This document shows, one piece after another, positions 1 through 63,195 of a stretch of DNA of 63,195 nt. This stretch comes from a bacterium HR11. Its GTDB lineage: Bacteria > Acidobacteriota > HRBIN11. The translations under genes and the position numbers were made by a program. Within the stretch, counting starts at the first letter, position 1, and each line of letters begins with the position of its first letter. The notes beneath the pieces are model-generated. The model made no database searches. It saw nothing but the letters and a program-made list of their open reading frames with translations, and was not told the DNA's origin. The DNA lies in assembly GCA_002898535.1 (NCBI GenBank), contig BEHN01000018.1:1-63195 (forward strand), in the 5' to 3' direction.

Positions 1-168
1 GCGAGCCCGGAAGGACGGATAGAGCGCCTGGACCATCGTGTGGGTCGCCGTCTTGCCGTTCTCCAGGGCCCAGGCGACGGCCGCCCGGACCATCACCCCA
101 CACTTTTCGAGCAGGCGGTCCACCTCGGGGACCGGCGAAAACCGGAACTTCAGGCTCAGGGTCGTCAC
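1..168 (-). CDS. TnpB / IS605 OrfB-type protein, N-terminal part (runs off the window)
   Basis: The minus strand opens at a GTG at 168-166, preceded at about 8 nt by GGGAGG, and stays open to base 1 (56 codons). The product starts MTTLSLKFRFSPVPEVDRLL and continues through AVAWALENGKTATHTMVQAL to YPSFRAR. This pattern (short beta strand, helix, W-A-L-E-N-x-K-T, then Y-P-S-F) is that of the N-terminal domain of IS200/IS605-type OrfB (TnpB) proteins, which are RNA-guided nucleases carried by transposons. The rest lies outside the window. A separate TnpB C-terminus lies at the other end in the same strand. Joining the two ends directly would shift the frame and leave the protein short in the middle, so they are probably two copies rather than one circular gene. 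Confidence 0.6.
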   Translation of the reverse strand, partial: MTTLSLKFRFSPVPEVDRLLEKCGVMVRAAVAWALENGKTATHTMVQALYPSFRAR

Positions 169-244
169 GACGGGGACCTCCCGAGGGCCGATAACATTTT
201 ACCCGTCTTTCACCGTCTGGTCAAGAGTCCGACCGCTTGGAGAC

Positions 245-380
245 CGGCTTAGCTCATGGGTCATAGCTCATGGCCCCTATTGGCTCATAGCTCATGGCTG
301 ATAGCTCATGGGACTATGAGCCATGAGCTAATATGAGCCATCCGCCATTCGCTACTCGCCATTCGCCATTCGCTACTCGC
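245..380. repeat. Degenerate 7-bp tandem repeats (TCATGGC/TCATAGC, TCGCCAT/TCGCTAC)
   Basis: Two heptamer families lie side by side. The first reads TCATAGC, TCATGGC, TGATAGC and then turns into its own complement (ATGAGCC), making a large imperfect palindrome. The second alternates TCGCCAT and TCGCTAC. The same two families recur at 21300-21515, and the first also recurs near 27600-27720 and 44560-44625. No gene is apparent here. Confidence 0.9.
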
Positions 381-440
381 CATCCGCCGACATGCGGGAG
401 GCTCAGCCCATCGATGGAACTCATCCCAACTGCGTAAGTC

Positions 441-617
441 CTAGCGATAATACCGGCCCCGCCAGGTCTGGTGAAAGGGGAAATTCCTCCGGAAGCCCTT
501 TCGGCCAAATTTGGCCGGGAACTGTTCCCCATTCGTAACGGTCATTCGGACTTCCTCCTCTGTCACGCCTCGCTCGACCATACGCTCCCGGGCATGAGGG
601 TGAAGCCGAATTTCCAT
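441..617 (-). CDS. DUF4258-like small protein, probably C-terminally truncated
   Basis: The 58-residue product starts MEIRLHPHARERMVERGVTE and contains a T-N-G-E-Q-F-P segment, then ends in G-R-Y-Y-R. The H-x-H-A-x-x-R-M-x-E-R-G-V-x-E-E-E-V pattern is typical of DUF4258 proteins, small single-domain proteins often found near toxin-antitoxin or mobile loci. The family normally continues beyond the R-Y-Y-R strand with a further beta hairpin. Here a stop comes at once and tandem repeats follow, so the 3' end may have been lost. I start at the ATG at 617, because the 28 extra upstream residues are not family-like. Function unknown. Confidence 0.55.
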   Translation of the reverse strand: MEIRLHPHARERMVERGVTEEEVRMTVTNGEQFPAKFGRKGFRRNFPFHQTWRGRYYR

Positions 618-707
618 CGTACCAGAGCCTACCCGAACGGCTGGACCCGATGAAAAGGGCCGAGGGACTGGATTCGGGACCCCAGGGACCCAGCACCGCA
701 CACCGAA

Positions 708-3194
708 TTACCGGACCTCACAGACGACTTCTCCCAGGTCCACGATGATCTCGCTCGACCGCGGCAGGACGACGTCCATTATACACGTGCGCCCCCGGTG
801 CTCAAAAGACAGCCGATACGACCCGGGCCGGACGTCCTCGACGTAGAACTCCCCGCCCTTGCCGGTCGGGATCACGAGCTGGAGGCCCTCGCCGGTCATC
901 CGGACCTCTCGAAACTCGACCGGCTCGACCTGCCCGTCGTAACGGACTTTCAGGACCCCCGTGACGGCCTGGAAGGGCCGCACGTCGAAGCGGATCAGCG
1001 AGCCGCTCCGAAGCGGCGGCGAGACGAAGCGCACGACCTCCCCGACCCGGTAGTTCAGGGGGATGTCCTTGTCGTTGATCGATATCTGGTTGTCCAGGTA
1101 AGAGCTCAGGAGGGGGACCAGGAGTTTGCCCGACCGCCCCGTGCGACCGATCTCCTGATTGTTGACGTATACCCGCACCCCGGCCAGGTCCCCGACCTGG
1201 ACGACGCCGAAACTGTCCACGATGGGCCGCCCCCAGGCCAGCGTGCCGCCGACGTAAACGAGCGACCCGGCCGCCGAGAGCTGAAGCGTGTACTGACGCC
1301 CCAGGTCGCCCCAAAAGCCCTGCAGGAACCCCCGGTAGGTCCCGTACCGTGCGTTCCACTGTACAAAAGCCTCCCCGGCGTAGAGGACGCCGCCGCCCGT
1401 CTCGGTCCGCTGGGCCGCCGCCCGGAACCCCAGGCCCTCCCCGACGGGCGGGATGTTCTGGACCTGGATGCCCTGACCCGTCTCGGCCGAACCCCGCTCG
1501 TATCGACCCGTGACGGTGACCCGGGGACCCAGGTAGAGGTTCAGCGTCCCCAGGACCTGCCAGAAGGTCCTCTGTTCCCGGACCCGCTGGAAGTTCACGA
1601 TAAGGTTCAGCCGCCGGAGCAGGGTCCGATTGTAAGTCGCCGTCCAGACCTGCCGGTCCGGACCCATCCAGCGTCGGACCCAGGTCCCGCCGGCGGAGAG
1701 AAAGCCCACGACCGAAGACCCCCAGCTTGCGGTGAATCCCAGCTCCTGCCGGGGTCGTTCGGGAAGGCGTCGGGTCTGGAGACTCTCGTAGTCCCGGCTG
1801 AAGTACCGGAAGAAGCCCCCCACGACGAAGGGCCGGGTCTGATAAAAATACTGAACGCTGGCGGCCCATCCGGGTCTTCGGTCTCCCTGCGTCCGGACGC
1901 TGTAAGCGGCCGACCCCGACAGGACGCCCAGGGGGCCGACCCGGACGGCCCAGAGGGGGCCCCCGTTGTAGAACTCATGCACGAGGCCCTCGGCCCGCAG
2001 GCCGACCGTCACGCCGTCGGTGAGACCCACCCGATGAAACGCCAGGACCGCCAGGTCCCGGTATCGCCAGCTCTCTGCCCCAAAAGCCTCCCGGATGAAG
2101 CCAGCGCTGTAGCTGAACTCCTGCTTACCCCGCCCCAGTAATGCGTCGGTAAAGTAAAAGGTTTCCCGAAATCGCCGTTCCCGCCCGAGGGCGTCCCGGA
2201 CCACGACTTCCAGTTCATGAAACCCCCCATAGTAGGACAGGTTCCGGAGCTCGAACGTCCCCGGGGCGACCTCCACCGTCCGGACGGGCTGACCGTCGAT
2301 GGAAACCCGGACCGTCGAACGCAGGTCCGCCGCCCCGACAAAGGACCACGTCGGAAATCGGATGAGGTAGGGATTGATCGAGTACACACGAGCAAAGCTG
2401 ACGCCCCCCAACGGGAGCGTGCCCCCCAGCTCGCCCGAGCTCGCCGAGAAGTCCCCGATGACGAGACGGTTTAACGAGGACCGCCCGTCATAGATGACCT
2501 GGCTCGTCAGTCGGACCCATCGTTGAAAGGTCGGCGTCCGCAGGTAGGAAAAGTCTGAAAAGAACAGGACGTCCCGAATCCGGAGGCCGACCTGGCCGGA
2601 CCCGTTCAGGCTCTGGAATTGAAGACCGGTCCCGACCCCGTAAGTGACGTCATAATTCACAAAGAGAGCGGAATCTCTGGGGTAGTAGACGTTGGGCGGT
2701 CGCGGGGGGCGAAAGTCGAACACCTGGGGCGGCAAAAGGGCCGGAGGGACCGTGACGCGCAGGGTCAGCGTCTTCTCGTCGAACTCGAAACTCACCCCGG
2801 CGATGGACCGAAGGGACCGGTAGGCCTGGCCCTCGATCTCCGTGACCGGCCCCGGGGGTACCCGAACCCCCATCGCCTCGAGGTCCTCGACCCGGACCAG
2901 AAAGTCGCCCTCCGGCGTCATGTAGACGACAAACTCGCCCTTCGACTCCTGATTCAGGACGACGGTGACGATGACGGCCTCGGGGGCCGGTTGAGCGATG
3001 GCCGGGATGCAAGATGCGAGATACAGAATACAAAATGCAAGATGCGAGATGCGGGATGGGAAGGGGCCCGGCGCCTGGGTCCCGGGTCCCAGCCGGTAGG
3101 TGTGGGGTATCGGGAGCGGAGGGGTCGGCTCGGAGGAAAGAAAGCCCGGAGATGAGGAAACGGGGCCGACTGAGATGGGGCCGGGGTCCTTCAT
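708..3194 (-). CDS. Fimbrial outer-membrane usher protein
   Basis: This 828-residue protein is the outer-membrane pore and assembly platform of a chaperone-usher pilus. After the signal region come the usher N-terminal domain (from about residue 70), a long beta-barrel with many aromatic strands such as F-V-N-Y-D-V-T-Y-G-V-G and Y-S-A-G-F-I-R-E-A-F-G, and C-terminal plug-like domains with G-R-T-G-R-S-G-K-L-L-V-P-L-L-S-S-Y and N-D-K-D-I-P-L-N-Y. These are hallmarks of the usher family. The ATG at 3194 overlaps the chaperone stop (ATGA), implying translational coupling. The N-terminus is odd: about 48 proline-rich residues precede a hydrophobic stretch (HLAFCILYLASCIPAIA) that is encoded by a degenerate 7-bp tandem repeat at 3007-3060. 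It is the last gene of the pilus operon. Confidence 0.93.
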   Translation of the reverse strand: MKDPGPISVGPVSSSPGFLSSEPTPPLPIPHTYRLGPGTQAPGPFPSRISHLAFCILYLASCIPAIAQPAPEAVIVTVVLNQESKGEFVVYMTPEGDFLVRVEDLEAMGVRVPPGPVTEIEGQAYRSLRSIAGVSFEFDEKTLTLRVTVPPALLPPQVFDFRPPRPPNVYYPRDSALFVNYDVTYGVGTGLQFQSLNGSGQVGLRIRDVLFFSDFSYLRTPTFQRWVRLTSQVIYDGRSSLNRLVIGDFSASSGELGGTLPLGGVSFARVYSINPYLIRFPTWSFVGAADLRSTVRVSIDGQPVRTVEVAPGTFELRNLSYYGGFHELEVVVRDALGRERRFRETFYFTDALLGRGKQEFSYSAGFIREAFGAESWRYRDLAVLAFHRVGLTDGVTVGLRAEGLVHEFYNGGPLWAVRVGPLGVLSGSAAYSVRTQGDRRPGWAASVQYFYQTRPFVVGGFFRYFSRDYESLQTRRLPERPRQELGFTASWGSSVVGFLSAGGTWVRRWMGPDRQVWTATYNRTLLRRLNLIVNFQRVREQRTFWQVLGTLNLYLGPRVTVTGRYERGSAETGQGIQVQNIPPVGEGLGFRAAAQRTETGGGVLYAGEAFVQWNARYGTYRGFLQGFWGDLGRQYTLQLSAAGSLVYVGGTLAWGRPIVDSFGVVQVGDLAGVRVYVNNQEIGRTGRSGKLLVPLLSSYLDNQISINDKDIPLNYRVGEVVRFVSPPLRSGSLIRFDVRPFQAVTGVLKVRYDGQVEPVEFREVRMTGEGLQLVIPTGKGGEFYVEDVRPGSYRLSFEHRGRTCIMDVVLPRSSEIIVDLGEVVCEVR
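3007..3060. repeat. 7-bp tandem repeat inside the usher gene
   Basis: Heptamers of the form ATGCAAG, ATGCGAG and ATACAGA run through usher codons 46-64. Read on the minus strand they become CATCTTG/CATCTCG units that encode alternating hydrophobic residues, and so supply the core of the predicted signal peptide. The same unit family occurs in intergenic DNA at 4540-4590, 11205-11250 and 16920-16960. Confidence 0.85.
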
Positions 3195-4435
3195 CGGGGA
3201 CCTGGCACCTGGGACCTTCTCAAAGCGTCGGTGATGGACAGGGGGACCGGTGGGGACGCCAGGTCTAAGGTCGTGGCGTCCACCGACTGGGCAAAGGCCT
3301 GCCGGGCTTCCGAGGGGCTCCGAAAGATGCCGTAAGCTAAGGCATAACACGACCGGCCGCCGACCATCCGGGCCAGAAGATAAACGCGTTCGGGCGGCCG
3401 AAGCTTCGGGGCGTCCTCGACGATCGTCTGCGGCTGGCAAGCGATCTCGACCTGCAGAAGCCATCCCGGGCCGGACCATTGGCGGAGGCGTTCCAGGCTG
3501 ACCCGGACGGCTTCGTCCAGCCGCCGGGCCTGAATCAGGGAAAAGGCCGACGTTGGGGCCGGGGGCGGCTCCCGAGGCGGCGGAGTGGGCGGCGTCGGCG
3601 GCGGGGGCGACGGCGCCGGCTTTGTGGACTCCCGGTCCGCCCCGGACGGCTTTGGGGCCGTACACATCGAGGCTTGGACGGCCAAACCGCCTTTTAGCTC
3701 GAACCGGTCCGTCTTCACCCGGAGGTCCAGCCGGCTCAGTTTCGAGCAGACTTCCGGTGGGACCTTGACGGTGTAAGTCCGGACGGCTCCGCTGAGCAGG
3801 TACCACCCGCTGACGTTCTGGTCGTAAACCACCTGCCCGCCGGCGTCCTTCCCCTGGACGGAGACGGACTCGATAAAGAAATGCGCGTTCCCGACGTTCC
3901 GCACGACGACGCTGAGCTGGCCGTCGGAGAGGGTCACGCTATCGAGAACGCCCTTGGCCTCTTCCTTGATGGGCTTCACGAAAATCGGCAGGCCAAAACG
4001 GACGGCGATGGCCACCTGAGCACCCTCGGCCTTTCGGGGCGCAGGGATCTCCTCCAAGAACAGGCGGTACGTCCGTTCCCTGGCGACCGCCGGGGCCTTC
4101 AGACCGACCCGCAGGATGCGGGCATCGTTCGGCCCGACTTCCATGATCTTGGGGAAAAAGATGAGGTCGTCCGTTTCTTTGTACTGATCGTTCCCCTTCT
4201 CGTCCTGGACCCACTCGAAGGCCTTCATCTGAAGGTGCAGGGGCTCGTCCCCTTCGTTGAGGACCGTCACGGTGGCACTGCGCGTACGGGCGTCCAGCTC
4301 GACCCGAATCGGCGTCACCCGCCACGCCCCGGCGGCCTGTACAAACGCCGGGATCGACCCGAGGCCGGCTTCCAGGGTCCACAGCAGTAGGGGTACGGCC
4401 GTTGCGACCGGCGGCAGTTTCGGCCGTTCAGCCAT
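3191..4435 (-). CDS. Periplasmic pilus chaperone with C-terminal SPOR-like domain
   Basis: The 414-residue protein starts with a signal peptide (cut near A-A-G-A, residue 35-38). The PapD-like N-terminal immunoglobulin domain follows (about 40-150: T-V-L-N-E-G-D-E-P, L-I-F-F-P-K, R-I-L-R-V-G, T-Y-R-L-F-L-E-E-I) and then the second chaperone domain (about 155-255). These bind pilus subunits in the periplasm and pass them to the usher. A Pro-rich linker (about 262-295) and an extra C-terminal module (about 324-385) follow. The module reads G-W-L-L-Q-V-E-I ... V-Y-L-L-A-R-M ... Y-G-I-F-R-S-P-S-E-A-R-Q-A-F-A and resembles a peptidoglycan-binding SPOR domain. Ordinary chaperones end at about 250 residues, so this fusion is unusual. 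It overlaps the usher start by ATGA. Confidence 0.9.
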   Translation of the reverse strand: MAERPKLPPVATAVPLLLWTLEAGLGSIPAFVQAAGAWRVTPIRVELDARTRSATVTVLNEGDEPLHLQMKAFEWVQDEKGNDQYKETDDLIFFPKIMEVGPNDARILRVGLKAPAVARERTYRLFLEEIPAPRKAEGAQVAIAVRFGLPIFVKPIKEEAKGVLDSVTLSDGQLSVVVRNVGNAHFFIESVSVQGKDAGGQVVYDQNVSGWYLLSGAVRTYTVKVPPEVCSKLSRLDLRVKTDRFELKGGLAVQASMCTAPKPSGADRESTKPAPSPPPPTPPTPPPREPPPAPTSAFSLIQARRLDEAVRVSLERLRQWSGPGWLLQVEIACQPQTIVEDAPKLRPPERVYLLARMVGGRSCYALAYGIFRSPSEARQAFAQSVDATTLDLASPPVPLSITDALRRSQVPGPR

Positions 4436-4807
4436 CCTCAGCCATTCAGCCGTTCGGACATGCGGGAGTCGGGCAGATGGGCAGCTTTCCTCCCTGCCCC
4501 GCCTGCAAGCGCAGGGTCACGAGAGGGACGCGGGGTATCCAGGATGCAAGATACGGGATTGCAAGATACAGGATGAGGATACGAGATGCAAACCCGAGGG
4601 CGTGTTGGAAGACGCCTGCATGACGGCAGGCGCTCGGTGTTTTTCTACGCCACCATCACGGGCGGCGTCCAGACACGGAAAACGCCGGTGTGACGGCTGG
4701 CCCCAATCGACCGAACTCCCGAGTTCCCGGATTCCCGAACGGCTCGGGACCCCGCTCTAACGAGCGGGGCTTGGATTTTCTCATTCCGCATCCCCATTCT
4801 GCGTTTA
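4436..4807. repeat. Intercistronic gap with palindromic modules and 7-bp repeats
   Basis: This 372-bp gap separates the pilus subunit genes from the chaperone gene. It holds degenerate heptamers (4540-4590), at least three GC-rich palindromic modules between about 4605 and 4690 (for example GCCTGCATGACGGCAGGC), and a perfect 8-bp-stem hairpin CCCCGCTC-TAAC-GAGCGGGG at 4750-4769. I see no gene. All four pilus genes lie on the minus strand, so these stem-loops would sit inside the operon transcript and could lower expression of the downstream assembly genes relative to the subunits; that is inference. Confidence 0.75.
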
Positions 4808-5308
4808 TTACGGTAGCAACGTCAGCGTAACGACGTCCGCGTAGTTCCCGACAAAGGCATCTTGATAGTCCACGCCCCGCACGGTGGCCGTGAGGGTGAC
4901 GTTTACGTCCTGATTGCGGGGCGACGTCCCGGTCCGAGGGATGACGTCGAAAGTGTAATGGATGAACTCGGTCAGGACGGTCGTATGGCGCATACGGTTC
5001 TGGTTTGGCCCCGTTTCGTAGAGGCCGTCGTCGTCCTCGATGGCCCACACGACCGTCCGGTCCCGGCCCCTGCACCGAAACGTCAACGTCGCCGTCACCG
5101 TCTTGTCGATAGGATTCGCCGGGTCCAGCGTACCGAAATTGAGGGTTACCGTCGGGGACCGGGGCCGAAACCGACAGTCGTTGTCCGAGACGACGAGGGC
5201 CGACACGGCGACCGTCGCCGTATCTGCCGTCCGACCCGAGGAGGGGAGGCCCAGCTCGAAGGCAAGGCAGACCAGGAACGCTACAACCGCACCGGGGAAC
5301 CTGCGCAT
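4808..5308 (-). CDS. Spore coat U (SCPU) domain pilus subunit, second
   Basis: The 166-residue exported protein begins MRRFPGAVVAFLVCLAFELG, a signal peptide ending near G-R-T-A-D. It carries the pattern of SCPU-domain pilins: A-V-S-A-L-V ... N-D-C-R-F, L-N-F-G-T-L-D-P, T-A-T-L-T-F-R-C, a stretch with N-Q-N-R-M-R-H and F-I-H-Y-T-F-D, and a final Y-A-D-V-V-T-L-T-L-L-P donor-like strand. Such subunits form the shaft or tip of archaic (Csu-like) chaperone-usher pili. It lies 76 bp downstream of the first subunit. The two proteins share layout, suggesting duplication. Confidence 0.87.
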   Translation of the reverse strand: MRRFPGAVVAFLVCLAFELGLPSSGRTADTATVAVSALVVSDNDCRFRPRSPTVTLNFGTLDPANPIDKTVTATLTFRCRGRDRTVVWAIEDDDGLYETGPNQNRMRHTTVLTEFIHYTFDVIPRTGTSPRNQDVNVTLTATVRGVDYQDAFVGNYADVVTLTLLP

Positions 5309-5384
5309 GGGGCACCATCACCGGGAAGCGGGCGACAGGGACCGGGCACGATGCGCCCCGCCCCTGTCGGTCCCGGCAAACCGG

Positions 5385-5912
5385 TTAAGGCGTGATGTTC
5401 ATCGTCACCGTGTCGCTGTAAGAACCGGCCAGGGCGTTGACGTAGTTGGATCCGGTGATGGTACCCGAGATGTTCAGGGTGATGGGGTTCTGGGGGCCAT
5501 TGCCCGTCCCGGTGTCCGACCCTGTATCGGTCGAACACGGACTGGGAGCAGGACCAGCGCTCGAGTAGCAGTAGGAATAGGGGATAAACTCAGTCGGCAC
5601 AGTCGCGTGCTGCATGCGCTGATTCGTACCGTTCCAGTTTTGACCGTTGTTGTCCGTGATCGTGTAAGAAGCCCCCCGTGTGCACCAGAACTGAAGGGAC
5701 GTGGTGGCGTTGGCGTCGGTCCCTATCGAAGGGTCCAGGTTGCCGAAGTTGAGGGTCGCCCCACTCACGAACTTGCAGGTGCCGACGACGTTGGCCAGGA
5801 CATTGACCGTGGCGCTGTCGCCGGCGATCACCCGGGGCATGAGGGCCAGGGCCACGAGGGCCGTGAAGGCCCCGAGTCCTACGACCGTCCGTCGGGTCCA
5901 CGTTTCTTTCAT
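5385..5912 (-). CDS. Spore coat U (SCPU) domain pilus subunit, first (likely major)
   Basis: The 175-residue protein starts MKETWTRRTVVGLGAFTALV, with a signal peptide cut near V-I-A-G-D. The mature part matches SCPU pilins: V-N-V-L-A-N-V-V-G-T-C-K-F, L-N-F-G-N-L-D-P, L-Q-F-W-C-T-R-G, Y-T-I-T-D-N-N-G-Q-N, R-M-Q-H-A, and a last strand S-Y-S-D-T-V-T-M-N-I-T-P. A four-Cys region with Y-C-Y-S-S-A-G and S-P-C-S-T suggests two disulfides. It is the first gene of the operon, has a strong ribosome-binding site (AGGAGG) and a promoter candidate upstream, so it is probably the major shaft subunit. Confidence 0.88.
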   Translation of the reverse strand: MKETWTRRTVVGLGAFTALVALALMPRVIAGDSATVNVLANVVGTCKFVSGATLNFGNLDPSIGTDANATTSLQFWCTRGASYTITDNNGQNWNGTNQRMQHATVPTEFIPYSYCYSSAGPAPSPCSTDTGSDTGTGNGPQNPITLNISGTITGSNYVNALAGSYSDTVTMNITP

Positions 5913-6070
5913 GATCGACCTCCTACACGATTCGGGTTACGAGCTGGCGCAGGCTCATACTTCCTCACGAGCGCGACTGGACACCGCCGCCTCTGACTTC
6001 GTCTGCCGTCCCATTCGGTCCGCAGGCGCTCTATCGGCCGCCCCGTGGACCCTGCTATGTTACCGTATTA

Positions 6071-6098
6071 AGCTAAGAATTCTTTTGGGCGTGTCAAG
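6071..6098 (-). promoter_or_regulatory. Sigma-70-like promoter candidate for the pilus operon
   Basis: On the minus strand a perfect -35 box TTGACA (6098-6093) is followed after 16 bp by TAGCTT (6076-6071). The region is AT-rich, unlike its surroundings. It lies about 160 bp upstream of the first pilus gene and faces it. A second possible -10 (TAATAC) lies a little further downstream with a less favourable spacing. Confidence 0.4.
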
Positions 6099-6133
6099 GC
6101 CCGATCAAGTTGTCAGCGTGACGTAGAGATGTC

Positions 6134-8041
6134 GTGTTGGGAATGAGGAGATGCAGGATGCAAGATGCGTGGTCCTACCGGGGGGCCGTCCTGCTGGCCC
6201 TGCTTCTGCCCTTTGAGACGGTCCGGCCCCTCGTGCGCCTGCTCGGCCTCGGGTGGACGAGCCTCGAGCTGGGGGCGGTCGCCGCCCTCGGGGTCTGGCT
6301 CTTCGGCCGGGTCCGGGCGTTGGGCGCCGGGTTGCGGCAGGTGACGTCTTTTCGACCGAGTTCCCGGACTCCCGGACTCCCGGACTCCCGAACCCCCGAA
6401 TTCCCGGACTCCCGGATTCCCGAACTCCCGAGTTCCCGAATTCCCGGACTCCCGGACTCCCGGATTCCCGAGCGGCCGGGGCCGGGATATCTCCTTCCGC
6501 GCTCTGCATTCCGCATGCCCTTATTCCTCCCTGCGGCGGTTTTCCTCTCGGCGGCCGTCGGGTCGGCCCTCGAGGCGCCGGCCTATCGGGGGGCGGCCCT
6601 GAAGTTCGTGGGTCGATTCCTCCTGGGCGTCGGCGTGGGGCTGATGACCGCCGGTGTGGTCCGGGACGAGCGTCGGCTCCGGGGCCTCCTGAGGGCCGTC
6701 GTCGGCGGGGCGGGCGTGAGCGCCCTCCTGGGTCTGGGTGAGTTCCTGGGGGGACGGCGCCTGGACCCCTGGCTGAGTCTCTTCAAGGAAGCGCCGAGCC
6801 TCATCGGCGGCCAGCGACGGCTGAGCGGGACGTTTCAATTTGCCACGATCGCCGCCATGTTTTTCGAGATGGCCGTCCCCTTAGCCATCGCCGGGGCCGT
6901 GACGGCCGAACGCCGGTTCCAGCGTTGGCTGGCGGCGGTCGCCGCCGTCGTCGGGACGGTCGCCGTCGGGCTGACCTTCAGTCGGGCCGGCCTGCTGGTT
7001 CTCCTGGCCGTCCTGGCGTGGACGGTCGCCCTGGGCGGGTTTGTCCTGCGGCACCGTCCGCTGGTCCTCCTGGCCGGGCTTGTCACGGGAGTTTGGCTTC
7101 TCACGGTCGGGCTTCTCCTGGGGAACCCGACATTTCGGCTTCGACTCTGGACGGAGAGCGACCGGGGCTGGTACGGGGCCCGGTACGTCGTCCCGGCGGT
7201 CCTGGACGTCGGGTCCGGCGAGGTCCCGAGGGTCGTCGTGACCGTCTATAACACGGGGCGGGTCGAATGGAGTGCCGGGGGCGAGCGCCCCTTTGCTTTG
7301 GGCTATCGCTGGCTGAGCGCCGACGGGCGACGGGTCGTGCGGTGGCCCCCGACGGAGGTTCGCATCCCCCACGACGTGCCGCCCGACGGGGTCTTGCAGA
7401 TGGCCGTGAGCGTACCGGTCCGCCTGCCGCCCGGGGAGTACCGCATCGCATGGGACATGGCGGTTCCCGGCCTCTTTGGATTTCGGCACCGGGGCGTGCC
7501 CGAGGCCGAGACGGTCGTGCGGGTCCGGCCGGGGCCGGCGGCCTCCGACGCCGAGCCCCTGACGGACCGACCCCGGGACGACATGCCCCGACGTCCGCCG
7601 TCGGTCCCGCGGTCGGACCTGTGGCGGGCCGCCCTCCGAATGGCGGCCGAGCGGCCCCTCCTGGGCGTCGGGCCTGACAATTTCCGCCGCCTCTACGGCC
7701 GCTACCTGGGGATGGCCGAGTGGGACGAACGGGTTCACGCCAACAGCCTGTATCTGGAGCTCCTGGCCGACCTGGGTCTGGTCGGGACGGCCGCCTTTCT
7801 TTGGGTCATAGGCGCCGTGGCGGTCCGATGGGTGCAGGCGATAGGTCGGCTTCGGCGGGGTGCGACCGGTCCAGCGGGGCCGATGTGGGTCGGCCTGGGC
7901 GGGAGCCTCCTGGCGTTCCTTTTGCACGGCGGCGTGGACTACTTTCTCGGCTTCACGCCGACCTACCTGTTGTTCTGGATGGTGCTGGGGATGACCATTC
8001 GGCAGGTGGGCAGATGGGCAGATAGGCAGGTCGGCAGATAG
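6134..8041 (+). CDS. O-antigen ligase / polymerase family membrane protein
   Basis: This polytopic protein of up to 635 residues has many membrane segments, a long periplasmic domain (about residues 345-475) and, after it, the typical O-antigen ligase pattern G-V-G-P-D-N-F-R-R-L-Y ... H-A-N-S-L-Y-L-E-L-L-A-D-L-G-L-V-G. Such enzymes join or polymerise surface polysaccharide at the periplasmic face. Two stretches come from tandem repeats: residues about 75-117 repeat a S-R-T-P-G-L-P-D motif (9-bp DNA units), and the last dozen residues run into GCAGATGG units. The exact start is uncertain: GTG at 6134, or ATG at 6143 or 6158, all in a repeat-like stretch. Neighbouring genes include a glycosyltransferase. 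Confidence 0.8.
   Translation: MLGMRRCRMQDAWSYRGAVLLALLLPFETVRPLVRLLGLGWTSLELGAVAALGVWLFGRVRALGAGLRQVTSFRPSSRTPGLPDSRTPEFPDSRIPELPSSRIPGLPDSRIPERPGPGYLLPRSAFRMPLFLPAAVFLSAAVGSALEAPAYRGAALKFVGRFLLGVGVGLMTAGVVRDERRLRGLLRAVVGGAGVSALLGLGEFLGGRRLDPWLSLFKEAPSLIGGQRRLSGTFQFATIAAMFFEMAVPLAIAGAVTAERRFQRWLAAVAAVVGTVAVGLTFSRAGLLVLLAVLAWTVALGGFVLRHRPLVLLAGLVTGVWLLTVGLLLGNPTFRLRLWTESDRGWYGARYVVPAVLDVGSGEVPRVVVTVYNTGRVEWSAGGERPFALGYRWLSADGRRVVRWPPTEVRIPHDVPPDGVLQMAVSVPVRLPPGEYRIAWDMAVPGLFGFRHRGVPEAETVVRVRPGPAASDAEPLTDRPRDDMPRRPPSVPRSDLWRAALRMAAERPLLGVGPDNFRRLYGRYLGMAEWDERVHANSLYLELLADLGLVGTAAFLWVIGAVAVRWVQAIGRLRRGATGPAGPMWVGLGGSLLAFLLHGGVDYFLGFTPTYLLFWMVLGMTIRQVGRWADRQVGR
6359..6476. repeat. 9-bp tandem repeat inside the O-antigen ligase gene
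   Basis: About thirteen degenerate copies of CCCGGACTC / CCCGAATTC / CCCGGATTC run in tandem. The 9-bp period equals three codons, so the reading frame is kept and the protein gains a Pro/Ser/Arg-rich linker between membrane segments. A related array lies in another gene at 12669-12729. Confidence 0.93.
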
Positions 8042-8062
8042 GCAGATGGGCAGGTGGGCAGA
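7990..8062. repeat. 8-bp tandem repeat (GCAGATGG), left of the S23-like gene
   Basis: Degenerate GCAGATGG, GCAGGTGG, GCAGATAG and GCAGGTCG units form the last codons of the upstream gene and the following spacer. The array points inward to the small gene at 8098-8499. A complementary array lies on the other side, so the gene is bracketed by inverted repeats. Confidence 0.9.
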
Positions 8063-8097
8063 TAGATTTACTGAGCCGTTTGGACGGGACCTACCCC

Positions 8098-8499
8098 TTA
8101 GGCGGTCCCCGGCGGCGAGTGATGCGCCTTCCAACGACGCAAGGCTTGAATCAACCGGTGGATCATCCGACCCAGACGGTCACAGCTTTCCAAGGCCGAC
8201 CGGGCCTGCGCTTCGTCCAAAAGCCCGACCCGGATGCATAGGAGCAGGTGCGTTTCCAGTTCTTTCAGGGAACCTTGGGCCACCCGGAGGAACCGGATAT
8301 AGTCTCGCAGGCTTTCCCGACCGTAGCCTTCAGCGATATTGGCGGCGACGGAGACAGCCGCCTGCCGGGCCTGGGCCGTCATTCCAAAGCGCTCTTCCCG
8401 GGGGAAGGCTCGAGTCAGGCGGTATACCTCAGCCGCCAGGGTCATAGCTGTCTGCCATACCCGGAGCTCTCGGTAGGAGCGGACCGGCGAGTGTCCCAT
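8098..8499 (-). CDS. Four-helix bundle protein (S23 / rRNA intervening-sequence type)
   Basis: The 133-residue product, from an ATG at 8499 preceded by GGGGGA, begins MGHSPVRSYRELRVWQTAMT. It contains Y-R-L-T-R-A-F-P-R-E-E-R-F-G-M-T-A-Q-A-R-Q-A-A-V-S-V-A-A-N-I-A-E-G-Y-G, split here as seen in the family, followed by a long helical half. This is the four-helix-bundle family first seen in 23S rRNA intervening sequences; no molecular function is established. Here it stands alone on the minus strand between polysaccharide genes and is flanked on both sides by inverted GCAGATGG arrays, which hints at mobility. Confidence 0.87.
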   Translation of the reverse strand: MGHSPVRSYRELRVWQTAMTLAAEVYRLTRAFPREERFGMTAQARQAAVSVAANIAEGYGRESLRDYIRFLRVAQGSLKELETHLLLCIRVGLLDEAQARSALESCDRLGRMIHRLIQALRRWKAHHSPPGTA

Positions 8500-8571
8500 A
8501 GGAATCCCCCAATGGCCGTGATTCTCTAAGTTCTCATGAGTCTTCCTGAAAAGCTCTTCGGATTCATTCAC

Positions 8572-8635
8572 TCCCATCTGCCCATCTGCCCATCTGCCGA
8601 CCTGCCCATCTGCCCATCGACTCCGCCGACCTGCC
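8572..8635. repeat. 8-bp tandem repeat (CCATCTGC), right of the S23-like gene
   Basis: Units CCATCTGC and CGACCTGC repeat about seven times. They are the complement of the array at 7990-8062, giving inverted flanks around the small gene between them. Confidence 0.88.
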
Positions 8636-8638
8636 GAA

Positions 8639-9772
8639 TTACCGAAGCTCTTCGTATAGCGTCGTCAGGTGGGCCACGGTGTGGGTGAGGGTATACCCGG
8701 AAGCGACGGCCTGCAGACAGGCCCGCCCCATGGACTCCAGAGTGCCGGGTTCCTGAAGGACGGCGGTCAGGGCGTCGGCCAGGGCCTCGGGGTCGCCGAC
8801 CGGGACGGCCCGGGTCGCCGGCTCGAGGTCCGGGATCAGGCCGACGGCCGTGCCGACGGTCGTCCGGGCGCAGGCGGCCGCTTCCAAGGTGACCATGCTC
8901 TGGCTCTCGTAGCGGGACGAGAGGACGCAGAGGCGAGCGGCTCGATAGTAGGCCGGGAGGCGCTCGTGGGGAATGGCCCCGTGGAAGGTCACGTGCGCTT
9001 CGAGCCCCAGGTCTCGGGCCGACGCCCGAAGGGCGTCCCGCAGGGGACCATCGCCGACGACGTGGAGGTGCACGTCTGGGCGATGACGGACCACGATCGC
9101 CACGGCCCGCAGGGCCGTCGCCGGGTCTTTCACGGGGACGAGGGAGGCGACTTGCAAGAGATGGATGCCCTCTTCAGTCCATGGGGCCGGCCCCGCCGAC
9201 TCGGCGTAGGGGTGGAACCGCTGGGTATCCACGCCCAGGGGAAGCCGCAAGAGTCGCTCCGGCGACACCCAGGCCTCAGCTTGCCGGTACACGGCCTGAG
9301 CCCCGACGGTTACCCGGGTCGCGCCCCGGAGGGCCGCACGCACGAGCCACCGATTCAGGCGGCTGAGCTGGCCGCCGTAACCGATGTCGGGCAGGGCGAC
9401 CAGCTCCCCGCCCATGACGGACACGACGGTCGGAATTCCCAGGCGACGGCCGACGGCGACGGCCAGGAAGCCCGGCTCGTCGGCCCAGAGTGCATGAAGG
9501 ACGTCCGGGGTCCATCGGCGGACTTGCTGGAGGATGAAGGCCCAGGCCCGCTGGAGGAATACCAGCCGTCGGAAGCCCGTCCGCCGGGCACCGCCCAGGG
9601 CATCGACGACGGCCCCGTCCAGGAGGTATCGGTCCCGGCGGTAGGGGTACCGCAGGGCAAAGACGTGGACTTCATGCGACCGGGCCATCGCCCGGACGAG
9701 GTCCCGGACGACCGGGATGCACCAGTCGGCTTCATGACCGCTGAAGCCCGGCGTGATAAAGGCGATGCGCAC
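8639..9772 (-). CDS. Glycosyltransferase family 4 (GT-B fold)
   Basis: The 377-residue cytoplasmic enzyme starts MRIAFITPGFSGHEADWCIP and shows the two Rossmann-like halves of GT4 enzymes. The C-terminal half holds L-Q-V-A-S-L-V-P-V-K-D, H-V-V-G-D-G-P-L-R, the Y-Y-R-A-A segment and S-S-R-Y-E-S-Q-S-M-V-T-L-E-A, the E-x7-E-like sugar-nucleotide site. It probably adds a sugar from a nucleotide-sugar donor during surface polysaccharide synthesis, in keeping with the nearby O-antigen-ligase-like gene. It starts with GTG at 9772, with GGAGG about 10 nt upstream. The acceptor cannot be deduced. Confidence 0.9.
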   Translation of the reverse strand: MRIAFITPGFSGHEADWCIPVVRDLVRAMARSHEVHVFALRYPYRRDRYLLDGAVVDALGGARRTGFRRLVFLQRAWAFILQQVRRWTPDVLHALWADEPGFLAVAVGRRLGIPTVVSVMGGELVALPDIGYGGQLSRLNRWLVRAALRGATRVTVGAQAVYRQAEAWVSPERLLRLPLGVDTQRFHPYAESAGPAPWTEEGIHLLQVASLVPVKDPATALRAVAIVVRHRPDVHLHVVGDGPLRDALRASARDLGLEAHVTFHGAIPHERLPAYYRAARLCVLSSRYESQSMVTLEAAACARTTVGTAVGLIPDLEPATRAVPVGDPEALADALTAVLQEPGTLESMGRACLQAVASGYTLTHTVAHLTTLYEELR

Positions 9773-9843
9773 GCGCCGAACGCCTCCGGTCTTCAGTTTG
9801 TCATCCCCGAGGGGATTCCGTCAAAATGAATGCGGCGTGGGAC

Positions 9844-9912
9844 GTGGCTCTAAGCCACGGGAGAGATAAGGAATCCGGGATGGACGTCCCGGCCCCGCTC
9901 TTGCGAGCGGGG
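9844..9912. repeat. Cluster of small hairpins (REP- or IS-end-like)
   Basis: Three perfect inverted repeats lie in a row: GTGGCT-CTA-AGCCAC at 9844-9858, CCGGGA...TCCCGG at about 9876-9893 and CCCCGCTC-TTGC-GAGCGGGG at 9893-9912. The last recurs almost exactly at 4750-4769 and, less perfectly, at 57340-57359. This could be an end of an IS200/IS605-type element or a REP sequence; no transposase lies beside it. Confidence 0.6.
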
Positions 9913-9943
9913 TCGCGGCCGTCCGGCGATGGGAGGTGCCGGC

Positions 9944-11113
9944 TTGAACGGATGGGACGTCATCGTCGTCGGGGGCGGTCCGGCGGGCCTCCATACGGCG
10001 GAACGCTTGGCCGAGGCGGGCTTTGCGGTCCTGGTGTTGGACAATCGCCCGTCCATCGGGGCCGGTAAGGTCTGCACGGGCATCGTGGGCGCCGAAGCCT
10101 TCCAGCGCTGGGACCTGCCGCGAGAGACCGTCCTCACGGAGGTCCAGACCGTCCGGTTCGTCGGTCCTAACGACACGGGCTTCCTGTATCGTCATCCGAC
10201 CGTCCTGGCCTATGCCGTCCGCCGAGACCGCCTGGACGAGGCCCTGGCCCGGCGGGCCGCCGCTCGGGGCGTCGTCGTCCTGCCGGGTCATTGGGTCCAG
10301 ACCCTCCACGTCGGGCCGGCGGGGGTCACCCTCGAAGGCTCCCAGGGGCCTGACCGGGCGCCCTTTCGGGAACAGGCCCGCCTCCTGGTCCTGGCGACCG
10401 GCGTCAACTTTCGGTTCCACCGGCGGTTGGGCCTGGGGCGGCCCCTGGACTTTCTGCGGGCGGCCCAGGCGCACGTGCCCGTCGTTCGACCCCTGGACTG
10501 TACGACCTGCTACATCGGCCGGACCGTGGCACCGGGTGCCTTCGCCTGGGCCGTCCCCATCTATTCCGATACGGTCCGGGCCGGCCTGATGGCCGAAGCC
10601 CCTATCAAGCCCCTGTTTCGGAATTTCCTGACGCGATACGGCGCCACGTGGGATCTCGATCCCCGTCGCCAGGTTCCCGTGGACTACAAGCCCATCGCCC
10701 AGGGCTGGCAGGGCCCGATGACGGCGGACCGGGTCGTGGCCGTGGGGGAAGCGGCCGGCCAGGTCAAGACGACGACGGGCGGCGGCATTTACTACGGCAT
10801 GATCGGGGCGGAGGTGGCCGCCGAGGTCATTGCCGAATGCCTCCGTCGGGACGCCCTCCGCCGGACCGACCTGGCCCTTTACGAACGACGCGTCCGGCAG
10901 GTCTTGGGTCCGGAGATTCAGGCCGGCTATGCCCTCCGCAAGATGTTCGCCCGCCTGAGTGACGGCCAGATCGAGCGGCTTCTCCAGTTCGTCCAGCGAG
11001 ACGGCATCCTGGGCGTCGTCCAGGCCCGGGCCCACTTCGACTGGCATCTGAATCTGCTGAAGTCGGTCCTGCAATTCGCCTGGGTCCGGCGTCTCCTCGG
11101 TCTGGCCGGGTAG
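9944..11113 (+). CDS. Geranylgeranyl reductase family FAD-dependent oxidoreductase
   Basis: The 389-residue flavoprotein opens with the FAD-binding fingerprint W-D-V-I-V-V-G-G-G-P-A-G-L-H-T-A. It continues with V-L-D-N-R-P and G-K-V-C-T-G, and has the second nucleotide-site motif V-V-A-V-G-E-A-A-G-Q-V-K-T-T-T-G-G-G-I-Y-Y-G. The D-C-T-T-C-Y segment and the helical C-terminus fit the geranylgeranyl reductase family, which saturates isoprenoid chains of lipids or quinones. I place the start at TTG 9944 because GGGAGG lies 7 nt upstream; an ATG at 9929 would put that site inside the gene. The precise substrate is unknown. Confidence 0.82.
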   Translation: MNGWDVIVVGGGPAGLHTAERLAEAGFAVLVLDNRPSIGAGKVCTGIVGAEAFQRWDLPRETVLTEVQTVRFVGPNDTGFLYRHPTVLAYAVRRDRLDEALARRAAARGVVVLPGHWVQTLHVGPAGVTLEGSQGPDRAPFREQARLLVLATGVNFRFHRRLGLGRPLDFLRAAQAHVPVVRPLDCTTCYIGRTVAPGAFAWAVPIYSDTVRAGLMAEAPIKPLFRNFLTRYGATWDLDPRRQVPVDYKPIAQGWQGPMTADRVVAVGEAAGQVKTTTGGGIYYGMIGAEVAAEVIAECLRRDALRRTDLALYERRVRQVLGPEIQAGYALRKMFARLSDGQIERLLQFVQRDGILGVVQARAHFDWHLNLLKSVLQFAWVRRLLGLAG

Positions 11114-11204
11114 TCCGGGGCTGGCGTCTTTTGGGTCTGGGGACTGGTGAGCGGCGTCCAGAACACGTTGACCCGGGGCCTGGTATCGGGTCCCCGGAAC
11201 TTTT

Positions 11205-11250
11205 TCATCTTGCATCTTGTATCCTGCATCTTGTATCCTGCATGGGGTAT
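11205..11250. repeat. 7-bp tandem repeat (ATCTTGT/ATCCTGC)
   Basis: Heptamers ATCTTGC, ATCTTGT and ATCCTGC lie just upstream of the S41-like gene. They are of the same family as those inside the usher gene and upstream of gltX. Confidence 0.85.
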
Positions 11251-11273
11251 CCCCGCATCTTGGAGGTCTGTCG

Positions 11274-12455
11274 ATGCGTCGATGGCGATGGTGGCTCCTG
11301 GGGAGCGGTCTCCTCCTGGCGGGGGCCGTCGTAGGCTTTCAGTTGTGGGCCCGCTACACGAAGGCCCAGCCGCCGTACCGGTATTTTAAGATTTTCACGG
11401 AAGTCCTCTATCTAATCGACCAGAAGTACGTGGAGCCCCCGGACTACGGAGCGGTCCGATGGGGCGCCCTCGTCGGGATGGCCAAGGCCCTGGGTCAGAA
11501 CACGTCCGTCCTGACGCCCGAGGTCCGAGACTTCTGGGTCCATCACAACGCCCCCGAGGGCGACGTGGGCCTCCGCCTGATCGATGACCGACGGTCGTCC
11601 TTCCTGATCCTGGCCGTATGGCCCGGCAGTCCGGCGGCCGAGGCCGGCTTGGCCCCCGGGGACGCCATTTACGCCATCGACGACGCCCCGGCCGTCCGGA
11701 TGACGGCCGTCGAGGCGTACTATCGTCTCCGGGGGGCGCCCGGAAGCCGGGTCCGCTTGGCCGTCTGGCGACGACGGGCCGATAAACCCGAGTACGTCGA
11801 CCTCGTCCGCCAGGTCCTGCCGCCGGTCGTGTTCCAGGCCGAGTATGACGCCGACCGGCGGGTCGGCTACCTGCGCCTGTATGAAGTCGGCGAGGTCGGT
11901 GACCAGGCCATCCGGGACCGCCTGCGCATGTGGCAGGCTCGTGGGCTGGACGGCTTGGTCCTGGACCTGCGCGGTTGCACCGAGCTCCAGCCCGCCGTGG
12001 CCTGGCGGCTGGCCAACCTGTTCCTGGCCGAGGGGAAGGGCGGTCAATTCCAGGGGTCTCAGCGGGCCTATGACCGGAGTTACAGCTTCCAGCGGGAGGC
12101 CGTCGTCTATACGGGCCCCCTCGTCGTCATCCAGGACCGGAGTACCGGGTGGGCGTGCGAGGTCCTGTCGGCGATCCTGCAGGACTCCCAGCGGGCCGTC
12201 GCGGTCGGGGAGCGCTCCCGGGGGACGGCCGCCTGGTATGACACCGTCCCCGTGAATGCGGAGGTCTTCCTGTGGCTTCCGGTCGCTCGCTATCGCCGGG
12301 TCCAGGGCGCATGGCTGGGGCCCGACGGCCTGCCGCCGACGATAGCCTACCAGCAGGAGGGCTGGGACGCCGAGACGGGCTTCATCAGCGGGACGGCGGT
12401 CGTCCAATTCGCCCGGGAACAACTTCAAAAGCTTCCCTCGCGTAAGGCCGCATGA
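11274..12455 (+). CDS. S41 C-terminal processing peptidase homologue (PDZ), catalytic residues missing
   Basis: The 393-residue protein has an N-terminal membrane anchor (MRRWRWWLLGSGLLLAGAVV), a PDZ domain (about 90-185, with L-I-L-A-V-W-P-G-S-P-A-A-E-A-G-L-A-P-G-D) and an S41 peptidase-like domain (about 200-370). In active enzymes the core reads G-T-A-S-A-S-E and G-E-P-T-F-G-K-G. Here the aligned segments read S-T-G-W-A-C-E-V-L and G-E-R-S-R-G-T-A, so the serine is replaced by tryptophan and the lysine is lost. It is probably a pseudo-protease with a binding or scaffolding role. GGAGGT precedes the ATG. It overlaps the deacetylase gene by ATGA, matching the common CtpA-YibQ pairing. Confidence 0.85.
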   Translation: MRRWRWWLLGSGLLLAGAVVGFQLWARYTKAQPPYRYFKIFTEVLYLIDQKYVEPPDYGAVRWGALVGMAKALGQNTSVLTPEVRDFWVHHNAPEGDVGLRLIDDRRSSFLILAVWPGSPAAEAGLAPGDAIYAIDDAPAVRMTAVEAYYRLRGAPGSRVRLAVWRRRADKPEYVDLVRQVLPPVVFQAEYDADRRVGYLRLYEVGEVGDQAIRDRLRMWQARGLDGLVLDLRGCTELQPAVAWRLANLFLAEGKGGQFQGSQRAYDRSYSFQREAVVYTGPLVVIQDRSTGWACEVLSAILQDSQRAVAVGERSRGTAAWYDTVPVNAEVFLWLPVARYRRVQGAWLGPDGLPPTIAYQQEGWDAETGFISGTAVVQFAREQLQKLPSRKAA

Positions 12456-13447
12456 GCCCACGGACGACCGGCGCCTTGAGCCTCAGTTTGGTAAGCACCG
12501 TCCTCTCGACCTTCGCCCTGCTGGTGATCGTCCTCGAGGGTCACCGTCCCCTACCGCCACCTCAGGCGAGCCCCTCTTCTCTCCGACCGCAAGCCTCGGG
12601 CCCACCCGTCGTCCATCTTCGTGTGTCGTCGGGCTCTCGGACTGTCCTATCGTCCGACGGCCGCGCCGAACTCCCCAATTCCCGAACTCCCGGATTCCCG
12701 AATTCCCGAACTCCCGAGCTCCCGAACCGGTCGGACGCACCCGTCGTGTGGGTCATGGACGACATGGGCCGGGACGCCGAGACCGCCGAAACCGTCTTAC
12801 GGTGGCCCGCCTTCGTGAGCATCGCCGTCCTCCCGGACGGGGCCGGGGCCGAATGGCTGGCCCAACAGGCCTGTCGTCAGGGCCGGGACGTCTTGATCCA
12901 CCTCCCGATGACCTCGGTCCGACCGGACGTCGACCCGGGTCCGATGGCCGTGTCGGCCCGCATGGCCGACGCCGAGGTCTATCGGATTGTGACCCGCGCT
13001 CGTCGAGTCGTTCCCTGCGCCGTGGGCCTCAATCAGCACATGGGCTCCCGGGCCTCCCAGGATCTCTCGACGATGGTCCGGGTCGCCCGGGCCGGCCGGG
13101 ACCTCGGCTTACGTTTCTTCCTCGATAGCCGGACGACGGCCCGGTCTCACCTCTGCGATGCGGCCGACCGTCTCGGGGTCCCCTGCCTGCGGCGGACCCT
13201 CTTCTTCGATGCGGACGCCTCGCCGGAGGAATTACCCGTCCGGTGGCGGCAGGTCGTCGCCCGTGCCCACCGGGACGCTCAGCCCGTCGTCGTCATCGCC
13301 CATCCGTACCCGGCCACGTTGGCCTTCTTGGACCGCCTCTTTCGGTCCGGGGCCTGGCGAGCGGTGGACTGGCGGCGTCCCTCGGAGGTTCTCGGGATCG
13401 TCGTCCATCGGGCGGACCTCCGGGTCGGCTCCGGAGTCAGCCGATGA
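12452..13447 (+). CDS. Divergent polysaccharide deacetylase (YibQ-like)
   Basis: The 331-residue protein has an N-terminal membrane segment (residues about 8-28), a linker, and a C-terminal divergent polysaccharide deacetylase domain (about 96-325): V-V-W-V-M-D-D-M-G, F-V-S-I-A-V-L-P-D, D-V-L-I-H-L-P-M, G-L-N-Q-H-M-G-S and V-V-V-I-A-H-P-Y-P. These are the markers of the family often paired with CtpA-type proteases in the cell-wall operon. It probably acts in the periplasm on peptidoglycan or glycan. Residues 73-93 come from a 9-bp tandem repeat and form a Pro/Ser/Arg linker. The ATGA overlap on each side implies coupled translation. Confidence 0.88.
   Translation: MSPRTTGALSLSLVSTVLSTFALLVIVLEGHRPLPPPQASPSSLRPQASGPPVVHLRVSSGSRTVLSSDGRAELPNSRTPGFPNSRTPELPNRSDAPVVWVMDDMGRDAETAETVLRWPAFVSIAVLPDGAGAEWLAQQACRQGRDVLIHLPMTSVRPDVDPGPMAVSARMADAEVYRIVTRARRVVPCAVGLNQHMGSRASQDLSTMVRVARAGRDLGLRFFLDSRTTARSHLCDAADRLGVPCLRRTLFFDADASPEELPVRWRQVVARAHRDAQPVVVIAHPYPATLAFLDRLFRSGAWRAVDWRRPSEVLGIVVHRADLRVGSGVSR
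12669..12729. repeat. 9-bp tandem repeat inside the deacetylase gene
   Basis: About seven degenerate CCCGAACTC / CCCGGATTC units encode S-R-T-P-x-x-P-N repeats in frame. It is the same unit as at 6359-6476. Confidence 0.9.
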
Positions 13448-15891
13448 GGGGCATCGGTAGCGTGAGTTCGGGAGTTCGGCAGTTCGGGGATTCGGCAGTT
13501 CGGCAGATGGGCAGATGGGCAGTTGGGCCATCGGGCCGTCCGGACACCCATGCCGGTTCCTTATCCCCTATCCTGCGTCCTGCATCCCCAATTCGCAATC
13601 CTATCCTCGCCGCTTTCCTCCTGCTCCTGGCCCTCCTCCCTGCCTGTCGGACGGCCCGGCCGCCGGGATACCCCAGGACGACGCCGGAAGTTCGTAGGGA
13701 AGAAGCTCTGCCCGCCTCGATGATCCGGGTCGGCCTCGTCGAGACGGCCGACCCCATCGAGTTGCAGTGCCCGCAAGGCTGTAAAGTTCAGCAGGGGGCT
13801 TCAGAAGTCCGGCGGTTGAAGGAAGGGGAAGTCTTACGGGTCGTGCCCATCCTGCAGGACTCGAACGGCGGGCCGGCGGTGTCCGTCGGCTTCTGGATTC
13901 AGGTCGCCGCCCTCCAGGCCCCGTCCCAGGCGGAGGCCCTCCGGGACCGACTCCGCCGGCAGTTTCCCGAGGCGCCCGACTGGCGCATCGAGGCCTTCCG
14001 AGACCGGTGGCGGGTCCGGGCCGGGCCGTGGACGGACGAAGCCGCCGCCCGAGCGTTTCTCCGGCGTCTTCAGCAAGCCGGCTACGAAGGCTGGCTGGAC
14101 CGAGGGCAAGCCGGGTCCGGCCGCCCGAGTCTGGCGGCCTTCCAGCTCATCGTCGGCTCATGGGTGGCGACCGTACCGGCCGACACGCCTCTGGCGATAA
14201 CGAGCGACTCGGCCCTCACGTGGCGGGGCCAGCGCTACCCCGGGACCCTTCGGGTCATGCCCCTGCCCGACGGGAAGGTCGCCCTCGTGAACGTGCTTCC
14301 CCTGGAGCTGTACCTGGTCGGCGTGCTCGTCCAAGAGTTGAATCCCCAGAAGTTCCCGGCTCTGGAGGCCCTCAAAGCCCAGGCCGTCGCCGCCCGGACG
14401 TATGCGGTCCGCAACCGGAACGGCTATGCGGCTCGGGGTTACGACATCTGCGCGACACCGGCCTGTCAGGTCTATGCGGGCGTGCCGGAACCCGAGCAGG
14501 CGCCCCTGGCTTACACGGCCGTCGCCGAGACCCGGGGCGAGGTCCTGACTTACGGGGGCGAGCCCATCCAGGCCTTCTACACGAGTACCTGCGGAGGCCA
14601 CACGGACTCGGCCGAATTCATCTTTCCGCGGTTTGCGGCGCCCTACCTGCAGGGTGTCCCCTGTCCCGACGACGCCGGGTCGGCGGCCCGGATGGTCGAG
14701 GGCGCTCCGATAGCGGACCTGTGGACCTCGCCGGCGGTGGCCCGGGGCTTCGTCGGATGGGTCCATGAGGCCCGTCTCTGGCCCATCGACGGGACGCTTT
14801 CGGAGGCGGCCCGCTGGGAACGCTGGGCCGATATCTGGGCGGACCTCCTCCACCCGTCAAGCCTCCCCGATGGACCTCCCGGTGCTTCCGACGGAGGCGA
14901 TTCGCCCCGGCGGCCAGCCCCGTCCTCGATGAGGCCGCCGAACCGCCGCCAGCTCCTCCAAGCACTTGGCCGTCCGCTCCAGGACCCTCGTTGGGATGAA
15001 CTCCTCTTGCCGAATGACACGCGGGTCCTGGACCGCCTGGCCCAGGGCCTCCAAGGCGACCTGGACGGCGACTTTCGCCGGGGCCTCTTGTGGCTCCTCC
15101 TGGCGGCGCCTGACATAGCGGCCCGTTGGTTGGACGGCGACGTGGACTGGCAGAAGCCGGTGCGTTTCGACGAATGGCTCTATGTCTACGGCCGGTGGCG
15201 ATCATTCCAGCGCCCCCCGGACGTGTCCGAGGCCGTCGTCCTCGACGTCGGGGACGGCCGCCTCCGGCTCCAGGACCCCGGCGGCCGCCTCTGGGACGTC
15301 GCCTGGGGACCCTTCACGGTCGTCCTTCAGCGCTGGGGCGAGACCTGGCTCGGGGGATGGGCCCTCCTCGGACCCGGCGACCGGGTCCAGGTCGTCCTTC
15401 ACGAAGACCACCTGGATTACGTCGAGAGCTCGCGCCCGACGGGGTGGGTCGGGACGGCGGACCGGAACTCGCCGTACGCCTGGTGGACGGTCGAGCTGGA
15501 CGGCCCGGAGGTCGTCCGGCGGCTTCGGTCGGCCTGTCCTGCATGGGAGGGGGACCTGCGACAAGTCGTCCCCTTGCAGATAACGCCCTACGGCCGGGTC
15601 GTCCACCTGCGGTTTGTGTCCTCGACGGGACAGACGTGTGAACTCCGGGGTCTCTCGATCCGGACCGTCTTGGGCTTGCGAGAATTGCGGTTCCGGGTAT
15701 GGCCGGTCATGGGTCCCGATGGGAACGTTCAGCGCCTCCTCGTCGTCGGCCGGGGCTGGGGCCATGGAGTCGGCCTCTGCCAGACGGGTGCCTTCGGGAT
15801 GGCCCTCCGGGGCCTCGACTACCGGGTCATCCTCCAGCATTACTATCCGGGTACCCGCATCGAACAGTTCGGTACGGAATCGGGCAGATAA
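13444..15891 (+). CDS. SPOR-SpoIID domain lipoprotein
   Basis: The 815-residue protein overlaps the deacetylase stop (ATGA). Residues about 8-45 are encoded by tandem repeats and precede a lipoprotein signal with lipobox L-L-P-A-C (Cys68). A SPOR domain follows (about 150-220: F-W-I-Q-V-A-A-L-Q-A-P-S-Q-A-E-A-L, R-V-R-A-G-P-W). The SpoIID/LytB domain starts near 280 with L-Y-L-V-G-V-L-V-Q-E-L-N-P (the Glu is the catalytic acid of SpoIID), A-L-K-A-Q-A-V-A-A-R-T-Y-A and T-S-T-C-G-G-H-T-D. Its closing G-W-G-H-G-V-G-L-C-Q-T-G-A lies near the C-terminus, after about 350 residues of unrecognised sequence. It probably cleaves denuded glycan strands. Confidence 0.87.
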   Translation: MRGIGSVSSGVRQFGDSAVRQMGRWAVGPSGRPDTHAGSLSPILRPASPIRNPILAAFLLLLALLPACRTARPPGYPRTTPEVRREEALPASMIRVGLVETADPIELQCPQGCKVQQGASEVRRLKEGEVLRVVPILQDSNGGPAVSVGFWIQVAALQAPSQAEALRDRLRRQFPEAPDWRIEAFRDRWRVRAGPWTDEAAARAFLRRLQQAGYEGWLDRGQAGSGRPSLAAFQLIVGSWVATVPADTPLAITSDSALTWRGQRYPGTLRVMPLPDGKVALVNVLPLELYLVGVLVQELNPQKFPALEALKAQAVAARTYAVRNRNGYAARGYDICATPACQVYAGVPEPEQAPLAYTAVAETRGEVLTYGGEPIQAFYTSTCGGHTDSAEFIFPRFAAPYLQGVPCPDDAGSAARMVEGAPIADLWTSPAVARGFVGWVHEARLWPIDGTLSEAARWERWADIWADLLHPSSLPDGPPGASDGGDSPRRPAPSSMRPPNRRQLLQALGRPLQDPRWDELLLPNDTRVLDRLAQGLQGDLDGDFRRGLLWLLLAAPDIAARWLDGDVDWQKPVRFDEWLYVYGRWRSFQRPPDVSEAVVLDVGDGRLRLQDPGGRLWDVAWGPFTVVLQRWGETWLGGWALLGPGDRVQVVLHEDHLDYVESSRPTGWVGTADRNSPYAWWTVELDGPEVVRRLRSACPAWEGDLRQVVPLQITPYGRVVHLRFVSSTGQTCELRGLSIRTVLGLRELRFRVWPVMGPDGNVQRLLVVGRGWGHGVGLCQTGAFGMALRGLDYRVILQHYYPGTRIEQFGTESGR
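13462..13535. repeat. Tandem repeats at the start of the SPOR-SpoIID gene
   Basis: Units TTCGGCAG/TTCGGGAG change into GCAGATGG units. They encode V-R-Q-F-G and R-Q-M-G-R-W ahead of the lipoprotein signal, extending the n-region by about 30 residues unless a start within the array (ATG at 13507) is used. Confidence 0.85.
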
Positions 15892-15897
15892 GCGCCA

Positions 15898-15918
15898 GGG
15901 CAGGCACAAGGCCTGCCC
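15898..15918. terminator. Hairpin between convergent genes
   Basis: GGGCAGGC-ACAAG-GCCTGCCC forms a perfect 8-bp stem, centred in the 32-bp gap between convergent genes. No T-tract follows, so termination is inferred from position and stem strength. Confidence 0.45.
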
Positions 15919-15923
15919 TCACC

Positions 15924-16421
15924 TCAACTCCCGGGGGCCGCCAGCTTGTAGCCGATTTTTCGGAGGAACTCGTAGCGCTTCTGCTGGTCGGCCTCCGTCT
16001 CGACGCCCCGGGACTTCAGCCCGTCGATGACGCCCAGGATGCCCCGCCCCTGGTCCGTCTCGGCGACGATGACCTCGACGGGGTTCGCCGTGGCGCAGAA
16101 GATACGGCAGACCTCGGGGACCATCTTGATGGCGTTCAGGACGTTGATGGGGAAGGCATTCCGCAGGAAGACGATGAAGGCATGACCGCAGGCGAGAGCC
16201 AGGGCATTCTTCTTGGCCAGCTCGATCATTTCTTCATCGTTGCCGGACCACCGGACGAGGGCCGGGCCGGACGACTCGCAAAAGGCTAAGCCGAAGCGGA
16301 TGCCCGGAAAGGCCCCGACGAGGGCCTCGTGGAGGTCCTCGACCGTCTTGATGAAGTGGGCCTGACCCAGGATGAAGTTCACGTCGTCGGGCTTTTCGAT
16401 GCGGACGACCTTCAGCTCCAT
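15924..16421 (-). CDS. Adenosine-specific kinase (DUF355)
   Basis: The 165-residue protein begins MELKVVRIEKPDDVNFILGQ and contains H-F-I-K-T-V-E-D-L-H-E-A-L, F-G-L-A-F-C-E-S-S-G-P-A-L-V-R, G-N-D-E-E-M, and N-P-V-E-V-I-V-A-E-T-D-Q-G-R-G-I-L-G-V-I-D-G, all close to the adenosine-specific kinase family known mainly from archaea and thermophilic bacteria. The assigned reaction is phosphorylation of adenosine to AMP in the cytoplasm. The ATG at 16421 has GGAGG upstream and replaces a longer open frame that starts inside repeats. A mosaic repeat element begins 45 bp upstream. Confidence 0.9.
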   Translation of the reverse strand: MELKVVRIEKPDDVNFILGQAHFIKTVEDLHEALVGAFPGIRFGLAFCESSGPALVRWSGNDEEMIELAKKNALALACGHAFIVFLRNAFPINVLNAIKMVPEVCRIFCATANPVEVIVAETDQGRGILGVIDGLKSRGVETEADQQKRYEFLRKIGYKLAAPGS

Positions 16422-16466
16422 TGGCGACCTCCTCCCCTGAGGCGTCGGATCTCGGGTGTAATTTAA

Positions 16467-16915
16467 CAGAGCCGTTCGGGAGGTGAGAAGTGAGATGGAG
16501 AGTGGAAAGGGTACATCCACGAAAGCATGATGTTTCAGGCATTCGGCAGATGGGCATTTGGCAGATGGGCAGATGGGCAGGTGGGCAGATAGGCAGGTGG
16601 GCAGATGGGCAGATGGGCATTTGGCAGATGGGCAGTCGGCAGGTCGGCAGATAGGCAGATAGGCAGATGGGCAGGTGGGCCGGTCGGGCGACGGGCGTCT
16701 ATCCCCGGCCCACCGCCCGTCATGGCGGTGGCTTCCGTAGAGAGCCCGCCGTCCTGCGGGCGTCATCCTCATGCACCGCCCGTCCTGGCCGGGTCGATCC
16801 CCTCTGAACACCGCCCGTCATGGCGGTGTCATCCTTCACAAGCTTGAAAAATCGAGATCGCCGGGCCATCGTTTTCCCGAAGGGGAACCGCATTTCTCCC
16901 GACCGAACGACTCTG
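16467..16915. repeat. Mosaic TIR element, copy A
   Basis: The 449-bp element starts CAGAGCCGTTCGGGAGGTGA and ends with the inverted match CCGACCGAACGACTCTG. Inside the left arm lies a GCAGATGG tandem array (16545-16690). The centre holds four palindromic modules such as CACCGCCCGTCATGGCGGTG. The right arm runs from CTTGAAAAATCGAGATCGCC to the end. It fills the gap between divergent genes. Confidence 0.85.
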
Positions 16916-16919
16916 CCAA

Positions 16920-16960
16920 TCTTGCATCCTGCATCCTGCATCTTGTATCCTGCATTCGGA
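16920..16960. repeat. 7-bp tandem repeat upstream of gltX
   Basis: Five heptamers (ATCTTGC, ATCCTGC, ATCCTGC, ATCTTGT, ATCCTGC) lie directly after the mosaic element and 25 bp before the gltX start. Confidence 0.88.
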
Positions 16961-16984
16961 AGGGCTTCGGTCGTGGAGAGGCGG

Positions 16985-18430
16985 ATGACGGTACGTGTGC
17001 GCTTCGCCCCCAGTCCGACGGGCTATCTGCACGTCGGGGGGGCGCGGACGGCGTTGTTTAACTGGCTGTTTGCCCGAAAGCACGGTGGGACCTTTATCCT
17101 GCGGATCGAGGACACGGACGTCGAGCGGTCCTCGGCTGAAATGGTCGAGGGCATCCTCGAGGCTCTTCGGTGGTTGGGCCTCGATTGGGACGAGGGCCCC
17201 TACTATCAGTCCCAGCGGCTGGCTCTCTACCGGGAAGTGGCCCACGCCTTGTGGCGGCGGGGGTACGCCTACCCCTGCTTTTGCGACCCGGCCGTCCTGG
17301 AGCAGGAACGGGAAGCGGCTCGGGCGCAGGGCCGGCCTTGGAAGTACGACCGGCGATGCGACCGTCTGGACCGGTCCGAGCAGGAGCGTCGGGTCCAAGC
17401 GGGTCAGCCCTACGCCTTGCGGTTTCGAGTCCCCGAGGACGTCACCCTGCGGTTTGAGGACGGCGTCCACGGGGCTGTCGAGTTTGCCCTCCGGGACGTC
17501 GAGGACTTTGTCCTCCTTCGGTCGGACGGCTATCCGACGTACCAGCTGGCCGTCGTCGTCGACGACCACGACATGCGGGTGACCCATGTCATCCGGGGCG
17601 ACGACCACATCGCCAATACGCCGAAGCAGATCCTCATCTATCGGGCGATGGACTGGCCCCTCCCGGCCTTTGCCCACGTGCCCCTCATCCTGGGGCCTGA
17701 CCGGTCCCGGCTCAGCAAGCGGCATGGGGCCGTGTCCGTCCTGGCCTATCGGGACGAGGGCTACCTTCCGGAGGCCCTCCGGAATTACTTGGCTTTGTTA
17801 GGATGGTACCCCCCGGGGGGCCAGGAAATTCTCTCCTTAGAGGATATGGTCCGCCTGTTTGACCTTCGGGACGTCAACAAGGCGAATCCCATCTTTGACA
17901 TCCAGAAGCTCCAGTGGATGAACGCCGAGTATATCCGTCAGCTCCCGGACGACGTGCTCCTCGAGCGGCTCCGGCCGTTTTTGGAGCGCCGGGGTTGGTG
18001 GGCCGACGTGCAGGCCCACCCGGAACGGTACCGCCGCCGGGTCGGTCTCTTGAAGAGCCGTGCCCGGTTATTGACCGATTTTCTAACGATGGGCGAAGCC
18101 TTCTTTACGGAAGATTACACGATCGACCCCGAGGCGGCCGCCCAGCGGTGGACCGATGCCCGTCTGCCGGCGTTGGTGGAAACGCTGGCCGACCGCTTGG
18201 CCGAATTGACGGAATTTACCGCGCCGGCCATCGAGGCCACGGTCCGGGCGGTGGCCGAGCAGGCCTCGGTCAAGCCGGCCGTCCTGATTCACGCTGTCCG
18301 GGTCGCCCTGACGGGCCGCACGGTCGGCCCGGGCCTGTTTGAACTGATGGAGGTCTTGGGACAGGATACGGTCGTCCGGCGGCTCCGGCGGATCCTGCCC
18401 CGGCTTGGGGAGATGGGAGTGAGGCCGTAA
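16985..18430 (+). CDS. gltX: Glutamyl-tRNA synthetase
   Basis: The 481-residue enzyme charges tRNA-Glu (and perhaps tRNA-Gln) with glutamate. The class I signatures are clear: R-F-A-P-S-P-T-G-Y-L-H-V-G-G-A-R-T-A (HIGH-type) and D-R-S-R-L-S-K-R-H-G (KMSKS-type). The I-R-G-D-D-H-I-A-N-T-P-K-Q segment and the helical anticodon-binding C-terminal half are also present. I use the ATG at 16985 with GAGAGG upstream; a longer frame reaches back into the repeat element and is not family-like. Confidence 0.96.
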   Translation: MTVRVRFAPSPTGYLHVGGARTALFNWLFARKHGGTFILRIEDTDVERSSAEMVEGILEALRWLGLDWDEGPYYQSQRLALYREVAHALWRRGYAYPCFCDPAVLEQEREAARAQGRPWKYDRRCDRLDRSEQERRVQAGQPYALRFRVPEDVTLRFEDGVHGAVEFALRDVEDFVLLRSDGYPTYQLAVVVDDHDMRVTHVIRGDDHIANTPKQILIYRAMDWPLPAFAHVPLILGPDRSRLSKRHGAVSVLAYRDEGYLPEALRNYLALLGWYPPGGQEILSLEDMVRLFDLRDVNKANPIFDIQKLQWMNAEYIRQLPDDVLLERLRPFLERRGWWADVQAHPERYRRRVGLLKSRARLLTDFLTMGEAFFTEDYTIDPEAAAQRWTDARLPALVETLADRLAELTEFTAPAIEATVRAVAEQASVKPAVLIHAVRVALTGRTVGPGLFELMEVLGQDTVVRRLRRILPRLGEMGVRP

Positions 18431-18449
18431 GTCGGCAGGTGGGCCGATA

Positions 18450-18526
18450 GAATGCCTGAAAAACCGTCTTTCCCGAAGGGTCCGAAAAGCTGAATTCATC
18501 GACTTTTCACGGGCCGAACGGCTCTG
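18450..18526. repeat. Mosaic element right arm, solo copy
   Basis: A single arm of the form CCTGAAAAACCGTCTTTCCC ... CGGGCCGAACGGCTCTG lies directly upstream of the SDR gene. No matching left arm is seen. Confidence 0.8.
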
Positions 18527-18551
18527 ATATGCTTGAAAAGTGGAGTACCTC

Positions 18552-19313
18552 ATGCTGGAGGGTCTGGTCGTCGCCGTGTTGGGTGCCAGTAGCGGTCTCG
18601 CCGAGGCGAGTCTTCATGCCTTGGCCGAACGAGGCGCCCATCTTGTCCTGATGGGCCGCCGTCGAGGGGTCCTGGAAGGGCGGGCCCGACAAATTCGGGA
18701 ACGGTGGGACCGGCCTGTCCAGGTCGTCGTCGGGGACATTCAAGACGAAGAGACCTGGCATCGGCTCTGGGCGGCGATGATGGACCTCCCGGGCCGTCCC
18801 TTTGGGTGGGTGTGCTTCGTCGGGGACCCTGGCCGGCTCCCCGCCGACCAGTGGTCGGTCCCGAACCTGGCCCGGCTGTTTGCCGTCAATGCGGCGGCGC
18901 CCCTGCTGGCCTTGCGGGACTGGGCCCGCCGGATGAAGGCGACCGGCCACGACGGCAATGCCGTCCTATTCGCCAGTATGCAGGCCGTGTATCCTGTCGA
19001 AGATAGCCTGCCCTATGCCTTGGGAAAGGCCGCCCTCGTCCATGGGGCCCGGATCTTGGCGAAGGAGTTCGGGACGCCCCCGCCGATCCGGGTGAATGTC
19101 ATCGCCCCGGGTGTCACAGAAGCCGGGATGGCCCTGGCCAGCATCGCCCAGGGCAAGTATCGGCCTTATGTCGAACGGGGCGTCATCCCTCGATATGGTC
19201 GCCCGGAAGACGTGGCCCGGGCCGTCGTCTTCCTGATGGCCCCGGACCTCTACATGACGGGCCAGGTCCTCCTCCTGGACGGGGGCCTCACGCTTCGCCG
19301 AGACCTCCGTTAA
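18552..19313 (+). CDS. SDR family NAD(P)-dependent oxidoreductase
   Basis: The 253-residue enzyme shows the SDR plan: a nucleotide site V-L-G-A-S-S-G-L-A-E-A near the N-terminus, N-A-A-A-P, the catalytic serine in L-F-A-S-M-Q, Y-A-L-G-K with catalytic Tyr and Lys, and the I-A-P-G-V-T segment. The R-Y-G-R-P-E-D-V-A-R-A-V ... M-T-G-Q-V-L-L-L-D-G-G end is typical of FabG-like classical SDRs. The substrate is unknown. The ATG at 18552 is six bases after GGAG; a GTG at 18540 is possible. Confidence 0.9.
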   Translation: MLEGLVVAVLGASSGLAEASLHALAERGAHLVLMGRRRGVLEGRARQIRERWDRPVQVVVGDIQDEETWHRLWAAMMDLPGRPFGWVCFVGDPGRLPADQWSVPNLARLFAVNAAAPLLALRDWARRMKATGHDGNAVLFASMQAVYPVEDSLPYALGKAALVHGARILAKEFGTPPPIRVNVIAPGVTEAGMALASIAQGKYRPYVERGVIPRYGRPEDVARAVVFLMAPDLYMTGQVLLLDGGLTLRRDLR

Positions 19314-19394
19314 ATGGCGTGACGGGGTTCGAAGGGAAGCCGTGGCCTGGGTCGAAGGGTCCAGGTCGACGCCGTCCCGTCGTTACGTCGTCCC

Positions 19395-19475
19395 GCAACT
19401 CGTAAGATCCTCCTTCTCGAAGGGTCGAAAAAGCCGAGCGGATCAGGGGTCTCACAGGCCGAACGATTTGTTGAT
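19395..19475. repeat. Degenerate mosaic element arm upstream of lexA
   Basis: The stretch CCTTCTCGAAGGGTCGAAAA ... CAGGCCGAACGATTTG matches the element right arm with several changes at the end. It lies about 55 bp before the lexA start. Confidence 0.65.
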
Positions 19476-19531
19476 CCTCCTGTGAAAGAGTCTTAAACTC
19501 AAGGTGAAATTGGCTCGTGCCGGAGGTCGCT

Positions 19532-20140
19532 ATGAGCGTGATGACGCCCAAGATGAAGCGGGTCTACGAGTACATCCTGCGTTTTTACGAACAGCATGGG
19601 TACGCTCCGACCTACCGGGACATCATGCGGGAGTTCGGCTTCACGTCGGCGGCTTCGGCTCACAAGTACGTCTACCGGCTGGCTCGCGAGGGCTTCCTGC
19701 GTCGCCTGCCTCGCCGGCATCGGGGCATCGAACTGGCGCCGTCCCCCGGCTGGGCCGAGGGCGGGGTCGTCCACCTGCCCATGATGGGCTACATCGCCGC
19801 CGGTCATCCTATCGAAAAGGTCACGACCCAAGAGACGGTCCCCGTCCCCCAACTGATGATCGGTCACAAGCGGGCTTACGTCCTGCGTGTGCGGGGCAAC
19901 TCCATGATCGAGGACCATATCCTGGACGGGGATTACATCATCGTCGAGGATCGTCCGGTGGCCCATAACGGCGAGATCGTCGTCGCCGAAGTCGACGGCG
20001 AGGTCACGCTGAAGCGCTTCTATACCCGGGGGGACCGAGTCGTCCTTCAGCCGGCGAATGCGGAGATGGCGCCCCTGGTCCTGCCGCCCGATAAGGTCCG
20101 CATCCACGGCATCGCCATCGGCCTCCTCCGGCGTCTGTAA
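19532..20140 (+). CDS. lexA: LexA-like SOS repressor / S24 autopeptidase
   Basis: The 202-residue protein has a winged-helix N-terminal domain (T-P-K-M-K-R-V-Y-E-Y-I ... G-Y-A-P-T-Y-R-D-I-M-R-E-F-G-F-T-S, residues 5-39) and a C-terminal S24 domain. The self-cleavage site A90-G91 (Y-I-A-A-G-H-P), the nucleophile Ser124 (G-N-S-M-I-E-D-H-I) and Lys161 (T-L-K-R-F-Y) are all present, so RecA-stimulated cleavage is expected. The ATG at 19532 lies five bases after GGAGGT. I could not identify a LexA operator; its target motif in this lineage is unknown. Confidence 0.93.
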   Translation: MSVMTPKMKRVYEYILRFYEQHGYAPTYRDIMREFGFTSAASAHKYVYRLAREGFLRRLPRRHRGIELAPSPGWAEGGVVHLPMMGYIAAGHPIEKVTTQETVPVPQLMIGHKRAYVLRVRGNSMIEDHILDGDYIIVEDRPVAHNGEIVVAEVDGEVTLKRFYTRGDRVVLQPANAEMAPLVLPPDKVRIHGIAIGLLRRL

Positions 20141-20159
20141 GACCTCCCATGCCCTGGGG

Positions 20160-20396
20160 GCCGGGGACGCGCCTCGTCTCCAAATGCAGTTCCGGGAGAC
20201 GGATCCCGGGGGTACACGCGCGGTGCCATCCCCCTCCCCGGTCCTTGCGCCGCTGGACGAAGAAGGGGCTCACCGCCCCCCGGGCGTGAGCCCCGTGGCG
20301 TCCACGGCCACCGAGGCCGGGGGCCCCAGACCCCCCACCGTCTCCGCCAGGGCTCGGGCCACTACCCCAAAGCCAACCCGTTTCAAGACCCGGGCC
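20160..20396 (-). pseudogene. DDE transposase relic, frameshifted
   Basis: One minus-strand frame reads L-K-R-V-G-F-G-V-V-A-R-A-L ... V-A-V-D-A-T-G-L-T-P-G-G and stops. A second frame continues V-S-P-F-F-V-Q-R-R-K-D-R-G-G-G-W-H-R. Together they match the catalytic-Asp region of IS4/IS5-type transposases (A-V-D-A-T-G-L followed by an S-x-F-F-V-x-R segment). The break lies at a run of six G/C at 20276-20281. Both ends are missing, so this is a dead fragment. The exact IS family is not certain. Confidence 0.55.
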
Positions 20397-20414
20397 ATTC
20401 GCCCTTCCTGCCTG

Positions 20415-21206
20415 CTACAGGACGCCAGCGAGGTACCGCCGCAGGGCCTCGTTGAACGCCTCGGGTCGTTCCATATTGGCCAGGTGGGCGGCCTCCGGGA
20501 GGACGACCAGGTCGGCTTGCGGTAGACGCTCGGCCATCGCCTGCGCTTCGGCCGGCGGCGTCAAGGGGTCTTCGGCCCCGACGACGACGAGGACCGGGAA
20601 ATTCATCCGGGCTAACAGGTCTGTCGAGTCCGGGCGGTCGGCCATGGCCCACAGGGCCTGGACGGCCCCGGTGGGGGAGGTTTGCCGCATCAGTCGTTCT
20701 GCCTCTTCGACGACGGCCGGTCGCTCGGCCCGAGTGCGAGGCGTAAAAAACTTGTCGATGTGCGCTTCGATGAGGGGTTCGACGGACCGGGCCCGGCGGG
20801 TCGCCTCGATGAGCTGGAAGCGGCGCTCCCGGGCCGCCTCCGTGTCGGCCGTGGCTCTCGTGTCGGCCAGGACGAGACCGCGGAACCGGTCCGGGGCCTG
20901 ACGGTACAGGGCCAGGGCCACATACCCGCCCATGCTGAGGCCCACGAATACCGCCTGAGGGACGCCCAGGGCTTCCAAGGCGTCCAGGACGTATCGGGCG
21001 TAGTCGTCGATCGTCGGTGGGAACGGCCACGGCGGGACATCCCCAAAGCCGGGATAGTCCAGGGCGACGCAGGGAATCCCCGACTCGGCCAGGGCCTCGA
21101 CCTGGGGTCGCCACATCCGGCGGTTCATGGGAAACGCATGGAGGAATACGACAGCCGGCCCGTGAAGGGCGACGTCCAGACCGGTCGATGGAAGAAAAGT
21201 CGACAT
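20415..21206 (-). CDS. Alpha/beta-fold hydrolase
   Basis: The 263-residue protein starts MSTFLPSTGLDVALHGPAVV. It shows V-V-F-L-H-A-F-P-M-N (oxyanion region), the nucleophile elbow G-L-S-M-G-G-Y, the acid strand V-V-G-A-E-D-P-L-T-P and the catalytic His in A-A-H-L-A-N-M-E-R-P. This is the usual layout of small esterases, lactonases and related hydrolases such as 3-oxoadipate enol-lactonase; the substrate cannot be told. The start is placed at ATG 21206; the upstream open frame encodes a TnpB-derived fragment. Confidence 0.9.
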   Translation of the reverse strand: MSTFLPSTGLDVALHGPAVVFLHAFPMNRRMWRPQVEALAESGIPCVALDYPGFGDVPPWPFPPTIDDYARYVLDALEALGVPQAVFVGLSMGGYVALALYRQAPDRFRGLVLADTRATADTEAARERRFQLIEATRRARSVEPLIEAHIDKFFTPRTRAERPAVVEEAERLMRQTSPTGAVQALWAMADRPDSTDLLARMNFPVLVVVGAEDPLTPPAEAQAMAERLPQADLVVLPEAAHLANMERPEAFNEALRRYLAGVL

Positions 21207-21237
21207 GGCTTGACCCCGATGCAAGAGCAGGATTAGG

Positions 21238-21298
21238 TCCCGGGTGCCGGGCACGGCTCGGACCCGGCCCGCGGGCTCTCGCCCGCTTTCGCCTCCAG
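21238..21298 (-). mobile_element. Fragment of a TnpB-type element 3' end
   Basis: About 55 bp here match the TnpB gene segment at 62448-62506 with few changes, including the hairpin GCGGGCTCTCGCCCGC (GCGGGCTTGCGCCCGC in the other copy). Read on the minus strand both encode G-E-S-G-R-x-P-A-G-R-V-R-A-V-P-G in one frame. In IS605-type elements the 3' end of tnpB overlaps the right end and the guide RNA, so this may be a solo right end. Confidence 0.7.
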
Positions 21299-21299
21299 C

Positions 21300-21515
21300 G
21301 CCCTCTATCGGCTCATGGCTCATAGCTGATGGCCCCTATTGGCTCATAGCTCATGGCTGATAGCTCATGGGACCATGAGCCATGAGCTATGACCCATGAG
21401 CTAATACGAGCCATGAGCCACAGGCCACCGCCCCGGGACCGCCCCGTACTCGCCATTCGCCACTCGCTACTCGCCATTTCGCCATTCGCTACTCGCCATT
21501 TCGCCATTCGCTACT
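21300..21515. repeat. Degenerate 7-bp tandem repeats
   Basis: The TCATGGC/TCATAGC family, its complement ATGAGCC, and TCGCCAT/TCGCTAC units cover about 215 bp, in the same order as at 245-380. No gene is seen. Confidence 0.9.
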
Positions 21516-21595
21516 CGTGTGCCATGAAACCCCATCCAATGACCCAAAAAGCCACAATAACGTCAGCTGCTGTCAGCCCCCTATCGCGATGCCTC

Positions 21596-21625
21596 TTGTA
21601 AAGACCGGGGGGACAGGACTATTAT
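21596..21625 (+). promoter_or_regulatory. Promoter candidate for tRNA-Pro
   Basis: TTGTAA (21596-21601), an 18-bp spacer and TATTAT (21620-21625, overlapping a TATAAT at 21623) lie about 38 bp before the tRNA gene. The AT-rich patch stands out in this GC-rich DNA. Confidence 0.5.
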
Positions 21626-21662
21626 AATAGGGGTCCCGGAAGGACTTATTGTACTCTACGGT

Positions 21663-21739
21663 CGGGACGTGGCGCAGCTTGGTAGCGCATGGCGTTCGGG
21701 ACGCCAGGGTCGGAGGTTCGAATCCTCTCGTCCCGACCA
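21663..21739 (+). tRNA. tRNA-Pro (CGG)
   Basis: The 77-nt cloverleaf has acceptor arms CGGGACG/CGTCCCG, discriminator A and an encoded CCA. The D-arm is GCGC-AGCTTGGTA-GCGC. The anticodon arm TGGCG-TTCGGGA-CGCCA has anticodon CGG, and the T-arm is GGAGG-TTCGAAT-CCTCT. It would read the proline codon CCG. Confidence 0.97.
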
Positions 21740-21806
21740 TTCCGACATGGGTGTTGGGTCTTGGGTGCTGGGTGGGGAGATGGGGATGTGGGATTGGGGC
21801 CGGGGG

Positions 21807-21836
21807 TTGACAGTAGCTGACATTTTGGGGTGAAAT
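21807..21836 (+). promoter_or_regulatory. Promoter candidate between tRNA-Pro and the FHA gene
   Basis: A perfect TTGACA (21807-21812) is followed after 18 bp by TGAAAT (21831-21836). It could drive a short transcript ending at the terminator at 21955-22006, or the FHA gene at 22046. Confidence 0.35.
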
Positions 21837-21954
21837 ATGACGATGTGTCACGGAACGGCTTCCCTCGGTACCGAGCACCCAACACCGAACACCGATTTTG
21901 CAGTTCGGCCGTTCGGCAATGAACGAATCGGCAGTCGGGCTAACTGTGAAGAGT

Positions 21955-22006
21955 CGGAGGATGGGTTGACCCCATTCCTCCGCTCTTCTCTTTTGTTTTT
22001 TATTTT
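21955..22006 (+). terminator. Rho-independent terminator
   Basis: CGGAGG-ATGGG pairs with CCCAT-(T)-CCTCCG around a short loop (21955-21982). It is followed by a T-rich tract (CTCTTCTCTTTTGTTTTTTA and on). This is the clearest intrinsic terminator in the window. The nearest upstream gene on this strand is tRNA-Pro, over 200 bp away. Confidence 0.75.
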
Positions 22007-22045
22007 AGAGAAGGCCGAAGGCCCGAAGCCGAGCGTGGGTTCGGG

Positions 22046-22603
22046 ATGATCATCCAATGCCCCACATGCCGACGGAAGTATCAATTCGATGAGTCACGGC
22101 TGACAGGCCGCCTGGAAGTCAAGTTCCGTTGTCCGGTATGTGGGACCGTCTTCAGTGCGAAGAATCCGGCCCTTATCCCTCAGGCCCCCACGGCAGTCCA
22201 TACGCCGAATCCTTTCCGTCAGGAGGTCCCGGAGGCCGGTGAGGCCACCTTGCTGAGCACGGCCCAGGGCCGGGACCTGGCCCTCCCGGAGGACCGCCGC
22301 CTCGCCCTGGCCGTCCTCCGGGGCGAGGAAGTCGGTCGAGTTTACCCCATCGACCGCCCGCGCATGACGATTGGCCGAAAGGACGCCGATATCGTGATTC
22401 CCGACCTGGAAGTCTCCCGTCTGCATGCCGTCATCGAGGTCTACAAGGACCGTGTCGTGCTGAAGGACTTAGGAAGCACGAACGGGACCTATGTGGACGA
22501 GAAGCCGATTAAGACGGCTTATCTCCAGGACCGCAGTGAGTTTCGAGTCGGGAGCACCGTCCTGATGCTGATCGTCACGCCCATCGAGGAGGCCGCCGGC
22601 TGA
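22046..22603 (+). CDS. Zinc-ribbon and FHA domain protein
   Basis: The 185-residue cytoplasmic protein has an N-terminal MJ0042-type zinc ribbon (I-Q-C-P-T-C-R-R-K-Y ... F-R-C-P-V-C-G-T-V-F, residues 4-36) and a C-terminal FHA domain (about 100-180: T-I-G-R-K-D-A-D-I-V-I-P-D, V-S-R-L-H-A-V-I, L-G-S-T-N-G-T-Y-V). FHA domains bind phosphothreonine, so it probably takes part in Ser/Thr-kinase signalling, though no kinase gene is nearby. The gene begins 40 bp after the terminator. Confidence 0.92.
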   Translation: MIIQCPTCRRKYQFDESRLTGRLEVKFRCPVCGTVFSAKNPALIPQAPTAVHTPNPFRQEVPEAGEATLLSTAQGRDLALPEDRRLALAVLRGEEVGRVYPIDRPRMTIGRKDADIVIPDLEVSRLHAVIEVYKDRVVLKDLGSTNGTYVDEKPIKTAYLQDRSEFRVGSTVLMLIVTPIEEAAG

Positions 22604-22619
22604 GTCGCGGCCGGACGGC

Positions 22620-23384
22620 TTACGTCGGAATCCGTCGCCACTCCCGAAGCAAGCGTCGAACGATGGGACGGGGCGCGCTGTCCTGCAAGAGCTGAAGGAC
22701 CTCTGATGGGTGTAGCCGCGGGATCAACTGGGCGGCGACATGGACCGGCGTATGGGGATGCCGCAGGAGGGCCATCCGGACGGCCGGTCGGTTGCACCAC
22801 TGGGGTAGGGCCGCCAGGGCTCGAATGAATTCGACGGGCAGTTGAGGTGCCTGAAGTAGGGCCAGGAGGTCTTCCTCGACGAGGCGGGGATTCCGAAGCA
22901 AGTTCAGTAAGACGCCGGCCTCTCGGCGGGTATTCCGGATGTGGATGATTAGGTTCCGAGAAGCGATCTTGGCCAGGGCCATCTTCTCGCCGACAGCCAT
23001 CTCTTCCAGCTTTTGGATGACCAGCCGCTCGGCCATCTGACGGATACGGGGGTCGACCCGGGGATTCAGGGCGACTTGCGCCAGGTCGTACCAGAACAGC
23101 TCATAGATGAGCTGACTGCTGATGGCATACGGTGTGGCCCGGCAGTGGACCAGGGCGGCCTTGACCCGGTAGTGCTGGAGCCACCGGCTGTCGGCATAGA
23201 CCCGTTCGGCCACAGCCGGCGTTACCCGGGGACTTCGCAAGATGGCGAGCACGTGGAAGGGCTCGCAGGCCGGATTTTCCAGGACGGCCAAGAGGGCTTC
23301 TTCCGTCGCCTGCTGAATGACGACCCAGAGCTTTTCGCCCGGGGCCGTCCGGGCCATATGCAAGAGTTGCATGCGGTCGTGCAT
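22620..23384 (-). CDS. Helical-repeat protein of unknown function
   Basis: The 254-residue protein (ATG at 23384; a TTG at 23417 is possible) starts MHDRMQLLHMARTAPGEKLW and is almost wholly alpha-helical. It has HEAT-like repeats in which short hydrophobic helices alternate with N-P-R or S-P-R-V-T turns: L-E-N-P-A-C, L-R-S-P-R-V-T-P, L-N-P-R-V-D-P, L-R-N-P-R-L-V, L-R-H-P-H-T-P. No signal peptide or membrane segment is seen. The fold suggests protein-protein binding. It is convergent with the FHA gene, with 16 bp between stops. Confidence 0.75.
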   Translation of the reverse strand: MHDRMQLLHMARTAPGEKLWVVIQQATEEALLAVLENPACEPFHVLAILRSPRVTPAVAERVYADSRWLQHYRVKAALVHCRATPYAISSQLIYELFWYDLAQVALNPRVDPRIRQMAERLVIQKLEEMAVGEKMALAKIASRNLIIHIRNTRREAGVLLNLLRNPRLVEEDLLALLQAPQLPVEFIRALAALPQWCNRPAVRMALLRHPHTPVHVAAQLIPRLHPSEVLQLLQDSAPRPIVRRLLREWRRIPT

Positions 23385-23579
23385 TTGACTGCTCTTTAAG
23401 AGAGGGCGATAAGGCAATAGCCGGCCGGGGTTTCCGTCCAGCCGCCTGGCCGCCTTATTACCCTACTGCCTTACTGCCCCGACTTGGGGTCTGACCAGGC
23501 CTGACTTACAATCATAGCACAAAGGCCGGGTCGGTCGGCAGGCGGGAGGCAGGCAAGGTCGTCCCTGAAGCGCGTTTTT

Positions 23580-23683
23580 TAAGACGCCCCCATGACTGCG
23601 GGCGCTCGATCGGCCGGGCGCCGGCATCACGGCTGGCGTTCCGAGGCATCTCATACGGCGCCATTTTCACGGCCGAACGGCTC
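23580..23683. repeat. Palindromic modules plus mosaic element end
   Basis: Two GC-rich palindromic modules (around 23582-23608 and 23618-23640) are followed by the outer end of the mosaic element, TTTTCACGGCCGAACGGCTC. This is directly upstream of tkt. Confidence 0.65.
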
Positions 23684-23694
23684 GGGGAGGTGCC

Positions 23695-25710
23695 ATGGAG
23701 AAACCGGAGGCTTCGGTCGACGAGCTATGCGTCAACACGATCCGGTTTTTGGCCGTCGACGCCGTCGAGAAGGCCCGTTCGGGTCATCCAGGGGCGCCCC
23801 TGGGAGCGGCCCCGATGGCCTATGTCTTGTGGGACCGCTTCTTGCGGCACAATCCGGCGAATCCCCTATGGCCCGACCGAGACCGTTTCGTCCTCTCGAT
23901 GGGGCACGCCTCGATGCTTCTGTACGCCCTGCTGTACCTGACGGGGTACCCCCTGTCGATGGAGGAGGTCCAAAACTTCCGGCAGTGGGGGAGCCGGACG
24001 CCGGGCCATCCCGAACGGGACCCCGAGGTCGGCATCGAGACGACGACGGGTCCCCTCGGGCAGGGGTTCGGGAACGCCGTCGGCATGGCCATCGCCGAGG
24101 CGTTTCTGGCCCGGCGGTACAACCGGCCCGGCTTTCCCGTCGTCGACCACTACACGTACGTGATGGCCAGCGACGGCGATATGATGGAAGGCGTCAGTCA
24201 CGAGGCCGCCTCCTTGGCCGGCCACCTGCGCCTGGGGAAGCTCATCGTCCTGTACGACGACAACCGCGTGACCATCGACGGGTCGACGGACCTGGCCTTC
24301 AGCGAGGACGTCGCCCTGCGCTTTCAGGCCTACGGATGGCACGTCCAGCGGGTCGCCGACGGCAACGACCTGGAGGCCCTCGATCAGGCCCTCCGCCGGG
24401 CCCGGGCTGAGACGGAGCGACCGAGCCTGATCATCGTCCGGACGCACATCGGCTACGGCAGTCCCTACCAAGATTCCGAGCGGGCCCACGGCGAGCCCCT
24501 CGGACCGGAGGCCGTCCGGGCCACGAAGGAGCGACTCGGGTGGCCCCCCGAGCCGGCTTTTTATGTGCCGCCGGAGGCGCTGGCCCACATGCGCCGGGCC
24601 GTCGAGCGGGGCCGGGCCTGGGAAACGGAATGGCGGCAGACGTATGAGGCTTGGGCCCGGGCGTATCCGGACCTGGCCGAGGAATGGGAAATGGCCCACC
24701 AGCGCCGGCTCCCCGACGGCTGGGACGCCGACCTGCCCCGGTTCTATCCGACCGAGGCCGGCATCGCCACGCGGGACGCATCCAGTGAATTTCTCAACAC
24801 AGTCGCCCGTCGAATTCCGTACCTCATCGGGGGTTCGGCCGACCTCAGCCATTCGAACAAGACTTACTTGAAGGGTTTGGGGGACTTTCTGGCCGGCCGC
24901 TACGAGGGTCGGAACATCCACTTCGGCGTGCGGGAACACGCCATGGGGACGGTCCTGACGGGGATGGTCCTCCACGGGGGCCTGATTGCATACGGGGGAA
25001 CCTTCCTCATCTTCAGCGACTACATGCGGCCGACCCTCCGACTGGCGGCCATGATGCGGATCCCCGTCATCTACGTGTTCACCCACGACAGCGTCGGCCT
25101 CGGAGAGGACGGACCGACGCATCAGCCCGTCGAGCACCTGCCCTCCCTGCGGGCGATCCCCCACATGACGGTCCTCCGGCCCGCCGACGCCAACGAAACG
25201 ATCGCCGCCTGGCACTGGGCGCTCCAGTATCGGGAAGGCCCCGTCGCCCTCGTCCTGACCCGCCAAAAGGTCCCGGTCCTGGACCCCGACCGCTACCCGA
25301 TATGGGACGGCGTCCCCCGCGGCGCTTACGTCTTGCAGGAAGCGACCGGCTCGCGGCCCCGTCTCATCCTGATAGCGACGGGCTCGGAAGTCCACCTGGC
25401 CCTCCGGGCGCAGGCCCGCCTGGAGGCCGAGGGCATCCCGACGCGGGTCGTCTCGATGCCGTCTTGGGAACTCTTCGAGCGCCAGCCGCCGGCCTACCGG
25501 CACCACGTCCTACCTCCAGACGTCCCGGCTCGACTGGCCATCGAGGCGGCCTCGCCCCTCGGTTGGGAACGGTGGGTCGGCGACCACGGAGACGTGCTGG
25601 GCCTGCGGCGATTTGGCGCTTCCGCCCCTTATCCGGTCATCTTTGAAAAGCTGGGCTTTACCGTCGAGCACGTCGTCGAGCGGGCCCGACGCCTGGTGAA
25701 GGGCGGGTAA
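23695..25710 (+). CDS. tkt: Transketolase
   Basis: The 671-residue enzyme moves two-carbon ketol units between sugar phosphates in the pentose phosphate or Calvin-type pathway, using thiamine diphosphate. Family marks are present: [35 protein letters not shown] (TPP motif), [34 protein letters not shown] and R-P-A-D-A-N-E. Length is normal. GGGGAGG lies 4 nt before the ATG. Confidence 0.97.
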
Positions 25711-25830
25711 GGCCGGATACAGGATGGGACTGCGGATTACGCATTTCGAATTGCGAATCGGGGATGGCCGATAAGTCCCCGCCCGGGGCCCTTCATCTTC
25801 ATCCCGTTATCGTGCATTCCGAAGGACCTG

Positions 25831-26847
25831 ATGCGCCGAAGGCTTCGCCCCTGGCTCCGGACCTTGCTATCCGTCGCCCTCTCGGGGGCCTTGTCCGTCC
25901 TCCTGCTCGGGTGGGTCCTGCGGCAGGTCCCGGAAGACCTCGGGACGGCTTGGCGGCGGGCCGCCTCCGTGTCGGCCCTGCTGACCTACGGGGCCATCAG
26001 CCTCCTGGGGACCCTTCTGCGGGCGTGGCGGTACCGGCTGTTACTGGGGCCCTGGCGGCCTGGGGACGGCCCCCTCTTTTTGGTCACTCTGGTCCGGAAC
26101 TTCACGGTCGACATGCTTCCCCTGCGGATCGGGGGCCTCTCCTTTCCACTCCTTCTGCACTATCGTCTCCGGGTCCCCTGGGTCCCGACGTGGTCCTGCT
26201 TTGTGTGGTCCTTTGTATGGGACACGGCGGCCCTGGCCCTTTTCCTATGGGTCGCGTGGAGTCATTTGACGGGGATCGTTCCCCAAGCGGCGTGGCTGGT
26301 CGTCCTGCCGGCGGGTCTGACCGTCGTCGTAGCCGGTCTCTTGCTGACACCGGACACGGTGTGGCGGGGCCTGATGATGGGGGTATTCCGACGTCGGCAC
26401 CGGTCGCCCTTCCGTTGGGGGCGCCGGTCCCTGGTACGGTTCCTGCGGTTCGGAGTCGGCCTGGTCTCGGCCGGTTCGGTCGGTCGGTCCACGGCCTGGG
26501 GCCTCGGGGCCTTGTCCGTCGGCATTCGACTGTGCAAGTACTGGAGTTTGTATACCCTTTACCAGACCTACAGTAGTCGGCTGGGGTCCGATGCGGTCGT
26601 CGGATTCTTTGTATTCATCTGGACCATCACGATGGCCGAGATGACGGCCTTGCTTCCGGTCCAGGGTCTCATGAACATCGGGCCCTGGGAGGCGGCCTGG
26701 ACGCTGGCCCTCCGGTGGGTCCACGAGGGTCAGGCGGCCGTGGCCCCCCTCCTTTCGACGTTCGTCCACTGGACGACCCAGGCCTGGGAGTACACCATCG
26801 GCGGCCTTGCCCTGGGCCTCCTGCTGTATTGGGGCCACAAGAAGTGA
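25831..26847 (+). CDS. Lysylphosphatidylglycerol synthase TM-region / UPF0104 family membrane protein
   Basis: The 338-residue protein has about eight membrane segments and the family patterns R-A-W-R-Y-R-L-L-L, N-F-T-V-D-M-L-P-L-R-I-G and a C-terminal L-L-P-V-Q-G-L-M-N-I-G-P-W-E. Members are flippase-like proteins or the membrane part of MprF. No soluble synthase domain is attached, so a lipid or glycolipid translocation role is more likely than lysyl transfer. A second family member lies at 38075-39100. Confidence 0.8.
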   Translation: MRRRLRPWLRTLLSVALSGALSVLLLGWVLRQVPEDLGTAWRRAASVSALLTYGAISLLGTLLRAWRYRLLLGPWRPGDGPLFLVTLVRNFTVDMLPLRIGGLSFPLLLHYRLRVPWVPTWSCFVWSFVWDTAALALFLWVAWSHLTGIVPQAAWLVVLPAGLTVVVAGLLLTPDTVWRGLMMGVFRRRHRSPFRWGRRSLVRFLRFGVGLVSAGSVGRSTAWGLGALSVGIRLCKYWSLYTLYQTYSSRLGSDAVVGFFVFIWTITMAEMTALLPVQGLMNIGPWEAAWTLALRWVHEGQAAVAPLLSTFVHWTTQAWEYTIGGLALGLLLYWGHKK

Positions 26848-26849
26848 CG

Positions 26850-27005
26850 GAGTGATGATGGAAGGATAATCCCGACCGGCCCGTCGGCCCAAGACCGTGG
26901 CTCGGCCCTTCGTTACTTCGTCCCTCCGTCCCTTCAGAAAATCGCCTTCCCCAAAGGGTCGAAAAAGCCGAATCCATGCGGGTTTTCACGAACCGAACGG
27001 CTCTG
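26850..27005. repeat. Mosaic element, right half (copy I)
   Basis: The core GACCGGCCCGTCGGCCCAAG ... TCGTTACTTCGTC is followed by the right arm TCGAAAAAGCCGAATCCATG ... CACGAACCGAACGGCTCTG. The same core occurs near 34670-34740 and 42600-42650. A second, left-type arm fragment follows at 27010-27065, up to the dtd ribosome-binding site. Confidence 0.8.
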
Positions 27006-27075
27006 TTAAGGGCCCTTCGGTCCGTGAAGATGCCGATGGATTCAGCCTTTTCGACCTTTCGAGGAGGATGGGTCT

Positions 27076-27534
27076 ATGAAAATGGTCATCCAGCGGGTCG
27101 CCTGGGCCCGGGTCCGGGTCGGTCCGGAGGTCGTCGGCCAGATCGGGCCGGGCCTTTTGGTCTTCCTGTGCATCGAGAAGGGGGATTCGGCCGACGGCCT
27201 GGACTACTGGATCCAACGGTTGCCCGTCCTGCGGGTCTTTGGAGACGCCGAGGGCAAGATGAATCTCTCCCTTCAAGACGTCGGGGGTGCTATCTTAGTC
27301 GTTTCCCAATTCACCCTGGCGGCCCGCCTTCACAAGAAAGGTCGGCGACCCAGCTTTGAGGGGGCCGAGACGCCTGAGCGGGCCGAAGCCTTGGTCCGAT
27401 ATTTTGTCGAGGGTCTCCGGCGGCAAGGCGTGCCCGTCGCCGAGGGCCGGTTCGGTGCCATGATGGCCGTCGAACTCCTGAACGACGGCCCCGTGACCTT
27501 CATCGTCGACGAGCCGCCTCGACAAGTTTTGTGA
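27076..27534 (+). CDS. dtd: D-aminoacyl-tRNA deacylase
   Basis: The 152-residue enzyme hydrolyses D-aminoacyl-tRNA and misacylated Gly-tRNA-Ala as proofreading. It begins MKMVIQRVAWARVRVGPEVV and has the catalytic S-Q-F-T-L-A-A and the C-terminal N-D-G-P-V-T-F (N-x-G-P-x-T) motif that forms the cross-subunit Gly-cisPro site. Length is normal. GAGGA precedes the ATG. Confidence 0.96.
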   Translation: MKMVIQRVAWARVRVGPEVVGQIGPGLLVFLCIEKGDSADGLDYWIQRLPVLRVFGDAEGKMNLSLQDVGGAILVVSQFTLAARLHKKGRRPSFEGAETPERAEALVRYFVEGLRRQGVPVAEGRFGAMMAVELLNDGPVTFIVDEPPRQVL

Positions 27535-27559
27535 CGAGCCATCTGCCTGAGATAACGGG

Positions 27560-27845
27560 ACCATTCGGTTCGTGAAAACCCGCATGGATTCAGCCTTATT
27601 AGCTCATGGCTCATAGCTGATGGCTTGTATTAGCTCATGGGTCATAGCTCAGGGCTCATAGTCCCACGAGCTATCAGCCATGAGCTATGAGCCAACATGG
27701 GCCATGAGCCAATAGGGGCTATGAACCATCCATCCCCCTGGCTCGCCACTCCGTCACTTCATCACTCCGTCACTTTGAAAAACCGTACTCCCCGAGCGTT
27801 AGGAAAGGTTGTTCCGACGTCATTCTCACGGGCCGAACGGCTGTG
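27560..27845. repeat. Mosaic TIR element with 7-bp repeat core (copy H)
   Basis: A left arm (ACCATTCGGTTCGTGAAAAC ...) and a right arm (TTGAAAAACCGTACTCCCCG ... GGGCCGAACGGCTGTG) flank about 120 bp of TCATGGC/TCATAGC heptamers and a TCACTCCGTCAC core. The element fills the gap before the cytochrome gene. Confidence 0.85.
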
Positions 27846-27941
27846 AGAATTGATCGTTACGAAACTTGCGAAATCGTTCCCGTATCCAATTTGCCTCAAC
27901 TGGGGGAAGTCGGTAAAATAAACCTCGCTTTGAGGACTTCT

Positions 27942-28913
27942 ATGCGAATCGGGTGGTGGGGCGGTGCGTTCCTGATCGGCTGGGCCTGGCTGTTAAGCTG
28001 GGACCGTGGGCCATCGGTCTCGCCGGTGGCTCCGTCTTTCGCCTCAGCCTCGGTCCCTGAGGAAGCGCATGCCTGTACAGGCATCCTTCAAAACTCGGGG
28101 ACTCTCCAGGCCGTCCTGACGGCGGTCTCCCGCTATAAGACGACGTATGTCCTCCTATACTCCGATGACTTAGGCTTCTCTATCGAGTCCATCGAGGATC
28201 CGATCCTCTTGAGCTTGCGGGTCGGAGTCCCGGTCGGGACCCCGGCGGCCGACTTGGCCCAGAAATACCGATTGCTCCGGCGGGTAGACTATCCGGGGAC
28301 AGTGACTGCCCTGCGCCAGGTCCTCACGGATGTCCTGAATCGGAAAATCGATGCGGCTCTCCTGTGGGCTCCCCTGGCGGGCCTGTTGGTGCTCGAGATG
28401 GACCCGGCGCATCGGCTGAGCATGACGCCTGTCGCCGACCCGGCGCCGCCCCCGGCCGAGTTCTCATCGCCCCCGGCCCCGTCGGCAGACGGCCCGCCAT
28501 CGGTCGCGGAGGCGGCCGCCCGCTGTCGGGACGCGGTGCAGGGCGTGCTGGAGGCCTACGGCGTGGCACCGGCTGAACTCCTGACGCCCTCGAATCCGGG
28601 GACAGGGGTCGCCGTCCCTTCGGAACCGCCGCCGGAGAATCTCGAAGAGGCCCGGCGGGGATGGGACGTCTACCAGGCGAATTGTGAACGTTGTCATGGG
28701 CCTGACGCCATTTCCGGCGGGCTCGCCCCGGACTTGCGGGATCGGATTCGACGTCTCAGCTACGCTGAGTTCTTCCAGACAGTCCTCCAGGGCCGGGTCG
28801 AGAAGGGGATGCCCGCATGGCGGGGCATCCTTAAGGCCGACGACGTGCGTCTGGTCTACCAGTACATCCGGGCCCGAAGCACGGGACGGCTGGGGCCCGG
28901 ACGGCCCTCGTAG
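27942..28913 (+). CDS. Fusion of XoxJ-like binding-protein lobe and cytochrome c
   Basis: The 323-residue exported protein has an N-terminal membrane/signal segment. Next comes a domain (about 60-180) resembling one lobe of the periplasmic protein that accompanies quinoprotein dehydrogenases (L-R-V-G-V-P-V-G-T-P ... I-D-A-A-L-L-W-A-P-L-A-G). A Pro/Ala linker leads to a cytochrome c domain with one heme site C-E-R-C-H-G (about 270) and a likely axial Met in K-G-M-P-A-W. It is probably the electron acceptor for XoxF downstream (a XoxG role). The lobe is similar to the matching part of the next gene, so it may come from a duplication. Start at ATG 27942. Confidence 0.78.
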   Translation: MRIGWWGGAFLIGWAWLLSWDRGPSVSPVAPSFASASVPEEAHACTGILQNSGTLQAVLTAVSRYKTTYVLLYSDDLGFSIESIEDPILLSLRVGVPVGTPAADLAQKYRLLRRVDYPGTVTALRQVLTDVLNRKIDAALLWAPLAGLLVLEMDPAHRLSMTPVADPAPPPAEFSSPPAPSADGPPSVAEAAARCRDAVQGVLEAYGVAPAELLTPSNPGTGVAVPSEPPPENLEEARRGWDVYQANCERCHGPDAISGGLAPDLRDRIRRLSYAEFFQTVLQGRVEKGMPAWRGILKADDVRLVYQYIRARSTGRLGPGRPS

Positions 28914-28983
28914 AGACGGGTGTCGGGTCGTCGGGTAGTAGTCGGTCCGTGGGCCTCACGGTCCGGATACGGGAGAGAATGCC

Positions 28984-30075
28984 ATGTCACGGGACGCCCG
29001 ATGGGCGTCGTGGGCCGTGGCGGTAGGGCTTTTGATCGCCTCGCTTCTCCACGGCGGGGCCTGGGGCGAAGAGCGGGTCCTACGCGTGTGCGCCGACCCT
29101 GAGAACCTGCCCTTTACGGACCGGTCTCTCCAAGGCTTTGAAAACCGCATCGCCGACCTCATCGCCCAGGCGATGGGCGCGCGCGTCGAATATACCTGGT
29201 GGGTCTCTCGCTATTTGCGGCGGATGCTTCGGAACACCCTGCTGGCGGGCCGGTGCGACATCATGTTGGGCCTCCCTTACGATGAGCGGTTTACCGAGGA
29301 CCTACCGGCCATCGCCCTCACGCGGCCTTACTACACGACGGGCTATGCCTTGGTGTATGTCCCCGACCGACAGACCCACCTGGATAAGGTCCGTTCGGTC
29401 GACGAACTGCCGGAAGGCCTCCGGGTCGGTGTATGGAATCGAACCCCGCCCCAGGACGTCCTGGCCCTCCGGGGCTATGCCCATATCGTGGCCTATCATC
29501 CCTGGTATCCCGAAGAAGTCTTGCGAGACCTTCAGGCGGGTCAAATCGACGCGGCCATCGTATGGGGTCCGACGGCCGGTTTTTACAATAAAGTTCACTA
29601 TGCGGGTGCTTTTGCGGTCCGCCTGCTGGAGGGGCCGGACTTCACGTGGCGGATCGCGGCCATCGTCCGGAAGGACGACACGGCTTTACTGGAGCGGGTG
29701 AACGCCGTCTTGGAACAGAACGGGGCTCAAATTCAGAAAATCTTGGACGACTTCGGTATCCCATACGTCAGGGCATCGTCTCTGCCGTCCCCGGGTTCCG
29801 GGGAGCTACGACCGGCGACGGCCTCGCCCCCGGCTTCCCATGAGCTGGGCGTGTGGGGGTCCGTCGGGTTCTCGCATCAAATCCACAAACCCTTAAGCCT
29901 GTATCGTTCGGGAGGAGCTCGCTATGCGCGGCGGGTCATGGAAGACCTTCGTCGTGACGGGCTTGCTCCTGGGGATCTCGGCCTGGGCCCTCGGCAACGA
30001 GGAGCTGATCAAGCTGGCCCAGAACCCCAGCGAGTGGCCCCTCTACGGGCGGGACTATGCCAATACCCGGTATAG
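28984..30075 (+). CDS. xoxJ: Quinoprotein dehydrogenase-associated substrate-binding protein
   Basis: The exported protein (363 codons) has a signal peptide to about residue 29, then V-L-R-V-C-A-D-P-E-N-L-P-F-T-D, F-E-N-R-I-A-D-L-I-A, Y-T-W-W-V-S-R-Y-L-R-R, G-R-C-D-I-M-L-G-L-P and I-D-A-A-I-V-W-G-P-T-A-G. These match the XoxJ/MxaJ family of periplasmic proteins that bind or mature PQQ alcohol dehydrogenases. The recognisable family sequence ends near F-G-I-P-Y-V (about residue 263). The last about 100 residues look unconserved, and the final 152 bp overlap xoxF in another frame, so the true 3' end may be earlier or a frameshift may be present. Confidence 0.83.
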   Translation: MSRDARWASWAVAVGLLIASLLHGGAWGEERVLRVCADPENLPFTDRSLQGFENRIADLIAQAMGARVEYTWWVSRYLRRMLRNTLLAGRCDIMLGLPYDERFTEDLPAIALTRPYYTTGYALVYVPDRQTHLDKVRSVDELPEGLRVGVWNRTPPQDVLALRGYAHIVAYHPWYPEEVLRDLQAGQIDAAIVWGPTAGFYNKVHYAGAFAVRLLEGPDFTWRIAAIVRKDDTALLERVNAVLEQNGAQIQKILDDFGIPYVRASSLPSPGSGELRPATASPPASHELGVWGSVGFSHQIHKPLSLYRSGGARYARRVMEDLRRDGLAPGDLGLGPRQRGADQAGPEPQRVAPLRAGLCQYPV

Positions 30076-31612
30076 CCCGTTGGACCAGATCAACACGGCC
30101 AACGTCGGGCGACTGAAAGTCGCCTGGATCCAATCCCTGGGGACCCTGCGGGGTCAGGAGTCCGTGCCCATCAAGATCGGCGACACCCTCTACGTGACGA
30201 CCTCGTGGCCCAACAACGTCTATGCCGTCGACGCCCGGACCGGCCGTCTGAAGTGGAAGTACGTCTCCGACACCCCGGCCGACGCCCAGCAGTACGCTTG
30301 CTGCGACGTCGTCAACCGGGGGGCCGCATACGGCAACGGGAAGATCTTCTTCGGCCGCCTGGACGGCGTCCTGGTCGCCCTGGACGCCCAGACGGGAAAG
30401 GAATTGTGGCGGGCGACCGTCGTCGATTACAAGGCCGGCTACACGATCACCTCGCCCCCGATCGTCATCAAGGACAAGGTCATCACGGGCTACGCCGGGG
30501 CTGAATTCGGCGCTCGGGGCGCCGTCGTCGCCTACGACATGAATACGGGGCGGGAGCTGTGGCGGACGTTCACGGTGGGCCCCGGTCCCGAATACGACAA
30601 CTCCTGGCAGACGGACGCCTGGAAGACGGGCGGCGGGACGGCCTGGTACGTGGCGTCCTACGACCCGGAGGCGAACCTCGTCTACTACGGGACGGGTAAC
30701 CCGGCGCCCTGGAACACGGCCGTCCGACCGGGCGACAACAAGTGGTCGGCGTCCATCATCGCCCTGAACCCCGACGACGGCCGGATCGTTTGGGGCTTCC
30801 AGACGACGCCCCAGGACGCCTGGGACTGGGACGCCGAAAACGAGCTCGTCCTGGTCGACCTGGTGATCAAGGGCCGCAAGGTCCCGGCCCTGATGCAGGC
30901 CAACAAGAACGGCTTCTTCTACGTGCTGGACCGCAAGACCGGCAAGTTCGTCCAGGGCGACAAGTACTACCCCCACCTGAACTGGGCCAAGGGTCTCGAC
31001 GCCAACGGCCGACCCATCGAGATCCCCGAGATGCGACCGTCGCTGACCCAGTATGTCGACTACGTGTGCCCCGTCTTCTGGGGCGGCAAGAACTGGCCGC
31101 CGATGGCGTACAACCCCAAGACGGGTCTCGTCTACATGCCGGGCAACAACATGTGCATGTCCATCCAGCACCGGGAGGTCACGTACACGAAGGGCGCCCT
31201 GTACATCGGGTCCAAGCACGAGCACAAGCCGGGGCCGGGCGCCGGTCCGGCCAAGAACCTGGGCCAGTTCCGGGCCTTCGACCCCGTGAACCTGAAGATC
31301 GTGTGGACCATCGACGAGCGCTATCCCGGCTGGGGCGGGGCCCTGACGACGGCCGGCGGTCTGGTCTTCTACGGTAATGAAGAAGGCGAGTTCAAGGCCG
31401 TCGATGCTCGGACGGGCAAGATCCTGTGGCGCTTCTACGCGGGTTCCGGCATCGTGGCGGCGCCCATCAGCTACGCCGTGGGCGGCAAACAGTACATCGC
31501 CGTCAGCGTGGGTCTGGGCGGTGAGTACGCCTTGCTTCCCGGCGAAGCCGGTAAAAACCTTCCGAACGAGGTGAATCTGGGCGGTTACCTGGTCGCCTTT
31601 ACACTGGAGTGA
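29924..31612 (+). CDS. xoxF: PQQ-dependent alcohol dehydrogenase, XoxF (lanthanide) type
   Basis: The 562-residue periplasmic enzyme oxidises methanol or other short alcohols with PQQ. Key residues are in place: the vicinal disulfide Cys126-Cys127 (Y-A-C-C-D-V-V-N-R-G), Glu194 (G-A-E-F-G), Asn259 (G-T-G-N-P-A-P-W-N), and the pair Asp301/Asp303 (A-W-D-W-D-A-E-N). The second Asp replaces the Ala of calcium enzymes and marks lanthanide-dependent XoxF enzymes. Tryptophan-docking repeats cover the eight-bladed propeller. It is somewhat shorter than the usual roughly 600 residues. It follows a cytochrome c fusion and xoxJ, a compact three-gene set; PQQ synthesis genes are not in the window. Confidence 0.93.
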   Translation: MRGGSWKTFVVTGLLLGISAWALGNEELIKLAQNPSEWPLYGRDYANTRYSPLDQINTANVGRLKVAWIQSLGTLRGQESVPIKIGDTLYVTTSWPNNVYAVDARTGRLKWKYVSDTPADAQQYACCDVVNRGAAYGNGKIFFGRLDGVLVALDAQTGKELWRATVVDYKAGYTITSPPIVIKDKVITGYAGAEFGARGAVVAYDMNTGRELWRTFTVGPGPEYDNSWQTDAWKTGGGTAWYVASYDPEANLVYYGTGNPAPWNTAVRPGDNKWSASIIALNPDDGRIVWGFQTTPQDAWDWDAENELVLVDLVIKGRKVPALMQANKNGFFYVLDRKTGKFVQGDKYYPHLNWAKGLDANGRPIEIPEMRPSLTQYVDYVCPVFWGGKNWPPMAYNPKTGLVYMPGNNMCMSIQHREVTYTKGALYIGSKHEHKPGPGAGPAKNLGQFRAFDPVNLKIVWTIDERYPGWGGALTTAGGLVFYGNEEGEFKAVDARTGKILWRFYAGSGIVAAPISYAVGGKQYIAVSVGLGGEYALLPGEAGKNLPNEVNLGGYLVAFTLE

Positions 31613-31866
31613 TCAGACGAATCGCCGGAGCGGGTCTGGGATGGGTGGCTCCGCCCGGAGTTCAGGCCTCCCGGGCCCGCTTCCATCGACCGTGGGGCGC
31701 CTCATCGAAGAGTTTCGCGGGTGGGGAACCCGGCGAGGCGTCCCATGGCCTACCTTCTCCCTCAGGCCGGAGGCCTACGCTCCCCCTATTCGCTCCTTTT
31801 CCCCCGTTTGCATTCCCGGCGACGGACCCTCATCTTGTACCGAGAATCCTCGTGGAGACCGCCCCG

Positions 31867-33885
31867 ATGGTCCTTCGGACCGATGAATGGATCCACCACC
31901 GGCTGGCCCGGACATGGCCCGTCTTTTTCCAGCGCTTCGGCCGTCTTCGACCCATCCAGCGGAGGGTCATCCCCTTTGTCCTGGAGGGCCGGTCCCTGGT
32001 CGTCATGGCCCCGGCGGCCGCCGGCAAGACGGAGGCCGTCTTTGCCCCCCTCCTGGAGCTGTGCGTGACCGAGACGTGGCCCTCCCCGGCCATCCTGTAT
32101 GTGGCCCCGACCCGAGCCCTCGTCAATGACATGTACCGTCGGTTGGAACCCCTGCCGACCTGGCTCCGGGTCTCCGTCGGGCGCCGCACCGAGGACTACC
32201 GGGAAGTCTCGGGTACCCGATGGCCGACGGTCGTCCTGACGACACCCGAGTCTTTGGACTCCCTCCTGTGCCGGTTTCCCCAGGCCTTGGCCTCTGTCCG
32301 AGCCTTGATCTTGGATGAGGTTCACCTGGTCCACGGGACGGACCGGGGCGACCAGCTCCGAGGCCTCGTCTATCGCCTTCGGCGCATCGTCGAGCGGACG
32401 ACCGGCCAGCGGCTTCGAGGCTACGTGCTGTCGGCGACTCTGGATGCCCCCCGTCGGATCGGGCGTCACTACCTGGGGGACGACTTCTTGGTCGTCCGGG
32501 ACCCTGCCCTCCGGGGCTTCGAGACCCCGACCTTCGAGGCCTGGACCGACGAACGCCAGGCCGCCGAGACGATCGTCCGATGGCTCCGAACCCATGACGT
32601 GCAAAAGGCCCTCGTGTTCGTCAATACGAAGCCGGCGGCGGAAAAGATGGGGACGGCCCTGAAACGGGCCTGGCCCTATCCCCAGCAGGTCCTGATCCAT
32701 CACGGCCGCCTGCCGCGTCGGTCCCGGCTGGACGTGGAGGCCGCCTTTCGGGCCGGTGAGACGGCCATCTGCGTGGCGACGACGACCCTGGAGCTGGGCA
32801 TCGACATCGGCGACATCGATGCCGTCGTCCTGGCAAGTCCCCCGCCGACCTTTGCCTCCTTTCTCCAACGCCTGGGCCGGAGCAATCGCCGGGCGGCCCT
32901 CATCCGGGCCCTGGCCTTTTACCGGGATGACGTCGAGCGGGCCCTCGTCGAGACCTTCTTTGCGATGGCTGAAAAGGGGCAGATGGAAACCCGGGCCTAC
33001 GCGCCCTCCCTGACGGCGGGCCTCCAACAGGTCCTCTCCTACGTCGTCCAGAAGCGGACCCCCGGATGTTCCCTGAAGGCTCTTCAGGAACTGGTTCACG
33101 GGATGGGCCTCCGGGCTGAGATGCTCGAGGCCTGGCTTCCACGGCTCCTCCAACGGGGTTGGCTGACCGTCTCGCAGGGCCTCTACTGGCCAGGTCCTCG
33201 ACTCATGGCGGCCTTTGAACGGGGGTGGCTCCACTCCCTGATCGGGGACGTCGCCGACGCGACGGCCACCGTCGTCGACAGCGAGGGCCACGTCGTCGCC
33301 GAAATCTTCTGGGACCCGGCCGTGCCACCGGGGTCGACCCTGACGATCGGGGGCCGGACATACCGGGTCGAGCAGGTCCGGGGCTCGACGGTCATCGTTC
33401 GACTTCAATGCGGAGCGTCCGATTCGGCGGCGGCCCCCTTTCCGGCGGCCCCGCCCGTGTACTGGAGTTATCGGGTCGGTTCCGAGCTCCGCCCCCGCCT
33501 CTGGCCGGGTCTGCCGCCCCACGTCGTGCCCGTCGTGCCGTCCGACGAGGGCTGGGTCGTCTTACATTGCTTTGGGTACGTACACGGCCGGATATGGAGT
33601 CATGCCGTCGCCCACGCCAATCACTGGCGGGTTCGCCACACCGACGCCGTTCAGACGGTCTTCGACGCCGGCGCCCTGTACGACGCCGTGTGGAACCCGC
33701 CGGCCGCATCGGTCCGGTGGGCTTTCCGCCAATGGCGGTCGGACTTGGAACGCCTGTGGGGCCCATCCCGGTTTTACCGGATGTTGAGCCCCTCGGAACG
33801 GCTCCGGCACCTGGCCCGATGCCTCCGATGGAAGGCCTTCGCCCGTTTTCTGGACGGCCTGGACTGGCAGGTCCTCCAAGGATAG
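31867..33885 (+). CDS. Lhr-like superfamily 2 DEAD/DEAH helicase
   Basis: The 672-residue protein carries both helicase lobes. Motif I is A-P-A-A-A-G-K-T-E, motif Ia A-P-T-R-A-L-V-N-D, motif II D-E-V-H, motif III S-A-T-L, then V-F-V-N-T-K, and motifs V and VI T-T-T-L-E-L-G-I-D-I-G and R-L-G-R-S-N-R-R. The order and the C-terminal winged-helix-like part resemble Lhr-type DNA-repair helicases, though the protein is shorter than full Lhr. The open frame extends upstream to overlap the xoxF stop, but those 86 codons are low-complexity, so I start at ATG 31867. Confidence 0.87.
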   Translation: MVLRTDEWIHHRLARTWPVFFQRFGRLRPIQRRVIPFVLEGRSLVVMAPAAAGKTEAVFAPLLELCVTETWPSPAILYVAPTRALVNDMYRRLEPLPTWLRVSVGRRTEDYREVSGTRWPTVVLTTPESLDSLLCRFPQALASVRALILDEVHLVHGTDRGDQLRGLVYRLRRIVERTTGQRLRGYVLSATLDAPRRIGRHYLGDDFLVVRDPALRGFETPTFEAWTDERQAAETIVRWLRTHDVQKALVFVNTKPAAEKMGTALKRAWPYPQQVLIHHGRLPRRSRLDVEAAFRAGETAICVATTTLELGIDIGDIDAVVLASPPPTFASFLQRLGRSNRRAALIRALAFYRDDVERALVETFFAMAEKGQMETRAYAPSLTAGLQQVLSYVVQKRTPGCSLKALQELVHGMGLRAEMLEAWLPRLLQRGWLTVSQGLYWPGPRLMAAFERGWLHSLIGDVADATATVVDSEGHVVAEIFWDPAVPPGSTLTIGGRTYRVEQVRGSTVIVRLQCGASDSAAAPFPAAPPVYWSYRVGSELRPRLWPGLPPHVVPVVPSDEGWVVLHCFGYVHGRIWSHAVAHANHWRVRHTDAVQTVFDAGALYDAVWNPPAASVRWAFRQWRSDLERLWGPSRFYRMLSPSERLRHLARCLRWKAFARFLDGLDWQVLQG

Positions 33886-34158
33886 CGGGACGGTTAGGCT
33901 CGGAAGAATCATGTCAGACCGGCCTTTTCCGTCGTCCGGGGAGCCCGGCCTTTCTCCTTGTCTCCATCCGCCGACTGTGTTTAGCCCGTTCGACACCGTG
34001 TCGATTTCTTTAAACACCCGGTCCTGGCCCGGCTGACGCCGGAGGCCTCTGTTTTTCACGCAGGATGAGCTTCTCCGGGGCAACGGCACGGACCTTGCTC
34101 ATGGGGCCGGGCCGGAAACGGACCCCGTTTCCGAGCTTCAATCCCGGAGAAGGCCACG

Positions 34159-34476
34159 ATGAAGCGATGGACCCACATGCGTTCCGCGGCCCTGTGGGGC
34201 CTGCTCTTGGGTCTGGCCGTCGTCCTGGGATACCTCTCGGCGCCCGCCGGGTGGGCCCAGACGCACACGCCGTCCACTGAGACGGCGCTCGTGAACATCA
34301 ACAAGGCCGGCGTGGAGGAGCTAACGAGCCTCCCCGGCATCGGACCCAAGATCGCCCAGCGCATCGTCGAGTACCGGACCCAGCATGGGCCCTTCAAACG
34401 AAAGGAGGAGCTCCTGAACGTGCAGGGCATCGGTCCTAAGAAGTTCGAGCGTCTCAAGGACCGGATCACCCTGTAG
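34159..34476 (+). CDS. comEA: ComEA-type helix-hairpin-helix protein
   Basis: The 105-residue exported protein has a membrane/signal segment (about 9-33) and a ComEA helix-hairpin-helix pair: V-N-I-N-K-A-G-V-E-E-L-T-S-L-P-G-I-G-P-K-I-A and L-L-N-V-Q-G-I-G-P-K-K-F-E-R-L. Such proteins bind double-stranded DNA at the cell surface or in the periplasm during uptake. No other competence gene is close. Confidence 0.92.
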   Translation: MKRWTHMRSAALWGLLLGLAVVLGYLSAPAGWAQTHTPSTETALVNINKAGVEELTSLPGIGPKIAQRIVEYRTQHGPFKRKEELLNVQGIGPKKFERLKDRITL

Positions 34477-34501
34477 CGATTCGGGGTTCCGACCGGACCG
34501 T

Positions 34502-34531
34502 CCGGAGGGACGGCCTGGCCGGTCCCTCCGG
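34502..34531 (+). terminator. Strong hairpin after comEA
   Basis: CCGGAGGGAC and GTCCCTCCGG form a perfect 10-bp stem 25 bp after the comEA stop, with an inner GGCC palindrome. Only a weak pyrimidine tract follows, so termination is likely but not certain. Confidence 0.5.
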
Positions 34532-34659
34532 CGGTCTTCTCGATTCCGTCTCGCCCTGTCCCTCTCCCCGTGGACTCATTCCACTTCACTTTTTGAAGGG
34601 AGGCAGAAAAGTTGACTCATGGGGCTTTCTGCTCCAGCTTGGGAGCATCCAAGCCCATC

Positions 34660-34832
34660 CAGGGCTCTATCGGCCGACCGGCCCATCGGCCCAAGGCCGT
34701 GGCTCGTCCCTTCGTTACTCGTCACTCCGTCACCCTGAAAAACCGTGCTTCCCGAGCGTTGGGAAAGGTTGTTCCGACGCCATTCTCACGGGCCGAACGG
34801 CTGTGATAGGTCTGGGGTCTATGGTCTGTGGT
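34660..34832. repeat. Mosaic element, right half (copy J) and heptamers
   Basis: The common core GGCCCATCGGCCCAAGGCCG and a TCACTCCGTCAC stretch lead into the right arm GAAAAACCGTGCTTCCCGAG ... GGGCCGAACGGCTGTG (ends 34805). A short GGTCTAT/GGTCTGT heptamer array then reaches the end of the next gene. Confidence 0.82.
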
Positions 34833-35195
34833 CTACGATCGATGGAACACGATCCATAGGCCGGCGGCGATGAGGAGGCCCCCGAACATCCGTTCCAAGA
34901 CGGTCCCTTGCAGAGAAATCGACAGGCGGGCACCCAGGTAGGCGCCCAGGAAGAGGCCCACGGCCAGCAGGACGGCATAGGAGACCCGGATGTAACCGTT
35001 GCGGTAGTACTGGAGAGCGCCCAGTAGCCCCACGGGCAAGAGCAATGCGGCCAGGGAAGTCCCGACGGCCTCGTGGGGCGAACACTTCAAGGCGTACATG
35101 AGCATCGGAACGATGAGGATCCCCCCGCCGATGCCGAACATCCCGGACAACAAACCGGCGGCCGTCCCGATGACCAAGACGACGATGTACTTCAC
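34833..35195 (-). CDS. TauE/SafE-family membrane protein, single-repeat form
   Basis: The 120-residue protein has four membrane segments and the family pattern G-L-L-S-G-M-F-G-I-G-G-G-I-L-I-V-P, H-E-A-V-G-T-S-L-A-A-L, F-L-G-A-Y-L-G-A-R-L. It covers one of the two repeats found in full-length (about 250-residue) TauE/SafE exporters of sulfite or sulfonates, so it would have to pair with itself. It starts with GTG after GGGAGGT. Short forms like this are known, so it is not necessarily broken. Confidence 0.87.
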   Translation of the reverse strand: MKYIVVLVIGTAAGLLSGMFGIGGGILIVPMLMYALKCSPHEAVGTSLAALLLPVGLLGALQYYRNGYIRVSYAVLLAVGLFLGAYLGARLSISLQGTVLERMFGGLLIAAGLWIVFHRS

Positions 35196-35319
35196 GGTCG
35201 GACCTCCCAGGACAGGGAGTGGACAGCGAGTGGCGAGTCGGGAATCCTACCATCCCCGTTCGCGATTCGCTACTATGCGCCATCCACTGTCAGCCGCGGA
35301 CTGCTTTGTTACGATTTAA

Positions 35320-35650
35320 CATAGCCGTTCGGGAGGTGAGAAGTGAGATGGAGAGCGGAAAGGGCACCTCCACGAAAGCACGATGTTTCAGGTATTCGGC
35401 AGATGGGCAGTTGGCAGATGGGCAGATGGGCAGGTCGGCAGATGGGCAGTCGGCAGGTCGGGCGACTGGTGCCTATCCCCGGGACACCGGCCGTCGTGCC
35501 GGTGGCTTCCGGAGAGAGCCCGCCGTCCTGCGGGCGTCATCTTCATGAACCGCCCGTCCTGGCCGGGTCATCCGGAGGAAGCTTGAAACATCGAGATGGC
35601 CGGGCCATCGTTTTCCCGGATGGGAGCCGCATTTCTCCCAACCGATTCCA
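35320..35650. repeat. Mosaic TIR element, copy B
   Basis: The left arm CATAGCCGTTCGGGAGGTGA is followed by a GCAGATGG array (35398-35465), palindromic modules (35485-35570) and the right arm GCTTGAAACATCGAGATGGC ... TTTCTCCCAACCGATT, whose outer end is cut off. It runs into a further element fragment at 35651-35800 with the core AAAGCCCTGGGGC. Confidence 0.85.
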
Positions 35651-35973
35651 TCGGCCGGAAAGCACGATTTTTCAAGCTCCGGCAGATGATAGGCCGTTCG
35701 GCAGTCGGGCAGATGGTCGAAAAAGCCCTGGGGCGTTCCTTGCCCCCAGGGCTCTATCGGCCGATTTGTCGACCTGCCCATCGGCCTTACGGCCCTATTG
35801 CCCTCCTGCAAAAGACCTGGACCTTGACCTGTCTCGGAAATGGTCCATACTTTTCTGATGGGTCCCTATTCGTTCAACCCTTTATCCCGGACGGACCGGG
35901 AAGACAAGCCCTGAAGGGCTGTGGAGCAAATACCTTACGACCTCGCTTCACGGACGGTGAGGGGAGGACGCCT
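35651..35973. repeat. Second element fragment and untranslated leader
   Basis: An arm-like stretch (GGAAAGCACGATTTTTCAAG), GCAG repeats and a short inverted repeat AGCCCTGGGGC/GCCCCCAGGGCT fill 35651-35800. The rest up to the gene at 35974 shows no gene or clear signal apart from GGGGAGG before its start. Confidence 0.55.
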
Positions 35974-36438
35974 ATGAATGCCCGCCCTACGGTCGAACTC
36001 CTCTTTGATTTTGGTCATCGGCAGTGGACCGGCCGTCTATTCCTCCCCGATACGGTCGGTGAGATCGTGACCCTGGAGGACGTCCTCACGCCTCTCAACG
36101 ACGACCGAGAGTTCTTGCCGGTCGCGACGGCCGACCCGCCCTTTGTCTGGATCGTCAACAAACAGGCGCTCTGCCGGGCCCGTTGGAGCTTTGACAGTAT
36201 CGCCGACTTGGAAAAACACACGCCCTGGGACCGTCGGGAGCGGGTCCGCATGGAGCTATATCCCGAGACGTCCCTGGCCGGTTACCTCGTCGTCGTTTAC
36301 CAGCGGGAGAGCTTTTCGCGGGTCCAGGATTTCCTGAACATGCCTCATCGTTTCGTCCCCGTCATCGATCAGAATCAACCGTGGGTCTGGTTCGTCAATA
36401 AGCGTCATGTCATACGCATCGGCCACGTGCACGATTAG
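35974..36438 (+). CDS. Unknown protein with internal duplication
   Basis: The 154-residue cytoplasmic protein starts MNARPTVELLFDFGHRQWTG. Two segments repeat: F-L-P-V-A-T-A-D-P-P-F-V-W-I-V-N-K-Q-A-L (about residues 45-64) and F-V-P-V-I-D-Q-N-Q-P-W-V-W-F-V-N-K-R-H-V (about 128-147). Each follows a D-x-L-x-x-P/M turn. This suggests a duplicated small beta domain. No signal peptide, membrane segment or catalytic motif is seen, and I do not recognise the family. GGGAGG precedes the ATG. Confidence 0.75.
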   Translation: MNARPTVELLFDFGHRQWTGRLFLPDTVGEIVTLEDVLTPLNDDREFLPVATADPPFVWIVNKQALCRARWSFDSIADLEKHTPWDRRERVRMELYPETSLAGYLVVVYQRESFSRVQDFLNMPHRFVPVIDQNQPWVWFVNKRHVIRIGHVHD

Positions 36439-36469
36439 AGGCAGGTGGGCAGATAGGCAAGGTTCTTAC

Positions 36470-36640
36470 CTTCGGACCCTGCATCGGCAAGGCTTCTGTC
36501 TTAGGCGCCGGGTGTGAGGTGCCTGTTCCTGAATCCTGCACACCGCGGCGCTTATCTGGCTTGGTAAGTACCCACGGGGGTTAGTGGGTGGGAAAGTTAA
36601 GGACCCTGCTCGGATCGAGAAGGAGTCACTCCAAGGGTTC
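36470..36640. other. Candidate structured RNA or leader region
   Basis: Unlike other gaps this stretch is not made of tandem repeats. GCGCCGGGTGTG (36505-36516) can pair with CACACCGCGGCGC (36539-36551), and ACCCAC (36570-36575) with GTGGGT (36584-36589). The segment GGACCCTGC occurs twice, near 36475 and at 36601. It precedes the TPR gene. I match it to no known RNA family. Confidence 0.3.
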
Positions 36641-36714
36641 CTCCTAATCCCTATTTTCCCGTCTGCCGACCTGCCCATTTGCCTATCTGCCGAATTGCCC
36701 AGAGGAAGGTGCGC

Positions 36715-37383
36715 ATGTCGACACGAGCCGCGTGGGCTTTGATCGTCGCCAGTTTGGCGTTCGGCTTTGTCCTTGGATGGGTCATCGCCGGGGGGCGTCA
36801 GCGAGTCGACCGTCCCTCCCCGGGTGAGATGAGCCAACAGATGGCACCGGGGATGGCCAATGCCCCGGGCCGAGGGGGGACTTCGCCGGGGATGCCGGAA
36901 TTGCCGCCGGACCATCCGCCGATTGACAAAGACTGGGCGCGCGACCCCGAGTGGCAGAAGGAACTCCAGACCCAGTTAAATCGCGTGCAACAAGACCCCA
37001 AAGACTGGCAGGCCTGGCGCCTCCTGGGCCGTCTGTACATGGTCGCCCAGCAGGTGGACAAAGCCCAAGAAGCCTATGGCAAAGTCCTGGAAATCCGGCC
37101 GGATGACCCGGACGTGTATGCCGAGGTCGGCCTGTTTTACTTGAACGGCGGTCGCTTTGAGGAGGCCGAGCGCATGGCCGACCGGGCCCTCCAGTTGGCG
37201 CCGGACCACGCCGATGCTCTTTTCCTGAAGGGGTCCGTCCTCGGGATGTACCGCAAAGACCGGGCCGCCGCCGCCCGGGTATGGGAACAGCTTCTCCAAA
37301 AGCACCCTCAGTACCCGATGGCCGACTTCGTCCGCCAGATGATCGAGCAGATGAAGCGCCCCGCGGAGCGGACTCCATCTTAA
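36715..37383 (+). CDS. Membrane-anchored TPR protein
   Basis: The 222-residue protein has one N-terminal membrane segment (about residues 6-26), a Gly/Pro/Met-rich linker and TPR repeats from about residue 75: D-W-Q-A-W-R-L-L-G-R-L-Y, A-Q-E-A-Y-G-K-V-L-E-I-R-P-D-D-P-D-V-Y-A, F-E-E-A-E-R-M-A-D-R-A-L. The layout resembles CcmH/NrfG-like assembly proteins but no cytochrome maturation genes adjoin it. Start at ATG 36715. Confidence 0.85.
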   Translation: MSTRAAWALIVASLAFGFVLGWVIAGGRQRVDRPSPGEMSQQMAPGMANAPGRGGTSPGMPELPPDHPPIDKDWARDPEWQKELQTQLNRVQQDPKDWQAWRLLGRLYMVAQQVDKAQEAYGKVLEIRPDDPDVYAEVGLFYLNGGRFEEAERMADRALQLAPDHADALFLKGSVLGMYRKDRAAAARVWEQLLQKHPQYPMADFVRQMIEQMKRPAERTPS

Positions 37384-37407
37384 CGACTCGACCCGGTCCC
37401 GAGCCCG

Positions 37408-37689
37408 ATGTGGAGCTGGCTCGCACGCGTCGTCCGTTGGCTGTTTTGGGTCCTCGTGGCGATCCTCGTGTGGCGGTGGATTCGTGAATGGGTGCGGTCG
37501 CCCCGGCAGGCCGCTCGGCGGGCTTCCCGGCCGCCCGATGTACTCGTCCAAGACCCCATGTGCGGGACGTACGTCCCCCTCTCTCGAGCCGTCCGGGCCG
37601 CCGGTCCGAAAGAAAGCCTCTACTTCTGTAGTCGTGAGTGCGCCGACCGCTATATTCGTCAGCAACACTCGGCCTCCCGAAATCCGTGA
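37408..37689 (+). CDS. Small membrane protein with YHS/TRASH-like metal site
   Basis: The 93-residue protein has one N-terminal membrane helix (about 8-24). A cytoplasmic tail follows with V-Q-D-P-M-C-G-T-Y-V-P and, about 20 residues on, Y-F-C-S-R-E-C-A-D-R-Y. The D-P-M-C-G plus F-C-S-x-x-C pattern is that of YHS-like or PP0621-like proteins thought to bind a metal ion. It starts 24 bp after the TPR gene and is probably co-transcribed. Confidence 0.83.
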   Translation: MWSWLARVVRWLFWVLVAILVWRWIREWVRSPRQAARRASRPPDVLVQDPMCGTYVPLSRAVRAAGPKESLYFCSRECADRYIRQQHSASRNP

Positions 37690-37747
37690 AGTCGGCCGGC
37701 CGACGAGCGCCGGGACGAACCGACACCCCTCATCGGTCAAGGGGGGA

Positions 37748-38008
37748 TCAGTCGTCCCTACCCGCTCCGGATCCGGAGGCGCCGGACTCCGATGGACCGG
37801 TGTCCGTCGATCGGCCTGAAGCAGTCTCCTTGCGGGCGTAGTCGGTGACGTACCAGCCGGTCCCCTTAAACTGTAGGCCCGGCGGGAACAAGACCTTCTC
37901 CAGGGGGCCCCCACACCGTTCACAGGTCGTCAGGGGCGGGTCGGAAAATCGTTGTAAGCGCTCGACTTCATGGCCACAGCTATCGCACCGGTACACGTAC
38001 AGCGGCAT
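37748..38008 (-). CDS. FmdB-type zinc ribbon protein
   Basis: The 86-residue protein starts MPLYVYRCDSCGHEVERLQR and contains C-E-R-C-G-G-P-L-E-K-V-L-F and F-K-G-T-G-W-Y-V-T-D-Y, the standard FmdB putative regulatory protein pattern, with a four-Cys zinc ribbon and a Ser/Gly-rich tail. The function is unknown despite the historical link to formamidase. AGGAGGT precedes the ATG. Confidence 0.93.
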   Translation of the reverse strand: MPLYVYRCDSCGHEVERLQRFSDPPLTTCERCGGPLEKVLFPPGLQFKGTGWYVTDYARKETASGRSTDTGPSESGASGSGAGRDD

Positions 38009-38074
38009 GGTCCTACCTCCTGGGCAGAAGGTTTGTTCAAGCTTCGTGCGACGTCACGTCGCCCCGCGATCCCC

Positions 38075-39100
38075 TCACTCCATCACGCCGTCTCTCTTCT
38101 CGGGCACCTCGAGGGCCCAGGGACGGGGGCGGTCGGCGTCCGCCGGGAGGGTCTCTGCTGACGGATAAGACCCCAGGGCCATCGGTAGGCCCAGCATGTT
38201 GAACAACATCCCCATCACGGACGCCACCAGGGAGACGATGAAGCCCTGCTCCGACAGCATCCCAAAGAAGGGCGCTACCTGAAAAAATACGGCCTCTCGA
38301 AGGCCCAGGCCCCAGAGACTGATGGGGACCAGGCTGGCGACCTGCACCAGCGGGACCAGTACGGCAAACCCGAGAAACGACGTCGGTACCCGGAAGGCCT
38401 GACCGATCAGCCAGTAGTATAGGACCACGTCCAGTTGAATGGCGATCGACCAGGCCAGGGCCCGGAGCATCGTGAGCCGGTCCCGTCGGTACGTCATGAG
38501 GGCATCGTGGACCGTCTGAAGTTTCCGGAACAGACGGTCCCACGGTGCATGGCGCCGCAGACGTTGCCCCAACTTGTAGACGGCCGCATAGCCGACGACG
38601 GGGAGCCCCACGGAGGCCACCGAAAGGAGAAAGACCGGCACGATGACAGGGCCAATGGCGGAAAAGAGGCCCAGGCCCAACAGCAGGAGCATGGCGACGA
38701 GACCCATCCATCGCTCGACGACGACGGTCGTCGCCGTGGCCCCCAGCCGCCGGGTCCACTGGCTGACCTGATGGATGCGGACGACATCGCCCCCGATGGC
38801 CGTCGGCAGGAACGTGTTGTAAAAGGCGCCTTTCATGAGCGCCCACAGGGCCGCCGACCAGGGGAGCGGAATCGCCACCGCCTGGAGCAGGAGCCGCCAC
38901 CGTACGACACTCAGGCCCATCCCGATAAAATGGGTCCCGAAGGCCAGGACCAGCCACACCGGTCGTCCCGCATGGGCGATGCTCCAGAAATGATGCCAGT
39001 CCGTCCGGTAAAACAGCCAGGTAATCAGGGCCGACGTGACCCCCAGGCGCAAGAAGAGCTTGCCGACTGCGCGCACCGGCCGCGAGGTCCTGGGTTTCAT
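38075..39100 (-). CDS. Lysylphosphatidylglycerol synthase TM-region / UPF0104 family membrane protein
   Basis: The 341-residue protein has about eight membrane segments with S-V-V-R-W-R-L-L-L-Q-A, G-A-F-Y-N-T-F-L-P-T-A-I-G-G-D-V-V-R (family hallmark), V-V-E-R-W-M-G-L, and P-I-S-L-W-G-L-G-L-R-E-A. It is probably a lipid or polyprenyl-glycolipid flippase-like protein. It is the second family member in the window and fits the family consensus better than the one at 25831. Confidence 0.88.
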   Translation of the reverse strand: MKPRTSRPVRAVGKLFLRLGVTSALITWLFYRTDWHHFWSIAHAGRPVWLVLAFGTHFIGMGLSVVRWRLLLQAVAIPLPWSAALWALMKGAFYNTFLPTAIGGDVVRIHQVSQWTRRLGATATTVVVERWMGLVAMLLLLGLGLFSAIGPVIVPVFLLSVASVGLPVVGYAAVYKLGQRLRRHAPWDRLFRKLQTVHDALMTYRRDRLTMLRALAWSIAIQLDVVLYYWLIGQAFRVPTSFLGFAVLVPLVQVASLVPISLWGLGLREAVFFQVAPFFGMLSEQGFIVSLVASVMGMLFNMLGLPMALGSYPSAETLPADADRPRPWALEVPEKRDGVME

Positions 39101-39242
39101 TCCCGAGCCACCCTCGAGGGTCTAAATGCCCCCCACGAAAGGAGCCATGACAGGGGCCACCGGGCTTGAATGGCCTGATCATAGCCCTTTCGGCTTGACC
39201 TGTCACCTGCCCGATGGCCCCCTCCCCCAAGGGAACAGGCTC

Positions 39243-41660
39243 CTACCAGGCGGCTCGTAAGGTCAGCAGGACTTTCCGTTCCGGCAGGTACTGCGCCGGA
39301 TTGAAGGCCGTCGCCACCGTGATGGGCACCCGCCGGTTCGTGAGGTTTTCCCCGCCGAGGGTCAGCCACACATCGGGGTTCGAGCGAAACCGCACGGCGA
39401 CCTGCCCGTTGAGGTACAGGTACGAGGGCATCCGGTCGGCCGCCGGAGACATCGCCATCGCGTGGGGCGCCTCGTGATCCTCATGCCCGGCTTCGGCGTG
39501 CTCATGAACCGGCAGGCCGCTGGCCCAGGTCCCCGACAGGGACGCCCGAAGCCACGGCCAAGGGGCCGCCGTGACGATGCCCGTAACCGTATGCCGCTGG
39601 TCCATCGGGGCGGGAAACTTACCGGCCTCAAAGGGGCTCATCTCCGACCGAGCCCCGAAGCCGCCCGTCACGGGCCCATAGAAGTCGTGCCACGCCAGCG
39701 TGTAGTTCAGGATGAAGCTCACCGGGACGGACCGGCTTTCGAAGCGGGCCTGCGTCTCGAAGCCCCGGACCCGCTCGGCCCGGAAGTTCACGTAGGGAAA
39801 CCACTCGAGGGGAAAGTCCCCGACCGTCAGCTCGTTGACCGTGTGGTACACGTTCCGACCGTACCGATAAAAGCCGGCCGTTTGAAATGTCCAGGCTTCA
39901 CGAGTCCATCGGAATCCGACCTCCCACACATCGGCTACCAAGGACCGCACGGGCGTCGAGTCATGCGTGACCGAACTCAGCAGGTAGTTCTCGATCGGCG
40001 GCGACCACACCAAGCGGCCATAACTAAGCAAGACTGAATAAGGACCGTCGGGCGGACCCAGGGTCACGTTCAGCCGCGGCGACACGTAGCTTGCTGACTC
40101 TAACGCCTGGACGCGATCCCACCGCAGACCGACATTCCCCCGGACCCACCGGGCGAGGGCCCAGTGTTGCTCGACAAACAGGCCCGCCAGCCATCCGTCG
40201 TCCCGGGCGCTCCACATCGACGGAAGCGACACGCCGGGGCCCTGGACGACGGCATGGAGGCCGGCCAGGTCCGCCGGCCGCAGAAAGGCCCGTGCAGGAT
40301 GTGCATGAGCGGCCGCATGCGCGGCCCGGGCGTCCAGCGACTCGTCCCAGGTCAGGCGCCGAAGCTGAACGCCGCCCCGGAGGGTCCACTCGGGCCGCCA
40401 CGTGTAACCGACGACGACGTCCAGGTGGCCGACCCCGTCCCGGCGACGGCCACGCCCCCAGAGGTGCTGACCGTCGTGAAGGGCCTCCAGCCGCTGGGTC
40501 TGGAGGGACCACCCCGTGCGAATCGACACCTGCCAGCGGCCTCCGACATAGTCCGTCTCGAAGAGACCGCTGACCTCTGTCAGACGGCTTTCTTGTTCCA
40601 GCCGTTCGGGCGCTGCCGGGTCGAAGGGGATTTGAAAACGGCCGCCGTTGAACATGAGGGTCAGGGCCGACAGCCATCGGTCGCTCCACCGATAGTCGCC
40701 CCGTACGAAAAGCCGCAGGGCCCGACCCCGGTCGTGGGCGACCTCCAGGGCCCGGGGCTGGAAGTACTCGTCGCTCTGAAGGCCGGACAGATTCGTATAG
40801 AGACCCCACCGGTCCCCGCCCGCCCCCAGGGCCACCCGACCCAGCCAGGTGCCCGGCGAGCCGCCCCCGGCCTCGACCTGACCCGTCGTACCCCGAACGC
40901 CGAGGCCGCTCTGCGGCACCGCGTCCATCACGCCCATGAAGCGCCATCCATACTCGGCCGCGTAACCGCCCGTCCGGAGTTGAATCCAGCGGAACACGCT
41001 CGGGTCCGGACCGAGGCCGAAGACGGGGTTCATCGTCCACAAAGCGGTCGTCCCGTTGATGTTGTAGCCGATGGCCGTCTCGGCGCCCCGGACGTGGGCG
41101 ATGTCGTTATGCGACCGGACGACGCCGGGCGACGTCTCGGCCAGGAGGTCCTGCAACTGCCAGCGGCGGCTCACGGCCACGTCCCCCGTCAGGGTCGAGG
41201 AAAGGACGTAGGCCGTCGCAGGCGACTGAAGCTGTTCCGGACCTCGCGGCGCCCGGACTTCGACGGTCCCCGCCGCCTGAGGAATCAGCTGTTGGGGGAT
41301 GCGGACGACGACCGTCGCCCGTTCATTGGGTCGAGCCAGGACTTCCCTCGACTCGACCGGCCGGTCCAGGTACAGGACCTCGACCCGATATCGACCCGCC
41401 GGAAGCGGGACGTACCAGGTCCCGGCTTCCAGAAGAGTCGGGGCGGTCAAAATCGGCCCGTCGGGTTCCATGGGCCGAACCCGGACGGTCACGTCCTGAA
41501 GGGGCGGCTCGACCCGCACGAAGAGCTCACCCCACTGGGCCGCCCTGGCGGGCTGGACGCCCATCGTCAGCATCAAGAGGGTGCCTATGAACACGAAGGG
41601 GCCCGTTCGGAATGCCCCGGTAGAGACCTGTATCCGTCGATCGATCGACCGAGGATTCAT
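39243..41660 (-). CDS. TonB-dependent outer-membrane receptor with His-rich segment
   Basis: The 805-residue protein has a signal peptide (to about A-R-A-A), a carboxypeptidase-regulatory-like beta domain (about 45-130), a plug (L-Q-D-L-L-A-E-T-S-P-G-V-V, I-R-G-A-E-like V-R-G-A-E-T) and a 22-strand-type barrel ending in a terminal aromatic (L-T-L-R-A-A-W). Just before the last strands lies H-E-H-A-E-A-G-H-E-D-H-E-A-P-H-A-M-A-M, which suggests metal binding in an outer loop. The substrate is unknown; copper, nickel or lanthanide uptake are all conceivable. GGGAGG precedes ATG 41660. A Cys-rich small gene lies upstream in the same direction. Confidence 0.9.
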   Translation of the reverse strand: MNPRSIDRRIQVSTGAFRTGPFVFIGTLLMLTMGVQPARAAQWGELFVRVEPPLQDVTVRVRPMEPDGPILTAPTLLEAGTWYVPLPAGRYRVEVLYLDRPVESREVLARPNERATVVVRIPQQLIPQAAGTVEVRAPRGPEQLQSPATAYVLSSTLTGDVAVSRRWQLQDLLAETSPGVVRSHNDIAHVRGAETAIGYNINGTTALWTMNPVFGLGPDPSVFRWIQLRTGGYAAEYGWRFMGVMDAVPQSGLGVRGTTGQVEAGGGSPGTWLGRVALGAGGDRWGLYTNLSGLQSDEYFQPRALEVAHDRGRALRLFVRGDYRWSDRWLSALTLMFNGGRFQIPFDPAAPERLEQESRLTEVSGLFETDYVGGRWQVSIRTGWSLQTQRLEALHDGQHLWGRGRRRDGVGHLDVVVGYTWRPEWTLRGGVQLRRLTWDESLDARAAHAAAHAHPARAFLRPADLAGLHAVVQGPGVSLPSMWSARDDGWLAGLFVEQHWALARWVRGNVGLRWDRVQALESASYVSPRLNVTLGPPDGPYSVLLSYGRLVWSPPIENYLLSSVTHDSTPVRSLVADVWEVGFRWTREAWTFQTAGFYRYGRNVYHTVNELTVGDFPLEWFPYVNFRAERVRGFETQARFESRSVPVSFILNYTLAWHDFYGPVTGGFGARSEMSPFEAGKFPAPMDQRHTVTGIVTAAPWPWLRASLSGTWASGLPVHEHAEAGHEDHEAPHAMAMSPAADRMPSYLYLNGQVAVRFRSNPDVWLTLGGENLTNRRVPITVATAFNPAQYLPERKVLLTLRAAW

Positions 41661-41697
41661 GTGCGACCTCCCCAGACAATAAAGGGCAAGTTGCATA

Positions 41698-41804
41698 GAA
41701 CTCGTCTCAAAACCCTCTCCCCGAGAGAATTCCTTTCAGAAACCCTCTCTCTGTGGGGGAGGGTCGGGTGAGGACCGGAATCTCCGGAATTTTGAGACGA
41801 GTTC
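41698..41804. mobile_element. MITE-like element with 15-bp terminal inverted repeats
   Basis: GAACTCGTCTCAAAA (41698-41712) and its exact complement TTTTGAGACGAGTTC (41790-41804) bound 107 bp with internal CCCTCTCCC / GGGAGGG inverted segments. No coding capacity. It sits between the TonB receptor and the Cys-rich small gene. No clear target-site duplication is seen. Confidence 0.75.
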
Positions 41805-41926
41805 AGATAGACAGCGCCTACGATAAGGCGCCCCAGGCATGAAGACCTGACGCCGCGACCCGCCGGATTCCTTGACGGGACGCCTAAAGCGTCAGGATCA
41901 ACCCGACGTGAGGGATTCTGGATAGA

Positions 41927-42301
41927 TCAAACAGATGTCCGGGGAGGCGGCTCGGGTAAGTCGGGTGGGCTTTCAAATCGGGATAGGAAGGACCCTATCC
42001 CGTCCTCGAAAGCGGCAGGGGGCTCAGGCGTCCAGGAAAGAGAAGAAGGCTCGACCCAAAGGGTCAGGTAGGCCAGCCCGGCCTCGGGATAGCCCCTCCA
42101 TCGACAGGGTTCGAGACGGGGAACCGAGGAAGTCGGGTGACAACAGCAGACACCATCGCTACAACCGCAGGTGTGGGCCGGCGTCCCATAGATGGCCATC
42201 CCCAAGAGGAAGACTCGCAAGGCGATTCCGACAGCCAGTAGAACCGCCGTCTTGCGCGTCCACAGCCGCCCTACCTTCCGACGGTATCGTCGACCCTGCA
42301 T
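41927..42301 (-). CDS. Cys-rich small membrane or exported protein
   Basis: The 124-residue protein has basic residues, one hydrophobic segment (about 17-40), then the cluster H-T-C-G-C-S-D-G-V-C-C-C-H-P, and a Pro-rich tail. Five cysteines and two histidines within 14 residues suggest metal binding outside the cytoplasm. It lies 270 bp upstream of the TonB receptor in the same direction, separated by a MITE, so a shared role in metal handling is plausible. The family is not recognised. Confidence 0.65.
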   Translation of the reverse strand: MQGRRYRRKVGRLWTRKTAVLLAVGIALRVFLLGMAIYGTPAHTCGCSDGVCCCHPTSSVPRLEPCRWRGYPEAGLAYLTLWVEPSSLSWTPEPPAAFEDGIGSFLSRFESPPDLPEPPPRTSV

Positions 42302-42544
42302 CCGATGACTCCAGGGGCCTGGGTACTATCCTACCGATGGGGGGGCTTTCCGTCAAGTGGTTGTCTTGGGGTCGTGGCAAGCAAGCGGGTCCCGTAGGGG
42401 CGGCCCGTCGAGTCGCGCCCTACGTGTCAGGCGTACGTCACGCTGACAACTGGACGGTCGCCTCGCATGCCGATAAAATCAATCGAGCGGTGTAAAATTG
42501 GTATCTTGCGTTCGGGATAATCCGCACACTGTGACCGGGCACCG

Positions 42545-42655
42545 GCGATGTTTCAAAGTGACGGAGTGATGGAGTGACGAAGTGACGATGGAAGGATGGT
42601 GATCCCGACCGGCCCGTCGGCCCAAGACCGTGGCTCGTCCCTTCGCTACGTTGAG
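42545..42655. repeat. Mosaic element core (partial copy)
   Basis: TTTCAAAGTGACGGAGTGAT and GACCGGCCCGTCGGCCCAAG match the core of the copies at 26850 and 34660, without clear arms. The rest of the 42302-42709 gap shows no gene. Confidence 0.7.
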
Positions 42656-42709
42656 TATCCGCCGTACGGGACTGTATCTTTGGAAATGTAGAGACCGGGA
42701 ATTGCGCAG

Positions 42710-43783
42710 ATGCGGCTGGCCGATCTCTATCAGGCGTCTGACCAAGAGCGGCGCCAGGCCCGAAAACGGGGGATTTTGCTGGCGACGGCCGGCTATCTAC
42801 TGGCCCTGGGGGTTCTCCTGTTTTTACGCTTTGTCGGCGTCACTCGATTTTCGATAGCCCAGTGGCTGGAGGCCCTCGGGTGGACGGTAGCGACCCAGGC
42901 CGTCTTGTGGTCGGTCCCTCACTTCGGGTGGGACGTCCTCTTGAAGTGGGACCGGCATTACATTTACGTCCCGATGGTCGTGGCGGCCTTCCTGCTCAAT
43001 GGCTACATCTACATGGCCCCCGAGAGCCGATTCATCCTCATGATGGCTTGGTTTGCCGCCCTGCTGTATACGGCCGGCTATGCCGGCTTCCTGCCTGTCC
43101 TGACCCTTAGCCTCCTGTTTGCGGCCTGCTACCTGGTCGTCGTTTTTGGGCTGACGGACCCGGCTCATATCGGGTCGGTGGAGTTTGAGTTCATCGTCGT
43201 GGGGGCCTTTCTCATCATTACGGCCTATGCGGCGGTCGTGTTTGAGGGTCTCCGGCGGGACCGCCGGGCCATGAAACAGCTCCAGCGCCAGCTCCTGGAG
43301 ATTTCTATCACGGACCCCATGACGGGGCTTTACAACTACCGGGAGTTCTACCGTCGCTTGCGGGAGGAAATCCACCGGGCCGAACGCTACGGCCGGTCCT
43401 TCACGCTCTTGATCGTGGACATCGACCGCCTGAAGGCCGTCAACGACCTGTATGGCCACCTCAAGGGAGACGAGCTGATCCAGCAGGTCGCCCGCCTGAT
43501 CAAGGAGAACGTCCGTCCGAGCGACATCGCTTACCGTTACGGCGGAGACGAATTCTTCATCCTCCTCCCGGAGACGTCTCCCGAGGGGGCCCGAACTGTG
43601 GCCGACCGACTCGGCCGCGTCGTCGCCGCGACCCCTTTCCCGGTCCAACCGAACCAGGTCATTCATCCTACGGTGAGCATCGGACTGGCCGCCTACCCTG
43701 AGCACGGCCGGACGACTGAAGAAATCATCGCGGCCGCTGACCGCGCCCTCTATGCCGCCAAGCAGGCCCGCTCCTCGACGTGA
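42710..43783 (+). CDS. Membrane-bound diguanylate cyclase (GGDEF)
   Basis: The 357-residue protein has about six membrane segments (residues 20-185) and a C-terminal GGDEF domain. The active site Y-G-G-D-E-F-F-I is intact, D-P-M-T-G-L-Y-N-Y-R and D-I-D-R-L-K-A-V-N-D are present, and an inhibitory site R-P-S-D lies five residues upstream of the GGDEF motif. It should make cyclic di-GMP with product feedback. No EAL or PilZ gene is near. The pilus genes are a possible output but lie 37 kb away. Confidence 0.93.
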   Translation: MRLADLYQASDQERRQARKRGILLATAGYLLALGVLLFLRFVGVTRFSIAQWLEALGWTVATQAVLWSVPHFGWDVLLKWDRHYIYVPMVVAAFLLNGYIYMAPESRFILMMAWFAALLYTAGYAGFLPVLTLSLLFAACYLVVVFGLTDPAHIGSVEFEFIVVGAFLIITAYAAVVFEGLRRDRRAMKQLQRQLLEISITDPMTGLYNYREFYRRLREEIHRAERYGRSFTLLIVDIDRLKAVNDLYGHLKGDELIQQVARLIKENVRPSDIAYRYGGDEFFILLPETSPEGARTVADRLGRVVAATPFPVQPNQVIHPTVSIGLAAYPEHGRTTEEIIAAADRALYAAKQARSST

Positions 43784-44010
43784 CGACGTGAAGACGTGAG
43801 GGGCTCGACCCTATCCGTCGGACCCCTGCAGGCGGGGTCGCCCGCGTTCCGGCAGACGGGACGTCTGCGCTCCGTCCCAGGCCATCCCAAGGGTTGCCCC
43901 TACGCCTGACCGGCTCATCGGCCCAGGGCTTGGAATTGGCGTCGGTCGATTCGAAAGCGTACAATCATACCCGACATGTCTGAGACCTGTAGACCTCACG
44001 GAGGTCTTCG

Positions 44011-44436
44011 ATGGCGGCACCGAAATCTTCCGCTGTCCTGGCGGGGCCGGCCCTGATCCGGCTGAGTGCGGGCTTGCTCATAGCCCTTCTGCATGGGTGG
44101 CCAAAGGTCCTGACCGCTTACGGATACTTTGTCCACGGCCAGGAATGGCGCTTCATCAAGACTGTCGAGGACATCGGATTCCCGGCTCCGATCCTGTTTG
44201 CGATGCTCTCGACCCTGACGGAATTTGTCGGGGGTCTCCTGTTGGCCATCGGCCTCTGGACCCGCTATGCGGCCTTCTTTCTCCTATTCAACATGGCTGT
44301 GGCCGTATACCGCAATGTAAGCCGGGGCTCGTTGGATGAACTGGCATTGATGTACGCCCTCATTGCCCTTGCGTTCTTAATCTACGGCGGCGGGGCCTTT
44401 TCCTTGGACAGCCGCCTGCGAAAGTCCTTGGAGTGA
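44011..44436 (+). CDS. DoxX family membrane protein
   Basis: The 141-residue protein has four membrane segments with L-I-R-L-S-A-G-L-L-I-A-L-L-H-G-W-P-K, L-T-E-F-V-G-G-L-L-L-A-I-G-L-W-T-R-Y-A-A, and G-G-G-A-F-S-L-D, which match the DoxX family. Roles range from thiosulfate:quinone oxidoreductase subunit to redox-stress proteins; the exact role cannot be told. GGAGGT precedes the ATG. Confidence 0.92.
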   Translation: MAAPKSSAVLAGPALIRLSAGLLIALLHGWPKVLTAYGYFVHGQEWRFIKTVEDIGFPAPILFAMLSTLTEFVGGLLLAIGLWTRYAAFFLLFNMAVAVYRNVSRGSLDELALMYALIALAFLIYGGGAFSLDSRLRKSLE

Positions 44437-44439
44437 TGA

Positions 44440-44625
44440 CAGAGCCGCTCGGCCCGGGAGAATGGCGTCGGGACAGCCTTTCCCATCGCCCGGGAAGCAC
44501 GGTTTTTCAAAGGGACGGCGGGACGAGCCAGGGTGATGGATGGTTCATAACCGCTATGGGCTCATAGCCACATTGGCTCATAGCTCATAGCTGATGGCTC
44601 ATGGGACTATGAGCCATGAGCCCAT
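44440..44625. repeat. Mosaic element left arm and heptamers (copy G)
   Basis: The left arm CAGAGCCGCTCGGCCCGGGA ... CACGGTTTTTCAAAG (44440-44518) is followed by the core GGGACGAGCCAGG in reverse orientation and by TCATAGC/TCATGGC heptamers (44565-44620). No right arm is seen. Confidence 0.82.
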
Positions 44626-44740
44626 GCGGCGAGGGGTCGGGGAGACTTCGGGGCGACGTGGGGACTTGGAACGCCTGAGACCCCCTCTTGTGTCGCCCAC
44701 GTCGTGTCGTGTATCCTGAGACCACCGCCAGAGGCGCGTC

Positions 44741-45928
44741 ATGGCTCATCCCGTCGCCATCCTCAGTGCGGCCCGGACGCCCATCGGGAACTTCGGCGGC
44801 GTGTTTCTCCCCCTGACGGCCGTCGAGCTGGGCGTATGGGCCGCCCGGGAGGCCATCTACCGAGCAGGTCTGGAGCCCTCGGACGTCGAACTCACGATCA
44901 TGGGCATCGCCCGGCAGGCCGGGTGCGGCCCCAATCCGGCCCGCCAGGTCGCCTACCGGTGCGGCGTGCCCGTCGACCGGCCGGCCTTTACCGTCAACAT
45001 GGCGTGTGCTTCGAGTCTGCAGGCCCTGATTTCGGGCGTCCACGCGATTCAGATGGGCGACGCCCGCGTCGTGTTGGTCGGCGGCATGGAGTCCATGAGC
45101 CGTGTGCCCTACATGCTGGACCGGGCTCGCTTTGAGGGCTACCGCCTCGGCGACGGCGTCCTCATCGACGGCAACTACCGGGACGGGTTCCTGGACCCCC
45201 TCAGCGGCCTCCTGATGGGCCAAACGGCCGAGAACTTAGCCCGGCGATACCGTATCTCCCGGGAAGAGCAGGACGCCTACGCCCTGCGGAGTCATCAGCG
45301 GGCCGTTTGGGCGACCCAGACGGGCCGCTTCCGGGACGAGATCGTGCCCGTCTCCGTACCCCAGCGGCGGGGTGAGCCGGTCCTTGTCGACCGGGATGAG
45401 CACCCCCGGCCGGATACGTCGCTGGAGAAGCTGGCTCAACTCCCGCCGGTTTTCCAGGAGAACGGGACGGTCACGGCGGGGAATTCCTCCGGGATCACCG
45501 ACGGGGCGGCGGCCCTCCTCTTGACTCGGGCGGACATCGCCGAACGGCTGGGTCGGACACCCTTGGCCATCGTCGAGGCGTACACGGTCGTCGGCGTGCC
45601 GCCCGAGATCATGGGGATCGGCCCCGTGCCGGCCGTCCGCCGGCTCTTGGAGAAGACGGGCCTCCATTTAGAGGCCTTCGAGCTGATCGAATGTAACGAG
45701 GCTTTCGCGGCGCAGGTCCTGGCCGTCGAACGGGAGCTTCAGTGGGACCCGGACATCGTGAACGTCAACGGTGGGGCCATCGCTTTAGGCCATCCTATCG
45801 GGGCGACGGGGGCCCGCATCGTCACGACGCTTTTGTACGAAATGCAGAAGCGGGGCGTGCGACGGGGCCTGGCGACCCTGTGCGTGAGCGGCGGCCTGGG
45901 CGTCGCCGTCTCGCTGGTCCGGCCGTGA
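44741..45928 (+). CDS. Acetyl-CoA C-acyltransferase (thiolase)
   Basis: The 395-residue enzyme condenses or cleaves acyl-CoA thioesters. It shows the nucleophile Cys89 (N-M-A-C-A-S-S-L-Q), [30 protein letters not shown] with the catalytic His, and the second Cys in L-C-V-S-G-G-L-G. Length and order fit an acetyl-CoA acetyltransferase. No other beta-oxidation or butanoate gene adjoins it, so direction is uncertain. Confidence 0.95.
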
Positions 45929-46063
45929 TGGCTGTGCCGGGGCCTGGGTATCGTCACCTCAACTTGCTACCTTGCCCTTTTATCTTCTATCTGCCCACCT
46001 GCCGACTGCCGAACTGCCCATCTGCTCAAGACGGTTGCCTTGAACGGGCGCGGAGGAACCATC

Positions 46064-46915
46064 ATGCGCATGGCCACGGTCGGTCGGGCCGTCGTGCTCC
46101 TGGACCTGCTGGCGGGCTTCGTTTGGGCCCAATCCTTTAGCCGAGAGGACGTCCTCGACGTCCTCCAAAAGCATGTCCAGCAGGTCACTCAGGACCACGA
46201 TGGCGTCTATGTCTTAAAGGACCCCGAAACGGGTCAGACGCTGAAACTCAAGTTCGTGGAATTCCATCCCTCGGTCCGGCGGATCCAGAACTACGGGTTC
46301 TTCGCGTGTGCCGAGTTTCAGCCCGTCGGCGGCGATCCGGAACAGCGCTACGACATCGACTTCTGGGTGAAGCCGGAGGACGGCACGCTCAAGGTCATGG
46401 AGGTCCGCGTCCATAAGGAGCCTTATAACCTGAACGGCGAGTGGGTGATGAAAGCCCGCCAGCCCCAACCCTGGTGGTGGGCCATCGCCGGTGAACACGG
46501 CGGGGAAGCCGTCGGGGGCGAACGCAAGGCCTGGGAAGTGAAAGCGACCATCGACGGGCATGTGAAAAAGAATGCGGACGAGCACGGTGGATACTTCGTC
46601 ATCCAGGACGATAAGACGGGTCAGACGCTTCAGCTCGAAATGGTCCGCATTCATGACCCCGTACGGAAGCTCGTGAAGACGGGCCAGTACTTTGCGTGCG
46701 TCGACTTTCGGGAAAAGGGCGGACCGCCTGAAAAGCTCTGGGACCTCGACTTCTGGGTCGCCCCCAAGGACGGATCGCTGGAAGTCGTGCAGGTGAAAGT
46801 CCATAAGGAACCTAAGTTCGTCGACGGCCAGTGGGTCAAACAGCCCCGCTACAAATGGGAGGGCGAAGAGGTCCGGGAGATCAGCTTCGAGGTTTACGAC
46901 TACGGGGCGGCCTGA
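46064..46915 (+). CDS. Exported protein with two tandem copies of an unknown domain
   Basis: The 283-residue protein starts MRMATVGRAVVLLDLLAGFV, a signal peptide cut near V-W-A-Q. Two similar domains of about 100 residues follow: D-P-E-T-G-Q-T-L-K-L-K-F-V ... F-F-A-C-A-E-F ... Y-D-I-D-F-W-V-K-P-E-D-G-T-L-K-V and D-D-K-T-G-Q-T-L-Q-L-E-M-V ... Y-F-A-C-V-D-F ... W-D-L-D-F-W-V-A-P-K-D-G-S-L-E-V. Each has one Cys. The family is not recognised. GGAGG precedes ATG 46064. Confidence 0.82.
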   Translation: MRMATVGRAVVLLDLLAGFVWAQSFSREDVLDVLQKHVQQVTQDHDGVYVLKDPETGQTLKLKFVEFHPSVRRIQNYGFFACAEFQPVGGDPEQRYDIDFWVKPEDGTLKVMEVRVHKEPYNLNGEWVMKARQPQPWWWAIAGEHGGEAVGGERKAWEVKATIDGHVKKNADEHGGYFVIQDDKTGQTLQLEMVRIHDPVRKLVKTGQYFACVDFREKGGPPEKLWDLDFWVAPKDGSLEVVQVKVHKEPKFVDGQWVKQPRYKWEGEEVREISFEVYDYGAA

Positions 46916-47048
46916 GTGGGCGGCTGAATCCGGGTCGCAGGTTGCGACCTATGAATGGAACTGGACAAGGGCCGCGGTGGGCCGTGTTTGGGTTCAGGGG
47001 TGGAAGACCGAACACCGAAGACCGAATATATACATGGAGGTCGAAATC

Positions 47049-47153
47049 ATGCCGATGGAGGCCTTCGTGGCCGTCGCCGCCCTGCTCGGCGCGTCGATAG
47101 CGCTTCAACTATACCTGGCCGCCCATGGAGTCCAGCCCGGGACGACCAGCTGA
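47049..47153 (+). CDS. Small hydrophobic protein (34 residues)
   Basis: An ATG eight bases after GGAGGT opens a 34-codon frame starting MPMEAFVAVAALLGASIALQ and ending G-V-Q-P-G-T-T-S. It has a single membrane helix. It lies between the duplicated exported protein and the DUF3179 gene. The strong ribosome-binding site is the main support. Confidence 0.45.
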   Translation: MPMEAFVAVAALLGASIALQLYLAAHGVQPGTTS

Positions 47154-47372
47154 ATCGGCCCCGTACGGCCCTGGACGGTGCCCGACGAGACTCCACGGGA
47201 AGGCGACGGGGCGCATCATCTGCAGGCCTCCGACTTGACCGAGTAGTTCGCCTCTGAGGATCCGGTCCGGGCGGTCCCCGAATCCCGAAGTCTCCCCCGG
47301 CGGCCTGCGAAGGGGATTGTAGCGTCGCAGGCCGGAACGCCGTATAGATCGGGAAGCACCGGGGGGACCGAT

Positions 47373-48389
47373 ATGGGACGTCTTCCTGATGCCCGGTATT
47401 TTCGGAAGGCCGCCGGCTGGGCTACGGCCATCCTCCTCATAGCCGGCTTTTGGGCCCCGGTCCGGGCGGCCGACGACTGGAATGGCTTCGACGTCAGCTT
47501 CAGCCTCGTCCCCCGGGATCAAATTCTGCGAGGCGGTCCCCCGAAGGACGGTATCCCGGCTCTGACCTATCCGCCCGTCCGTCCGGCGGACCGGGCCGGC
47601 GACCTAAAGGCCGACGACTGGGTCGTCGGCGTCCGTATCGGCGCTGAAGCCCGGGCCTACCCCCTGCGGATCCTCGTCTGGCATGAGGCGGTCAACGATA
47701 CGCTGGGCGGGGTCCCCATCCTGGTGACTTACTGTCCGCTGTGCAATTCGGCCCTGGTCTTCGAACGCCATGTCGGGGGGCAGGTCCGGGAATTCGGCGT
47801 CAGCGGCCTCCTGTACAACTCGAACCTCCTTCTTTACGACCGTCAGCCGACGCCGTCCCAGGAAAGCCTGTGGAGTCAAGTCATGATGCGGGCCGTCACG
47901 GGGCCGGCGGCCCGGGCCGGCTGGAAGCTCACGCTGGTCCCCGCCGAGATGCTTCCCTGGGGCGATTGGAAGAGGCGATACCCGCAGACGACGGTCCTGT
48001 CCTTTCAAACCGGCCACGGTCGGAATTACTACCAAGACCCGTACCGGCGGTACCACCTCTTTCGAGACCAGGTCCTCTTTCCCGTATGGCTCCGCCGGCC
48101 GAAGCCGAAGGGTGTCTCTCTCAAGGACATGGTCGTCGTCGTGCAGGCCGACTCAGCCCTGCGGGCCTACCGTTTTGAAGACGTAAAAAGACAGACGCAG
48201 AGGACGGGATCCCTCGAGGACCGCCTCGGCTCCGTACGGGTGCGGCTCACGTACATCGAAAAAGGCCGCTGGGTCCGGGTTGAATCGCCGGACGAACCGG
48301 ACCGGCCCCTGCCCGTCGCCTACATGTACTGGTTTGCCCTGGCTTCCATGCTCCCCGACGTGGAAGTGTACGCGCCCGGGAGTCCGTGA
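47373..48389 (+). CDS. DUF3179 domain exported protein
   Basis: The 338-residue protein has a signal peptide to V-R-A-A-D-D and then the DUF3179 pattern: V-G-V-R-I-G-A-E-A-R-A-Y-P-L-R-I-L-V-W-H-E, V-T-Y-C-P-L-C-N-S-A-L-V-F-E-R, G-V-S-G-L-L-Y-N-S-N-L-L-L-Y-D-R, S-L-W-S-Q. The Y-C-P-L-C motif may hold a metal or redox pair. The biochemical role of the family is unknown. Confidence 0.93.
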   Translation: MGRLPDARYFRKAAGWATAILLIAGFWAPVRAADDWNGFDVSFSLVPRDQILRGGPPKDGIPALTYPPVRPADRAGDLKADDWVVGVRIGAEARAYPLRILVWHEAVNDTLGGVPILVTYCPLCNSALVFERHVGGQVREFGVSGLLYNSNLLLYDRQPTPSQESLWSQVMMRAVTGPAARAGWKLTLVPAEMLPWGDWKRRYPQTTVLSFQTGHGRNYYQDPYRRYHLFRDQVLFPVWLRRPKPKGVSLKDMVVVVQADSALRAYRFEDVKRQTQRTGSLEDRLGSVRVRLTYIEKGRWVRVESPDEPDRPLPVAYMYWFALASMLPDVEVYAPGSP

Positions 48390-48394
48390 GCGGG

Positions 48395-48862
48395 TCACAG
48401 GCCGGCCCGTTCGGGGGCTGGCGACGGCACCGCCTCAGGCACCGGCACGAGAAAGGCCAGGACCAGGCCATACCCCCAGTGGCGAAGGATTGACCCGACG
48501 GGCGCCATCATCCCCATCGGGGACTTCAGACCGGCGATCCCCATGTCCAGGAGGGGCATCATAAAGAGCCACACGCCAAAGACCGTCTGGACCGTGATGT
48601 AGAAGAGGACTCGAAACCAGACGGGCCCCCACAGATGGGGAGCCAGGGCGGCAAAGAGAATGCTTAGGATGACGCCGTTGCCGTAGTGCTGAAATACGCC
48701 GGCGGCCAGTCCCAGGTTGGTCTTCATCCCCAGGAGCCGGGGCACGTCCCACCACGTGGGCGTCCCCATCATGGCGGTCAGCAGAAAACCGACGACGTCG
48801 AACACCACCGTGCCGACGAGGCCGGCGACGATGACCCGGGTCCAGTCCATTCGGTGATGCAT
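48395..48862 (-). CDS. Small membrane protein of unknown function
   Basis: The 155-residue protein has four membrane segments and starts MHHRMDWTRVIVAGLVGTVV. G-V-F-Q-H-Y-G-N-G-V-I-L-S-I-L-F and G-L-K-S-P-M-G-M-M-A-P-V-G-S-I-L-R-H-W-G-Y-G are notable, with His residues at membrane edges. It is the last gene of a three-gene minus-strand unit after the Crp/Fnr and DsrE genes, so a redox- or gas-responsive role is possible. Family not recognised with confidence. Confidence 0.78.
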   Translation of the reverse strand: MHHRMDWTRVIVAGLVGTVVFDVVGFLLTAMMGTPTWWDVPRLLGMKTNLGLAAGVFQHYGNGVILSILFAALAPHLWGPVWFRVLFYITVQTVFGVWLFMMPLLDMGIAGLKSPMGMMAPVGSILRHWGYGLVLAFLVPVPEAVPSPAPERAGL

Positions 48863-48886
48863 AATCGTCCTCCTTTAGGCAACGAC

Positions 48887-49237
48887 TCAGAAGGTGAGGA
48901 TCTGAAAGCCGGCGGCGATCCGCTCGGCGACGCTCGGATGCCCCTCAAATTCCTCTAAGGCGGGGACTTGCGCCAGACGGTCCTTCACGCCGAAGGCCCC
49001 CGCGCAGTGGCCACAAGCGCCGGCGATTTGGTCCCGGACAGCCTGAAACAGGGGCCCTAGCCGACTGCCCTCCCGCAGGAGTTCCGGGATCCACCGCGTG
49101 GCCGCACCGTCGAAGACGACCTCCACGGTATGGCCCCTTTCCTTCAACTCCTTCGCGGCGACGAGGGCGTTGGCCACGCGTCCTAAGCCTTCTTCACTGC
49201 CGGGACCGGCCAGGATGAAAATGCTGACTTTCGCCAT
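48887..49237 (-). CDS. DsrE-family protein
   Basis: The 116-residue cytoplasmic protein starts MAKVSIFILAGPGSEEGLGR and has G-H-T-V-E-V-V-F-D-G-A-A-T-R-W-I and C-G-H-C-A-G-A-F-G. The fold and Cys position match DsrE/DsrF-like sulfur-carrier proteins; the C-G-H-C pair could carry persulfide or act in redox. GGAGG precedes the ATG. It lies downstream of the Crp/Fnr gene. Confidence 0.85.
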   Translation of the reverse strand: MAKVSIFILAGPGSEEGLGRVANALVAAKELKERGHTVEVVFDGAATRWIPELLREGSRLGPLFQAVRDQIAGACGHCAGAFGVKDRLAQVPALEEFEGHPSVAERIAAGFQILTF

Positions 49238-49342
49238 CGGTGAACCTCCTCGGGTAAGTAGGGTGAGAAAGTGGGCACCGCTCCCTCGAAATGCCCGTCG
49301 TCGAAAGATAGACGTCAGCCCGGCTGGGGTCTGTAAGGCAGA

Positions 49343-50053
49343 TTACAATTCTTCTTCAAAGAGGGAGGGTAATTTCTCTTGAAGCCCTTGGGGGTCCCGG
49401 ATGCAGATGTATCGTCGGGTGTAGTCGATGATGCCCGCCTTTTTGAGTCTGGACAGGTATAGACTGGCCGTCTCCCGCGAGCAGCCGACCATCGAGGCGA
49501 TCGCCCGGTGGGTCAAGGGGATCTCGAGACACTCGTCGGGACGACGGGCAAACCGCCGATGGAAATCCGACAGGAGATGGAGAATACGGTGTCGGACGTC
49601 CTGAAAGACGACCCCCCGGAGTCGCGACTCCAAAAGACGGATGTAGGCCGCCTGCCGCTGGAGGACCCGCAGGGCCAGGTCGGGGTATCGCTCGATGACG
49701 CTCAGGAAGGCCTGGGGAGCGATGATACAGAGGTCCACCTCCCCGGCGGCCCGGGCAAAGCTGTCGACATGGCCGCCAAAGGACAGGCGTCCGAAGAAAT
49801 CGCCGGGTCCCAGCAGGTCCACGACAAAGACACGGCCCCGGGCGTCCCGGTACCCGAGTTCGACGAACCCCGCCTTGACCATGTAGATGTGGGATTCGTC
49901 GGGAAGGGAAAGGGCGATATAAGTCCCGGGCCGGTAGTGTCGCATCAGGCTCTGGCGGTGGAGCCATCGGAGCTCTTCTTCCGGCAGGCCCTGGAAGAGC
50001 TCCATGCGTTGGAAGTACCACCACAGGAGGGCGGATGGGGTCGTCGGCTTCAT
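49343..50053 (-). CDS. Crp/Fnr-family transcriptional regulator
   Basis: The 236-residue protein has a cyclic-nucleotide-binding-like beta-barrel (about 25-130: Y-R-P-G-T-Y-I-A-L, V-D-L-L-G-P-G-D-F-F-G-R-L-S-F-G-G), a long dimer helix, and a C-terminal winged helix with I-P-L-T-H-R-A-I-A-S-M-V-G-C-S-R-E-T-A-S-L-Y-L-S-R-L. It lacks the N-terminal Cys cluster of Fnr. It is divergent from the beta-barrel gene at 50227 and heads a unit with the DsrE and membrane genes, which it may control. Confidence 0.93.
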   Translation of the reverse strand: MKPTTPSALLWWYFQRMELFQGLPEEELRWLHRQSLMRHYRPGTYIALSLPDESHIYMVKAGFVELGYRDARGRVFVVDLLGPGDFFGRLSFGGHVDSFARAAGEVDLCIIAPQAFLSVIERYPDLALRVLQRQAAYIRLLESRLRGVVFQDVRHRILHLLSDFHRRFARRPDECLEIPLTHRAIASMVGCSRETASLYLSRLKKAGIIDYTRRYICIRDPQGLQEKLPSLFEEEL

Positions 50054-50176
50054 GGGGACTTCCTCGGGGTCAGGGATTCGGGGCTGGATCCATCATGGCA
50101 TCGGAAGTCTTGGAAGCCAAGGCGGCGGGGGTCGGGATGTAACGTCGGGGTCGGGGGGCCCGTACCTTCTGGAGAA

Positions 50177-50200
50177 GCATATACCCCTATGGGTATATGC
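50177..50200. promoter_or_regulatory. Palindromic operator GCATATACCC-CTAT-GGGTATATGC
   Basis: A perfect 10-bp inverted repeat with a 4-bp centre lies 26 bp before the beta-barrel gene and 123 bp before the divergent Crp/Fnr gene. Its ATACCC-N4-GGGTAT core resembles CsoR/CstR-family operators. A second copy of the motif is at 53168-53189. Confidence 0.7.
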
Positions 50201-50226
50201 CCGAATTCCTGTCCAGGAGGTCTGCG

Positions 50227-50865
50227 ATGCGGACTCGAAAACTCCTTAGGATCCTCGCCGTCGGAAGTGTCCTGGCGGCCGCCCCCGCCTGGGCCCAGTT
50301 CCGGGCCAACAGCTTCAACGTCAGCGGCTGGGCCGGCGCCAACATCCGGGACATCGCCACCGAAATCGAGGACCAGGTCCCCGGCCTGGACTGGACGGCC
50401 GGGGTCTCCCTGAACCTGGCCGTCGAGTACGTCACGCCCTTCCCCTGGGTCGGCATCGAGGTCACCGGGAGCTTCACGCCCGTCGACGTCGACACGCCGA
50501 CCGTCCGGGACTACCAGTTCAACTCCTGGTACTTCGCCGGCAACGCCGTCCTCCACATCCTGCCCGGGGAGAAGGTCGTCCCCTACGTGACGGCCGGGGC
50601 CGGCATCGTCGTGTTCGACCCCGACCGGGGCGACTCCCAGACGAAGTTCGTCTTTAACGCCGGCGGCGGCGTGGACATCTTCGTCTGGCGGAGTCGGAAT
50701 GAACGGACGGGTCTGGCCATCCGCCTCGACGGCCGCTTTTACGGCTACAAGTTCGAGGCCTCCGACTTCGACACCGTCACCGTCCGGGACCTGAGCCTAC
50801 CCGGCCGTTTTGACGAGACCCTATGGGATTTCACGATTACCGGCGGCCTCCGGGTCACGTTCTGA
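50227..50865 (+). CDS. Small outer-membrane beta-barrel protein
   Basis: The 212-residue protein has a signal peptide ending A-W-A-Q-F. Alternating beta strands follow: F-N-V-S-G-W-A-G-A-N, G-V-S-L-N-L-A-V-E-Y, W-V-G-I-E-V-T-G-S-F, P-Y-V-T-A-G-A-G-I-V-V-F, L-A-I-R-L-D-G-R-F-Y, ending F-T-I-T-G-G-L-R-V-T-F with a terminal Phe. This is an OmpA/OmpW-type eight-strand barrel. AGGAGGT precedes the ATG. The palindrome just upstream suggests metal- or sulfur-responsive control. Confidence 0.87.
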   Translation: MRTRKLLRILAVGSVLAAAPAWAQFRANSFNVSGWAGANIRDIATEIEDQVPGLDWTAGVSLNLAVEYVTPFPWVGIEVTGSFTPVDVDTPTVRDYQFNSWYFAGNAVLHILPGEKVVPYVTAGAGIVVFDPDRGDSQTKFVFNAGGGVDIFVWRSRNERTGLAIRLDGRFYGYKFEASDFDTVTVRDLSLPGRFDETLWDFTITGGLRVTF

Positions 50866-50955
50866 GGCTGGCCAGGGTAATAAGTGGTGAGAGGCCGGGC
50901 AGGAGACTCGCGGGGTCGCCCCGCCCGGCCCGTATCGATCCCTACGGAGGCCACG

Positions 50956-51744
50956 ATGACGGAGGTAGCCATTCATCCAGGCGTTCTGGCCGACGTCAGC
51001 ACCCACATCTTGCAGGGCATCCGCCGGCGGCCCCGGCAGGAACGGTTTGGCCTGCTCTTTGGACGGGTCGTCGGCGGCGACTTCTGGGTCACGGCTTACG
51101 TCCCCTACACGGGCGGGACTCGCGGGAAGGACTTCGTCGAATTTGACGAACAGCGTCTGTACCGGCGGGTCCGGCGTCTCACCGATGCCCGTCCGTCGGG
51201 GACCTTTTTAGGCCTTTATCATTCCCACCCCCTGCGGTTTTACGAACGGATTCCGTCGGACCTCATCGAACTGGCCGAGGCCTCTCTGGTCGACCGGGCC
51301 AGCTTCACCCGAGTGCATCCCCGACTCCGGCGGGCCTATCGACTGGACGCGATTGTCGCCGTCGGCCCGGCCCGGCAGGCGCCGTCGGTGACCCGATTTC
51401 CCATCATCCGATGTATGCCCAACTGGATCCGCCATAAGGGCCATACCTGGACGTTCAACCTCCTGGGGAACCGGGAAGTTCTTCTCTGGATGCCGGGTCG
51501 GGTCCAGGTCGCCATCGAGCCCGGATGTTGCCGGTGGACCCGGCAGTTCCATTGGTTTTTTGCGCTCCGCATGTATGCCCGCCAGGGCCGTCGGGTCGTC
51601 CCCTGCCGACTCACGGTCGACCTGGAGCTTCCCTACGCCGGGCGATGGGACCGGACGACGGGGCCGATGCCGCAGGTGGCCTCGACCCTGCCGGGTCCTT
51701 GTGAGCCGGGGGATTCCGCCGAACCGGCCGGAGGTCTGGGATGA
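50956..51744 (+). CDS. JAB/MPN (JAMM)-like domain protein
   Basis: The 262-residue protein has Q-E-R-F-G-L-L-F-G-R (Glu29) and L-G-L-Y-H-S-H-P-L-R-F-Y-E-R-I-P-S-D-L (His89, His91, Ser101, Asp102) in its first 110 residues, the order of a JAMM metalloprotease site. The spacing from the second His to the Ser is two residues longer than the usual seven, and the Asp follows Ser directly, so activity is doubtful. The C-terminal part is unrecognised. GGAGG precedes ATG 50956, and its stop overlaps the next gene by ATGA. Confidence 0.62.
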   Translation: MTEVAIHPGVLADVSTHILQGIRRRPRQERFGLLFGRVVGGDFWVTAYVPYTGGTRGKDFVEFDEQRLYRRVRRLTDARPSGTFLGLYHSHPLRFYERIPSDLIELAEASLVDRASFTRVHPRLRRAYRLDAIVAVGPARQAPSVTRFPIIRCMPNWIRHKGHTWTFNLLGNREVLLWMPGRVQVAIEPGCCRWTRQFHWFFALRMYARQGRRVVPCRLTVDLELPYAGRWDRTTGPMPQVASTLPGPCEPGDSAEPAGGLG

Positions 51745-52124
51745 TTTCCTTACAAGAAGCCCAGGAACGACTTCAAGGCATGGCCTGTCCCCGATGCTGG
51801 CACAGTCGCTTGTCGGCCGTCCTGCATCTACTCGAGGGGGGCGAGTGCCTCTGTACGGCCCGATGTGACCACTGCGGGCATGAGTTTCCCGTCGAGGGCG
51901 CCGACTTGGAAACCCTGGAGGCGGCCCGGGACCGCATCGCCGCGGGCCTGCGGACGACCGTCTGCCCGACGTGTCGGACGACGGATTTCGACCTGGACCT
52001 CCGATGCGACAAGCGGGACCGGGAATGCTCTTTCTGGGCCCGGTGTCGGGCCTGCGGCGACCAGTTTCGGGCCATAGACCATCAAGTCTACGTAGACCTC
52101 ATTCGAGACCAGCCACCGGAGTGA
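51741..52124 (+). CDS. Zinc-ribbon protein, partner of the JAB-like gene
   Basis: The 127-residue protein has three Cys-pair groups: M-A-C-P-R-C-W-H, C-L-C-T-A-R-C-D-H-C-G-H-E-F, and V-C-P-T-C-R-T-T-D-F followed by C-S-F-W-A-R-C-R-A-C-G-D-Q-F, giving probably two zinc ribbons. It overlaps the JAB-like gene (ATGA), so the two proteins are likely made together. Role unknown. Confidence 0.72.
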   Translation: MISLQEAQERLQGMACPRCWHSRLSAVLHLLEGGECLCTARCDHCGHEFPVEGADLETLEAARDRIAAGLRTTVCPTCRTTDFDLDLRCDKRDRECSFWARCRACGDQFRAIDHQVYVDLIRDQPPE

Positions 52125-52181
52125 GTCGAGAGGTTCGAGGGTATCCTGGGGGGTGACCGAGCCTTCCCGAATGCGAGGCCT

Positions 52182-52206
52182 GGGTGAGGCACCCCCCTTT
52201 GTTTTT
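52182..52206 (+). terminator. Weak intrinsic terminator
   Basis: GGGTG-AGG-CACCC forms a short GC stem, followed by CCCTTTGTTTTT. It lies about 60 bp after the zinc-ribbon gene. Confidence 0.45.
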
Positions 52207-52309
52207 GGGACCCGGTCTTTGGGGTCGGGGTTCGGCGTCGGGTCTTGCGTGGCGGGAAGGGCCGAACCCCCGATACCCAGGACCTGACACCGACGTAGGG
52301 GAGACGACG

Positions 52310-53119
52310 ATGACGACGGCTCTGGTCCTTTGCGGCGGCGCGGCCCACGGGGCCATCGAGGTCGGCCTCTACCGGGCCCTGGTCGAGTTGGGCATCGAAT
52401 TCGACTTCATCGTCGGGACGTCTATCGGGGCCGTCAACGGGGCTCTGATCGCGGCGGGGCTGTCGCCGGCCGAGCTGGAATCCCGGTGGCGGCACATCCG
52501 AACGGCGGACGTCCTCGATTTCCGTCGGGGTTGGCTTCGCCTTTTACGAAATGCGCCCGCCCTCTGCGACGGATGGCGGACCGAGCAGTTCATCCGACGG
52601 GTCCTGCCCTTTCACACTTTTGCGCATTTGCCCCGCAAGCTGGCCGTCGTCGCCACCGACCTGATGACGGGCGAGGCCGTCGTCCTGGACCGGGACGACC
52701 TGGTCGAGGCGGTCCTGGCTTCGATCGCCCTGCCGGGCCTTCTCCCGCCGCGTCGGTATCGGGGTCGGTGGCTGGTCGACGGGGGCCTGGCGGCCAACCT
52801 GCCCGTCCGGGTGGCTTACGAGATGGGCGCCCGGCGGGTAATCGCCTTTTCCTGCCAGTGTATGAGCCGCCCCGCCGAAGTTCCCCGGGGCGCCCTGGAC
52901 GTCTTATTCCACTGCGTCTCCCTGATGATTGCGACCCAGATGCGGCTTCAGCTCGAGTCGGTCGCCGGCCGTTTGGAAGCCGTCATCCTGGAGGGCTGTC
53001 CGGGGACGGACCTCGACCCCCTCGACTTTGACCGGGCCTATGAGCTCATCGAGCCGGCCTATCGGTCGGCTCGGGCTCAACTCCTTCAGCGGGTCCGGTC
53101 GGAAATCTCCGTCGCCTGA
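52310..53119 (+). CDS. Patatin-like phospholipase
   Basis: The 269-residue enzyme has the oxyanion motif C-G-G-A-A-H-G-A near the start, the nucleophile in G-T-S-I-G (Ser38) and the catalytic Asp in V-D-G-G-L-A-A-N-L-P-V. These define bacterial patatin-like acyl hydrolases that cleave phospholipid or triglyceride esters. A Cys-rich patch S-C-Q-C-M-S follows. No signal peptide is seen. Confidence 0.93.
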   Translation: MTTALVLCGGAAHGAIEVGLYRALVELGIEFDFIVGTSIGAVNGALIAAGLSPAELESRWRHIRTADVLDFRRGWLRLLRNAPALCDGWRTEQFIRRVLPFHTFAHLPRKLAVVATDLMTGEAVVLDRDDLVEAVLASIALPGLLPPRRYRGRWLVDGGLAANLPVRVAYEMGARRVIAFSCQCMSRPAEVPRGALDVLFHCVSLMIATQMRLQLESVAGRLEAVILEGCPGTDLDPLDFDRAYELIEPAYRSARAQLLQRVRSEISVA

Positions 53120-53167
53120 GGCGGACATGGACGGGATAGGCCATGGGGTATATTTTTACGGTGGGTC

Positions 53168-53189
53168 GATATACCCATATGGGTATATC
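53168..53189. promoter_or_regulatory. Palindromic operator GATATACCCATATGGGTATATC
   Basis: A perfect 22-bp palindrome with the same ATATACCC/GGGTATAT arms as the site at 50177-50200 lies 58 bp before a small exported-peptide gene. A half-site GGGGTATAT lies at 53146-53154. Confidence 0.7.
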
Positions 53190-53246
53190 ACGCCCATCCC
53201 GCACACCGAAGACCGAGCACCCAACCTTTCAGCAAGGAGGTCTGCC

Positions 53247-53399
53247 ATGACAAAAGGCTTCCGGTACCTGCCGACTCTGGCCCTCCTGGCCGGCCTGGCC
53301 GGGGCCACCGTCGCCTGGGCTCCTGGCTTGCGAGGCGCCCCTCGTCCTTCACCCCTGAGCCATCGCTCTGGATTCCGGGGCCGGGAGGGTGTAACATAG
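53247..53399 (+). CDS. Small exported peptide under the palindromic operator
   Basis: The 50-residue product starts MTKGFRYLPTLALLAGLAGA, a clear signal peptide ending near A-W-A, and leaves about 25 basic, Ser/Pro/Gly-rich residues. GGAGG lies five bases before the ATG. The gene lies just after the palindrome. Family unknown; it could also be a cut-down remnant. Confidence 0.55.
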   Translation: MTKGFRYLPTLALLAGLAGATVAWAPGLRGAPRPSPLSHRSGFRGREGVT

Positions 53400-53444
53400 G
53401 GAGGGGGGTATCCGTACATCAAAGCAATAGGATAATGAGGCAGT

Positions 53445-53674
53445 ATGGATTCGGCTTTTCCGACCCTTCGGGAAGGACGGTTTTCAAGCTTTGGCAGATA
53501 GGCAGTTCGGCAGATGGGCAGATGGTCCCAAAAGCCCTGGGGCTGATCCTTGCCCACCCGGCTTCTATCTGCCTATCTGCCGACCTGCCCATCTGCCGGA
53601 TGCTTGAAAAACCGTGCTTCCCGGGCGTTAGGAAGGGTTGTTCCGACGCCATTCTCACGAACCGAACGGCTCTG
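53445..53674. repeat. Mosaic TIR element, copy K
   Basis: A shortened left arm (ATGGATTCGGCTTTTCCGAC ... GGTTTTCAAGC) and a full right arm (CTTGAAAAACCGTGCTTCCC ... CGAACCGAACGGCTCTG) flank GCAGATGG arrays in opposite orientation and an AAAGCCCTGGGGC core. It ends 13 bp before the CsoR-like gene start. Confidence 0.85.
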
Positions 53675-53687
53675 TTAGGAGGCCCCC

Positions 53688-54065
53688 ATGCCGGCTCAAG
53701 TCCGACGTCGAGGGAAGACCCCATCCACGGTCACGACGGCCCCGCCGGCCGACCGTCGGGAGGTCCCCGAGGTCCTGCGGACGATCTATCTCCCCAAGCC
53801 CGTCCGGCGACGGCTCATCCATCGCATCCATCGCATCCAGGGCCAGCTCGAAGCCATCCGGCGGGAGATCGCCCGGGGCCAGTGCGCCGACGACCTCCTC
53901 ATCCAGGTCGCCGCCGTCTGGGGGGCCGTCAAGCAGTTGGCCGCCAAAATCCTGGAGAACCACCTGGTCGACTGTGCCCGCACGTGCATGCGGGAGGGCC
54001 GGACTGATGAGGAGGTCCTCGAGCGAATCGCTCGGGCCTTGAGCGTCATCCTGCGGCAGAGCTGA
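53688..54065 (+). CDS. csoR: CsoR/RcnR-family metal-sensing repressor
   Basis: The 125-residue protein has an N-terminal extension of about 38 residues and then the all-helical DUF156 domain: R-L-I-H-R-I-H-R-I-Q-G-Q-L-E-A-I, with Cys66 (G-Q-C-A-D-D-L-L), His92 and Cys96 (N-H-L-V-D-C-A). This C...H-x-x-x-C set is the Cu(I) site of CsoR. It would repress DNA until metal binds. It heads the locus with merT and merA, where MerR or ArsR proteins would be usual. Palindromes fitting this family lie upstream of other genes at 50177 and 53168. Confidence 0.88.
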   Translation: MPAQVRRRGKTPSTVTTAPPADRREVPEVLRTIYLPKPVRRRLIHRIHRIQGQLEAIRREIARGQCADDLLIQVAAVWGAVKQLAAKILENHLVDCARTCMREGRTDEEVLERIARALSVILRQS

Positions 54066-54140
54066 CAGGTCGGCAGATAGGCAGTCGGCAGATGGGCAGG
54101 TAGGGAGATAGGGCGCCATTCGCTGTTCGCCTTTCATTAT

Positions 54141-54400
54141 CAGAGCGGTTCGGTCCGTGAGAATGGCGTCAAATCGACCTTTCCCACCGCCCGGGAAGCA
54201 CGATTTTTCAAGGATACGGGATACGAGATGCGAGATGCGGGATCCCGAGGGGCTTTGGGTCTCGGTAACGGCTTTTCCCGTCCCGTGGCCCTATCTGCCG
54301 ACTGCCGACCTGCCCATCTGCCGAATGCTTGAAAAATCGTCTTTCTCGAAGGGTCGGAAAAGTCGAGTCTATCAGGATTCTCACGAACCGAACGGCTCTG
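54141..54400. repeat. Mosaic TIR element, copy F (both arms complete)
   Basis: The 260-bp element has a left arm CAGAGCGGTTCGGTCCGTGA ... GCACGATTTTTCAAG and a right arm CTTGAAAAATCGTCTTTCTC ... CGAACCGAACGGCTCTG. The arms are imperfect inverted repeats of about 75 bp. The centre has heptamers (GATACGG, GATGCGA) and CCATCTGC units. It lies between csoR and merT. Confidence 0.88.
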
Positions 54401-54446
54401 CTGATTGCTCTACTGCCCTTTGAAGCCCGTCCAAGGAGGTGCCCCG

Positions 54447-55184
54447 ATGCATCCGAACGAGACCCGAGCTCGCCGATGGGCGTCCTGGGCCGTCGGCGGG
54501 GCCGTCCTGTCGGCCCTGGCCGCCTCGGCCTGTTGCTGGCTTCCCTTGCTGGCCCTGGCCGTCGGGGCCTCCAGCGCCGGCCTGGCCCAGAAGCTGGCCG
54601 TCTACCGGCCTTACTTCCTGACCCTCGCCCTGGCGGCGCTCGGCGCGGCCTTCTACCTGACGTACCGTCGGCCCCGGCGGACTCCCGGGGGAGCGGCCGA
54701 TGGTTCGACGTTCTCTGTCGGGGTTGAAGGGGCCCCGGACGCTTGCTGTGCGCCGGCCCCCTCGGAGGCGTCGGACGCCTGCTGTGCGGTCCCGTCGTCG
54801 GCGCCTCGATGGGTTCACCGTCTGCAACATTTCAACCGCATCGCCCTCTGGCCCATCGCCGTCCTCGTCCTGGCCGTGGCCCTGTTTCCGAATTACGTGA
54901 ATGCCCTGCTGGGCGGCGCTTCGGTCGGGAAGGTAACGTCTCCAGTTCAGCCGCCCGCGGCCCTGCAGGAGGTCCGCTTCCGTGTCGGGGGAATGGACTG
55001 TGCCATGTGCGCCGTCGGCATCCGAGCGGCCTTAGAACGCCTGCCGGGCGTCGTCCGGGCCGAGGTCAACTATCCCGACGGGAGCGCCCGGGTCGTGTTC
55101 CGGGACGTCCCGTCGTCAGAACTTCAGGCTCAGATCCGGGCCCGCATCGAGGCGATGGGCTACCGGGTCGATTGGGCCGAATGA
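54447..55184 (+). CDS. merT: Mercuric transporter MerT fused to a heavy-metal-associated domain
   Basis: The 245-residue membrane protein has a MerT-type start: first helix with Cys29-Cys30 (A-S-A-C-C-W-L-P), L-A-Q-K-L-A-V-Y-R-P-Y-F-L, and three membrane segments in all. Extra Cys pairs lie in the loop (D-A-C-C-A-P at 99-103 and D-A-C-C-A-V at 110-114). The C-terminus is an HMA domain with G-G-M-D-C-A-M-C-A (Cys185, Cys188), like MerP. So it combines import and metal hand-over to MerA. AGGAGGT precedes ATG 54447. Confidence 0.9.
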   Translation: MHPNETRARRWASWAVGGAVLSALAASACCWLPLLALAVGASSAGLAQKLAVYRPYFLTLALAALGAAFYLTYRRPRRTPGGAADGSTFSVGVEGAPDACCAPAPSEASDACCAVPSSAPRWVHRLQHFNRIALWPIAVLVLAVALFPNYVNALLGGASVGKVTSPVQPPAALQEVRFRVGGMDCAMCAVGIRAALERLPGVVRAEVNYPDGSARVVFRDVPSSELQAQIRARIEAMGYRVDWAE

Positions 55185-55225
55185 CGTAAGGCCCAATTGA
55201 GCCGGTCGGCCGATAGGCCAGATAG

Positions 55226-55552
55226 CAGAGCTGTTCGGGAGGTGAGAAGTGTGATGGGAAGCGGAAAGGGCACCTCCACGAAAGCACGATGTTTCAAGCA
55301 TTCGGCGGATGGGCAGTTGGCAGATGGGCAGGTGGGCAAATGGGCAGTCGGTAGGTCGGGTGACGGGCGTCTATCTCCGGCACACCGGCCGTCATGCCGG
55401 GGGCTTCCGTAGAGAGCCTGCCGTCCTGCGGGCGTCCTCCGCATGCACCGCCCGTCCTGGCCGGGTCATCCGGAGGAAGCTTGAAAGATCGAGATCGCCG
55501 GGTCATCGTTGTTCCGGATGGGAGCCGCATTTCTCCCAACCGAACGGCTCTG
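55226..55552. repeat. Mosaic TIR element, copy C, with possible ATAG target duplication
   Basis: The 327-bp element starts CAGAGCTGTTCGGGAGGTGA and ends TTCTCCCAACCGAACGGCTC-TG. ATAG lies directly on both sides (55222-55225 and 55553-55556), a possible 4-bp target duplication. Inside are GCAGATGG units and palindromic modules. It separates merT from merA. Confidence 0.85.
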
Positions 55553-55602
55553 ATAGGGAGATAGGGACCGAACTCCCGAACTGCCGGATACGGAGGTGAC
55601 CG

Positions 55603-57276
55603 ATGGCTCTTCAGTGGAAGCTTCGTATCGAGGGAATGACGTGTGAGCACTGTGAAGTCTCCGTCCGTCGGGCCTTGGAGAGTGCCGGGGCCCGGAACGT
55701 GCAGGCCGACTTTCGCCGGGGCGAAGCCGTCTTTGAGGCCGAGGAGACGGCCGACCCCGAGCGCTGGCGGGAAGCCATCCGGAAGGCCGGCTACCGGCCC
55801 GGCGAACTTTCGCTCCTGGGTCGGGTCGGGTCGGTCGAGGCCGTGTCTCAGGAGCGGCCCGTCCACGGCAGGACCCGGAGAGACGCTTACGACCTCGTCA
55901 TCGTCGGTTCCGGGTCGGCGGCCTTTGCGGCGGCCATCCGCGCCCGGGACCTCGGGGCCCGCGTCCTGATGGTCGAGGCGGGGACGCTGGGCGGGACCTG
56001 CGTGAACGTCGGGTGCGTGCCCAGCAAGTTTCTCCTCCGGGCGGCCGAGGTCTATCACCTGGCCCGGCACCATGGTTATGCGGGCATCCCGACCCAGGCC
56101 GGGCCCGTCGACTGGCGGGCATTGGTCGCCCAAAAGGACGAGTTGGTCCGGGCGCTCCGGAAGGAGAAGTATGCCGACCTCGTCGAGCTGTACGGCTGGG
56201 AGCTCGTCCAGGGGCGGGCTCAGTTCGTCGACGCCGAGACGCTGGCCGTGGACGGCCGGACCGTCCGGGCGTCGGCTTACATCGTCGCCACCGGTGCCTC
56301 GCCGGCCGTCCCGCCCATCGAGGGCCTGGTCGAGGCGGGGTATCTCACGAGCACGACGGCGATGGAACTCGAGGCGCTCCCGACGTCGCTGGCCGTCATC
56401 GGGGCGAATGCCATCGGCCTTGAGATGGGCCAACTCTTTGCTCGGCTCGGCGTGCGGGTGACGTTGATAGAGATTATGCCCCGGATCGCGCCCTTCGAGG
56501 AGCCGGAGGTCAGTGAAGCCCTGGCCGCCGCCTTGCAGGAAGAGGGCATCGAGGTCCTCACGGCGGCCCAGGTCCGGCGGGTCGAGCGGACGCCGGTGGG
56601 AAAGCGCCTGTGGGTCCAAGTCGGTGGTGAGCTCCGAAGCTTAGAGGTCGCCGACGTCCTCGTCGCTACGGGGCGTCGCCCAAATACGGAGGGGCTCGGC
56701 CTCGATCAGGCGGGTGTCAAGACGGACCGGCGGGGCGCCATCGTCGTGGACGAATTCATGCAGACGACGAATCCCCGCGTGTGGGCCGCCGGGGACTGCA
56801 CGGGTTCGCCGCAGTTTGTGTATGTGGCCGCCTATGAGGGGACCGTGGCGGCGGAAAACGCCCTCGGTAGCGACCGCCGGCGGGTCGACCTCTCGGTCGT
56901 CCCCCGGATAACCTTCACGACCCCGACCGTGGCGGCCGTCGGCCTGACCGAGGCGCAGGCCCGGGCGCAGGGCTATGAAGTGCGGACGACCGTCATGCCC
57001 GTGGCGGTCCTCGCCCGGGCGTGGGTCAACCGAGACACGCGGGGTCTCTTCAAGCTCGTGGCCGATGCGGCCACGGACCGTCTGCTGGGCGTACACGTCG
57101 TGGCCGACAACGCCGGTGAGGTCATCTATGCGGCGCAGTTGGCCCTTCAGGCCGGCCTGCGGGTCGGCGACCTGGCGGCTACCCTGGCCCCGTATCTGAC
57201 GATGGCCGAGGGCCTGCGGCTGGCGGCCCAGTCCTTTGGCCGGGACGTCGCCCGGATGTCCTGCTGTGCGGGATGA
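55603..57276 (+). CDS. merA: Mercuric reductase with N-terminal HMA domain
   Basis: The 557-residue flavoenzyme reduces Hg(II) to volatile Hg(0) with NADPH. It has an N-terminal HMA domain (G-M-T-C-E-H-C, Cys14/Cys17), FAD motif V-I-V-G-S-G-S-A-A-F-A-A, the redox pair in G-G-T-C-V-N-V-G-C-V-P-S-K (Cys133/Cys138), N-A-I-G-L-E-M-G-Q, A-A-G-D-C-T and the C-terminal vicinal Cys554-Cys555 (M-S-C-C-A-G) that marks MerA among related reductases. All key residues are intact. Confidence 0.96.
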   Translation: MALQWKLRIEGMTCEHCEVSVRRALESAGARNVQADFRRGEAVFEAEETADPERWREAIRKAGYRPGELSLLGRVGSVEAVSQERPVHGRTRRDAYDLVIVGSGSAAFAAAIRARDLGARVLMVEAGTLGGTCVNVGCVPSKFLLRAAEVYHLARHHGYAGIPTQAGPVDWRALVAQKDELVRALRKEKYADLVELYGWELVQGRAQFVDAETLAVDGRTVRASAYIVATGASPAVPPIEGLVEAGYLTSTTAMELEALPTSLAVIGANAIGLEMGQLFARLGVRVTLIEIMPRIAPFEEPEVSEALAAALQEEGIEVLTAAQVRRVERTPVGKRLWVQVGGELRSLEVADVLVATGRRPNTEGLGLDQAGVKTDRRGAIVVDEFMQTTNPRVWAAGDCTGSPQFVYVAAYEGTVAAENALGSDRRRVDLSVVPRITFTTPTVAAVGLTEAQARAQGYEVRTTVMPVAVLARAWVNRDTRGLFKLVADAATDRLLGVHVVADNAGEVIYAAQLALQAGLRVGDLAATLAPYLTMAEGLRLAAQSFGRDVARMSCCAG

Positions 57277-57339
57277 CGGGTGTCGGGTGCTGGGTGTTTG
57301 GCTTTTCTGGAGACCCAAGGCCGAATGCAGGGTACAAAG

Positions 57340-57359
57340 CCCCGCTCGTAAGATCGGGG
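57340..57359. repeat. Small hairpin related to those at 4750 and 9893
   Basis: CCCCGCTCGTAAGATCGGGG matches the CCCCGCTC-N4-GAGCGGGG hairpin with changes in one arm. It lies between merA and the CopZ-like gene. Confidence 0.5.
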
Positions 57360-57394
57360 TCGATGCCTGCAGGATGCATGATGAGGAGATGGCC

Positions 57395-58006
57395 ATGGCT
57401 TTAGGAACGCTTTCGGGGCTGACGTTGGAAGGGACCTGGCGGGAGGACCCGACGGTGTGTCCCCACTGCGGGCGGGCCGCCTGGCCGGTGCCGCAAAACA
57501 TCACGCTGATATCCCACGTGCGGGAGGCTGAGTGGCCCCGGGTCAAGGCCTTGACGGACCGTTTCAAGGGCTTCCGCTTCTGTCCGCACCTAAGATGTCC
57601 CGTCGTCTACTTCCATCGGGACGCCGACCTGGTCGTCGTCGAGGCGGAGGTCCGGACCCGGGTCGGCTACAAGGTCGACGCGCCGCCGATTCCCGTCTGT
57701 TACTGCATCGGCGTCCTGGCCGAGACGATCCGGGAGGAGATCGTCGTGAAGGGCTGTTGCGATTCCCTCCAGGACATCCAGCGGTACACGGGGGCCCGGA
57801 CGGGCAAGTGGTGCCACATCACGAACCCGTCGGGGCGGTGTTGTGGTCCGATGGTCCAGCGGGTCATCGAGGCGGCCCTCCGGGAGCGAGTCGAAGCGGG
57901 TCTGGCCGAGGAGGCCCGGCGGCTGGCCGAACAGATCCCGGCCGATGGTGTCGGCGAGGCCCCGGACATCCCGGCCGACACGTGCTGCCGGCTTACGGGG
58001 CGGTAG
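57395..58006 (+). CDS. CopZ-like Fe-S metallochaperone (zinc ribbon + BFD-like [2Fe-2S] domain)
   Basis: The 203-residue cytoplasmic protein has an N-terminal zinc-ribbon-like part (V-C-P-H-C-G-R-A-A ... F-R-F-C-P-H-L-R-C-P-V-V-Y-F). A BFD-like [2Fe-2S] domain follows (V-C-Y-C-I-G-V-L ... K-W-C-H-I-T-N-P-S-G-R-C-C-G-P-M). This is the extra N-terminal half known from Archaeoglobus-type CopZ, here without an attached HMA domain; the tail ends D-T-C-C-R-L. Next to merA and merT-HMA it may deliver reducing power or metal. GAGGAG precedes ATG 57395. Confidence 0.82.
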   Translation: MALGTLSGLTLEGTWREDPTVCPHCGRAAWPVPQNITLISHVREAEWPRVKALTDRFKGFRFCPHLRCPVVYFHRDADLVVVEAEVRTRVGYKVDAPPIPVCYCIGVLAETIREEIVVKGCCDSLQDIQRYTGARTGKWCHITNPSGRCCGPMVQRVIEAALRERVEAGLAEEARRLAEQIPADGVGEAPDIPADTCCRLTGR

Positions 58007-58017
58007 CGAATGGCGAA

Positions 58018-58085
58018 TGGGGTCCTACCTGCCTATCTGGCGACCTGCCGACTGCCCATCTGCCTATCTCCCTATCTCCCTACCT
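58018..58085. repeat. 8-bp tandem repeat (CATCTGCC/TATCTCCC)
   Basis: Units CTGCCTATCTGG, CGACCTGC, CCATCTGC and CTATCTCC run to the end of the UDG gene on the other strand. Confidence 0.85.
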
Positions 58086-58088
58086 CCG

Positions 58089-58697
58089 TCACGACTCCCG
58101 GGCTTTGGCGGCGACTTGGCGGAAGTCGTCCAGGAAGGCCTGCCAGGTCCGCTCGTAGGCCGCCTCGTCGAGGCTCTTCAGGCGCAGGACGTAGGCCGGA
58201 TGGTAGGTGGCGATGACCCACCGGCCTTCGGGCGTCGGATGCCAGCGGCCCCGGTCCGTCGTCATCTTGAAGCGGCTTCCGAGGAAGGCTTGGGCGGCCG
58301 GGGCGCCCAGGCACACGATGACCCGGGGGTTCACGATCTGGATTTCCTGGGCCAGCCACACGGCGCAGGCCTTGCGCTCGGCCGCCGTGGGGGGCCGGTC
58401 CTGCCGGCGGCCGCCGACGGTCTGGAAGGCCCAGCACTTGATGACGTTCGTCACGTAGAGGTCGGAACGGGCGAGACCGACGGTTTCGAGGGCCTGGTCG
58501 AGGAGCCGGCCGGCCGGGCCGACGAAGGGCCGGCCCGTCTGGTCCTCGACCCGGCCGGGGCCCTGGCCGACGAGCATGACGCGAGCTTCCAGGGAGCCTT
58601 CCCCGAAGACGACCTGGGTCCGGGTCTGGGCCAGGTGGCACCGGGGGCACTGAAGGGCCGCGGACCGCAACGTCTGATAGGCCTGAATCTTATCCAT
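58089..58697 (-). CDS. Uracil-DNA glycosylase, family 4 (Fe-S)
   Basis: The 202-residue repair enzyme starts MDKIQAYQTLRSAALQCPRC. Cys17 and Cys20 with two later Cys (I-K-C-W-A-F, K-A-C-A-V-W) would hold a 4Fe-4S cluster. Motif A reads V-G-Q-G-P-G-R-V-E-D-Q-T-G-R-P-F-V-G-P-A-G, and the C-terminal A-T-Y-H-P-A-Y-V-L-R is the second catalytic motif. It removes uracil from DNA. It is common in thermophiles. Start at ATG 58697; the longer frame reaches into repeats. Confidence 0.94.
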   Translation of the reverse strand: MDKIQAYQTLRSAALQCPRCHLAQTRTQVVFGEGSLEARVMLVGQGPGRVEDQTGRPFVGPAGRLLDQALETVGLARSDLYVTNVIKCWAFQTVGGRRQDRPPTAAERKACAVWLAQEIQIVNPRVIVCLGAPAAQAFLGSRFKMTTDRGRWHPTPEGRWVIATYHPAYVLRLKSLDEAAYERTWQAFLDDFRQVAAKARES

Positions 58698-58815
58698 ATG
58701 GACCATAGACGGTAAGCCCATGGACCATAGACCTGCCTCGGCCCTAAAGACGAGGACGACCGGACGGCCCGAGTAAGTCCATAGTCCGTGGTCTATGGTC
58801 CATGGTCCATGGTCT
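58690..58815. repeat. 7-bp repeats (GGTCTAT / ACCATAG) with inverted arrangement
   Basis: GGACCATAGAC-type heptamers at 58700-58735 face GGTCTATGGTCCATGG units at 58785-58812, giving a loose inverted pair in the gap between UDG and rimI. Confidence 0.75.
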
Positions 58816-58821
58816 TCTCTT

Positions 58822-59364
58822 CTAAGCCAGAGGCGCCTCCATCCGGAGGGCGTCTTCCCCGTCCGGGTAGTAATGGGGGATGATCCGGGCTGTCCGGAAG
58901 CCGAACTTCCGATAGAGGTGGATGGCCCGTTCGTTGTGGACACGGACTTCCAGATACATCGTTTGGGCGCCCAACGTCCAGGCCAGGTACATGGCGTAAG
59001 CCAGGGCGTAGTGGCCCAGGCCCCGGCCCCGGTATTCGGGATGGAGGGTGATATTCGTCAGATGGACCAGGTTCTTCTCGAGGCGGAGGGTGAAGTAACC
59101 CACCAGGCGGACCGGCGGGGTCCGGGTCCGGATGACCCGCAGGACGGCCTTCGGGTTGTCCAGCATTTCGTGAAGGAACGTATATCGCGGCCATGGGTCC
59201 CGGTAGGTCTGCCGCTCGATGGCGAACACGGCTTCTAAGTCGGTCGGTCGCATCCGGTCCAGGCGGTACTGGGCCCCGAAGGCCGACCAGTCGAGCTGTT
59301 CAAAGATACGGGCCCAGGGGGCCTCGACCTGGCGGATCAGCGTGGCCATGCTGGCGTCGATCAT
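58822..59364 (-). CDS. rimI: Ribosomal-protein-alanine N-acetyltransferase-like GNAT
   Basis: The 180-residue enzyme carries a GNAT fold: M-R-P-T-D-L-E-A-V-F-A-I-E-R, R-D-P-W-P-R-Y-T-F, L-T-N-I-T-L-H-P-E-Y-R-G-R-G-L-G-H-Y-A-L (acetyl-CoA site), L-E-V-R-V-H-N-E-R-A-I-H-L-Y-R-K-F-G-F and Y-Y-P-D-G-E-D-A-L-R-M. The last motif is typical of RimI/Naa10-like N-terminal acetyltransferases. It has a 30-residue N-terminal extension. Its ATG overlaps the stop of the upstream gene (ATGA). Confidence 0.9.
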   Translation of the reverse strand: MIDASMATLIRQVEAPWARIFEQLDWSAFGAQYRLDRMRPTDLEAVFAIERQTYRDPWPRYTFLHEMLDNPKAVLRVIRTRTPPVRLVGYFTLRLEKNLVHLTNITLHPEYRGRGLGHYALAYAMYLAWTLGAQTMYLEVRVHNERAIHLYRKFGFRTARIIPHYYPDGEDALRMEAPLA

Positions 59365-60110
59365 AGGTCTACACCGTCATTCGGCCGCGTCGGGTCACAG
59401 GTCCGGTCGGTCCAAAGGGCGTGGAGTCCTTGAATGACGGGGTCCAACTCGGAGGGCGGGTATCCGTACGTTTGAAGTCCGTCCCGGAGGTCCATCCACT
59501 GCCGCAGGAGGGTATAGGTGAGGCGTCGCTCGCTCCACGACAGGCACGGCCCCAAGACGGACCTCCGGGCGAGGCCGTCTAAGAGGTCCTGGCGGGCCCT
59601 CGGGAGGTCGGCGGCGGCCTGGCCCGAGCGGACCCACCGGCGGAACCCCCGGATCCATGTGCTACACAAATCTCTATACCGCTGGAGCCGCTCGATCCAA
59701 TCCCGCTCGACCGAGAGCATAGCGACCGGCCGGGCCGGTAGGACCGCCGGCGGCCGCAGGGCCGGTGACCCCGGGTCCAGGACGACCAGTTCCAGGGCTT
59801 GCCCCGGGTGGACGTATACGACGCTATCGAGGGGGATCCGGCCCCGATACATGCTCTGGACTCGAAGCACGACCCACGTACATGGGTCGTCACCCTGCGG
59901 CGGGATCACGCGGACGACGACCCCGATGGGGGTCCCCCGCCAGACTAAGGGCAAGCCTCGGAGCTCGGCCGGGGCCCCCTGAAAGCAAGCCTTCAGAGGG
60001 AAGGTCCGTCCCCCCAGGTCCCCCATCCCGAGCCCCAGGGCCAGCAGGGCTAAACCCATGGACCCCCAAAGGGCATGGCCGGACCGAACCTTAAGGCTAC
60101 GGTGCCACAT
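59361..60110 (-). CDS. MCE/MlaD-like membrane-anchored protein
   Basis: The 249-residue protein has one N-terminal membrane helix (about 15-32). A domain follows with [26 protein letters not shown] and I-P-L-D-S-V-V-Y-V, which fits the MCE fold used by MlaD-type lipid-transport proteins. A helical C-terminal half follows. No MlaE or MlaF genes adjoin it. It overlaps ispG by 14 bp and rimI by 4 bp, implying one transcript. The assignment rests on pattern only. Confidence 0.55.
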
Positions 60111-61287
60111 CGGCCGATTCCCGAACGTCCGCCGGGGACGTCCCCGGCGAGCCGAAGCGCTGACGAATCAGGCGGTCCAGCTCCTCCCGAAGGCGGGGCA
60201 GGATCTCGTCATAGGTATAAGTACCAATCTTTTCAGGACCCCGCTTCAGGTTTACATGGGTCGGCCCACACCAGAGGCCCAGGTCGGCCGAATCCGTCTC
60301 GCCCGGGCCGTTGACCCGACAGCCCATGACGGCGATGGTGATGTCGTAGTCCTTGGCATAGGCCGTCAAGGCCCGGACCTGTTCGGCCAGCTCGACAAAC
60401 CGTTCGTTTTCGACCCGGGAACAGCTCGGGCAACTGACGATGTTCAAGCCCCGGAGGGCCGTCCGGGGTGCGTTCAGGAAGCGTCCCTGGTAGACGTCCT
60501 CGACGATTCGACGGCCGACGAGGACTTCCTCGTGTTTCCGGTCGTTCGGCAGGGTCAGGGAAACCCGAATCGTGTCGCCGATGCCCTCGGCGAGGAGGGC
60601 TTCAAAGGCGATACGGGTCTTGACAATCCCCATCGGGGGCAGGCCCGCTTCGGTGACGCCCAGATGGAGGGGCACGTCGGGCCGCTTCTCGGCAAACCGA
60701 CGGTTGACCTCGATGACCCGGTAGGGGTCCGAGTCCTTCAGGGACACGACGTACTGGTCAAAGCCCAGGCGGTCCAGGATGTCGCAGTGGAAGAGGGCGC
60801 ACTCGAGCATGGCCGTCAGGGGATCGTCGGGGTACCGTCGCTGGAACTCGGGGTCGACGGAGCCACAGTTGACCCCGATGCGGAGGGCACATCCGTGATC
60901 CCGGGCGACCGAGGCGATCCAGGCGACCTTCTCCCGGACGTCTTTGTGCTTCTCGTGATGGTAGAGGTGCCCCGGATTGTAGCGGATTTTGTCCACATAG
61001 GGCGCCACGACGGCGGCCAGCCGGTAGTTCTCCTGGAGGTCGACGGCCAGGACGGCGTCCGTATGCTGACGGATGACCCGTAGGGCCTCGGCGTCTCGGG
61101 CGCTGTCGACAGCGATGCGAATGATGTCCGCCCCGGCCGCCTGCATGCGCTCGATCTGAGCCAGCGTGGCATCGATGTCGGTCGTCCGGGTCGCCGTCAT
61201 CGTCTGGACGGCGATAGGATGGCCATTCCCGATCAGGACTCGTCCGATGCGGACCGTCCGAGTCGGCTTCCGTTGGATGGAAATCAT
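60097..61287 (-). CDS. ispG: 4-hydroxy-3-methylbut-2-enyl diphosphate synthase (flavodoxin/ferredoxin)
   Basis: The 396-residue Fe-S enzyme makes HMBPP in the MEP isoprenoid pathway. It starts [20 protein letters not shown] and has [39 protein letters not shown] and [10 protein letters not shown], the cluster-binding Cys motifs of IspG. Length is normal for the short bacterial form. It is the first gene of the ispG-MCE-rimI unit. Confidence 0.96.
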
Positions 61288-61349
61288 AGGGGAATCGCCT
61301 CTTCGGGAGGACTCCTTATGATTATGGCTCTTTCGGGCGTTCGGTGCCA

Positions 61350-61603
61350 ATGGGAAGGGGCAGATGGGCAGGTCGGCAGATGGGCAGTCGGCAGGTCGGC
61401 CGGTCGGGCGACAGGCGTCTATCCTGGGAACACCGGCCGTCCTGCGGGCGTCCTCCTCATAAACCGCCCGTCATGGCCGTGTCGATCCCCTCTGAACACC
61501 GCCCGTCATGGCGGTGTCATCCTGAGGAATCTTGAAAAATCGAGATCGCCGGACCACCGTTTTCCCTTATGGGAGCACCATTTCTCCCAACCGAACGGCT
61601 CTG
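61350..61603. repeat. Mosaic element, copy D (left arm missing)
   Basis: GCAGATGG units (61355-61400), palindromic modules (61425-61525, including CACCGCCCGTCATGGCGGTG) and a right arm CTTGAAAAATCGAGATCGCC ... CAACCGAACGGCTCTG fill the gap upstream of ispG. Heptamer-like and GCAGATGG-type remnants continue to 61755. Confidence 0.85.
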
Positions 61604-61755
61604 ATAAAGAGCCTCGGTGTCTGGGATTCGGAGACAAGGAACCTAACACCCAGCACCCAACACCAAAGACCGAGGCCTTGCAGGTGCAGAGTCTGAAGGT
61701 CGTAACTCGCGTGATCTACCCACTTGCCTATCTGCCGACCTGCCCATCTGCCTTC

Positions 61756-62250
61756 TTATTGCCCCAATAACAAGTATCCGATCGCCAGGAGGCCGATCAG
61801 CCCGAGGAGGACCAGGGACAGACAGCCCATCGAGTAGACCCGGGGGTTGTAGACGGCCGTCGGCGAGCGGCCATACCAGATGATGTCGGCCTCTTCCGGG
61901 ACGCCGAAGACGTCATGGAGCAGGTCTTCCAACAGGCGAGGCGCATCTCCGACGGGGACCCGGAGGGTCTGGACCACGGGGTACCGAGCGCTCTCCGCCG
62001 GGACTTCGAGGTCCGGCCATCGGGTCCGAAATCGGGCGGCCTCGTCGGGCGTATGCAGAAAGACCTGGACTTCGACCTGGCCGTCCTGTCGGGCCTGGAC
62101 CCGCCAAAGAGGCCGGGTCGGCCGGCGTTCCCCGAGTCCGAGGCCGAGCCAGTCGGCCGACTCCATCCACAGCCAGAGGCCCCCTTCCGGCTGACGTTCC
62201 CATTCTTGGAAGGCCTGACGGATCGTGAGCACACGATGGTCCGGATGCAT
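61756..62250 (-). CDS. Unknown protein with C-terminal membrane anchor
   Basis: The 164-residue protein starts MHPDHRVLTIRQAFQEWERQ and is soluble for about 135 residues, with W-R-V-Q-A-R-Q-D-G-Q-V-E-V-Q-V-F-L-H-T-P-D-E-A and T-L-R-V-P-V-G-D-A-P-R-L-L-E-D-L-L. It ends with one strong membrane helix (C-L-S-L-V-L-L-G-L-I-G-L-L-A-I-G-Y-L). A tail-anchored layout is likely. Family not recognised. It lies 26 bp downstream of the TnpB gene end. Confidence 0.75.
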   Translation of the reverse strand: MHPDHRVLTIRQAFQEWERQPEGGLWLWMESADWLGLGLGERRPTRPLWRVQARQDGQVEVQVFLHTPDEAARFRTRWPDLEVPAESARYPVVQTLRVPVGDAPRLLEDLLHDVFGVPEEADIIWYGRSPTAVYNPRVYSMGCLSLVLLGLIGLLAIGYLLLGQ

Positions 62251-62276
62251 GGCGCCGTTTCACCTTCCATGGTCTT

Positions 62277-63195
62277 TTATTCCCGGACCGTGGAAGATTT
62301 GGATTTCGGCCTCGTCGGGAGGCCTTGCGAGGCGACCACGCCCCCGGGGTCGGCCTCCACGACCAAACCTTTTTCGGTCAGCCGCAGGACGGCCTTCTCC
62401 CCATGAAGAAGCCGCCCGGCCATCGGACCTATCCCCGACGCCGGGCACGGCTCGGACCCGGCCCGCGGGCTTGCGCCCGCTTTCGCCTGGAGCGCCCTCC
62501 GGCCCACACCGACGGCCCCCACGCGCTGCCGGTGCGCCCGAAGACCGCAGGCTCCACAGGACACCGCCCCGGAGGCGCCGTCCCTCTTGAGCTTTGCTTG
62601 CTCGCATACGGGACAGCGGCTCGACGTCCCCCGGGGATTGACCCATACCACGGGAATCCCTTCCAGCGCCGCCTTGTAGGCGATATACGCCTGGAGCCGA
62701 TTGAAAATCCCCCGCGTCACAACATCGATCCGATTCGCTTCCTTCACGTACCTCAGATTCTCCAGGGCCATCGCCAGGCCCCCGGCCGCCGCATACCGAA
62801 CAATCCAGGCCGCACACGTGTGCAAAAGCTGACGGAGCCGGGCGTTCATCGCCCCGTAGTACTTCGCCCGAAGCCGCCGCCTCGCCTTCCGGCCCCCCAC
62901 GCACCGCTGGATTTCACTTATCGCCCGCAGGTACCGGTTTTTGACCCCCAGCCACGCCCCCACCAGCAGCACCATGTACAGGCCCCGCGCCCAGTCCGCC
63001 GCGTCCACCGTCCGGGCGTTCACGTCCACCGAAAGCAGACCCCGAACCTCCACGGCACAGACGGGCTTTTCCAGCACGATGTGTGCCCAGAGACCGCCGT
63101 CCCGCCAGACCAGTTCACACGCCTTCACCCGAAACCCCTCGCCCAGCCGCCGCCGGAGCCACCCCGTCCCTGCCAGCCGCACCTCCAGCCGGTCC
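62277..63195 (-). CDS. TnpB / IS605 OrfB-type protein, C-terminal part, RuvC-III Asp apparently lost
   Basis: The frame is open at the window edge and ends at 62277 (about 305 residues seen). It has the RuvC-I strand L-L-S-V-D-V-N-A-R-T-V-D (Asp present), RuvC-II M-A-L-E-N-L-R-Y-V (Glu present), and a four-Cys zinc finger R-C-P-V-C-E ... S-C-G-A-C-G. Where family members read D/A-D-V-N/G-A ... N-I, this copy reads A-H-R-Q-R-V-G-A-V-G-V, so the third catalytic Asp is replaced by Gln. About 70 extra C-terminal residues follow, overlapping hairpin DNA typical of the element's right end. It could be a dead nuclease or a repurposed RNA-guided binder. The N-terminus is missing. Confidence 0.72.
   Translation of the reverse strand, partial: DRLEVRLAGTGWLRRRLGEGFRVKACELVWRDGGLWAHIVLEKPVCAVEVRGLLSVDVNARTVDAADWARGLYMVLLVGAWLGVKNRYLRAISEIQRCVGGRKARRRLRAKYYGAMNARLRQLLHTCAAWIVRYAAAGGLAMALENLRYVKEANRIDVVTRGIFNRLQAYIAYKAALEGIPVVWVNPRGTSSRCPVCEQAKLKRDGASGAVSCGACGLRAHRQRVGAVGVGRRALQAKAGASPRAGSEPCPASGIGPMAGRLLHGEKAVLRLTEKGLVVEADPGGVVASQGLPTRPKSKSSTVRE

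Follow-up and report, generated by a model that had tools for sequence, protein, structure and literature searches.

Among 272 mercury-resistance (mer) operons surveyed in 2012, all but two contained merR or arsR and CsoR was not mentioned (PMC3466566), nor is it mentioned in a 2021 survey of mer diversity. A search of the open-licence literature returned no report of mercury regulation by a CsoR protein. MerR holds its metal in a trigonal Hg site made of three cysteines across the dimer interface (PMC5027573). For the CsoR family, selectivity for Cu(I) appears to be indicated by a Tyr at the A position; Cys/His patterns by themselves do not predict the metal (PMC4235346). A consensus binding site, ATATACCCCTNAGGGGTATAT, has been described for Streptomyces CsoR (PMC3902906).

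Here we analyze a mer cluster from a hot-spring acidobacterium. The window, that is the whole stretch of 63,195 nucleotides that was analyzed, corresponds to contig C18; the genome comprises 2.99 Mb in 49 contigs. From its sequence we propose, with a probability of about 60%, that this cluster is run by a CsoR-fold repressor in place of MerR or ArsR, and that the repressor probably senses Hg(II).

Results

The mer cluster and its setting

The first-pass annotation had read the genes as csoR, merT-HMA, merA and a CopZ-like gene, in this order, and the profile matches bear this out (Table 1). The csoR product, of 125 aa, is placed in the CsoR/RcnR family (DUF156) by its PF02583 score. MerA has the complete set of usual motifs, namely the N-terminal HMA domain (GMTCEHC), the active site GGTCVNVGCVPSK and the C-terminal SCCAG. 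The MerT-HMA fusion passes the Pfam MerT cut-off narrowly and stays under the NCBIfam MerTP cut-off. With MerT present and MerA above its curated cut-off, the cluster belongs to the mer operons. The CopZ-like protein scores below the cut-offs of the CopZ_Nterm models and is a candidate metallochaperone. MerR and ArsR genes had been reported as lacking, which holds for the contig: the six MerR-family and two ArsR-type HTH_5 genes of the genome are all encoded elsewhere.

Table 1. Features of the mer locus and its upstream region (positions in the window).
Feature	Position	Strand	Evidence or remark
Candidate CsoR operator 1, ATACCCCTATGGGTAT (in GCATATACCCCTATGGGTATATGC)	50181-50196		about 30 bp before the outer-membrane gene
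Outer-membrane beta-barrel protein (OMP_b-brl)	50230-50865	+	PF13505, 44.8 bits
Candidate CsoR operator 2, ATACCCATATGGGTAT (in ATATACCCATATGGGTATAT)	53171-53186		about 500 bp before csoR
Short ORF, secreted-protein-like start MTKGFRYLPTLALLAGLAGATVAWA	53248-53399	+	sequence, ORF list
Element 1 (E1), MITE-like, left terminal repeat missing	~53445-53674		separates operator 2 from csoR
csoR, CsoR/RcnR-family repressor	53688-54065	+	PF02583, 57 bits (cut-off 22.8)
Element 2 (E2), complete MITE-like copy, inverted ends	54141-54400
merT-HMA fusion, Hg(II) uptake protein	54447-55184	+	PF02411, 34.6 bits (cut-off 32.9); HMA, 41.9
Element 3 (E3), complete MITE-like copy	55226-55552		4-bp target duplication ATAG|ATAG
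merA, mercuric reductase	55603-57279	+	TIGR02053, 600 bits (cut-off 454)
CopZ-N-like / Csac_0668-family zinc + [2Fe-2S] protein	57395-58006	+	zf_CopZ, 35.8 bits

The short ORF between operator 2 and csoR is probably a truncated gene. Its ribosome-site context, AGGAGGTCTGC-ATG, is identical to that of the outer-membrane gene. The block 50880-53450 contains metalloprotease-like, short and patatin-like genes. Downstream of the cluster, repeats of the ATGGACCATAGACC / TGGTCCATGGTC type are found at 58690-58815, between a UDG and a GNAT gene. Rfam matches were not obtained in the region 49000-59500.

The CsoR protein carries an altered cysteine pattern

Copper-sensing family members bind the metal through the X-Y-Z set Cys36-His61-Cys65 and have a second-shell Tyr at the A position. 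In the alignment with solved family members, the window CsoR has His92 at Y and Cys96 at Z; position X is taken by Ala67, and Cys66 lies one residue before it, at the A position where copper sensors carry Tyr35 ('CAD'). Since the distances to conserved residues agree on both sides, this one-residue shift of the cysteine is real and no alignment slip. An additional cysteine, Cys100, follows four residues past the Cys65 equivalent (CxxxC). The predicted structure is a CsoR-like three-helix protein (pLDDT 77 overall and about 95 in the core), and the 18 best Foldseek matches are all chains of CsoR, FrmR, InrS or CstR (probability 0.98-1, E-values 0.01-1.4). In this model Cys66 is located just ahead of the helix formed by residues 67-100, and Cys96 and Cys100 lie at its end.

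The pattern C-A-D ... C-x-x-x-C-M is common to the window, three WOR-3 MAGs and nine other acidobacteria. It is absent from the canonical copper, nickel or formaldehyde sensors aligned. Since the Y-position His, kept in the window and WOR-3 proteins, is Glu in most acidobacterial members, the three cysteines rather than this His would be the common ligands. Cys/His patterns alone are not predictive of the metal (PMC4235346), so we infer the effector from the mer gene neighbours and from the parallel to the three-cysteine site of MerR; it is probably Hg(II).

Tri-cysteine CsoR proteins are linked to mer genes

When 396 acidobacteriota genomes were searched with a profile of mer-linked CsoR proteins, 11 gave matches of 107-137 bits and the next best match reached 63; part of this score gap is expected, as the seeds included three acidobacterial proteins besides that of the window. 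When the profile was made from the window and WOR-3 proteins only, the acidobacterial members mostly ranked above the controls, with overlap. Gene neighbours and operators served as tests independent of the profile. All ten evaluable top matches (window included; G009 was omitted since its csoR is interrupted and lies at a contig end) adjoin merT and/or merA. Mer neighbours were found for six of the six non-seed acidobacterial top matches, compared to merT beside none of ten second-tier canonical CsoR genes (Fisher p = 1.2e-4), and the second-tier proteins lack the C-A-D plus CxxxCM combination wherever the site is readable. In the three WOR-3 MAGs csoR is encoded immediately before merA.

Among 100 merA loci, seven contain a mer-CsoR, 32 only ArsR and 29 only MerR, and neither MerR nor ArsR is present at any of the seven. 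Of the 21 acidobacteriota MerA proteins above the curated cut-off, five are encoded within mer-CsoR clusters (G000, G206, G077, G265, G004), and five further acidobacterial mer-CsoR clusters besides that of the window include a homologue of the CopZ-like gene. Of the nine acidobacterial clusters outside the window, two are without merA (G043, G031), and in three its place is taken by a MerA-like flavoprotein that scores under the curated cut-off; a different soft metal may therefore be the effector. The clusters without merA (L161 in G043, L163 in G031) consist of merT-HMA, the CopZ-like gene and csoR, and encode a tri-cysteine CsoR and a mercury importer without a reductase.

In the phylogenetic tree the window, WOR-3 and acidobacterial mer-CsoR proteins were not recovered as one clade, and a single clade was not rejected (p-AU 0.13). 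A plasmid search with CsoR as query gave no match. Genome G119 (L217) contains a CsoR gene near merT and merA; its product has the ordinary YC pattern and was not counted as a tri-cysteine type, and the family may have been recruited to mer genes a separate time here. Judged by sequence, the CsoR-type mer regulator is real and recurrent, and the CsoR-like repressor is the valuable part of the first-pass annotation.

Candidate CsoR operators

Two G-tract palindromes, at 53171 and 50181, were found in addition to the features of the earlier reading (Table 1). They are the only such palindromes (≤1 mismatch) in the 2.99 Mb genome, with 0.01 expected in the window, and none of the window type was detected in G001, G002 and G003 at the same stringency. 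Operator 2 resembles the Streptomyces CsoR consensus. The architecture in the window is that of a type-2 CsoR operator, with two short G/C tracts and an outer AT-rich inverted repeat, ATATACCC-ATAT-GGGTATAT; the TAC-GTA spacing is 8 in the window and 9 in Streptomyces. The related sequence ATCCCC-N5-GGGGAT is located no more than 50 bp from the operon start at nine of nine acidobacterial loci (one of them counted with a single mismatch) and at none of ten control loci (p = 1.1e-5). In WOR-3 the site ATACCATAGGGGGTAT, which matches operator 2 in its half-sites and its 16-bp length, precedes csoR-merA and occupies the gap between a -35-like and a -10-like sequence (TTGACA-GAATACCATAGGGGGTA-TACTAT).

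In the window the truncated ORF, element 1 and about 500 bp in total lie between operator 2 and csoR, so control of merT and merA from this operator would not be direct. Because operator 1 precedes the outer-membrane beta-barrel gene, the regulon may extend past mercury transport, with this gene as a possible member. The palindrome is absent ahead of the paralogous outer-membrane genes of G001 and G002. Operator 1 also neighbours the divergent gene of a Crp/Fnr-type regulator (49343-50053).

MITE-like elements stretch the cluster

Three elements interrupt the gaps of the cluster, and their ends had been placed 13, 46 and 50 bp before csoR, merT and merA, which is exact; the gap between merA and the CopZ-like gene contains no element in the window. 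The terminal motif AACCGAACGGCTCTG occurs in 355 copies (≤1 mismatch) across the 2.99 Mb genome compared to 0 for the reversed control, a number far above chance. With ≤2 mismatches, 508 element ends are present in this genome (control 3) and 221 in the sister genome G001 (control 12); G002 and other genomes are at background level. Complete copies are 238-516 bp long and have the inverted ends CAGAGCCGTTCGG, and an exact 4-bp duplication, usually with a central TA, flanks 12 of 21. With inverted ends, target duplication, many copies and polymorphism between close relatives, the elements are MITE-like. Runs of GGCAGATGGGCAG/CTGCCCATCTGCC units, which give the elements their mosaic look, are found within them and also outside, at 58022-58088, 61359-61407 and 61717-61752.

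Placement was analyzed on the 398 kb contig C1 with approximate gene calls. There, 59% of the element ends are in tandem gaps, which hold 61% of the intergenic bases; the respective values are 25 versus 22% for divergent and 15 versus 18% for convergent gaps. Since the ends track the share of intergenic bases, insertion appears to be passive. The grouping of three elements at the mer locus is not special, as contig C1 likewise has 2.2 kb stretches with at least three of them. Ordinary mobile DNA is the most likely identity of the elements.

Gene spacing was compared with relatives. The distance between csoR and merT is 13 bp in G265 versus 381 bp in the window, the csoR-merA gap in a WOR-3 genome (L089) is about 18 bp, and merT and merA are 418 bp apart in the window. 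The idea that the elements had broken an operon stands insofar as the cluster is stretched relative to compact relatives.

The sister species lacks csoR

The nearest relative of MerA, 92% identical, is encoded in Acidobacteriota bacterium JZ-1.bins.94 (L041), on an 8950-base contig whose match is contig C333 of G001, a genome from the same genus. In this sister, merT-HMA is 78% identical and merT-merA-copZ are retained; csoR and the operator palindrome are both absent. The merT-merA gap of the sister is 146 bp long and free of element 3, and the window gap minus element 3 matches it except for a stretch present only in the sister. A different element copy (an element end) is found in the merA-copZ gap of the sister, and a remnant of element 2 is present at the matching place before merT. 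Upstream of merT the sisters differ completely, with the csoR block in one and a different gene in the other, and the breakpoint is at element 2. Apart from a match of 28 bp, neither G001 nor G002 has a counterpart of 50880-53450, and DNA orthologous to the short ORF was likewise not found in them. Since the sister has no counterpart upstream of merT, the csoR side was either gained in the window lineage or lost in the sister. This change could plausibly have come about by recombination at the elements.

Discussion

According to our proposal, apo CsoR would bind the G-tract palindromes at the promoter (operator 2 and operator 1) and block transcription. The site for a thiophilic metal, which is most likely Hg(II), would consist of Cys66 at the beginning of helix 2 and, from the partner subunit, Cys96 and Cys100 at the end of this helix. 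The metal-bound repressor would then release the DNA, allowing expression of csoR, merT-HMA, merA and the CopZ-like gene, with predicted roles in import, reduction to Hg(0) and chaperoning. Despite the three MITE-like insertions in the gaps, expression could persist by read-through or from weak promoters of the genes themselves.

The locus might instead encode an ordinary copper-responsive CsoR, or a persulfide-responsive one similar to CstR, so that mer expression would respond to copper or sulfur stress; we regard this as rather unlikely. Family membership, His92 and Cys96 at the canonical positions, the CopZ-N-like protein in the cluster, the clusters without merA and the similarity to Streptomyces CsoR sites would all agree with it. 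However, Cys36 is replaced by Ala and Tyr35, which is said to mark Cu(I) selectivity (PMC4235346), by Cys, His92 has become Glu in most acidobacterial members, and merT is found at 0/10 canonical CsoR loci. The earlier suggestion that the locus serves copper as well as mercury is weakened, since this CsoR is without the Cu(I) ligand Cys36 and Tyr35. We consider it unlikely that the elements are functional regulatory modules which provide each mer gene with its own promoter or terminator, even though they end 13-50 bp ahead of three gene starts, would fold far more strongly as RNA than shuffled sequences (z -5.7 and -4.7) and, in E2, include a single weak hairpin of terminator type on the coding strand. 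Against this, their placement tracks intergenic bases, E3 is missing in the sister, where another copy is located elsewhere, and matches are near chance for promoters (1 versus 0.7 expected, on the non-coding strand) and for terminators (8 versus 5.1 ± 2.4). That the elements supply or block promoters, as had been suggested, is not supported, given their placement, the absence of E3 in the sister and the lack of a coding-strand promoter match within them; termination of transcription by their strong hairpins is conceivable.

The two palindromes could belong to another regulator such as the Crp/Fnr-type protein, since operator 1 lies between its gene and the divergent outer-membrane gene. This is quite improbable, as similar palindromes precede csoR-merA in WOR-3 and the sites are of CsoR type 2. 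Crp/Fnr proteins bind TTGAT-N4-ATCAA or TGTGA-N6-TCACA. We find it very improbable that a MerR-family protein encoded elsewhere acts in trans and that csoR became a neighbour by rearrangement. The best genome match to the Hg MerR model, a protein encoded on contig C13 (G000, 41472-41861; L214, L218), reaches 116 bits and has a MerR-family counterpart in G001, which is csoR-less, and element 2 marks the breakpoint between the two species. The protein scores below the curated cut-off of 150.85 bits, though, and lacks an equivalent of Cys82, one of the three Hg ligands; an Hg(II)-sensing MerR with all three cysteines is not encoded near merA, no MerR-type dyad precedes merT or merA, and the linkage of csoR to mer genes extends to other phyla. 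The C13 protein keeps the equivalents of Cys117 and Cys126, and its gene adjoins a selA-like gene.

If the mer cluster is controlled by its CsoR protein, repressors of the CsoR type would be an additional class of mercury regulator in poorly cultured lineages and would explain some of the mer clusters that appear 'unregulated'. They would also be a clean case of a metal-sensor family switching its metal by one moved and one added cysteine. We give even odds to the wider view that CsoR-fold repressors of Acidobacteriota and WOR-3, with the copper site rebuilt as a tri-cysteine Hg(II) site and G-tract operators on mer, constitute a third mercury switch convergent with MerR.

Several known systems share parts of this arrangement. 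MITEs resemble the window elements in length (238-516 bp), inverted ends, a 4-bp NTAN duplication and the absence of visible coding capacity; the interior of the window elements, in contrast, is variable and mosaic. MerR of Tn501 regulates merT-merP-merA and senses Hg(II) via three cysteines across the dimer interface, yet it has an unrelated fold, is an activator-repressor rather than a simple repressor, and is absent from the window. The ArsR-type regulators of Streptomyces lividans and Sulfolobus are likewise mer repressors in lineages without MerR (PMC3466566), but they are winged-helix proteins and none is encoded on the window contig. InrS, RcnR, FrmR and CstR share family and fold with the window protein, and changes of effector are known among family members; InrS, FrmR and RcnR keep the X-position Cys, CstR was compared by its fold alone, and a linkage of these four to mer was not found in the literature examined. 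Closest is CsoR itself (M. tuberculosis, S. lividans, G. thermodenitrificans), with the same DUF156/PF02583 three-helix fold, the Z-position Cys, the Y-position His retained in the window, a type-2 G-tract operator and a repressor gene heading a metal operon. The window protein differs from it by Ala for Cys36, Cys for Tyr35 and an extra Cys four residues after Cys65, and the operon it heads is mer instead of copZ-copA.
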